From IMG/VR virus record IMGVR_UViG_3300042465_002820, positions 1 to 32,268 of that record: DNA of 32,268 nt, one strand, 5' to 3'. Shown piece by piece: positions 1 through 32,268 of the stretch. The translations under genes and the position numbers were made by a program. Within the stretch, counting starts at the first letter, position 1; each line of letters starts with the position of its first letter. The DNA is from a virus. The notes beneath the pieces are model-generated. The model saw only the letters and a program-made list of their open reading frames with translations. It was not told the DNA's origin and ran no database searches.

Positions 1-3000
1 TTAATACATAATCACCAACTTCTGCTCTATGAGGGAAATTACAAGTAACTCTAGCTTTACTCACATCTGTAGGCCCTGGGCATATTTCTGTTACTGCAAT
101 ATTTCTGTCTATCGTTTGTAATACTTGCCAAGTGCCGGGTGTGAACATACTGTTGCCTGTGCCCAGTAAATTGGGGTTGGGTTTATTATAATTTGCAACA
201 AATATGTTAGGCAAAAATGGTTCGTTTATACGAGTAAATTTATCGCTGTTGTTAGTCCATGTATTTGGACTAACTGTAGTTATCGAATAGTACAAGAATC
301 CGTTGTATCGAACCTGTGAATTTTTCTTATAAGATTTATTCGCTGAATATGATTCTATATTATATAGGTCAGAAAAATCACTGTACAATGCAGGCATATC
401 ATCTAATGTAGCAACACTAAAATTAGTATCTCCCTCGATGACAGGACCGCTGGTTTTTAAATCAGTATATGTTCTATCTAATGGTTTAAATGTTAAATTT
501 TTTCTATAAGGTCTATGAACCCATTTCTGTGAGTTATCAGTTATGTAGTGAATATAAGGACTTACTCTATCATCATTGTCGGCTACGAAACTAATAACCT
601 GTGGATTGCGGGCTAAGTCATCGGATGCCAATTCAAATTCATAGAATTCAATATTTTTAGTATTTCCAAACTCACCTATGCGTACCATGTATTCTTCCAA
701 GGGCTTTGTTGAACTTCCGTCGCTGTGAGTCAGTGGCTCCAGGCCTGCAAATACCTGCTTGGTTCCTTTTGTATAAGTAATCGCATTTTTAAATAATGTT
801 TCTGTTTCTTCTTGTAAAAACAATTGACGTAATTCTGGATTTCTAGCTAGACCAAATTGAGCTCTACTAGCAGCCAGTATTGTTTTGTCATCGACAACGT
901 TTTCTATGTCTAATAAATTTCTTCCAACTTCTGAGAATGTGTCATAGTTAGGAATAATAGAATCATCGCTGACAACATACCCGGGAACAAAATATTTCCC
1001 ATCCCAAATTTGGCTCTTTTTGCCGCCTATTACAAAACTACGCTTGGTTGTACACTGATCCGGCAGGAAGTATATGTCATTGAACACGCTGATAGAATCT
1101 AAATGTACAACCGATTCGTAGGTAGCAAATGTTAATTTAATACCATAAATTGGATTACTAGTATCCTTGGTTTTAACTGTGATATTATCACCGCGCTCAA
1201 CTAATAAGTCTTTACTGAACAATGGTTTATTTTTGCGATCCACACATTGTCCAACGTTTTCGTTGGTGCCTTCTAAATTTTCTAATTGTCCCTGTGGTAT
1301 TGTCAATACAATACCAGAAGCCGCTGGATTTAAATCAATGTAATTACCTGGAGCAATAACTTCATTGCTCCAATATATAAATTGACTTGCACTCAACTGC
1401 CAATTACGTAGATCATATGATTCAACTTCTTCGAATTTAAATCCCTGGCTTTCTAAATATTTTCCATAGCCAACAATAATGTCATATATTTCTTGTCTGC
1501 TCGAAAATTCTTGTCCGTAGGTCAGTGATGTTAGTTCATTGCTGTACACATTCTTTTCTTTGATTACAATATTGCCTATAGTTTTAGCAGTTAGTGAGCT
1601 GTTCGTTGCTGGAGTAAGATAATTAAAATATCCCTGTTCATTGGCAAATCCATGAATAGAATATGATGTTCCGTTCCAAATTATTCTCATTGCAGAATAG
1701 AATATTTCCCTATCTGAATAATGTTTAATTAATCTAACTGCGTAATTTTCTTCAGGCACAAATAATGTTTTGCGTTGACTTGCAATACTTGTACTTTCGA
1801 TTCTAATATTATTATTATTACTGAATCCGCTTAGTAAGAATTCTTTGTTAACTATTAAATTGTTAAATTTATCTATAACAGTTGATTTAAAATCTCGGTT
1901 ATTAAGCGCACAAAATTCTGCATACAAACTTTCTATACCAGCAGTATATGTTATGACTCCGTTGACAACTTTTCTATGATAGTTGTGTTCGATGTCACTT
2001 GTCTGCCAAAATTTACTAGTGGAATCTAATTTAATTCCCCATTTGTTGGTTGTTACTTGTCCGGGTACCCAGTTTGTATTGACATATCTAGCAGGGCTGG
2101 CTAAGAATTTTAATTTCGCTTCTGCGGCCAGACCTCTTTGAGTATTAAGGAATACAGTTTCGAATGGGCCTTGCTGGCCTACTATCCATCCATTGTCGAT
2201 CAGTGGTACTGCATCTAACCACGATAGCTCCGACGGGGCAAGCAAGGAACCATCAAGAGCCACAGGAAAAGCTTCTGGATCATCGACATTGTTCACTCTA
2301 GCAAAGAACGGATTAGTCTTGGGCTGTGCTGGTGTGCCAGTGTTTCCTGTGCGTAATGCCTTTTCTAATGCTGTTCTCTTAACTGTGTCAGTCCAAGAGT
2401 AATAAGTATCCCACCACATTGGTTTTAAGGTATACCCCAGCATTTCCCATGGATGACTATGTGGACGATCTGTGTCGTACAAATACTTATAGACTGCTCT
2501 CCATGAACCAGTCATTGTAGTAGCATCGTCGCCGCTGCCTAGTTGATAAATGTAAGTAAAAGGATCAGCTTCTTCGTAGGCGTCATTGGACATTGTGAAA
2601 ATATTATTTTCTGCCATCCATGATAAGACTTCGCTGTTAACCACAGTTCTTATTTCTGACCATGTGTATCTGCCTGATCTAAAATAGCCCGGCTGATCTT
2701 CCAGCAAAGAAGCATTGCTGTTATTTTCTATGTCATATGCAATACTTGACCACACAGCTTTTTCATATTCAAATAATAACTGTTCAATGGTGTTGTTTGG
2801 ATAATTGTTTTCGTCTACGCCATCTTCTAAATATAAACGTGTGCCGTCGTGTTTGCACAAGAAGTGCTTTGTGCCGTTGTAACTTGTGTCTGTATAAATT
2901 TCAGGTTGATAAACTGGGCTCAATCCAATTTTTGCCAAACTGGCAGGAATCTTAGAATTGAATTCGTCAGTCCATTGTCTAATTGTAACTGGATTATCGG

Positions 3001-6000
3001 CTGTTCCTGTTCCTGTTCCTGTTCCTGTTGCAATAAACAATTCTCCGACAGTATTACTTTTTGCACCTATACTGACGAAGTTAGTATTTCCAACTACTTT
3101 AATAATATATTGTCTTCCGATTTTAAAATTTCCGGCGACGGTTTCAGGTATAGCTTTTAATTCAATTGCAGTATAATATCCGTCTTCCGACACTAGACGA
3201 TAATCAACATTTCGAGTTAATATTTTGTTATCGGCAACGATGTGTAGTATAGTTTCTTTACCAGCACTATGACTAATAACATTCAAACTCATGCTTAATG
3301 GAACAGTTAAATCGGAGCCAACAGTTTTAACTGTTTCCGTATAATTAATGCTGTTGCCCCAGCCCAGCATGTTACTGTGATACCAAAAGTTCTCATTATT
3401 AGTTTGATTTAAAAAGATATTACTAACTGCTAAATTTAAAATATCTAAACTAGACATAATAGATGTGTTATTTTTATCAATGACTTGTTGGAGTTCGAAT
3501 GTTAACTTATTTAAAAATGAGTCGTAGTGCTTGCCTTGTTTAATAATGATTTCACTGAAGTCATATGGCAAGTTGGTTGCAACAATTGCCGCTTTTGCCA
3601 ATGGGCTATTATGTTTTAATAATGTGCCACCGCCCATGCCAGAGACAATCAACGAAGGATCAGTTTGCAATGCTTCTTTTGCATTTGAAGCATTCGACTT
3701 TAAATTAATTGTATGTTGATACAATGAATAATAATTAATAACGTCGAGTTTAGCATTCAACGGATTTGTAGTTAAACTCAACGGAGCTGTTTTACTCACT
3801 GGATCTGACAGCACAGTATCCAAACAAATCTTATCTCCGTATTTTGATTTTTGATTTAATATAGGTGTAGAAATTAATTGCTGATAATAACTTAATGAAC
3901 CATCTTCTTGAGTTATATCGCTGATAGTATAATCGTAGCTTTCATAAACTGGATTAGTTTTGTCTCGTAGATAAGCAAATTGCAAAAATCTCCATTTATT
4001 TACAGGACGAATAATCGCGGATTTAGTTATATTGTTAGCAGTCCAGAATAATCTAGTAGTGTCTATGTTTAATATATTATCGATATAATTAGAATCTTCT
4101 AAAATGCTAGGGGACAGATCTAATTCGATGACACCATTGCTTACACTGTTATTAAAACAATATGGTTCTTCTAATAATACGGATCGAGAAATATTATCTA
4201 TTACTTCTGTTCGATAAAAAGTTATTGGGTAAGGTAAATCATGACAAACTATTTTAAAATTGCTGCCAGATATCAAAGGCATGACTTGTTCAAGATTGTG
4301 AAATCCTCTTTTACTAGAAAATCTAATTAAACCGTGCCCTTGCACATTAAAATAGAATTTTAACTTTTCTGTTTCATCATAAAATATATGAATAGTATTA
4401 AATCCGTCAGCAGTGGGGATTATCTCTTCGCTCCACTGAGTTTCTGTATTATCATCGTAGAACAAATCCTGTGTTTGTTTTGTGATATCCAAACCTCGTC
4501 GAGGCTGATAAAATGATATTGCATAATAAGAAGATGACAAATATTTGTAGCCAAACGGCCCTTTAATTTGTATTTCTTCCCCTGTAGTTTCTTCATTATA
4601 AGAAAATGTTTTATCTATGTCAGTTGTAAATTTTATTTGATTGGGACTAATGTTCAGTGAATTATTTTCATTGATTATATCAAAGTCAATGCTACTAACT
4701 TGTACGCTTCTGTCCAAGGTATAATCATAAACCGGACCCGAAGCAAAGTCGAGAATAACCCCGCCTTTATAATCAATTTCATTAAATGTTTCTAAGTGAA
4801 CGTCATTGCTAGTATAAAATTCAAATCTAGGGCATTGATTTTTTGTTGTTTTATTCTGTGCAAACTGCCATCTGTTATTTTTATAAATTAATCTATAGTA
4901 CTTAATATTAGAATTAGCAACAACTAAAGCACCATCACCTGTTACAGTCGTGGTTGTTTGTACAAAACTTGCATTTGTCCCGGGATTGGAAACTGTATAA
5001 ATTCCATTACTATTTTCAAATACTAGTCTGTCACCGTTGACCAATGTGTAACCATACAAATCTTTGATACCGGCTTTTCCTGTATAATCTGAAACTTCTC
5101 CTGTTAACATAGTTGCAACTGTAGTCTTAATATTATTAGGCCAGTTATATAATTTTGTATATCTATTAAACGTAATAATAGGACGTTTTGCTTTATTTGC
5201 TTCTGTTACAATGTTACTAACTGACGTATCTAAAAAATCTGCTACAGTTTTAATTAAATTAATATGGTACCAGTGATCGATTACACCCCAATGATTTTCA
5301 TTAGCGATATATTTGTCCATGGTTATATATTCTGGCTCTGAAGTAACAATTTGACTTCCGTCCCATAGTTCGCTGTCCCACTTAATTGCAGGAGCATCTA
5401 CAAGCGGAGAATCTTTGTCCCATGGACGCTTTTTAAGATAGCTATTAGGAATTCTCTTATCAATGTTTGTTGTCCTTAAAAGTCCAATATTTTCGCCTAC
5501 ACCTATAACAAAATATGTTTTGAGTTCTTCATCTAATGCTTTGCCGGTACCGGTGCCTGGACCCTTTGCAGTAAACGAAGTTCCTGCAGAAGGCTGAGTA
5601 TATATTGTAGTCAAGCTAACTGTTTGACTAATGTTAATATTATATCTACCTTTGCCGCCTATAGTTTCTCCTGCTTGAAGAGGTAGTACTTGATCAACAA
5701 TATGCGTTCCTGGTGCTATTCCTTGTCCGACAATGAAATTTCCTGACTTTAAAATTTGTTCTCCAATAAAATCGGTGTTGTCTTCTGAGTAATCTGTGAA
5801 CTCGTTAAAGAATTTTGTAATAGTTAAAGTAGTCCCTATTATCGAACCAGTAGACTTAGAATTTGGTCGGGCGCCGATTGCTATAAAGTTTGTATTTCCT
5901 AATTCAGAAATTTCATATTGTTTTCCTACAACAAAATTTCCTGCATTAATTTCATTAAAAGTTTTATATGCAGAATCAACAAAGCCAGTGAAGTAAACAA

Positions 6001-6586
6001 CCATGCCGTTTTGTAATACCAATGATTTACCAGTTCCATCGTCTACTAGAGTTACACTTGGCTTTCCGATAACATCAGTGGCCATGGAAAATTTATTTCC
6101 GCCGGCAATTGCTTCTGCAAAATGCAGTCTTAATGCAGGCAAATCATTGGCAACCCAATAGTATAAGTGATAGTCAGATAGTCTTCTTGAAATGATTGGT
6201 AGATCTACAATATTGATATCCTTGTCTAATTGAATGCCATCTTTTAGTTCCAAGCCTTTTACTCGGAAATAATTTTCAATGTCCAAGTAACTTGCTTTGC
6301 CTAAATAAGAATCTTCGCCGTCTCTCATAACAAGCATGTTATTAGCTTGACTTTCTCGACGAATTTCATTGCTTTCTACTTTGAAGAATTCAGTGACACC
6401 GTTTGTAGCAGATCTTAACCCCAGTGTTTCTTTAAAGTTAGATAATTGACCTTTGCTGGTCATTAAATCTAAACTAGAGTCTAACATTTTCTTGTTAGGC
6501 TCTGTGACAAATACCTGCGGTAAAAGGTTTACATTTTTAACCTTTTTAGCGGCTAGTTCTGCTGGCTTTTTTGTTTGCTTGCTCAT
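1..6586 (-). CDS. Giant baseplate wedge/structural protein (gp7 position), C-terminus beyond window
   Basis: I read this frame triplet by triplet from the ATG at 6586 to the window edge: 2195 codons with no stop, so the protein exceeds 2195 aa. The ATG overlaps the gp6 stop (ATGA), so it is translationally coupled and is the third gene of the wedge operon, the place T4 uses for gp7 (about 1030 aa). The N-terminus is Lys-rich (MSKQTKKPAELAAKK). No enzymatic motif was seen. Long stretches are rich in Asn, Tyr and Trp, as in beta-rich virion proteins. Two Gly/Thr-rich modules lie near residues 214-350 and 1150-1196. By position it is a wedge or peripheral baseplate protein, perhaps gp7 fused to further wedge or fibre domains. 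I do not recognise a specific family, so the gp7 link rests on synteny only. Confidence 0.82.
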   Translation of the reverse strand, partial: MSKQTKKPAELAAKKVKNVNLLPQVFVTEPNKKMLDSSLDLMTSKGQLSNFKETLGLRSATNGVTEFFKVESNEIRRESQANNMLVMRDGEDSYLGKASYLDIENYFRVKGLELKDGIQLDKDINIVDLPIISRRLSDYHLYYWVANDLPALRLHFAEAIAGGNKFSMATDVIGKPSVTLVDDGTGKSLVLQNGMVVYFTGFVDSAYKTFNEINAGNFVVGKQYEISELGNTNFIAIGARPNSKSTGSIIGTTLTITKFFNEFTDYSEDNTDFIGEQILKSGNFIVGQGIAPGTHIVDQVLPLQAGETIGGKGRYNINISQTVSLTTIYTQPSAGTSFTAKGPGTGTGKALDEELKTYFVIGVGENIGLLRTTNIDKRIPNSYLKKRPWDKDSPLVDAPAIKWDSELWDGSQIVTSEPEYITMDKYIANENHWGVIDHWYHINLIKTVADFLDTSVSNIVTEANKAKRPIITFNRYTKLYNWPNNIKTTVATMLTGEVSDYTGKAGIKDLYGYTLVNGDRLVFENSNGIYTVSNPGTNASFVQTTTTVTGDGALVVANSNIKYYRLIYKNNRWQFAQNKTTKNQCPRFEFYTSNDVHLETFNEIDYKGGVILDFASGPVYDYTLDRSVQVSSIDFDIINENNSLNISPNQIKFTTDIDKTFSYNEETTGEEIQIKGPFGYKYLSSSYYAISFYQPRRGLDITKQTQDLFYDDNTETQWSEEIIPTADGFNTIHIFYDETEKLKFYFNVQGHGLIRFSSKRGFHNLEQVMPLISGSNFKIVCHDLPYPITFYRTEVIDNISRSVLLEEPYCFNNSVSNGVIELDLSPSILEDSNYIDNILNIDTTRLFWTANNITKSAIIRPVNKWRFLQFAYLRDKTNPVYESYDYTISDITQEDGSLSYYQQLISTPILNQKSKYGDKICLDTVLSDPVSKTAPLSLTTNPLNAKLDVINYYSLYQHTINLKSNASNAKEALQTDPSLIVSGMGGGTLLKHNSPLAKAAIVATNLPYDFSEIIIKQGKHYDSFLNKLTFELQQVIDKNNTSIMSSLDILNLAVSNIFLNQTNNENFWYHSNMLGWGNSINYTETVKTVGSDLTVPLSMSLNVISHSAGKETILHIVADNKILTRNVDYRLVSEDGYYTAIELKAIPETVAGNFKIGRQYIIKVVGNTNFVSIGAKSNTVGELFIATGTGTGTGTADNPVTIRQWTDEFNSKIPASLAKIGLSPVYQPEIYTDTSYNGTKHFLCKHDGTRLYLEDGVDENNYPNNTIEQLLFEYEKAVWSSIAYDIENNSNASLLEDQPGYFRSGRYTWSEIRTVVNSEVLSWMAENNIFTMSNDAYEEADPFTYIYQLGSGDDATTMTGSWRAVYKYLYDTDRPHSHPWEMLGYTLKPMWWDTYYSWTDTVKRTALEKALRTGNTGTPAQPKTNPFFARVNNVDDPEAFPVALDGSLLAPSELSWLDAVPLIDNGWIVGQQGPFETVFLNTQRGLAAEAKLKFLASPARYVNTNWVPGQVTTNKWGIKLDSTSKFWQTSDIEHNYHRKVVNGVITYTAGIESLYAEFCALNNRDFKSTVIDKFNNLIVNKEFLLSGFSNNNNIRIESTSIASQRKTLFVPEENYAVRLIKHYSDREIFYSAMRIIWNGTSYSIHGFANEQGYFNYLTPATNSSLTAKTIGNIVIKEKNVYSNELTSLTYGQEFSSRQEIYDIIVGYGKYLESQGFKFEEVESYDLRNWQLSASQFIYWSNEVIAPGNYIDLNPAASGIVLTIPQGQLENLEGTNENVGQCVDRKNKPLFSKDLLVERGDNITVKTKDTSNPIYGIKLTFATYESVVHLDSISVFNDIYFLPDQCTTKRSFVIGGKKSQIWDGKYFVPGYVVSDDSIIPNYDTFSEVGRNLLDIENVVDDKTILAASRAQFGLARNPELRQLFLQEETETLFKNAITYTKGTKQVFAGLEPLTHSDGSSTKPLEEYMVRIGEFGNTKNIEFYEFELASDDLARNPQVISFVADNDDRVSPYIHYITDNSQKWVHRPYRKNLTFKPLDRTYTDLKTSGPVIEGDTNFSVATLDDMPALYSDFSDLYNIESYSANKSYKKNSQVRYNGFLYYSITTVSPNTWTNNSDKFTRINEPFLPNIFVANYNKPNPNLLGTGNSMFTPGTWQVLQTIDRNIAVTEICPGPTDVSKARVTCNFPHRAEVGDYVL
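2999..3139 (-). repeat. Gly/Thr-rich protein module (copy C) in the giant wedge protein
   Basis: About 47 codons with the pattern G-N-F-x-x-G-x-x-Y-x-I, then G-N-T-N-F-x-x-I-G-A-x-x-N-T-x-G, then F-x-A-T-G followed by a (GT)n tract and Ala. The same pattern occurs in gp6 (8221-8367) and near the N-terminus of this protein (5835-5947 plus 5537-5584). DNA identity between copies is low, so they are not recent duplicates. Function unknown. Confidence 0.75.
3002..3029 (-). repeat. Hexanucleotide microsatellite encoding (Gly-Thr)n
   Basis: Four full copies of TGTTCC plus four further bases on the + strand, read on the minus strand as alternating ACA and GGA codons. The unit is two codons, so slippage would lengthen or shorten the GT tract without breaking the frame. 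Confidence 0.9.
5537..5584 (-). repeat. C-terminal half of the Gly/Thr module (copy A), separated from its N-half
   Basis: Encodes GTSFTAKGPGTGTGKA, the usual ending of the module (compare GVSFVATGAGSGSGTA in gp6). Its expected N-terminal half is about 250 bp upstream in the gene, at 5835-5947. Another module lies between them, which suggests a nested insertion. Confidence 0.55.
5594..5737 (-). repeat. Second module type (GxGIxPGT...GGxGxYxxxxSQTV) in the giant protein
   Basis: About 48 codons reading F-I-V-G-Q-G-I-A-P-G-T, then G-G-K-G-R-Y-N-I-N-I-S-Q-T-V and a Thr-rich end. From general knowledge, similar stretches recur in tail and fibre proteins of aquatic phages. It lies between the two apparent halves of the Gly/Thr module. 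Confidence 0.5.
5835..5947 (-). repeat. N-terminal half of the Gly/Thr module (copy A)
   Basis: Encodes NAGNFVVGKQYEI, then GNTNFIAIGARPNSKS, matching the first two thirds of the module in gp6 and at 2999-3139. The usual F-x-A-T-G ending does not follow. It reappears at 5537-5584. Confidence 0.6.
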
Positions 6587-9500
6587 CGACTGATCCTAAT
6601 GTTGCTGTCTGTAATTTCACTAATAACAATAATATCGCTGACTCCTGCGACGCTGGTTACGACTTCGTTGCTGTCTGGTTGTATTTGAAATAACGTACCG
6701 AATCTACCTTCTGCACTTATTGGAACTATGACAACACTGTTGAGTTCTGTTTTTAATGCAGTGTGTATGTATGCGGCTAATTCTGTGAAGTAAAAGATTT
6801 CTCCAAAGCCAAAGTTTCCTGGAGTAAAGAAAGTATCTATTGCATCAATGACTTTACTTTTAATTTCACTGTCTGTTAGTTTTGTTTTAAGACTCTTGAC
6901 TACTTTGAACTGTGCTTGAAATTCTGGATCTGCAAGTGTTCCAAATAAAGGTTTAAACTTAACAGGATGGAATATCACTTCATCTGTGATCATTTTATAT
7001 TCAACTAGATTTGCAAAATTGTCTCGTAGTTCTTCAGTGGTAGGAGGTAGTGGTGCAACAGTATTTGCATCATTTTTCTTTTTCCATGATACATAATCAT
7101 CATTGTATGTTTTAGTTAAAACATACGCATCTATAATATTAGTCAAGCTAGGATTCAACGTTTGGTCAATATTAGTATTGTGTTCCCACTTAAAAGCAAG
7201 ATCCATTTTTCCATTAACTGTTTCTAAAATATTTTCGTTGGTAGTCAGTGGCGCTGGAACATTGTAAGAAAAACTTCCTTCTTCGTAGTTGATTAATGCA
7301 ATTTCGCTGGCGCCTATGATAGCATTAAAATGGTTTGGATCATCGGGCAAAAAGTCATTGTCTAAATCCAATGGAGTTACTTTGACTTTACTGTTATCAG
7401 TGTATCCATCATCATAGACATAATATCCGCTGATGCGATATTTCTTAAGTACTGATAATTTGGAACTAGAGTCCAATGTAACTAAACTGATGTAATCATT
7501 GCTAACTGATTTAAAGTTAGGATTAAACGTGGCTGCAAAATTAATGTTGTAAAAACGAATCAATCCTTCACTGCCAAATACATAGTCCAGCTGGCGACTA
7601 GTAATAGTCCAGCCGTTGCTTTCTCTTGTTACATTTAATATCCAGCCTGTGCTGTTGCTGTTTGAATTATAATTGGCAGTTGTATTTACTGGCGTAGTTA
7701 TTATAGTCCATTTGGGAGTTAAGTTGTCAAATTTTAATGCAAACGAAACTTTTTCTTCTAATTTTTCAATAATTAATTCTCGTGTAACAGTATCAAATAC
7801 CCTGGCAAATGGCGGCAATATTTCAACAAGCCTTTCAGTGTCTGTGACAGATGCGTTAATTTCCACTGGACCATGGCCGTTAGACAATAAACCTGTGTAA
7901 ACATAGTCGATGTTTTCTATACCAAGCCCATCGCCTCGAATGTCAGATACAGTAACCCAACGAGTATCACCTACATCATTCTTTAATTTAATTAATGACC
8001 CGGGTCGCATTGCTCGTAGCTCACCACCTGTAGTAAATCCCAGTTTCATAGGAACTTTAGATGCCAATGACTCTGATATAAAGCCGTTACTCGAAGTTAA
8101 ATCATTGTAGGAATATCTCCAACGATAGTCGCCGACTTTAAATGCTTGTGATCCACTTGCGTGTGCCGCTTTGCTTGTTCCTTGCTGTGCTCGACGCACT
8201 CCTGTGAATGTATTTCCCAATGCCGATGCAGTGCCAGACCCAGAACCAGCGCCCGTTGCTACGAATGACACTCCTGTCGTATTCGAACTCGCTCCGATTG
8301 CAGTAAAATTAGTGGTACCTATACTTATAATAGTATACGTTTTTCCATTAATGAAACTTCCTGCGTTTACTGTAATAACGGGTATACTAGTATATGTAAA
8401 CAATTCATTATCTATTTGTAACATACCGCCATCGATGTCAAAATTATCAAATGCGTTAAGCGTGTTATAAAGACTTTCTACTGGAATTGTAATTATTGTC
8501 GATGTTGCATCCATAGCATCAACTGTAGTGGCATAATATATTGTTTTTTCTAATTTTACGCTGGGAAAATATTGTGTGCTAGTACTACCAGTGATTCCTG
8601 ATAGATTTAACTTGCCGTAATAAAAGTTTAGTAATCCAATGTCTGTCAACTGTTTTTCAATGTATTCGTCTAATAAATCAACCGAGCGTTGACTTGCATC
8701 ATCGGCAATATATGTGTTCTTGGACAGTTCGTCTTTGTACATGTAACCATCGTCGCCGAATTCGATTAATGGACGGCTCTTGCCTGTTGGGTCGCTTAGA
8801 TCAACGTAACGACTGTGTCCACTGAATGTTCTATTTTCAGCTTTCATAATCAGCACATCACTGTTTAATGTGGGCAAGAATCCATTATAGTCATCGCCTG
8901 TGACCATTCTATTTTTACTGTAAAATGCTTCGGGCGCATTGCGTTTGATTTCATCAACGGTTTCACTGGGTAGACCAGTGATCATGTTGTCCTGTAGTTC
9001 CAAGGTTATTGTCAACGTCTGTGCTTGATTATTAGCATTGGCATAACCAATGTTGAAAGTAATATTAGTTACGTCGCCTGCTTTAACTCTTACAAAATCA
9101 TTTTCGGCAATTCGATACCAAACTTTTATTTGTCCTGTTGGAACATTAGTAAAAGCGCCATCACCAAATTTAATACTTGTTATATCAGCATCGCTGTAAA
9201 TTACTTCATACAAATCTCGTTCGCTGCCGTTGTATTCGTTGAGCACGATATTAGAAAAGTTTAAGTCGCCGACTTTTTTCCATGATTTTAATATTGCACC
9301 CGTGTCGTCGATTGATTGCACATAAAAATCTTCTTCACTGATATTTCCTGTGCTGGGAATATCGATGACTAAATTGGCACTAGGACTATAAATTTGTTCT
9401 ACAATACTAACCAATGTTCCTTGTTTGACTAAACAGAAGAAACCAGTTTTTGTACTGCCCACGCCTTTGCCGTCATTTCTATACATGACACTGAATGCAC

Positions 9501-10209
9501 TGTCTAAATTTGGTTCAGACTGAGTTAACATGCCATCCGTGCTGATATCAATGGGTAATATATCAAAGGTTAAATTTAAACCATCTACGTTTCCACCAAT
9601 AGAGTAGTTTGTTAATAACTCCGTACCTAAATTATTAAAATTATAAACTTCAAATAAATTCCCTGTGGAAGTATTAGTGCTTCTTTTTGTGGGTGTACCA
9701 AACTGATTGTTGGAATTAAATGCCGCGTTCATTACTTTAATGAAACGTTCGTATTCTAATTCACTGGGATCTGCTCCCCACATAATTGTCTTATTAGAAA
9801 GATTCACACCAGTGCTGTCTAATATCGACTCTGACGTGTTGATTGCAACGACTTTCATAAAGCCTTGTGCTGGACGAACACGCTTGGGTTTATATGAAAG
9901 CATACGTGCAATACGCAACACACTTTCACGTTTTTCTGCTGTGTCTAAAATATTTTCTCTGGCATTTAAATCCATGCGGAATGCTAGATTTTGACCTACA
10001 TAAGCAACCAAGTCTACCAATGCAATAAATTCGCTGTTTTGTGTATAATCGTTGAACTCTTCGGGGTAGTTGAATTGCACATAGTTGATCATCGACTGGC
10101 GTAGTGTGTCGAAATCGTAGCTACGGAATTCTGCGTTCTTAAAACTAGAATAGACTACTGTCCAGTCTTCTGCTCCGTATAAGTTTTCTTGTCTAATTGC
10201 CTTTGGCAT
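6583..10209 (-). CDS. 6: Baseplate wedge protein gp6
   Basis: 1208 aa, about twice T4 gp6 (660 aa). gp6 forms the inner wedge ring that ties the hub to the outer baseplate and controls sheath contraction. Residues about 45-120 carry the family hallmark: a tract like YPEEFNDYTQNSEFIALVD, then NLAFRMDLNARE and, after RIARML, SYKPKRVRPA, closely following T4 gp6. The extra length is in the middle and C-terminal half and includes a Gly/Thr module (residues 615-663) inside a domain with GMLQIDNELFTYT before and NTFTGVRRAQQGT after it. It starts 10 nt after gp25 with an AGGAT-type ribosome site, and its TGA overlaps the ATG of the giant protein. Part of the late operon promoted at 10606-10613. Confidence 0.93.
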   Translation of the reverse strand: MPKAIRQENLYGAEDWTVVYSSFKNAEFRSYDFDTLRQSMINYVQFNYPEEFNDYTQNSEFIALVDLVAYVGQNLAFRMDLNARENILDTAEKRESVLRIARMLSYKPKRVRPAQGFMKVVAINTSESILDSTGVNLSNKTIMWGADPSELEYERFIKVMNAAFNSNNQFGTPTKRSTNTSTGNLFEVYNFNNLGTELLTNYSIGGNVDGLNLTFDILPIDISTDGMLTQSEPNLDSAFSVMYRNDGKGVGSTKTGFFCLVKQGTLVSIVEQIYSPSANLVIDIPSTGNISEEDFYVQSIDDTGAILKSWKKVGDLNFSNIVLNEYNGSERDLYEVIYSDADITSIKFGDGAFTNVPTGQIKVWYRIAENDFVRVKAGDVTNITFNIGYANANNQAQTLTITLELQDNMITGLPSETVDEIKRNAPEAFYSKNRMVTGDDYNGFLPTLNSDVLIMKAENRTFSGHSRYVDLSDPTGKSRPLIEFGDDGYMYKDELSKNTYIADDASQRSVDLLDEYIEKQLTDIGLLNFYYGKLNLSGITGSTSTQYFPSVKLEKTIYYATTVDAMDATSTIITIPVESLYNTLNAFDNFDIDGGMLQIDNELFTYTSIPVITVNAGSFINGKTYTIISIGTTNFTAIGASSNTTGVSFVATGAGSGSGTASALGNTFTGVRRAQQGTSKAAHASGSQAFKVGDYRWRYSYNDLTSSNGFISESLASKVPMKLGFTTGGELRAMRPGSLIKLKNDVGDTRWVTVSDIRGDGLGIENIDYVYTGLLSNGHGPVEINASVTDTERLVEILPPFARVFDTVTRELIIEKLEEKVSFALKFDNLTPKWTIITTPVNTTANYNSNSNSTGWILNVTRESNGWTITSRQLDYVFGSEGLIRFYNINFAATFNPNFKSVSNDYISLVTLDSSSKLSVLKKYRISGYYVYDDGYTDNSKVKVTPLDLDNDFLPDDPNHFNAIIGASEIALINYEEGSFSYNVPAPLTTNENILETVNGKMDLAFKWEHNTNIDQTLNPSLTNIIDAYVLTKTYNDDYVSWKKKNDANTVAPLPPTTEELRDNFANLVEYKMITDEVIFHPVKFKPLFGTLADPEFQAQFKVVKSLKTKLTDSEIKSKVIDAIDTFFTPGNFGFGEIFYFTELAAYIHTALKTELNSVVIVPISAEGRFGTLFQIQPDSNEVVTSVAGVSDIIVISEITDSNIRISR
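8221..8367 (-). repeat. Gly/Thr-rich protein module inserted in gp6
   Basis: Codons 615-663 of gp6: NAGSFINGKTYTI, then GTTNFTAIGASSNTTG and FVATGAGSGSGTASA. The flanks, ELFTYTSIPVITV before and LGNTFTGVRRAQQG after, look like two halves of one beta domain of the phage type 'I-D-N-E ... G-V-x-R-A-Q-x-G-T ... H-x-x-G'. The module therefore seems to sit in a loop of an older domain. Confidence 0.75.
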
Positions 10210-10219
10210 AGTTTATCCT

Positions 10220-10600
10220 TTATCCGAGTTCTCGTTCAGCGGTCAAGTTTCTGTTAAACACCGCTACTAATTCTGTTTCTGTGGCAGTTGGAACATATCT
10301 TAAAATAATAGTTACTATAATTGTATGTTCGTTATCTACTATATCCATGTCCAATAAATCTAGTCTAGGATCTTTTGTTACAATACGCAGACAATCTGCT
10401 CTAATAGTGTCTATAGTTTCGTCAGTTAATGGATCAAACAATAGATCCCAAACAATGCTTCCGAACTCAGGACTCATTACTCGTTCACCTTTACGAGTAT
10501 AGAACTCGTTAAGCAAGTCGCGTTTTGCAAGGTTAATATCGTAGAGTTTGAAATTTCCCCACGTTTTATCGACAGTACTGTAACCTTTGAATTTTCTCAT
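10220..10600 (-). CDS. 25: Baseplate wedge protein gp25 (sheath initiator)
   Basis: 126 aa, a normal length for the GPW/gp25 family (T4 gp25 is 132 aa). It caps the wedge and primes polymerisation of the tail sheath. The conserved core is visible: NEFYTRKGERVMSPEFGS at residues 31-48, then WDLLFDPLTDETID, with the Glu/Pro/Arg-type core of the family. First gene of the late wedge operon. The ATG lies 5 nt after a late promoter box and has no Shine-Dalgarno sequence, so its message is probably leaderless. Identification is firm. Confidence 0.96.
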   Translation of the reverse strand: MRKFKGYSTVDKTWGNFKLYDINLAKRDLLNEFYTRKGERVMSPEFGSIVWDLLFDPLTDETIDTIRADCLRIVTKDPRLDLLDMDIVDNEHTIIVTIILRYVPTATETELVAVFNRNLTAERELG

Positions 10601-10605
10601 ACATG

Positions 10606-10613
10606 TATTTATT
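10606..10613 (-). promoter_or_regulatory. Late promoter box AATAAATA for gp25-gp6-giant operon
   Basis: AATAAATA on the minus strand matches the T4-type late box (TATAAATA) in 7 of 8 bases and the cyanophage form NATAAATA fully. In T4 the +1 is six bases after the box. Here that base is the A of the gp25 ATG at 10600. Confidence 0.7.
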
Positions 10614-10644
10614 ATAGAATAATGTATGTAGATAACGAGTCAAC

Positions 10645-10672
10645 AAAAAAGGCACATAAAGTGCCTTTTTTT
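10645..10672. terminator. Bidirectional rho-independent terminator
   Basis: A6-GGCAC-ATAAA-GTGCC-T7: a 5-bp GC-rich stem extended by A/T pairs, with U runs on either strand. On the minus strand it ends the HNH transcript, whose TAA stop (10671-10673) overlaps it, and so isolates the wedge operon downstream. Confidence 0.9.
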
Positions 10673-11210
10673 ATCCTGTCGCTATAAGTTTATCGTTATA
10701 GCCCAGATACTCTGCCCACGCAGGATCCCGCATTTGATAAGGGTTATATTGTTTGACAACTTTGACCATTTGCCAGTAGTTTGGCTCTTTAGGCTTAGTC
10801 TTTGGCTCGATGGCTTTAGCACCTTTAAGCCAATTACAAGTACCACAGCAAGTGACTAAGTTACTCCATGAACTATCTCCACCTTTACTTTTTGGCTTGA
10901 CATGATCCAGGGTTAAATCTTTAGCTTGAAACTGATCTCCGCAATACTGACAAGTATAGTTGTCACGCAAATAAACCATTTTTCGATTAAACAATACTTT
11001 ATGTTTTGGTCTCACATAACGTCTAGTCATAATGATACTTGGCACAGGAATTGCCAGTTTTTGACTGTGAACTACCCAATCGTCGTACTCTTTGACCACA
11101 CTAACTTTGTTTAGAAAAACAAGTTTAATAGCCATAGTCCAATCCACAACGCTGGGAGGTAACATAGATAGCGGAGTGCCGTCGCTGTTTAGTAATAGTG
11201 TATCACTCAT
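10671..11210 (-). CDS. HNH endonuclease
   Basis: 179 aa. A zinc/beta-beta-alpha-metal HNH nuclease is seen in the middle: CQYC (C87, C90), LTLDHVKPKSKGG with D102-H103, SNLVTCCGTCN with N117, C122, C125 and N126, then KG. The first 75 residues (LNSDGTPLSMLPPS, DWTMAIKLVFLNKV, RRYVRPK) match a type common in bacteria and phages as a free-standing HNH protein. It probably cuts or nicks double-stranded DNA. The target is not predictable, and homing, packaging or host-DNA roles are all possible. It sits alone between two terminated units with its own consensus promoter. Only a weak ribosome site is visible. Confidence 0.92.
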   Translation of the reverse strand: MSDTLLLNSDGTPLSMLPPSVVDWTMAIKLVFLNKVSVVKEYDDWVVHSQKLAIPVPSIIMTRRYVRPKHKVLFNRKMVYLRDNYTCQYCGDQFQAKDLTLDHVKPKSKGGDSSWSNLVTCCGTCNWLKGAKAIEPKTKPKEPNYWQMVKVVKQYNPYQMRDPAWAEYLGYNDKLIATG

Positions 11211-11250
11211 ATTTTTATTTAATCTTATAAATCGGTAAGCCGTAAAAATA

Positions 11251-11279
11251 ATTATACAGCATTAAATATGTATTGTCAA
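11251..11279 (-). promoter_or_regulatory. Consensus sigma70 promoter for the HNH gene
   Basis: On the minus strand TTGACA (11279-11274), a 17-nt spacer and TATAAT (11256-11251), a perfect match to consensus. Expected start is near 11244, giving a leader of about 34 nt before the ATG at 11210. Confidence 0.88.
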
Positions 11280-11305
11280 CTATGACAGTTTTTAAGGAGA
11301 TTGAA

Positions 11306-11515
11306 ATGGACATCGACTCACTGGAACATCACATCAGAACTGTGGACAATCGTCACACCCAAGTAGCAAGACAAATCGAACAAATCACAGCCCAAAAATC
11401 TTGGGACGAATATCAAGTAGAAACACTTAAAAAAGAAAAACTCAAACTCAAAGACGAGCTAGCCATGTTTTACCGGAGACGGCATGAGCTTATGCAAGAA
11501 CATCACTACGAATAA
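11306..11515 (+). CDS. Small coiled-coil protein, DUF465/YdcH-like
   Basis: 69 aa from ATG 11306, chosen because AAGGAG (11294-11299) is correctly spaced. An in-frame ATG at 11282 is less likely. The sequence is almost wholly helical and charged: a first helix LEHHIRTVDNRHTQVARQI, a short turn (SWDEYQ), then LKKEKLKLKDELAMFYRR. The ending K-K-E-K-L-x-L-K-D-E is the hallmark of the DUF465 (YdcH) family of short antiparallel coiled coils, whose function is unknown. First gene of the early region. I see no convincing promoter in front of it. Its TAA is followed at once by the next promoter. Confidence 0.75.
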   Translation: MDIDSLEHHIRTVDNRHTQVARQIEQITAQKSWDEYQVETLKKEKLKLKDELAMFYRRRHELMQEHHYE

Positions 11516-11544
11516 TTGACACAAATTCGATAATATTGTATAAT
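11516..11544 (+). promoter_or_regulatory. Consensus sigma70 promoter (cassette 1)
   Basis: TTGACA (11516-11521), 17-nt spacer, TATAAT (11539-11544): a perfect consensus. The -35 box begins on the base after the TAA at 11513-11515. The -10 box lies in the left arm of a long inverted repeat. Confidence 0.93.
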
Positions 11545-11575
11545 ACTTGCTTGTACCACACAAGCGAGTATTATA
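11539..11575. repeat. 16-bp inverted repeat spanning -10 box to start codon
   Basis: Left arm 11539-11554 (TATAATACTTGCTTGT), loop ACCAC, right arm 11560-11575 (ACAAGCGAGTATTATA), with 15 of 16 positions complementary and the last a T/G (G-U in RNA). It covers the -10 box, the likely start site and the A of the ATG. No T run follows, so a terminator is unlikely. It looks like an operator or an RNA hairpin over the start codon. Confidence 0.85.
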
Positions 11576-11865
11576 TGAATGTAGCAAACTACAAACAAAA
11601 ATATGCAAAAACAGGCTCAAGCAAATTAATTTTTCTTAAAAAAGACAAAATTAATAGCACACATAAATGGGTAGAGTATGCTTTGGATATTGTAGATATG
11701 TCTTCTATGTTAATGCAAACAAATAATTTAAAAGACAAATATGCATTAATGGATGCATTAGATACTGCACAACGTAAAAAAGATTGGCATTATCGCCAGG
11801 AAAACTTTCGTTTGCAAGATGCCATGCGTATTTTTGAAGCCGCTAGAGACGTAGCCAAAAAGTAA
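11575..11865 (+). CDS. Hypothetical early protein, 96 aa
   Basis: Starts at ATG 11575, since a longer reading in this frame would begin upstream of the transcription start. Not recognised. The sequence is basic and helical (NYKQKYAKTGSSKLIFLKK, then ALDTAQRKKDWHYRQENFR), with no membrane segment or metal-binding cysteines. There is no good ribosome site and the start codon sits at the end of a dyad, so its translation may depend on how that hairpin folds. It is a single-gene cassette between two consensus promoters, as expected of a small early protein acting on host functions, but nothing in the sequence shows a function. Confidence 0.7.
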   Translation: MNVANYKQKYAKTGSSKLIFLKKDKINSTHKWVEYALDIVDMSSMLMQTNNLKDKYALMDALDTAQRKKDWHYRQENFRLQDAMRIFEAARDVAKK

Positions 11866-11894
11866 TTGACACAAATTCACTTTTGTGTTATAAT
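11866..11894 (+). promoter_or_regulatory. Consensus sigma70 promoter (cassette 2)
   Basis: TTGACA (11866-11871), 17-nt spacer, TATAAT (11889-11894). It begins directly after the stop TAA of the previous gene and shares TAATTGACACAAATTC with cassette 1. A 7-bp inverted repeat, ACACAAA (11869-11875) / TTTGTGT (11882-11888), lies across the -35 end and the spacer. Confidence 0.92.
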
Positions 11895-11921
11895 ATACAC
11901 TTGTTCAACAAAGGAGTTACT

Positions 11922-12188
11922 ATGCCTACTTTAACTAATGCACAAAGCGCACAAATTAATAACACAGAAGTATACACTTTAGATTATGAAGCAGAAGCCC
12001 TACAAAGTTACGATGATACAGGCGATGATCTTATGGACGAGCTCGAAGTACGTGCAACTAATGTTATTTTGGAACAAACAAACTGGGACGCCCGAGAAGA
12101 TTTGGGAGGTATCACAGTTTACTTCAAAGATAACACTTTAGTTGCATTCTACGATTACGAGCAGTTTAAAGGTACTGTTTTTAATTAA
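11922..12188 (+). CDS. Hypothetical acidic early protein, 88 aa
   Basis: ATG 11922 is set by AAGGAG at 11911-11916. Not recognised. The middle is strongly acidic (DYEAEALQSYDDTGDD and LMDELEV) and the C-terminal third is a probable beta segment (GGITVYFKDNTLVAFYDYEQF). No cysteines and no membrane segment. The acidic character recalls small phage proteins that mimic DNA or bind host enzymes, but that is a guess. It is the only gene of its cassette, with a consensus promoter in front and a hairpin plus T9 directly behind. Confidence 0.7.
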   Translation: MPTLTNAQSAQINNTEVYTLDYEAEALQSYDDTGDDLMDELEVRATNVILEQTNWDAREDLGGITVYFKDNTLVAFYDYEQFKGTVFN

Positions 12189-12217
12189 TTGACATCTAGT
12201 CTCTATGCTGTTATAAT
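12189..12217 (+). promoter_or_regulatory. Consensus sigma70 promoter for DNA ligase (cassette 3)
   Basis: TTGACA (12189-12194), 17-nt spacer, TATAAT (12212-12217), starting on the base after a TAA for the third time in this region. The -10 box lies in the loop of a perfect 10-bp inverted repeat. Expected start is about 12224, followed by GGAGA and ATG 12248. Confidence 0.93.
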
Positions 12218-12238
12218 ATAGCATAGAGATTTTTTTTT
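12200..12238 (+). terminator. Terminator-like stem-loop overlapping the ligase promoter
   Basis: TCTCTATGCT (12200-12209) pairs perfectly with AGCATAGAGA (12220-12229) across a 10-nt loop holding TATAAT, followed by nine Ts (12230-12238). This has the form of a rho-independent terminator for the upstream small gene. The same bases serve as promoter and leader for the ligase. Confidence 0.75.
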
Positions 12239-12247
12239 GGAGACCAA

Positions 12248-13564
12248 ATGTCCGATCCTTGCTATTATGTTATCAGCAGTTTAGAAGATCATAATCTTCG
12301 CACTAACAAAGAACAAATCATCCTTGCTCAAGCAGAAGCAGGCAACAATGAATTTTTTCATGGCTGTCGTCTTGCACTAGACAGCACAATTACATTTGGC
12401 ATTAAACAAGTTCCAGAACGTAGCGGACCTGACGGTCCTGGTGTTGACTGGGAATCATTTACACTTGTCCTTACAGGATTTGTTAATAGAAGTCTGACAG
12501 GTAATCTTGCTCGTGACACTATTAACCAATTAATGTCTAACTGTACTAATGCACAATGGAACGATTGGTATCGTCGTATCCTTATCAAAGATCTACGCTG
12601 TGGTCTCAGCGAAAAAACAATTAACAAAGTAGTGGAGAAGAAATATGCTGATTATGCTATTCCTGTTTTTGGTTGTCAGCTTGCTCACGATAGTGCTAAC
12701 CATGAAAGCAAAGTCACAGGGAAGAGGTTTATCGAAGTTAAACTTGATGGTGTTCGTGTTATCAGTATTATACACCCTGATGGTCGTGTCAATATGTTTA
12801 GTCGCAATGGTAAAGAGTTTGTTAACTTTCCTCACATAGCAGAACAGTTTGCCGCTATTGCAGATACATTGTTAGAGCCTTGGGTGTTTGATGGCGAGAT
12901 TATGAGCAGTAGTTTCCAGGACTTAATGAAACAGGTACATCGTAAAAGTGATGTACAAGCCGAAGATGCCGTGCTACATTTGTTTGATTGTATTCCGTTG
13001 GTACATTTTGAAAAAGGCACATGGAATGCTACGCAAGAATTCCGCAGTAGTCATTTAACAGAGTTTATGCTTCATCATCAAGATTCATTGCCTAATATGA
13101 CAATGGTAGGACAAGAACTTGTAGATTTGGACTCTGAAGCAGGACAACGCAAATACAAAGAGATTAATGCACTGGCCATCGAAGGCGGCTACGAAGGCAT
13201 TATGATCAAGGATCCCAGTGCTCCTTATGAATGCAAGCGCAGTCATGCTTGGTTAAAACTAAAGCCTTTTATTGAAGTAAGTTTGGAGGTACAAGGTGTT
13301 GAAGAAGGTACAGGACGAAATGAAGGACGACTGGGTGCGCTCATATGCAGTGGAGACGACGGAGGCAAGTTTATTCAAGTTAATTGTGGTAGCGGGTTCA
13401 CTGATAATGACCGCATTGACTATTGGACTAATCGTAATACACTTTTTGGAGCAGTGGTTGAAGTAAGAGCAGATGCTGTCACACAGAACCAAGACGGCAC
13501 ATATAGTCTGCGATTTCCTAGATTTCTACGATTCCGCGGATTTGAAGCAGGAGAAAAACTATGA
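12248..13564 (+). CDS. 30: ATP-dependent DNA ligase (gp30-like)
   Basis: 438 aa. Seals nicks in duplex DNA through a covalent lysyl-AMP. Motif I is EVKLDGVR with K165 as the adenylated lysine (T4 gp30 uses K159). Motif III is FDGEIM (214-219), motif IV is EGGYEGIMIKD and motif V is AWLKLKP, followed by an OB-fold region (GRNEGRLGALIC ... RFPRFLRFRG). Residues 1-150 form the helical N-terminal domain expected of phage ligases. T4 gp30 is 487 aa. The start has GGAGA in front and follows its own promoter. The stop overlaps the next ATG (ATGA). It would act in Okazaki-fragment joining and recombination alongside gp46/47. Confidence 0.95.
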   Translation: MSDPCYYVISSLEDHNLRTNKEQIILAQAEAGNNEFFHGCRLALDSTITFGIKQVPERSGPDGPGVDWESFTLVLTGFVNRSLTGNLARDTINQLMSNCTNAQWNDWYRRILIKDLRCGLSEKTINKVVEKKYADYAIPVFGCQLAHDSANHESKVTGKRFIEVKLDGVRVISIIHPDGRVNMFSRNGKEFVNFPHIAEQFAAIADTLLEPWVFDGEIMSSSFQDLMKQVHRKSDVQAEDAVLHLFDCIPLVHFEKGTWNATQEFRSSHLTEFMLHHQDSLPNMTMVGQELVDLDSEAGQRKYKEINALAIEGGYEGIMIKDPSAPYECKRSHAWLKLKPFIEVSLEVQGVEEGTGRNEGRLGALICSGDDGGKFIQVNCGSGFTDNDRIDYWTNRNTLFGAVVEVRADAVTQNQDGTYSLRFPRFLRFRGFEAGEKL

Positions 13565-13758
13565 ACAAGGGTAAACTTGAAATTGATTTCGAAACCGCAG
13601 ATCGAATTGCAGTAATTGTGCTCAAGGAACAGCGCCAGTACCTCAAGAAAGAACTAAAAGATTTTAAAAAAGGCGAATACTTGCACCCTGAAGATGTTGT
13701 GAATAATACTCGCGTAGTGCAGGCTTTAGATACTGTAATTAAACATTTTGGTGGCTAA
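13561..13758 (+). CDS. Conserved-type hypothetical protein, 65 aa
   Basis: Its ATG overlaps the ligase stop (ATGA), so it is coupled to ligase translation. The sequence is helical and charged (KEQRQYLKKELKDF), then GEYLHPEDVV and a C-terminal helix ending IKHFGG. The layout 'LKKELKD ... HPEDVV ... LD.VIK..GG' is, from memory, like small proteins in T4-like cyanophages. No function is known to me. It has no metal site or membrane segment. Confidence 0.75.
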   Translation: MNKGKLEIDFETADRIAVIVLKEQRQYLKKELKDFKKGEYLHPEDVVNNTRVVQALDTVIKHFGG

Positions 13759-13784
13759 AGTTTTTAACCTGGAGAAAAACTATA

Positions 13785-14036
13785 ATGGGAAATCAAACTG
13801 ATTACTTTGAAAAAAATGGATATATGCCAACATGGTACCTCGGAGATCGAGTGTTTGGTTATTGGAATAAAATTCCATTTATTGGAACAGTTGGCAACGA
13901 CACAGTAATCAATCACACAGAAGGACCACGTATCAGTGTGCATTTGGATTTACCCATCAAGTTTGACAAACAAATACATCATGTTATAATAGTAAAACAC
14001 AGGGATATTAAGGCCTTGCGTGAATACACAGATTAA
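13785..14036 (+). CDS. Hypothetical protein, 83 aa
   Basis: ATG 13785 follows a GGAG ribosome site (about 13771-13774). Not recognised. Aromatic and beta-rich (YMPTWYLGDRVFGYWNK, then PFIGTVGND and ISVHLDLPIKF), like a small SH3/KOW-like barrel, though no signature supports this. A promoter for the following genes lies inside its last quarter. Confidence 0.7.
   Translation: MGNQTDYFEKNGYMPTWYLGDRVFGYWNKIPFIGTVGNDTVINHTEGPRISVHLDLPIKFDKQIHHVIIVKHRDIKALREYTD
13963..13990 (+). promoter_or_regulatory. Intragenic sigma70 promoter
   Basis: TTGACA (13963-13968), 16-nt spacer, TATAAT (13985-13990), inside the 83-aa gene. The start near 13997 would give about 60 nt of leader to ATG 14057 and drive the downstream chain of overlapping small genes. 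Confidence 0.72.
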
Positions 14037-14056
14037 CGAACTGTATAAGGAAATAT

Positions 14057-14278
14057 ATGTATAAAACAATGTACAAAGAAGTTGAAGTAGATGTTGACTT
14101 GTCAGACTTTGAAACCGATGATTTAATTGAAGAATTAGAAAGTCGTGGTGCAGGCACCGGTGAGTTTGGTGATGGCAAAGATATCCTAATGGTTATCTAT
14201 GAAAAGCGTAGATTGGGTCAAGACTATCAAACAGAACTTGAACAACTGATTTGGTTAGGTCTCGGCAAGTTTGTATGA
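14057..14278 (+). CDS. Hypothetical acidic protein, 73 aa
   Basis: Start supported by AAGGA about 8 nt upstream. The sequence is acidic (VEVDVDLSDFETDDLIEELE), then GAGTGEFGDGKD and a helical tail. Not recognised. The DLIEELESRG segment resembles a short helix common in small phage proteins but gives no function. The stop overlaps the next start (ATGA). Confidence 0.7.
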   Translation: MYKTMYKEVEVDVDLSDFETDDLIEELESRGAGTGEFGDGKDILMVIYEKRRLGQDYQTELEQLIWLGLGKFV

Positions 14279-14577
14279 TAGCTATTACTATAGCTATACA
14301 AAATCCCAGCTTTCGGGATTGGAAGAGTTTTAAGAATATTCGTAATTGGTCCAGTGATACTCCTTTTAAAAATAAGTTCTGGGAGTTCGAGCTAATAAAG
14401 AATGACTGCATTGTTGAGATTGACTTTACTGTAAAAACTCGATGCGATCATGCTGGCGTCACACTACGTCTGGGATTGTTCGGCTACAGTTTTAATGCAA
14501 GTGTGTACGATAACAGACACTGGGACTATGAAAAGAACAGATATGTGATTTATGACAATCAAGGAGAGAGATTATGA
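14275..14577 (+). CDS. Hypothetical protein, 100 aa
   Basis: ATG 14275 is chosen because it overlaps the previous stop (ATGA), like its neighbours. Probably a single beta domain with many aromatics: IRNWSSDTPFKNKFWEFEL, then IVEIDFTVKTRCDHAGVTL and LGLFGYSFNASVYDNRHW. No catalytic motif was recognised. The cluster R-C-D-H could bind a metal, but one such cluster is not evidence. Coupled to both neighbours. Confidence 0.72.
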   Translation: MIAITIAIQNPSFRDWKSFKNIRNWSSDTPFKNKFWEFELIKNDCIVEIDFTVKTRCDHAGVTLRLGLFGYSFNASVYDNRHWDYEKNRYVIYDNQGERL

Positions 14578-14891
14578 AAAACTGGATACGAACAAAACTA
14601 CATAACTTTATATGGCCAGAGCAAGAAGCATCAAGAGATCCTTATGGCAGCGATATAAAAGTGAATTCTATTAGTAGTGCTAGACATCACGGTCATAGTA
14701 CATTAAGCGGTGCAACAGAACCTTTGAGATTTACAATATACAATGCTTCAGGAGGCAAAATTGTCGAAATCAGTCACTACGATCAAAAAACAGATCGGAA
14801 CAGTACGAGCTTACATATTATTAACAATGACGAAGACTTTGGAGAAAGTATTGGAAAGATTGCGTTCATTGAGTTACTTAAAAAAGGATAA
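14574..14891 (+). CDS. Hypothetical protein, 105 aa
   Basis: ATG overlaps the previous stop (ATGA). The N-terminus is basic and amphipathic (MKNWIRTKLHNFIWPEQE). The rest looks beta-rich (EPLRFTIYNASGGKIVEI, then TSLHIINNDEDFGESIGK). From memory it resembles T4-like phage hypothetical proteins with a 'GG.I.E...YD.KTDR......I..DE..G..I..I' pattern. No function is assigned. Confidence 0.7.
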   Translation: MKNWIRTKLHNFIWPEQEASRDPYGSDIKVNSISSARHHGHSTLSGATEPLRFTIYNASGGKIVEISHYDQKTDRNSTSLHIINNDEDFGESIGKIAFIELLKKG

Positions 14892-14895
14892 GGTC

Positions 14896-15132
14896 ATGCT
14901 CACTGAAAAAGAAATCGGTTCAATACTTGCCGCACAGTTAATGGCTACTATCAGGAACAGAGACCAGTCTTATGTCAGCGGCGTCGGTGCTCAATACTCA
15001 TATTTAGAAGCGCCTGGTAAAAAGATTATGGCAGAACTTACAGAAATGATGTTTATCAAAGCAGTAGAATGCGACAAGAAACGTAGACAAGATGATGTTG
15101 AGCAACTTGTAATGGATAATCTTAAAAAATGA
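14896..15132 (+). CDS. Hypothetical protein, 78 aa
   Basis: ATG 14896 is preceded by AGG at 14891-14893. The longer in-frame reading from 14743 overlaps the previous gene and is rejected. Mostly helical (LTEKEIGSILAAQLMATI, then KKIMAELTEMMFIKAVE and a charged tail). Not recognised. The stop overlaps the start of the next small gene (ATGA). Confidence 0.7.
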   Translation: MLTEKEIGSILAAQLMATIRNRDQSYVSGVGAQYSYLEAPGKKIMAELTEMMFIKAVECDKKRRQDDVEQLVMDNLKK

Positions 15133-15290
15133 AATGTACTACTTGTAGACAAGAGTATTCGATTCTCTGCAATTACAATCAAGGCCGATGTCCTCATCAC
15201 GAACCTATAATTAATCTTCACTCATTAAGATTTTATAACTTTTTTCAAAGTATTAAAAATGTTTACAACAAACTCAAGTCTAAAGTATAA
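15129..15290 (+). CDS. Small Cys/His-rich protein, 53 aa (possible zinc ribbon)
   Basis: A short ORF with ATG 15129 overlapping the previous stop (ATGA). The N-terminal half is MKCTTCRQEYSILCNYNQG followed by RCPHHE, with Cys at 3, 6, 14 and 21 and a His pair at 23-24. This CxxC...C...C-P-H-H layout fits a small zinc-binding knuckle. The C-terminal half is basic (LRFYNFFQSIKNVYNKLKSK). It overlaps the next gene by 32 nt in another frame. Start coupling and metal-binding spacing support it as real. Function unknown. Confidence 0.6.
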   Translation: MKCTTCRQEYSILCNYNQGRCPHHEPIINLHSLRFYNFFQSIKNVYNKLKSKV

Positions 15291-15489
15291 AACTTATAAC
15301 AGAGACGATCCTGGATTTCATTTTAGTCCGGATAATATTATGCTGGTAGCTAGAGCAGGCCTTAAAATTGATACAAATTGTCCTAGAGAATATAAGATGA
15401 TCATTGTCGAATGTATCAATAATGGATGGTTGCAGCCTGTGGCTTATCAACCCGTACACGAACACTTTATGGAAGAACTAACAAAATGA
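15259..15489 (+). CDS. Conserved-type hypothetical protein, 76 aa
   Basis: Start at ATG 15259 inside the end of the preceding small gene. The core ARAGLKIDTNCPREYKMII, then VECINNGWLQPVAY, is, from memory, typical of a small protein in T4-like cyanophages, function unknown. The stop overlaps the MazG-like start (ATGA). A possible promoter (TTGATA, 17 nt, TATAAG at 15391-15396) lies within it. Confidence 0.72.
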   Translation: MFTTNSSLKYKTYNRDDPGFHFSPDNIMLVARAGLKIDTNCPREYKMIIVECINNGWLQPVAYQPVHEHFMEELTK

Positions 15490-15854
15490 CAAACCCTTTT
15501 AAAGACCAAGAACGATTTATGCTTGCCTGTGATCAGACAGTAGGCGAGTTTAATCAAAAACAATATAATTTATATCGAGATCTTATTTCCGAAGAATCTA
15601 CAGAGCTCAATGCCGCTGTGGTACAAGGTGATAGGGTAGAAGAACTTGATGCTCTTATTGATATTCTAGTTGTTACTATCGGTGCCATTCATAGTTTTGG
15701 TGCTGATGGTGAAGCGGCATGGAAAGAAGTTATGAAAACAAACTTTGCTAAAATTGATTCAGATTCTGGTAAGGTTCGCAAGCGAGAAGATGGCAAAGTT
15801 CTCAAGCCTGAAGGCTGGACTGCACCAGCATTGGCGCAGTTCTTAAAAAATTAA
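15486..15854 (+). CDS. MazG-like nucleotide pyrophosphohydrolase
   Basis: 122 aa from ATG 15486, which overlaps the previous stop. An upstream in-frame ATG at 15426 lies inside that gene. All-alpha NTP pyrophosphohydrolase (MazG / PRA-PH clan): the metal-binding EExxE is EESTE in LYRDLISEESTELNAAV, and the ExxD partner helix is EELDALIDILVVTIGAI. The tail WKEVMKTNFAKIDSDSGK followed by a GWTAP segment is typical of the phage forms. It would hydrolyse (d)NTPs or related nucleotides to monophosphates, either for housekeeping or to alter the host's alarmone state. The substrate is unproven. It converges with gp5, and the two stop codons share bases in TTAA. Confidence 0.85.
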   Translation: MTNPFKDQERFMLACDQTVGEFNQKQYNLYRDLISEESTELNAAVVQGDRVEELDALIDILVVTIGAIHSFGADGEAAWKEVMKTNFAKIDSDSGKVRKREDGKVLKPEGWTAPALAQFLKN

Positions 15855-18043
15855 TAGGGCCACGGTCCTCGTTGTTTTCTAAGGACTTGTGTTATATCAC
15901 CCGTTAAAGCATTTGCTTTAATAACAGAATTAGTCGAAAAACTTAAACCAGGTAAAGCAGTTCCGGTTTGTGCAAGATAGCTACTACCAAGGGCAAATGC
16001 CTGCTGTGGAGTTACTGCATTGCCAGTTTGTTTATTAAGCTGTCCTTTTCGTAGCAACTCAGTGGACTGTGTAAATCCTTGATTGATAACTTGCTCTTCT
16101 GAGGCAATTCTGCCATAGCTATTATTTGCCATCATTGCAGACTCTTGTATTCTTCTTGGACGATCTCTTTCATCTGCGGCGATAAAGCTGGCAGCTCTAT
16201 CCCACTCACCGTTCTTATACATACTAGTTAAATCAATCTTTTCGCCTTTGACATAAGCATAACTAGCATCGCCTGTTTGATTTTGATAACTTACTAAACT
16301 GTCAAATGCATTTTGTGGAAGTTTACTCACACCTGCGCCTGCTAACATTTTTTTAACGTTTGCTTCATTCTTTGCTAAATCGGTGGCAAATAATTGATTT
16401 GCTTTGTCTGGTGTTACACCTTTAGTAAAAATTTCTGGGTCACTTGATTTTGAAGTCATCGTATCAAGTACTTTAGTACCTTGCTGTTCATTTTGTGCCT
16501 TAGCTACACTACCGTCTGTTAATACCCCTGACAACGCATTGCGTTCTGCTTCTGCATTTTGTCTGTTCAATCTTGCAGTTTCTGCATCCGTTTGAGTCGA
16601 ACCTGATGCAGGGGTGTCTGCTACTTTACTAGCGAAGCCTGCACTCTGACCTTTACCGTCGTCGTGATTAACCGGAGAATATCCATTGTTTTCTTTTATC
16701 TTTGACTGTGCTTGATCGCTGGTAGTTACATTATCTACATCAACTTCTACTACTTCAACATTTGCTTTTGCGATAGGCGCACCTTGCTCATTATCTTTTG
16801 GTTGGCGAGGTGTTTGACTCGGCGCAGGATCTTTTTGCATTTGTTGATTTCCAATGCCTACAGGATTTATACTACTGCTATGTCCGAACCAAGGTTCGTG
16901 TTCTGGTACTGTTGAGCATATACTTTCAGTAACCCCTTGATTGACTATCAATGAGTTTAGTACTAAAGGATCAGTTTCACTAGCAGTCGGACCGTTCATG
17001 TGTATAACACCGGCAGTTTCATAGTGTCCTATCGAACTACTAATGTTACTAGACATCAAACTTGTTATAGTTGTATCCAGTCCTGCTCTTGTTCTTACGT
17101 TACCGATTGCTTCTCCGTGTATGTCTGCTCCTGCTTTGATATTAACATTCATCCCAGCTTCTATGTTCACATCTTTATCAGCATAAAGATTTAAATTTTC
17201 CTGTGTATGAATACTAATGTCTTTACTACCATAGACGTGTACTCTGCCGTCGGCACTGAGTTCCATCCAGCTTTCGCCAGCTTTACTGATGATATAAACG
17301 TGTCCACTGGTATCATCTAATAATAGTTGAGTGCCGCTGGTAGTACGAAGTCTGATCAATTTACTATTACCGTCTTTGTCTCCGTCATCCATGACAAATT
17401 GATGTTGCCCTGGTGTTAATATTCCTAATACCTTGCTCGGTGTTTCTCTAGTCACACTGCTGGTAGTTACTCCTCGAATAGTGTCGCCTTCGAGTCCTTG
17501 TTGCTTGAGAGCATTACTCATTGGTTTGTGCTCTACATATTTTTCTAAATCAGGATCAGAGTCTTTTCTATTCTTTGGAGCAGCTGGTTTATTTTCTCCT
17601 GTTAATGTATTTTTATAAGGAATTCCAGGAATACTAACTTGTGTGCCTCGTTGAAATAAACAGGCAAACCAAAAACCTTTATCTAACTTTCCGGCTGCAA
17701 ATCCAACTAACACCCTGGCATCTAAATCCGGAGGCACTGCCCAAAAGCCATAGCTTTTAATAGTATCATCGTATTCTTTTACATTAGTACCTTGATCGTA
17801 AATGCTAGTCGATCCGCCGAATGGACTAGCATAGCTCACACCTATCCAACTAGCTTCGACATCAGGATCACCACCGAATTCTTCGATCCATACCTGTAGT
17901 CTTCCCATGTGTTGCGGATCATCATTTTTCTTAACAACACCGACATATATACCAGGACTACTAGCAACACCTTTATTATTAGTATTGCCAGTATAGTTTT
18001 GTGGGACTTTTTTCTGTCCGAATGGATTCATTGGACCTGTCAT
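15851..18043 (-). CDS. 5: Central baseplate spike gp5 (lysozyme-like domain degenerate)
   Basis: 730 aa. Trimeric needle that pierces the outer membrane. Residues about 26-77 are the gp5 OB-fold (SSPGIYVGVVKKNDDP, MGRLQVWIEEFGGD). Residues about 235-330 are VgrG/gp5C-type beta-prism repeats (SKDISIHTQENLNLYADKD, VNIEAGMNVNIKAGADI). A Gln/Pro/Ala-rich linker follows. Residues about 539-640 resemble the second half of a GH24 lysozyme (GVTPDKANQLF, LPQNAFDSLVSYQNQTGD, RDRPRRIQES), but the preceding sequence lacks the E-G...Y-x-D...T-x-G-x-G-H catalytic segment. It probably does not cleave murein. Last gene of the hub operon; its ATG directly follows the stop of the hub gene. Confidence 0.92.
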   Translation of the reverse strand: MTGPMNPFGQKKVPQNYTGNTNNKGVASSPGIYVGVVKKNDDPQHMGRLQVWIEEFGGDPDVEASWIGVSYASPFGGSTSIYDQGTNVKEYDDTIKSYGFWAVPPDLDARVLVGFAAGKLDKGFWFACLFQRGTQVSIPGIPYKNTLTGENKPAAPKNRKDSDPDLEKYVEHKPMSNALKQQGLEGDTIRGVTTSSVTRETPSKVLGILTPGQHQFVMDDGDKDGNSKLIRLRTTSGTQLLLDDTSGHVYIISKAGESWMELSADGRVHVYGSKDISIHTQENLNLYADKDVNIEAGMNVNIKAGADIHGEAIGNVRTRAGLDTTITSLMSSNISSSIGHYETAGVIHMNGPTASETDPLVLNSLIVNQGVTESICSTVPEHEPWFGHSSSINPVGIGNQQMQKDPAPSQTPRQPKDNEQGAPIAKANVEVVEVDVDNVTTSDQAQSKIKENNGYSPVNHDDGKGQSAGFASKVADTPASGSTQTDAETARLNRQNAEAERNALSGVLTDGSVAKAQNEQQGTKVLDTMTSKSSDPEIFTKGVTPDKANQLFATDLAKNEANVKKMLAGAGVSKLPQNAFDSLVSYQNQTGDASYAYVKGEKIDLTSMYKNGEWDRAASFIAADERDRPRRIQESAMMANNSYGRIASEEQVINQGFTQSTELLRKGQLNKQTGNAVTPQQAFALGSSYLAQTGTALPGLSFSTNSVIKANALTGDITQVLRKQRGPWPY

Positions 18044-20971
18044 TTAAATTCTTCCTCTTTTTGATTTTTTAGTAATGTAATCACTGGCTGTTCCTTTCCA
18101 ATCATTGGGTAACAATAATCTATCCTGACCTTGATTGCCATTTGACGGCACACCTATGCCAAAGTTGTAGTACTCTGTGGTTGCCTTAACACCATCATTG
18201 AATGTTTCGTACTTATTATAAGTTCCAGTTTTGACATCGAATCCTAGACCACTAGGATTATTAACGGCGGCTGGGCCTGGACGCTGAGTATTATTACGTT
18301 TCCAATCTTCTAATCCTCCGCTGCCACTTTTTTGTAGTGCTTCTGCTGTCAGTGTTTCTGCTGGGTACGGTTTATAATTGGAAATGCCTGCATCAGCATA
18401 TGCTTCTGCTGATAACTTATTAGTATATTCAAAGTGAGCTTTAGTTTCTGCGATATACTGCTCTTTTGCCTTTGAGTATGCCATGTCTTTAGTTACTTGT
18501 GGCGGCGTTTCTGTTAAGGATTGTGCATTTACAACCGGGTCATTTACAACTGGGGGTGGATTATTTGCAATTTTTTCTCTATAACGATTTAAAGCAGTTA
18601 GTACAGGCCCAGACGAGTTGTTAGCATCACCGCGAACAACACCAGCGGCTCCCATACCTTCTTTACCGGATAAATTATCTCTGGCAGCATCGCCATTTCG
18701 TTCTCGTTTTGCCTGTTCTCTTAATTCGGCAACTTTGTCTGCTTCCCTTACATCACTGTTTATTGCACTTGTCATAAACTGTTCAAATGTAACTTCACCT
18801 ACTACTCCCTTGGGCAGTATATAACTAGGTATAGTAAGATCTTTTCTTGCTTTTAATTTCTGAGTCCACTTACCTTCTTTAAAACTATTTGTCACTGACC
18901 AAACTTGGTAGATTCCAAGAATTTGATCTGTGGTATTAAACAGCATTGTGTCATTGCTGTCCCAGTCTGTCGTAGGAGCTTGACTATTAAAATAAAATAA
19001 GTTGGCACCTTTATAAAATTGTGCTTGGCCATAGTCGCCCCATGCATTGACCCTTGTTCCCCAGTCTGGATCTAAACTTGGCATTTTGTCTTCGATCAAT
19101 GTTTTAATTTGTTCGTCATTGCTACTGGAAAACTCTATTTTGTCTAACTGGTCTTTACCCACTAACATAGCGTTGGGCATTCCTAACCAATAAGGATCTG
19201 CTATTATTTCCAACTCCATGTCGATCAAATCTCTCGGCGCTAACAACACAGTAAAGATTTTTTCCATGAGCTTTTCGTTTTCTGCTTTTGCAATATCTAT
19301 GTCTTCTCCGATTACATCTGGTTCCATTCTAGGTCTTAGACTAGAATAATTAACAGATAAAATTTCATTGTAAATTTTCTTAAAGTCCACGTCTTCTGCA
19401 AACTTTGGAGCCATTGTTTCTAATAACTCAGTTCTGTTATTAATGGAATTGGTAGGCAGTCCAGCTTTTTCTTTTGCTCTCAACACATTTTCTTTTTCAA
19501 GTATGGCTGCATTGATTGTTTGTATGTATTGTTCTAATGCTGCCTTTCTTGCTTTGTTTGAACCTTTTCTGTTTATTTCAGCAGAAGCTACTATTGCACT
19601 TTGTTGTAGTTCCTTAAGTTCTTTTCTAGCAACACCATTTTTGTCATTTTGAACATAAGGAGTAACATCTTTTCTATAGTTTTGTACATTCATTGCTCCT
19701 GGTCCGGTGGTTCCTCGATCTGTCCATATCACTGGAAAACTAGGCAAACTATAACTTTGATTAAACTGTAGATCTACTTTAATAATATCTGTACTCAAGC
19801 CGGTGTAGTTATGATAATACACTTTTCGCAGTAATCCTTCTTGAATATAATATCTCAGCTTGCTAATAACTTTGTCTTTGCTTGATTGTCTATTCAATAA
19901 ATCAAGTTCGTCAGGATACTGATACATGTTTGGTTGATCAGCCAAGAATATTAAAAAGACATGTTTAACTGCGTAACGTCCTCGAATATAGTCAAAGTTT
20001 TTATTAACAGTATAGGTTTCGATTCTAAAAAATTGATATGGTTTACCCATGTTATCTTCAATGATTTTTTTATTAGCTTCACTGCTGCCGCTGGCGCCCT
20101 GCTTTTGTCCTTCTTTTTTGCCGGGCATTAAATCGGAAACTTCTTTAGTACTCATTAACACTCTATTAATCCAAGAAATAATAGTTGTGCCCGGACGAGC
20201 AGTAATATCCCATTTTTGTTTTCCTATTCCAAAGCGAGATAAAAAAGATTCCTTTACTGCCGGATCTGCTTTGCCTTTACTTGTAAACGTAAAATTTTCC
20301 ACGTCGGGCTGTACAAGGAAATGGTACTCGTCGTGAAATGGATCTGTTTCGGCAGGGTGTGCTCCGCCACCATTACCTCCGGTGCCTGCTTTTTGTCGTG
20401 CTTCAGCGTATCTGAATTCTTTGTTTTCTAATTCAATGCTAAGTTGTTCGAAGAATTCTTTGACATTCTCTACTTGAATCTTAGTAGTATCTTTAATTGG
20501 CTGTACCAAATCCGTTTGACTGTGATGATTTGCATGAATGAACTTTAATACATACTCACTGCCTTTTTCACTGACACTGCTTTTAACGTCTGTGCTTATC
20601 AACATAATAGGCCAAACGTATTTAAAAGGACTGTCTATGCCAGTTTCGCTGATAAAATCTTCAGCAAGTATTTCTATCTCTAACAAGAATCTTGCATCTA
20701 AATGATTATCACAGCCTACTTCAAAAGCGGCAGCTCTTATATAATCAAAGAATGTAAAACCCATGGGTTCGAAGATTTTTAAATCTCCGTAGCCATTGTA
20801 TGCTACACTTGTTTGGAAGTTAGGACTTACTAAGTTATCCCAATTAATTTCCCCCATGACAAATCTACCAGTGGCCGCAGTTTCTGAAATAACTACACCT
20901 AACCTAGGATCTAATTTGTTTACGTTTTGTGGATTAACAATGGTTAATCTCGAATAATATGTATGTGCCAT
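18044..20971 (-). CDS. Large baseplate hub protein (gp27/gpD-like position)
   Basis: 975 aa. It lies between the M23 peptidase and gp5, where contractile-tail phages encode the hub on which the spike sits (T4 gp27, 391 aa). Support from sequence: RLTIVNPQNV at the start, and near residue 700 ILGIYQVWSVTNSFKEG, then WTQKLKARKDLTIPSY, the type of ending seen in gpD/gp27 hubs (a 'Y-V-h-x-V-x-H-x-F ... L-x-x-R' strand pair). A Gly-rich linker lies near 205-213. The last 220 residues are an added, low-complexity to globular tail; NPSGLGFDVKTGTYNKYETF resembles motifs in phage murein-binding proteins. The hub role is inferred from position and these patterns. Overlaps the upstream gene by one base (TAATG). 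Confidence 0.68.
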   Translation of the reverse strand: MAHTYYSRLTIVNPQNVNKLDPRLGVVISETAATGRFVMGEINWDNLVSPNFQTSVAYNGYGDLKIFEPMGFTFFDYIRAAAFEVGCDNHLDARFLLEIEILAEDFISETGIDSPFKYVWPIMLISTDVKSSVSEKGSEYVLKFIHANHHSQTDLVQPIKDTTKIQVENVKEFFEQLSIELENKEFRYAEARQKAGTGGNGGGAHPAETDPFHDEYHFLVQPDVENFTFTSKGKADPAVKESFLSRFGIGKQKWDITARPGTTIISWINRVLMSTKEVSDLMPGKKEGQKQGASGSSEANKKIIEDNMGKPYQFFRIETYTVNKNFDYIRGRYAVKHVFLIFLADQPNMYQYPDELDLLNRQSSKDKVISKLRYYIQEGLLRKVYYHNYTGLSTDIIKVDLQFNQSYSLPSFPVIWTDRGTTGPGAMNVQNYRKDVTPYVQNDKNGVARKELKELQQSAIVASAEINRKGSNKARKAALEQYIQTINAAILEKENVLRAKEKAGLPTNSINNRTELLETMAPKFAEDVDFKKIYNEILSVNYSSLRPRMEPDVIGEDIDIAKAENEKLMEKIFTVLLAPRDLIDMELEIIADPYWLGMPNAMLVGKDQLDKIEFSSSNDEQIKTLIEDKMPSLDPDWGTRVNAWGDYGQAQFYKGANLFYFNSQAPTTDWDSNDTMLFNTTDQILGIYQVWSVTNSFKEGKWTQKLKARKDLTIPSYILPKGVVGEVTFEQFMTSAINSDVREADKVAELREQAKRERNGDAARDNLSGKEGMGAAGVVRGDANNSSGPVLTALNRYREKIANNPPPVVNDPVVNAQSLTETPPQVTKDMAYSKAKEQYIAETKAHFEYTNKLSAEAYADAGISNYKPYPAETLTAEALQKSGSGGLEDWKRNNTQRPGPAAVNNPSGLGFDVKTGTYNKYETFNDGVKATTEYYNFGIGVPSNGNQGQDRLLLPNDWKGTASDYITKKSKRGRI

Positions 20972-21594
20972 TACTTGTCGCCTAATTTCAATAAAGGATT
21001 TATTAATATACCAACATCCGATTTTGTTGGTCGAGGTCTTTTAGTACCACCCGGCCCTGTTTTATTTTTTTCTTGTTCGTTTTTCTTAACGGCATCGTTG
21101 ATAACCGAATCATCTGGCGCAGTAGGTTTAGTAGTAGGTTTCCCGGGTCTGTTTTTTTCAACTTTTGCTGTGCTTGTCAATAAATCTCCGGAGCCTTTTT
21201 CAAAAGTAGCAATTCCTGCATCGTTCTTTGGATCAATGGGAACTCCATTTTTTCTAACTTCGTAATGAACGTGTGGTTGTTCATTGGCGCCAGTTGCCCC
21301 GCTATATCCTATCAATGATCCGGATGGTATTGTTTGACCAACTTTATAGCCTCCGGGATTGTTATCATCTAAGTGTCCGAACACATATTCTTTACTAGGA
21401 TCATTGGGGTCTTTTACATATAATGCTTTGCCATATCCCAATTTTCCAGTGTCAATTACCCTAGATACTTTTAAATCTTGATTAGCATATATCGGACTGC
21501 CTACTCCTGCGCGAAGGTCGATACCTTTGTGATCGCCACTGCACGTCGGGCAAGGTGGTTTTCTTTTTCCAAAACCGGATGTAATCACTGCCAT
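20971..21594 (-). CDS. M23-family zinc metallopeptidase (virion-associated murein endopeptidase)
   Basis: 207 aa. All M23 landmarks are present: GDHKGIDLRAGVGSPIYA with H22 and D26 as zinc ligands, VFGHLD (H74), and PHVHYEVR with H108 and H110. G-x-x-I-P-S-G-x-L-I-G-x-S-G precedes the HxH as usual. It would cut peptide cross-bridges of peptidoglycan. The C-terminal 70 residues are Lys/Pro/Thr-rich and end NPLLKLGDK, likely a tether. There is no signal peptide, and it is embedded in the hub operon by TAATG overlaps on both sides. It is therefore probably a tail-tip enzyme used at infection rather than a secreted lysin. Confidence 0.92.
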   Translation of the reverse strand: MAVITSGFGKRKPPCPTCSGDHKGIDLRAGVGSPIYANQDLKVSRVIDTGKLGYGKALYVKDPNDPSKEYVFGHLDDNNPGGYKVGQTIPSGSLIGYSGATGANEQPHVHYEVRKNGVPIDPKNDAGIATFEKGSGDLLTSTAKVEKNRPGKPTTKPTAPDDSVINDAVKKNEQEKNKTGPGGTKRPRPTKSDVGILINPLLKLGDK

Positions 21595-21917
21595 TAGTTA
21601 ACTCCTGCGAGTTTTTCTAACAATGCCATATCCCTGGGAACTAAAACTGTTAGTCCTGCTGTAAAATCCCATATAGGATCTTTAATCAAATCTGCATTAG
21701 CCAACGCAATCATCCACCAATATCTACTAGACCCGTATTGTTGGTAACTGAATAAATCTATTCTGTTTTCACATTCTGTAGGTACCACTACGTAGTCACC
21801 ATTAACAGTAGACATTACTGGAAGTTTAGCTACATCTAAATAAAAACTTCGATATCGACTGTCACGTAGATAACTTTTTGTATCATACATCGTTCCAGAA
21901 AAATTATTTACTGCCAT
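21594..21917 (-). CDS. 53: Baseplate wedge protein gp53
   Basis: 107 aa (T4 gp53 is 196 aa). gp53 clips neighbouring wedges to the hub through a LysM-like fold. Visible family features: YRSFYLDVAKLP near the N-terminus, RIDLFSYQQYGSSRYWWMI at residues about 52-70, and the ending LTVLVPRDMALLE. The Y-Q-x-Y-G-x-x-R-Y-W-W-x-I-A-x-x-N signature is diagnostic. Short for the family, so only the core is kept. Starts 2 nt after its upstream neighbour and overlaps the next gene by one base. Confidence 0.88.
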   Translation of the reverse strand: MAVNNFSGTMYDTKSYLRDSRYRSFYLDVAKLPVMSTVNGDYVVVPTECENRIDLFSYQQYGSSRYWWMIALANADLIKDPIWDFTAGLTVLVPRDMALLEKLAGVN

Positions 21918-21919
21918 GA

Positions 21920-22582
21920 TTAAATGTATCCTTGACTGTTTAACTTACCAGCGGCAAAATCTTCTAAATTAAAAGTATTAACAGTTTTATATAAATTCTG
22001 TTGCACTAACAATCCAATGCTTATTGTAAAAAACACAGGGAGATAAATCTCTTTTTGTCGACTAGCAGTAACAACTATTTCCGGAACTTCACCTTCAGGA
22101 ATGGCATTTGTTGGTACATTATTTTTTCTAACAGATTCAATGTCTTTATATATATCACTGCTTGGATCTATTTTGCCTTTAACATAATCTACATCTTCGG
22201 GAAATGTCATATTAAATTTACTGATGACCACAGGGATGTTATCAAATACTTGATTACCATAGGCAAAGAATCGTAGTATTCTCGGAGGTAGGCCGCGCAG
22301 TGGATCGGTTCTGCCATAATTCATTTTTGTATATGTACGCAAGAATCTCAACGCATACACACTTAAATTGAAATGTTCGCTGGTATGGGCACTGAACTTG
22401 CAGGTCATATTGATACTGGGATTTTCGGTTCTTCCATAACCATATGTTTGATAGTTGGTATGGCTCATAGCATAACTATCATATTTGACTTCTTGCCCGT
22501 ATTCAATCTGAGGTGTATACGGGAAATCCAATTTCTTAAGATTTCCCACAGGGTTTCTTGGTTGTAGATATACTGTACTCAT
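21920..22582 (-). CDS. Baseplate tail-tube junction protein (gp48/gp54-like)
   Basis: 220 aa. Head of the hub operon. The middle contains HFNLSVYALRFLRTYTKMNY, GLPPRILRFFAYGNQVFDN and IPVVISKFNMTFPEDVDYV, closely following the gp48/gp54 type of T4-like phages, where these proteins cap the hub and start the tail tube. T4 gp48 and gp54 are 364 and 320 aa, so this is a compact version, and I cannot decide which of the two it matches. The ATG is 5 nt after a perfect TATAAATA late box with no ribosome site, which implies a leaderless message. Confidence 0.82.
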   Translation of the reverse strand: MSTVYLQPRNPVGNLKKLDFPYTPQIEYGQEVKYDSYAMSHTNYQTYGYGRTENPSINMTCKFSAHTSEHFNLSVYALRFLRTYTKMNYGRTDPLRGLPPRILRFFAYGNQVFDNIPVVISKFNMTFPEDVDYVKGKIDPSSDIYKDIESVRKNNVPTNAIPEGEVPEIVVTASRQKEIYLPVFFTISIGLLVQQNLYKTVNTFNLEDFAAGKLNSQGYI

Positions 22583-22587
22583 ATCAT

Positions 22588-22595
22588 TATTTATA
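22588..22595 (-). promoter_or_regulatory. Late promoter TATAAATA for the hub operon
   Basis: Exact T4 late box on the minus strand. Five bases separate it from the ATG at 22582, so the expected +1 is the first base of the start codon. It lies back to back with the early promoter of gp55, the factor that should read it. Confidence 0.85.
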
Positions 22596-22626
22596 GTGAA
22601 ATAATGTATAGTTTTAATGAAAAGAC

Positions 22627-22656
22627 TTGACAGCAGTAATAAAAATGTGTTATTAT
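22627..22656 (+). promoter_or_regulatory. Sigma70 promoter for gp55
   Basis: TTGACA (22627-22632), 18-nt spacer, TATTAT (22651-22656, 5 of 6). The start seven bases on is 22663, the A of the gp55 ATG, so the message is probably leaderless. TAATAA / TTATTA (22637-22642 and 22650-22655) form a short dyad. Confidence 0.72.
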
Positions 22657-22662
22657 TAGTCT

Positions 22663-23535
22663 ATGGCAACATCACAAGCAAACCCACTAGCAAAACAGTA
22701 CTTGACCAACAAGGAACTACTTAAAGAAATTCATTTAAGTAAAAATCAATATAGCAGTTATTCTAAATCAGAATATTCTGACTACGATTTAATTCTACCC
22801 AGCGTAGATAAGATTAATATCAGAACTATTGCTGATGCTAAACGAACCAAGGCACTACGTCTTAGTCATTTAGCACTGACAGAAGCTCAAACAATTAATT
22901 CAAAAGCTAAACTAGCAGAAGTTGAAATTGACTATAAAAAAGTTCTTAAAACAGATGTCGTGTTTAGAATTATGACACACGATCATATACCTCTTGAACC
23001 TGGACGTAAAAAGACTCCTAAGAATCGAGGCGATCATCACAGCAAATGTAACTTTCCCCCATTCCAGCATTTTAAATTCAGCACAGAAGATGGCGCAGGT
23101 AAAGATGATTTAATCTGCGTAGGCAAGAGTCACTGGAAAGGTGATATGGACACTGGTGCATTTAATTTAGAAGGCAGTATAACAAAAAAACTAGCCAAGA
23201 GTTACATGTTACTCTGCGAACGCTACAGTATGCGCTTCAACTGGCGTGGTTATACTTACGTAGACGAAATGCGCTCACAAGCATTGCTACAATTATCACA
23301 GATAGGACTACAATTCGATGAATCAAAATCGCAGAACCCTTTTGCGTATTATACTGCCGCTATTGACAACAGTTTCACTCGCATCCTTAATATTGAAAAG
23401 AAAAACCAAATGATTCGAGACGACTTGTTAATTCAAACAGGTAGCAGTCCCAGTTTCACTAGACAATTCGAACATGAAACAATGATGCGTGACGAACGCG
23501 AACGTATCGCTAATCTTAAAACAGAGGATTTCTAA
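22663..23535 (+). CDS. 55: RNA polymerase sigma factor for late transcription, gp55
   Basis: 290 aa. Directs host polymerase to late promoters. Residues 13-23 (YLTNKELLKEI) match the T4 gp55 start. The sigma-2-like core is at about 168-245: NLEGSITKKLAKSYMLL, RFNWRGYTYVDEMRSQALL, then FDESKSQNPFAYYTAAIDNS, aligning with T4's FDETKYKNPHAYITQA. T4 gp55 is 185 aa. The excess is mostly one insertion (about 31-167), including a His/Cys cluster at 105-136 (MTHDHIP, NRGDHHSKCNFPPFQHFKF). No Shine-Dalgarno sequence. The stop overlaps the gp47 start (TAATG). Confidence 0.93.
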   Translation: MATSQANPLAKQYLTNKELLKEIHLSKNQYSSYSKSEYSDYDLILPSVDKINIRTIADAKRTKALRLSHLALTEAQTINSKAKLAEVEIDYKKVLKTDVVFRIMTHDHIPLEPGRKKTPKNRGDHHSKCNFPPFQHFKFSTEDGAGKDDLICVGKSHWKGDMDTGAFNLEGSITKKLAKSYMLLCERYSMRFNWRGYTYVDEMRSQALLQLSQIGLQFDESKSQNPFAYYTAAIDNSFTRILNIEKKNQMIRDDLLIQTGSSPSFTRQFEHETMMRDERERIANLKTEDF

Positions 23536-24554
23536 TGGCAGATATGTTTAAGAAGGCGGCAGTCTTTACAGACATTCACTTTGGCATGAGACAAAACAGC
23601 AAAGCCCATAACGACGATTGTTTGAGTTTTGTCAAATGGTTCTGTGCCGAAGCAAAAAAGCAGGATTGTGACACGGCAATCTTTATGGGCGACTGGCATC
23701 ACCATCGTGCCACAGTCAATGTCAGTACATTGAACTATACTGTCGAAGCCATTGATTATATCAGCAAACACTTTGAGCGTTTCTTTTTTATTGCTGGCAA
23801 TCACGATTTATATTATCGTGAGAAACGTGACTTAACAAGTATTCCATTTATCAAAAATCAAAAAAACGTAGTTTTGGTAAATGACATTTACACAGAAGGA
23901 GACGTCAGTCTTGTTCCGTGGTTAGTTGGCGAAGAATGGACCGGCATGAAGAGATTACAAAGTCGTTATGTATTTGGACATTTCGAACTTCCTAATTTTA
24001 AAATGAATGCCAATGTTGCAATGCCGGATCACGGTGGATTGAATCGTGGGCATTTCCCTAATCAAGAAAAGGTCTTTTCTGGACACTTCCACATGAGACA
24101 GCACAGTGGCAATGTCAGCTACATCGGCAATGCCTTTCCACACAACTATGCTGATGCCTGGGATGATGACCGGGGTATGATGATTCTCGAGCATGGTGGA
24201 CAGCCCAAGTATATTGCTTGGCCAGATGCTCCAAAATTCAAAACTATTGATCTTACAAGATTAATCGATGATCCTACAAAGTACATGGATGCCAATTCAT
24301 TCCTGCGTGTTACCTGCGATGCTGACATTAGTTTTGAAGAAGCAAACTTCTTAAAAGAAAGTTGGCAAGAAGAATACAAGCTACGTGAGATTAGTTTGAT
24401 TCCTGCAAAACGAGAAGAACATGCACAGGATTGGAGTGGAGACGTACATTTTGAATCCGTGGATCAAATCGTTGTACAACAACTTACAGCCATCGAAAGT
24501 GAAGTCGTAGATCGCCAAACACTGATTGACATCTACAACGGACTTCACGTATAA
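23535..24554 (+). CDS. 47: Recombination nuclease subunit gp47 (SbcD/Mre11-like)
   Basis: 339 aa, exactly T4's length. Metallophosphoesterase motifs run in order: FTDIHFG (D13, H15), MGDWHHHR (D53), AGNHD (N89, H90), FGHFE (H149) and GHFH (183-186). Together with gp46 it resects DNA ends to 3' overhangs for recombination-dependent replication and helps degrade host DNA. Starts in a TAATG overlap with gp55. A promoter for gp46 is built into its last codons. Confidence 0.96.
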   Translation: MADMFKKAAVFTDIHFGMRQNSKAHNDDCLSFVKWFCAEAKKQDCDTAIFMGDWHHHRATVNVSTLNYTVEAIDYISKHFERFFFIAGNHDLYYREKRDLTSIPFIKNQKNVVLVNDIYTEGDVSLVPWLVGEEWTGMKRLQSRYVFGHFELPNFKMNANVAMPDHGGLNRGHFPNQEKVFSGHFHMRQHSGNVSYIGNAFPHNYADAWDDDRGMMILEHGGQPKYIAWPDAPKFKTIDLTRLIDDPTKYMDANSFLRVTCDADISFEEANFLKESWQEEYKLREISLIPAKREEHAQDWSGDVHFESVDQIVVQQLTAIESEVVDRQTLIDIYNGLHV

Positions 24555-24555
24555 T
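24526..24555 (+). promoter_or_regulatory. Sigma70 promoter for gp46 overlapping the gp47 stop
   Basis: TTGACA (24526-24531), 18-nt spacer, TATAAT (24550-24555); the gp47 stop TAA lies inside the -10 box. The start near 24562 is two bases before ATG 24564, which lacks a ribosome site. Confidence 0.78.
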
Positions 24556-24563
24556 ATACATTC

Positions 24564-26339
24564 ATGATTAAATTAAAATCTCTAACAGTTAAAAACTTTC
24601 TCAGCGTAGGCAATGTAACCCAAGCACTAAAATTTGATCAACACGGTCTCACACTAGTATTGGGTAATAACTTGGACTTGGGTGGTGATGGTAGTCGCAA
24701 CGGCACTGGCAAGACTACTATTGTCAATGCACTGAGCTATGTCTTATACGGCAATGCATTAACTAACATTCGCAAAGATAACTTAATTAATAAAACTAAC
24801 AGCAAAAGTATGTTAGTTACCTGCGAGTTTGACTGCGAAGGACATAGTTATCGTATTGAACGTGGACGCAAGCCAAACGTACTTCGTTTCATTGTCGACG
24901 ACAAAGAAACCGACAACCTTGAAACAGAAGAACAACAGGGCGAGAACAAAGAAACACAGGCAGACATTGAACGCATACTTGGCATGGGCCATGATATGTT
25001 CAAGCACATTGTTGCACTCAACACTTACACAGAGCCGTTCCTTAGTTTAAAGACCAATGATCAAAGAGATATCATTGAACAGTTGTTGGGTATTACTCAG
25101 CTCAGTGAAAAAGCAACATTGCTTAAAGATTTAATAAAGAACACTAAAGATGCAGTCAAAGAAGAAGAATATAGAATCAAAGCCATCGGGGACGCTAATA
25201 CTAAAATTAAAACGTCTATCGAAGATTTGGAACGTCGTAGTCGTTTATGGCAGACAAAACAAACGGACGATTTAGAAAAACTTGCTGCCAGTATCAATGA
25301 ACTAATGAACATTGACATTGCCATTGAACTAGAGAATCACAAGGCTCTTGCGTTGTGGCAGGCCAATGAAAAAGAACTTAAACGTCATAATAAAGATTTA
25401 GCTACACATCAAAGTACTATCAAAATCTTAAAAAGTAATTTATTGAAATTGGAAAGTGCTAAAACTAAAGCCGAAGCACATCAATGCCATGCTTGCGGGC
25501 AAGACATACATGACACTAAGCAAGAAGAAATGATGACGGAGATAGACGGTGCTGTTAACAATCTTAAAGAAGATTTAGTTGAAGAAGAAACTGCTTTGTC
25601 TAAAGTCACAGAAGATATCGCTAGCCTAGGTAAACTAGGTACAGCACCCGCAGTTCGTTATAGTAATATTGATGATGCTGTTAATCATAAGAGTACATTA
25701 GAAACAGCACAGGATCAATTTGAGCGCAGAGCATTAGATCTTGATCCTTATGTTGAACAAGCAGAGCATTTGAAGACCAGTGCTTTGGAAGAACTTAACT
25801 TTGACAGTATCAACAGACTAACAAAGTTAAATGAACATCAAGAGTTTTTGCTTAAACTGTTGACCAGTAAAGATAGTTTTATTCGTAAGCGTATTATTGA
25901 ACAGAATTTGAGTTACTTGAATCATAGATTAGCACATTATCTTGAAAAGTTAAGTTTACCGCATGAAGTAAAATTCCGCAGTGACTTAGAAGTAGATATT
26001 ACACAGCTTGGACAAGAGTTTGACTTTGATAACTTGAGTCGAGGTGAACGTAATAGACTTATTTTAGGCTTGTCGTGGGCATTCCGAGATGTCTACGAAA
26101 GTCTAAATAGGCCAATCAATTTGTTGTTCATCGACGAAATGATTGACAGTGGTATGGACGCCAATGGTGTTGATAACAGTTTGGGTATTCTTAAAAAGAT
26201 GGCTAGAGAAAATCGGAAGAATATCTTCTTGATCAGCCACCGCGATGAACTGGTCGGGCGTGTAAATAACATACTACAAGTAGTAAAAGAGAATGGCTTT
26301 ACAACATTCAATACAGATATAGAAATGGTAGAAGCATAA
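24564..26339 (+). CDS. 46: Recombination nuclease ATPase subunit gp46 (SbcC/Rad50-like)
   Basis: 591 aa (T4 gp46 is 560). Walker A is GSRNGTGKTT (residues 43-52, K50). A long coiled coil follows, interrupted by a zinc hook CHAC (C308, C311) at the apex, then the returning coil, signature LSRGERNRL near 490, Walker B LLFIDEMIDSGMD near 520 and the H-loop SHRDEL. Partner of gp47: ATP binding opens and closes the nuclease and the hook dimerises two complexes. It has its own promoter inside gp47. The stop overlaps the acyl carrier gene (TAATG). Confidence 0.96.
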   Translation: MIKLKSLTVKNFLSVGNVTQALKFDQHGLTLVLGNNLDLGGDGSRNGTGKTTIVNALSYVLYGNALTNIRKDNLINKTNSKSMLVTCEFDCEGHSYRIERGRKPNVLRFIVDDKETDNLETEEQQGENKETQADIERILGMGHDMFKHIVALNTYTEPFLSLKTNDQRDIIEQLLGITQLSEKATLLKDLIKNTKDAVKEEEYRIKAIGDANTKIKTSIEDLERRSRLWQTKQTDDLEKLAASINELMNIDIAIELENHKALALWQANEKELKRHNKDLATHQSTIKILKSNLLKLESAKTKAEAHQCHACGQDIHDTKQEEMMTEIDGAVNNLKEDLVEEETALSKVTEDIASLGKLGTAPAVRYSNIDDAVNHKSTLETAQDQFERRALDLDPYVEQAEHLKTSALEELNFDSINRLTKLNEHQEFLLKLLTSKDSFIRKRIIEQNLSYLNHRLAHYLEKLSLPHEVKFRSDLEVDITQLGQEFDFDNLSRGERNRLILGLSWAFRDVYESLNRPINLLFIDEMIDSGMDANGVDNSLGILKKMARENRKNIFLISHRDELVGRVNNILQVVKENGFTTFNTDIEMVEA

Positions 26340-26569
26340 TGACAATAGAATCAAAAGCACTCGATGCTATTAAAAAAGCCTGCGAAAAAACAGACGACGA
26401 AATTATTAATGCAACATCGTGGTCTGAATTAAATTTTGATAGCTTACAGACTGTAGAATTAATCATGCAAATGGAAGATCTATTTGATCTTACCATCGAA
26501 GACGAAGATGCAGAAAAATTAAAAAATTACAACGATTTAATAACTTTTATAAAAGGGAAAACAAAATGA
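26339..26569 (+). CDS. Acyl carrier protein
   Basis: 76 aa, the usual ACP length (E. coli AcpP is 78 aa), acidic and helical. The phosphopantetheine site is present: ELNFDSLQTVELIMQMED with D34-S35-L36, Ser35 being the expected attachment residue. Helix III ends with DAEKLKNYNDLITFIK, as in true ACPs. It would carry acyl chains as thioesters after modification by a host AcpS/Sfp-type transferase; none is seen in this window. The stop and start overlap both neighbours (TAATG, ATGA), so it is made with the recombination genes. Its role is unknown: it may feed or divert host lipid synthesis, or bind a host protein. Confidence 0.85.
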   Translation: MTIESKALDAIKKACEKTDDEIINATSWSELNFDSLQTVELIMQMEDLFDLTIEDEDAEKLKNYNDLITFIKGKTK

Positions 26570-26775
26570 CAGAAGAAAACACAACTCCAGTAAATACACA
26601 AGAAGAACTTGTTAAACAATTCCAATTGTATATTGAAGAGAACGAAAAGTTCACGACTAAGAAAGTTAAAGCAGCCGCTGGCCGTGCTCGAAAGGCATTG
26701 CAAGAAGTTGCCAAACTTGTCAAGCAACGTCGCAAAGAAATCACTGAAGAGAAAGCGGCGTTGTCAGTTAAATAA
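26566..26775 (+). CDS. Small basic histone H1/Hc1-like protein
   Basis: 69 aa. A polar N-terminus (TEENTTPVNTQEELVKQFQ) is followed by a Lys/Ala/Arg helix (KKVKAAAGRARKALQEVAK, LVKQRRKEITEEKAAL). The K-x-A-A-x-R-x-R-x-x-L-x-x-x-A-K pattern recalls the Hc1/histone-H1-like family of bacterial DNA-condensing proteins. A position right after gp46 fits a DNA-binding role. At this length the similarity may be compositional. UvsY, another small T4 recombination protein, is larger (137 aa) and does not look alike. Start overlaps the ACP stop (ATGA). Confidence 0.6.
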   Translation: MTEENTTPVNTQEELVKQFQLYIEENEKFTTKKVKAAAGRARKALQEVAKLVKQRRKEITEEKAALSVK

Positions 26776-26780
26776 AACTG

Positions 26781-27209
26781 ATGACATGGCTTTACCAAGG
26801 TGATTTAATAGAAGAACTTCCTGAGGACTGTGTTGGTTTTGTTTATCTCATTACCAACTCAGTCACAGGCCGCAAATACATAGGCAAAAAATTGGCAAAG
26901 TTTGCAAAGACAAGTTACAAAGTTGTCAAGCAAAAAAATGGCATTAAAAAGAAAAAGAAAATTCGTTCAAAAGTCGATTCTGACTGGAGAGATTACTACG
27001 GGAGTAGTGATGAATTATCTAAAGACGTTACCACACTAGGCAAAGAAAATTTCACTCGTGAAGTTTTACACTACTGCACATCCAAGGCTCATACTTCATA
27101 CTTAGAAGCAAAAGAACAATTCGATAGAAAAGTTTTAGAAACAACAGATTACTACAATGGCCAAATATCCGTTCGCGTCCACGGATCACATATCATAAAC
27201 AGAATTTAA
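26781..27209 (+). CDS. GIY-YIG endonuclease
   Basis: 142 aa. The catalytic module is at the N-terminus: GFVYLITNSVTGRKYIGKK, with GFVY (19-22) for GIY and KYIG (32-35) for YIG. Then comes a Lys-rich segment (VKQKNGIKKKKKIRSK), WRDYYGSSDEL, and ENFTREVLHYC with LEAKEQF, where the Glu of the second half is expected. The tail has no obvious DNA-recognition domain (no NUMOD or zinc finger). The size matches the short Seg-like or repair-type GIY-YIG proteins of T4-like phages. It may be a free-standing homing nuclease or a phage DNA-processing enzyme. It is followed by a 520-bp region that appears to encode RNA. Confidence 0.88.
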   Translation: MTWLYQGDLIEELPEDCVGFVYLITNSVTGRKYIGKKLAKFAKTSYKVVKQKNGIKKKKKIRSKVDSDWRDYYGSSDELSKDVTTLGKENFTREVLHYCTSKAHTSYLEAKEQFDRKVLETTDYYNGQISVRVHGSHIINRI

Positions 27210-27211
27210 AT

Positions 27212-27602
27212 CGGCACCGGCCACAAAGACACTACTGATAATGCCCGTACCGGCAAGTTAAACAAGGTACCCAATAACTGGACTCCGTGTCGCAGGGAAG
27301 GAACTTCTGAGCAGTAGCAGAGACATGATTGCCACTATCCTTAACAGGACGCAACACAAGGTATGAAACGTGTTGGCAAATGTATAGTACGACCAAAAAG
27401 AGTAGGCACTGCTGAGTCATTGCAACCTACATGAATTAAGATGTTTATCTATTGGCTACTTAATTCTGCGTTATAAGAAGAGCTACATAAAAAGGTACAG
27501 CGTAACCGCCTTTACTAGTAATAGTTGTAGTAATAGATTACGATAATGGGCCTCCGACAGGATTTTCCAATTTTTACTTTTCGTCCTTAACAGGGCGAAG
27601 TA
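27212..27602 (+). ncRNA. Candidate structured non-coding RNA
   Basis: No reading frame here is protein-like. Stems on the + strand: a three-way junction with closing stem TTGCC (27329-27333) / GGCAA (27375-27379) enclosing TCCT-TAAC-AGGA (27338-27349) and CAACAC/GTGTTG (27352-27357, 27370-27375). GTAGG/CCTAC lies at 27402-27430. GAATTAAG/CTTAATTC is 8 bp (27433-27440, 27459-27466). CGTAA/TTACG (27501-27505, 27538-27542) encloses TTACTA/TAGTAA. TTCGTCCT-TAAC-AGGGCGAA is 8 bp plus TAC/GTA (27575-27602). Two hairpins share the loop UAAC, a stable UMAC tetraloop, which favours the + strand. No promoter was found, so it may be processed from the gp46 operon transcript. No known RNA family is recognised, and ends are approximate. 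Confidence 0.55.
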
Positions 27603-27678
27603 CGACTGCAAAACCTTGACAAGTATTATCTAAGAAGAACAATTGATAACAATGAATTATGTTAATAAAAAGAATTCT

Positions 27679-27732
27679 AAGATTTGTGTTTTACTGTAAG
27701 TAAAAGGTAAATCTTGTTGTTCTACGAACAAC
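27679..27732. terminator. Two adjacent stem-loops between convergent units
   Basis: Stem-loop 1 (27679-27715): AAGATTT/AAATCTT outside, TTTTACT/AGTAAAA inside, loop GTA, with only a GTG/GGT internal mismatch region. Stem-loop 2 (27716-27732): GTTGTTC/GAACAAC with loop TAC, touching the stop codon of the minus-strand ORF. On the minus strand stem-loop 1 is followed by a short T-rich stretch (TTCTTTTTATT). Probably ends the gp26-unit transcript, perhaps also the + strand RNA. Confidence 0.55.
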
Positions 27733-27960
27733 TTAAATCATTTCTTGTGTTAATGTATCTTTTGGTTTAATGCCTCGATCTAGGCTTATCTTATCTTTGA
27801 GTATTTTAAGGAATATCTTCTTCTCTTCAAATGTAATATTCCATAGGTCATTATAACTCTGTCCTGAGTATATAGCCAATGTTGCAATATCTTCTATTAT
27901 GGCTTTTGATTCCTTGTCTAAAGAGTTTAAGAACTTTAGAATGTCTGGCCCAGACTTCAA
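27733..27960 (-). CDS. Frameshift extension of the gp26-family protein (putative tail assembly chaperone part)
   Basis: 75 codons in the -1 frame relative to the gp26-family gene. The only available start is TTG 27960, with no ribosome site. The frame is open back through CGC ATA AGG CTT TTA TCC to the T TTT TTC heptamer at 27984-27978, just before the upstream stop. It is thus most simply expressed as a -1 frameshift fusion of about 359 aa. Sequence: LKSGPDILKFLNSLDKES, AIIEDIATLAIYSGQSYNDL, WNITFEEKKIFLKILKDK, all helical. The D-L-W-x-I-T-x-E-E segment recalls short downstream parts of tail chaperones. A separate small protein from TTG remains possible. Confidence 0.65.
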   Translation of the reverse strand: MKSGPDILKFLNSLDKESKAIIEDIATLAIYSGQSYNDLWNITFEEKKIFLKILKDKISLDRGIKPKDTLTQEMI

Positions 27961-27971
27961 GGATAAAAGCC

Positions 27972-28811
27972 TTATGCGAAAAAAGTCGTTGGATTAAGGT
28001 CTAAACTAGATTTAAATTCGGTGTTGCAATTTTTACAACTCACACTAAATTCTTTATCCACACCCATTGTACTGGTCATCATTATAGATAATTCAATTTT
28101 TGAAAAATCATTTTTGCTGAGATCGTTGATCCAGTCTTTGATGTTTGCATTATCAGTTACAGCTACTCCGTCTGGTAATAACACAGTGTCTATACAGCTA
28201 CTGACAATTTCTATGTTTTTTTCAGTTAAAATTTGATAACTTCGTTGCATTAAATTTACTTTAGTTGCTTCGTCTGCATTATTTTGTTCTGCAAGTTGTA
28301 TATTTCTAATCTGTTCAAACTGTACCCAATTTAAGTTCAATAAATTTTGCACAGTAACTGGTTTGATAAAAATTTTAATTCCATTATCTAATTCAACAGG
28401 CTCTAATTTTTCAACAGTTTTTATACTGCTGATAATTTGATTTAAGTTTATACTCACTTCGTTGGCAGTTTCGCAGGCAGTGCATTTACAATTAACATCT
28501 AAATTATCACCATACGTACAACGCTTGATACCAACTAAAACAGCATCTAAGTCAATGGCCGGCATGGACATGGGATCAGTGATTGAAGGAACACAGCTAT
28601 TAATCATTTGAGTTATTGCGCTGCCGTTTAGTAAAGCATCTGCGTTTTTAAGCATTAGCTCATCTTTGGCGGTCAGTGGATAAATTGGGATCTCACCCAT
28701 TTCGTTAAACTCTGTGGGTTTTTCTTTATAAAAGTTTCCTTGGCTGGGCAACTTAATCCATATTCCAGGCTTTCTAAAATATTGTTTTAACGGGTTGACT
28801 TGGTTTTCCAT
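27972..28811 (-). CDS. 26: gp26-family baseplate/tail assembly protein (T4_baseplate family)
   Basis: 279 aa (T4 gp26 is 208). N-terminal family pattern: FRKPGIWIKLPSQGNFY, then GEIPIYPLTAKDELMLKNAD and a Cys-containing helix (ITQMINSCVPSI). Cysteines C108, C110, C113 and C259, C262 (CKCTAC and CKNC) could bind zinc, an addition to the T4 protein. gp26 is needed for T4 hub assembly, yet I recall that it is not resolved in the mature baseplate, which suits an assembly role. GGAG-type ribosome site before ATG 28811. Lies back to back with the tape measure. Ends in a slippery heptamer two codons before its stop. Confidence 0.8.
   Translation of the reverse strand: MENQVNPLKQYFRKPGIWIKLPSQGNFYKEKPTEFNEMGEIPIYPLTAKDELMLKNADALLNGSAITQMINSCVPSITDPMSMPAIDLDAVLVGIKRCTYGDNLDVNCKCTACETANEVSINLNQIISSIKTVEKLEPVELDNGIKIFIKPVTVQNLLNLNWVQFEQIRNIQLAEQNNADEATKVNLMQRSYQILTEKNIEIVSSCIDTVLLPDGVAVTDNANIKDWINDLSKNDFSKIELSIMMTSTMGVDKEFSVSCKNCNTEFKSSLDLNPTTFFA
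27978..27984 (-). other. Predicted -1 frameshift site T TTT TTC
   Basis: In the gp26-family frame the message reads ACT TTT TTC GCA TAA. The heptamer T TTT TTC fits X XXY YYZ and allows both tRNAs to slip back one base, entering the open -1 frame (CGC ATA AGG ...) of the downstream ORF. The stop codon six bases later and the hairpins beyond the ORF are the only other visible elements. Confidence 0.65.
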
Positions 28812-28850
28812 TTTTTCTCCAACTAAATAGTATATAAAGTAATTACTCTT

Positions 28851-28858
28851 TATTTATA
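28851..28858 (-). promoter_or_regulatory. Late promoter TATAAATA for the gp26-family unit
   Basis: Exact late box on the minus strand, about 39 nt before ATG 28811. Unlike the gp25 and gp48/54 boxes it leaves room for a leader with a GGAG ribosome site. Confidence 0.8.
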
Positions 28859-28864
28859 TACATA
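28857..28864 (+). promoter_or_regulatory. Probable late promoter TATACATA for the tape measure gene
   Basis: TATACATA matches TATAAATA in 7 of 8 bases and ends 4 nt before ATG 28869, which has no Shine-Dalgarno sequence. It overlaps the divergent late box by two bases. An alternative is TATAAAGT at 28833-28840. Confidence 0.5.
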
Positions 28865-28868
28865 TTTA

Positions 28869-31106
28869 ATGGCAGATCCAATTAAAGTCTACGGAACAAT
28901 AAATCAAGCGACCTCTGGCTTCGAGTTCTCTCTTGACGGCATGGCTAGTTACAGCCAAATGAAGAAGTTGTTGGCAGTAACTGAATCTATGGCTAAAAAA
29001 ATGGGAGCAGATGCCACTGGCCCTAGTAAAGAAGAAAAAGAAGAAGTAGATTTACTTAAAGATAAAAACAAACAGACTAAGCAGTCTATTGATCTTGAAG
29101 AAGAACAACAAAAAAGATCCAATGAACTTGATAAAAAGTTTAGAGATTTAAGCAGGACTTCATCCTTTCTTCAAGGTAATTTAAGTGCCGCTGGCACAGG
29201 ATACACAACAGGTTTAACATTATTAACCACTGGAGTAGGAACATTACTGGGTGCTTTGTCTGGATATGCTGACCAACTGCAACTGGGTTTACAACGAGGT
29301 ATCAGTGGCGGAGTAATGGATTTTGCTATTGCTGCCAAAACAGGCGGTGTTAGTCTAGGATCATTTTCCAAAGCATTGGAAGAAAGTGGCGGCGCATTTG
29401 CCAGTCTGGGCGATGGAGCAACCAACGGTGCTAAGAACTTTGGATCATTAATTGGTAGTGTTAGAACAGCTACAGCAAGCGTAGGCAATCTAGGATTAAG
29501 CAACGATCAATTGGCATTGCTTACAGCACAACAGGTCAAGGTAGCTGTTTCACAGGGTTTTAAAGGCACTGCTGCTCAAAATGTTGTAATTAATAACACT
29601 CGTGCATTGGCTAAAGAATTAGATATACTGGCAAATCAAACTGGTAAGAGTGTGTTAGAAATGACTCAGGCCGCGGTAAAATTAGCACAAGATCCGTTAG
29701 TAAGTAGCTTTGTTAGAGATATTAAAACGGGCGGAGCAGATGCCGCCAAAGCATTAAATTCATATGCCGCCAACTTTACTGCATTGTTTGGCAAAGAAGG
29801 AGATAAACTAGCACGTGATACTATTGGTCCTGCACTGTCCGGACTGCCTATGATTATCAATGACACGGGTAAAAACCTAGCATTGGCCAGTCAAAGCACA
29901 TACAATGAAATAGATAGACTAGCCCAAAAAGCTCGCAGTGGCGAAGCAATGACCGATGAAGATAGACAGCGTTTATCCGAAACAATTAAAAAAGAAGTTG
30001 CACAGCGTGGCCAAGAACTTCGATACATGTCTGAACTAGGTGGGCCAATGGGCGAAAGTGCTAAACAGTTTCTGTCATTGGCACAGGAAGTTGAAAACTA
30101 TAATAGTGCCGCAGGTGAGCAACGTAGAAAAGAAGACAAAGCCGCACAAGAGTTTAATACGGCAATGAATCAGTTTAAAGCAAATTTACAAGCTCTTGCA
30201 ATACCATTCTTGAATTTAATCAACGGTATTGATTGGACAGTTTTCATTAATACTCTCAGTGCATTTGCTTCAGGGTTAGGTACTGTATTACATTTACTTG
30301 ATCCAATTGGTAAATTTTTAGGTATGGGTCCAGGCGGATTAATAGGTGCAATACTAGGCTTAGTGGCAGTTATAGCTATAGGAAAAACTGGATATGGCTT
30401 ATTGAATAAATCAGTGACATCTATGGCAGCTACTTTTACAGAATCGGCTGCAAAAATTAAATTAGCTGCCGACAGACTTTTAGGCATTGGTGCATCTGGA
30501 AAACTAGGAAAGAAAGCACAGTCTGCTAGCCTAGCTACTGCAATTACATTAGACTCGGTAAGTAGTCCGTCTACAAGCAAAATTGGCAAAGGTATAGCCA
30601 AAGCAGGATTAGCTGGCGGCCTTGGTGGTATGATGGGCGGGGGCCTAGGCCAAATGGGCGGTGAATATGCTACAGAGAAACTGGGTCAAGAAAAAAACTC
30701 AGGCGGCGCAATTGGTGGAACAACAGGTGCATTAGCCGGTGGCATTGCAGGCGCAGCAATCGCCGGAGGATTAACAGTTGGCACAGCTGGGCTTGGCGCA
30801 TTTGTTGCACCTGCAATTGTCACAGGCATGTCAGCACTGGGGGGTTTTCTGGGTAATGTTGTCGGTAATACAATAGGAGATTGGATGAGTGATGATTCGT
30901 CTAGTCTAGCAGAAACAGACATGGCAGCAGTTGATCAAAGTAACCAATATCAGCAGGCCAGCTTGAAACAAGGTCAACAATTAAACGCCAAAATTGATGC
31001 GCTAAATGAAAATATGGGATATGGTAATAGTATAAGTGCCAGGGGTGTAGCAGTTGCAGAAACAGGTAATAGACAATTAGCCAACTTACAATACGGTAAT
31101 GCTTAA
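28869..31106 (+). CDS. Tape measure protein (gp29 role)
   Basis: 745 aa (T4 gp29 is 590). Charged coiled coil at about 55-115 (KEEKEEVDLLKDKNKQTKQ, LEEEQQKRSNELDKKF). Long helical Ala/Gly/Lys-rich middle. Hydrophobic segments near 120-145 (GLTLLTTGVGTLLGALSG) and 490-507 (GLIGAILGLVAVIAIGKTG). Gly/Ala-rich membrane-type C-terminal stretch about 595-690 (GAIGGTTGALAGGIAGAAIA). This combination, with a tail-assembly gene beside it, marks a tape measure, which sets tail length and may form a channel in the inner membrane. The 0.15 nm-per-residue rule would suggest a tail of roughly 110 nm (inference). Start: ATG 28869, no ribosome site, late box adjacent. Confidence 0.82.
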   Translation: MADPIKVYGTINQATSGFEFSLDGMASYSQMKKLLAVTESMAKKMGADATGPSKEEKEEVDLLKDKNKQTKQSIDLEEEQQKRSNELDKKFRDLSRTSSFLQGNLSAAGTGYTTGLTLLTTGVGTLLGALSGYADQLQLGLQRGISGGVMDFAIAAKTGGVSLGSFSKALEESGGAFASLGDGATNGAKNFGSLIGSVRTATASVGNLGLSNDQLALLTAQQVKVAVSQGFKGTAAQNVVINNTRALAKELDILANQTGKSVLEMTQAAVKLAQDPLVSSFVRDIKTGGADAAKALNSYAANFTALFGKEGDKLARDTIGPALSGLPMIINDTGKNLALASQSTYNEIDRLAQKARSGEAMTDEDRQRLSETIKKEVAQRGQELRYMSELGGPMGESAKQFLSLAQEVENYNSAAGEQRRKEDKAAQEFNTAMNQFKANLQALAIPFLNLINGIDWTVFINTLSAFASGLGTVLHLLDPIGKFLGMGPGGLIGAILGLVAVIAIGKTGYGLLNKSVTSMAATFTESAAKIKLAADRLLGIGASGKLGKKAQSASLATAITLDSVSSPSTSKIGKGIAKAGLAGGLGGMMGGGLGQMGGEYATEKLGQEKNSGGAIGGTTGALAGGIAGAAIAGGLTVGTAGLGAFVAPAIVTGMSALGGFLGNVVGNTIGDWMSDDSSSLAETDMAAVDQSNQYQQASLKQGQQLNAKIDALNENMGYGNSISARGVAVAETGNRQLANLQYGNA

Positions 31107-31112
31107 TAAATA
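31105..31112 (+). promoter_or_regulatory. Late promoter AATAAATA for the portal gene
   Basis: Matches NATAAATA fully, overlapping the stop of the tape measure gene. The start near 31118 is followed at once by AGGA (31120-31123) and ATG 31136. Confidence 0.62.
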
Positions 31113-31135
31113 CTACAACAGGATTAATAAACAAT

Positions 31136-32268
31136 ATGTCATGGCGTAAGCATTTTCAGATACCACAAACAGCCAATGAAGTAGCCAAATCAAAAGTAGC
31201 TACAGGTAACCATCACGGCAGTAGTAGTAAGTTCAGCAGTTGGCTAAAAGACGTATACGCAGGAACACCAAACCGTGTTGAGCGTTATATGCAATACGAA
31301 GTCATGGATCAAGACAGCGAAGTCAATGCCGCACTTGATACAGTTGCAGAATTCTGCACACAATTTGACTACGAAAGCAATTTGCCTTTCAGTGTTGAAC
31401 ACTTTAATGAACCAACAGAAGCAGAAGTAAATGTATTAACACGTAGTTTACGTCAATGGTGTATGATCAACGACTGGAACAAACGTGTATGGCGTATGAT
31501 GCGTAGTACAATTAAGTACGGCGATGGCTTCTTTATTCGTGATCCAGAAACATACGAATTGTTGTATGTAGATGGTGCAGACGTTAGTAAAATTATTATC
31601 AATCAAAGCAAAGGCCGCGAAGTAGAGCAATATATTATTAAGAATATTAGTATTAACATTGCTGACAAAGTAGCAACCAATCCTTTGATTGCGGATCAAA
31701 ACTATGGTCCAACACAGTTTAATAAAAGTGCTTTTACACAATTTGCCAGTGCTAACACAGGCAGCAACAGCAATACAAATAATGCAGAAACAGCAGTAGA
31801 TGCAAGCCATGTACTGCATCTAAGTCTAAGTGAAGGCATGGACACTAACTATCCATTCGGTACAAGTATATTAGAATCAGTGTATAAAGTATTCCAACAA
31901 AAATCATTGTTAGAAGACAGTATCATTATCTATCGTGTACAACGTGCTCCAGAACGTAGAGTATTTTACATTGACGTGGGTAACATGCCAGCTAACATGG
32001 CTATGAGCTTTGTTGAGCGTGTTAAAAATGAAATTCACCAACGTCGCATGCCAAGTCGTACAGGCGGCGGCACTAGCATTATGGATGCCAGTTACAATCC
32101 ATTGAGTATGTTAGAAGACTACTTCTTTGCACAAACAGCAGAAGGTCGTGGCAGTAAAGTTGAAGTATTACCAGGCGGTGATAACTTGGGTCAAATTGAT
32201 GACTTGAAATATTTCACCAACAAGCTAATGCGAGCAATGCGTATTCCTAGTAGTTATATGCCAACTGG
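31136..32268 (+). CDS. 20: Portal protein gp20, C-terminus beyond window
   Basis: 377 complete codons in window; T4 gp20 is 524 aa. Dodecameric portal at the head vertex, through which DNA is packaged. Diagnostic stretches: RVERYMQYEVMDQDSEVNAA, IKYGDGFFIRDP, IIYRVQRAPERRVFYIDVGN, SMLEDYFFAQTAEGRG and VEVLPGGDNLGQIDD, all typical of T4-type portals. The loop GRT-type positions after QRRMPSRTGGGTSIMDAS differ from T4, as in other distant members. It follows the tape measure directly; the sheath and tube genes usual in front of gp20 in T4 are not here. Its own late box lies at 31105-31112. Confidence 0.95.
   Translation, partial: MSWRKHFQIPQTANEVAKSKVATGNHHGSSSKFSSWLKDVYAGTPNRVERYMQYEVMDQDSEVNAALDTVAEFCTQFDYESNLPFSVEHFNEPTEAEVNVLTRSLRQWCMINDWNKRVWRMMRSTIKYGDGFFIRDPETYELLYVDGADVSKIIINQSKGREVEQYIIKNISINIADKVATNPLIADQNYGPTQFNKSAFTQFASANTGSNSNTNNAETAVDASHVLHLSLSEGMDTNYPFGTSILESVYKVFQQKSLLEDSIIIYRVQRAPERRVFYIDVGNMPANMAMSFVERVKNEIHQRRMPSRTGGGTSIMDASYNPLSMLEDYFFAQTAEGRGSKVEVLPGGDNLGQIDDLKYFTNKLMRAMRIPSSYMPT

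Follow-up and report, generated by a model that had tools for sequence, protein, structure and literature searches.

A probable programmed -1 frameshift predicted to yield short and long tail assembly chaperones from the gp26-family gene of a T4-like jumbo phage

The tail assembly chaperones gpG/gpGT of phage lambda and gpE/E+E' of phage P2 are produced as a short form and a frameshifted long form, and they are encoded beside the tape measure gene. The corresponding chaperones of T4-like phages are reportedly the subject of a study published by Vladimirov, Gautam and Davidson in 2022. According to the pertinent part of the PRFect paper, some T4-like phages employ a short gene together with a longer fusion gene instead of frameshifting (PMC10885494, citing Vladimirov et al. 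2022), and the pertinent part of the Adele paper treats poly-T slippery sequences as a known feature of T4-like TAC-N genes (PMC12846349, citing the same study). A conserved -1 frameshift at a poly-T site, resembling the one described here, is reported in the latter excerpt for Pseudomonas phage Adele and other Vandenendeviridae, in which the downstream ORF is usually annotated as a separate hypothetical gene, whereas the Adele chaperone differs in stemming from another phage family and in its motif GTTTTT (PMC12846349). Since both papers, in these parts, cite Vladimirov et al. 2022 for the T4-like cases, the principle is in print already.

The present analysis concerns the window, i.e., the whole stretch of 32,268 nucleotides of viral DNA that was analysed (IMG/VR record IMGVR_UViG_3300042465_002820), and in particular a gp26-family gene on its minus strand (Table 1), which belongs to the same family as T4 gp26 and gp51 (PF12322, phrog_150). 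The gene terminates with ACT TTT TTC GCA TAA, where T TTT TTC stands in the X XXY YYZ register of frame 0 and is separated from the stop codon by a single sense codon (GCA). From the heptamer onward, the -1 frame is open up to a stop codon at 27733-27735 and its 81 codons read FF|RIRLLSLKSGPDILKFL..., which confirms in the window sequence both the heptamer and the open frame that the original prediction had placed behind this gene. A run of 81 open codons arose in 0.2% of 20,000 trials under an order-1 Markov model of the downstream 400 nt. Among the 19 window genes checked, which are a subset of the ORFs of the window, T TTT TTC or T TTT TTT occurs in frame in the gp26-family gene alone, and a second gene (15426-15854) carries an X XXY YYZ heptamer, AAAAAAT, near its stop. 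The 75-codon ORF listed within the extension does begin at a TTG, as had been stated; the accompanying claim that it lacks a ribosome site stands insofar as no AGGAGG is present, and it has to be amended by an AAGG located nine bases 5' of the TTG (by eye).

Table 1. Features of the gp26-family locus in the window
Feature	Coordinates	Strand	Basis
gp26-family gene, short form, 279 aa	27972..28811	-	PF12322, phrog_150, model and BFVD matches
Putative slippery heptamer T TTT TTC, frame 0	27978..27984	-	Sequence; T TTT TTC or T TTT TTT in 41 of 41 loci and in 80 of 80 (the best 80 of at least 598)
-1 frame extension, 81 codons and stop, predicted C-terminal part of the long form	27733..27978	-	Open frame; third-position substitutions; related to cyanophage gp51
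TTG, would-be start of the 75-codon ORF	27958..27960	-	CTG in L002 and L012; TTA in L003-L008
745-aa divergent neighbour, probable tape measure or virion structural protein	28869..31106	+	phrog_14121, position, annotation of relatives

The main support for the putative slip site of the window is its conservation in relatives. A set of 41 window-type and jumbo loci was assembled from the window, 24 IMG/VR loci (searched with single proteins as queries) and 16 of 62 matching phage records, several of the loci being near-identical (L013-L017 share the same site region). In all 41 the heptamer stands in frame at the C-terminal Phe-Phe, T TTT TTT taking the place of T TTT TTC in RAS14 and XacN1, and the -1 frame is open in every one, including that of a 595-kb uncultured phage (L040), whose extension was omitted from alignments A5 and A6. 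The frame-0 tail past the heptamer varies from 1 to 21 codons, which is the outcome anticipated when an alignment of homologous loci was originally suggested, namely that the heptamer and the -1 frame are kept while the intervening bases drift. The motif FFRxxLL opens the -1 frame in 24 of the 41 loci. Within the window clade, all pairwise comparisons of nine loci over the first 33 codons of the -1 frame gave 194, 102 and 469 changes at codon positions 1, 2 and 3, respectively, and 278 synonymous vs 268 non-synonymous codon changes; the third-position excess is the pattern expected for a coding frame. The comparison of loci, cyanophage-type ones included, lends strong support to a -1 frameshift that would connect the gp26-family gene with the small ORF.

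A similar arrangement is encountered in cyanophages, whose gp26 and small gp51 genes follow the gene order of the window (S-PM2, S-SCSM1) and which, like the window, possess T TTT TTC close to the gp26 stop, with a -1 extension behind it (the best 80 of at least 598 IMG/VR loci; S-PM2). Within this cyanophage-type sample, i.e., the best 80 of at least 598 IMG/VR matches, T TTT TTC and an open -1 frame were both found in 80 of 80 loci, the frame being open to the contig end in L051, L105 and L122. The small ORF is annotated in the isolates S-SCSM1 and S-PM2 as gp51, 'baseplate hub assembly catalyst', with an internal start, and both of the two cyanophage small ORFs tested fall into phrog_634. 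Cyanophages differ from the window in a shorter extension, in a covarying hairpin and in a -1 frame that is closed in the S-SCSM1 record. T TTT TTC recurs in seven out of ten additional isolates (S-SCSM1, Bakedbeans, S-PM2, Ci1, BUCT608, Ah1 and K567) and is absent from Cygsa01, D495 and Kevin. Of the seven carriers, six have an open -1 frame, whereas that of S-SCSM1 ends after four residues. In the S-SCSM1 record (L042, around 3688-3700), the extension is found in frame +1, as would follow from a gain of bases between the two, which may represent either a real change or a sequence error.

The cyanophage hairpin consists of five pairs, lies 10 nt 3' of the heptamer and is intact in 44 of 74 distinct sites, which were obtained from the best 80 of at least 598 loci after removal of six identical over 30 nt. 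Across these 74 sites, 86.5% of the cells pair, and 43 cells were changed on both sides against a shuffle mean of 9.7, a value reached in 0 of 500 shuffles; at most 10 such cells were observed when the partner was slid. S-PM2 displays a 14-bp hairpin nine nt 3' of the heptamer (spacing counted by hand) with a z of -7.6. A stimulatory hairpin was likewise sought in the window clade, where the structures predicted were rejected as candidates, as the window (z 0.13) and L003 (z -0.02) fold no better than their shuffles and none stands out. In Atu_ph07 (L025), an 11-bp hairpin at 4856-4881 follows 18 nt after the heptamer, with a z of -3.4 vs shuffles, and it is a possible stimulator in one jumbo lineage.

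Whereas the window possesses one gene with a slip site, T4 has two genes for two forms. The C-terminus of T4 gp26 reads KEFFELL and no heptamer is present there, in agreement with the original statement that T4 lacks the frameshift, and the paralogue gp51 carries the extension in frame; gene 26 and gene 25 overlap by one base, and the gp51 gene is divergent and adjoins that of gp26. T4 gp51 matches PF12322 (E 3.9e-52) and, with its C-terminus, phrog_634 (E 1.2e-23). A profile of the -1 extension matched the C-terminus of gp51 in T4 (2.8e-6) and phiAS4 (1.4e-7) in a three-sequence test, and hhalign aligned the cyanophage extension with the gp51 C-terminus at P 1e-6 (probability 91%) and the jumbo extension with the cyanophage extension at P 6e-4 (probability 28%). 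The jumbo extension matched gp51 directly at P 0.018 with a probability of 2.5%, and since this direct match is weak, the link from jumbo phages to gp51 is drawn through the cyanophages and the gene order.

PF12322 was detected in 29 of 29 records: T4 and phiAS4 hold two copies each and the remaining 27 a single copy. Three of these 27 come from IMG/VR and are possibly fragments; L038 and L040 lie outside this copy count. Two PF12322 genes and a slip site never occur together in these 29 records, T4 and phiAS4 being devoid of the site. The model of a T-even-type gp51 (pLDDT 80.6, about 50-63 over the last 49 residues) matches gp51 as well as gp26 proteins, and gp51 is essential in T4 according to the relevant part of a review (PMC3004832). 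The best explanation of these data is that the short form of T4 is gp26 and the long form its separate paralogue gp51. The gp51 alignment A4 omitted L128 and L134; in L134, a T4-like IMG/VR genome, the gp51 relative beginning at 2501 is interrupted after 120 codons, possibly by a sequence error.

The family assignment of the window gene is secured by PF12322 (E 1.5e-20, 74.3 bits vs a curated cut-off of 24.5) and phrog_150, 'baseplate hub' (E 1.3e-27). Its predicted model (pLDDT 88.6) matches T4-like hub assembly proteins in BFVD at E 2.9e-25 to 7.0e-24 and TM 0.86-0.89 by query length. Foldseek returned no PDB match to this model at E <= 0.001, and no relative worth trusting emerged from PDB profile searches. 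The tail assembly chaperone of HK97 (2ob9) appeared at rank 25, aligned over 100 of its 107 residues with Z 6.5 and rmsd 5.1; unrelated chains score equally, and this match is at most suggestive. PA5oct gp26 matched phrog_15960, 'tail assembly chaperone', weakly (E 0.011). For the window extension, no family in Pfam and PHROG was obtained at a trustworthy E-value, and no PHROG family matched those of Atu_ph07 and PA5oct; the extensions of L030, L031 and L033 match phrog_18291, 'unknown function'. The phrog_18291 profile starts at about residue 13-14 of the jumbo extension, as if it had been built from an internal start.

The gp26-family gene adjoins the 745-aa neighbour back to back on opposite strands, which departs from lambda and P2 in that the gene and the probable tape measure gene do not share a strand. 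This neighbour matches phrog_14121, 'virion structural protein' (E 3.4e-6), and the next gene is that of a T4-like portal (PF07230, E 1.4e-79); the gp26 neighbour is annotated as similar to tail tape measure protein in RaK2 and is a structural protein by mass spectrometry in PA5oct. It is probably a tape measure or other virion protein, the tape measure identity being suggested by position and annotation. Elsewhere in the window, a plus-strand gene at 26339-26569 encodes a 76-residue acyl-carrier-protein-like product (PF00550 PP-binding, E 5e-8), whose location beside a phage gp46-like recombination gene is unusual. Two homing-type endonuclease genes, SegE-like GIY-YIG at 26781-27209 on the plus strand (PF19835, E 2.9e-33) and HNH at 10671-11210 on the minus strand (PF14279, E 3.6e-15), were recorded as well, together with an M23-family peptidase gene (20971-21594, minus strand; PF01551, E 1.8e-19) amid baseplate genes.

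Judged by sequence comparison and by analogy with described systems, a programmed -1 frameshift very probably provides this T4-like jumbo phage with short and long tail assembly chaperones. The majority of ribosomes would terminate at the gp26 stop to give the 279-residue short form, while a minority would shift one base backward at T TTT TTC to translate 81 more codons, so that the long form would consist of gp26 and a small C-terminal domain. Both forms may cover the tape measure protein and recruit tube subunits to it, as lambda gpG/gpGT would suggest; the likeness to lambda and P2 lies in the organisation, that is, in putative short and long forms encoded beside a probable tape measure gene. 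The compared sequences themselves establish a candidate slip site, a -1 frame that stays open and is conserved, a small ORF devoid of any conserved start, and a relationship to T4 gp26 and gp51. Slippage, its rate and the chaperone action are what we infer from the lambda, P2 and T4 literature.

Three other readings were weighed against programmed frameshifting to chaperones. It is quite unlikely that the small ORF gives rise to a separate protein by termination-reinitiation, with a coupled start at or just past the gp26 stop, a reading to which the separate annotation of the small ORF as gp51 in cyanophage records lends itself. In 10 of the 41 loci, window included, a start codon does occur among the 12 codons that open the -1 frame, and in several of the ten it overlaps the gp26 stop, where coupling could add a separate small protein. 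Against this reading, the first 12 codons of the -1 frame contain no ATG, GTG or TTG in 31 of 41 loci and none exists anywhere in the 73 codons of PA5oct, the TTG of the window is replaced by CTG or TTA in close relatives (Table 1), and the heptamer is preserved at the nucleotide level. Homologues combining an own start for the small ORF with loss of the heptamer, which the original prediction had named as evidence to the contrary, were absent from the 41 loci and from the best 80 of at least 598 cyanophage-type loci, and they were met with only in the distant relatives Cygsa01 and D495, both with a TAATG start; termination-reinitiation may add to frameshifting or, in some lineages, replace it.

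That the heptamer merely represents ordinary codons for a conserved Phe-Phe, with no programmed slippage, is highly improbable, even if the Phe-Phe is conserved in the protein also in T4 (EFFELL) and T-ending codons are common in these genes (0.33-0.67 for the residues concerned). The codon preceding TTT TTY has T as its third base in all 121 loci (the 41 and the best 80 of at least 598 cyanophage-type loci), eight different residues being encoded, whereas the other Phe-Phe pairs of the same genes show T TTT TTC in 0 of 83 and T TTT TTT in 1 of 83 cases, 79 of these pairs lying in cyanophage-type loci (among the best 80 of at least 598 matches) and four in jumbo isolates; moreover, from the heptamer onward the -1 frame stays open and is conserved. 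It also appears unlikely that the frameshift is real and gp26 acts as a structural hub subunit, with the long form as a minor virion component rather than a chaperone. This reading draws on the 'baseplate hub' annotation in many records and on genetic work placing gp26 in the hub, as recounted in the consulted part of a review, whose table nevertheless gives gp26 and gp51 as hub assembly chaperones (PMC3004832); the T4-like tail assembly chaperones are, moreover, a short gene and a longer fusion gene according to papers citing Vladimirov et al. 2022, in their pertinent parts (PMC10885494).

The preferred reading, programmed frameshifting to two chaperone forms, invites an evolutionary scenario that we regard as somewhat more probable than its alternatives taken together. 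T TTT TTC would be ancestral to T4-like phages (represented in this analysis by jumbo, cyanophage, Vibrio, Aeromonas, Citrobacter and Stenotrophomonas lineages) and aided by the covarying hairpin in cyanophages; the T-evens would have swapped the frameshift for gene duplication with an in-frame extension (gp51), and a few lineages would have moved to a TAATG-coupled separate extension. The unification of the gp26 family with other tail chaperones, as originally put forward, retains its frameshift component, which the comparison supports, and finds no support for its novelty, an outline being in print in the portions of two papers cited here (PMC10885494, PMC12846349), and this partial prior publication limits the surprise. 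The open-access literature searched yielded no description of the jumbo-phage gp26 frameshift or of the cyanophage hairpin. The breadth including jumbo phages, the covarying cyanophage hairpin and the one-vs-two gene count may be additional to Vladimirov et al. 2022.

On the reading preferred here, T4, the best studied contractile phage, would fit the general rule of two-form tail chaperones. The frameshift would likewise explain the shortness of cyanophage gp51, as well as the jumbo records in which the ORF behind gp26 is unannotated or started inside. If the site is indeed ancestral, one locus would offer three interchangeable routes to the same extension, and the small cyanophage 'gp51' would correspond to the latter half of a frameshift product. 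The frameshift of most lineages vs the two genes of T4 would constitute a natural replacement experiment.
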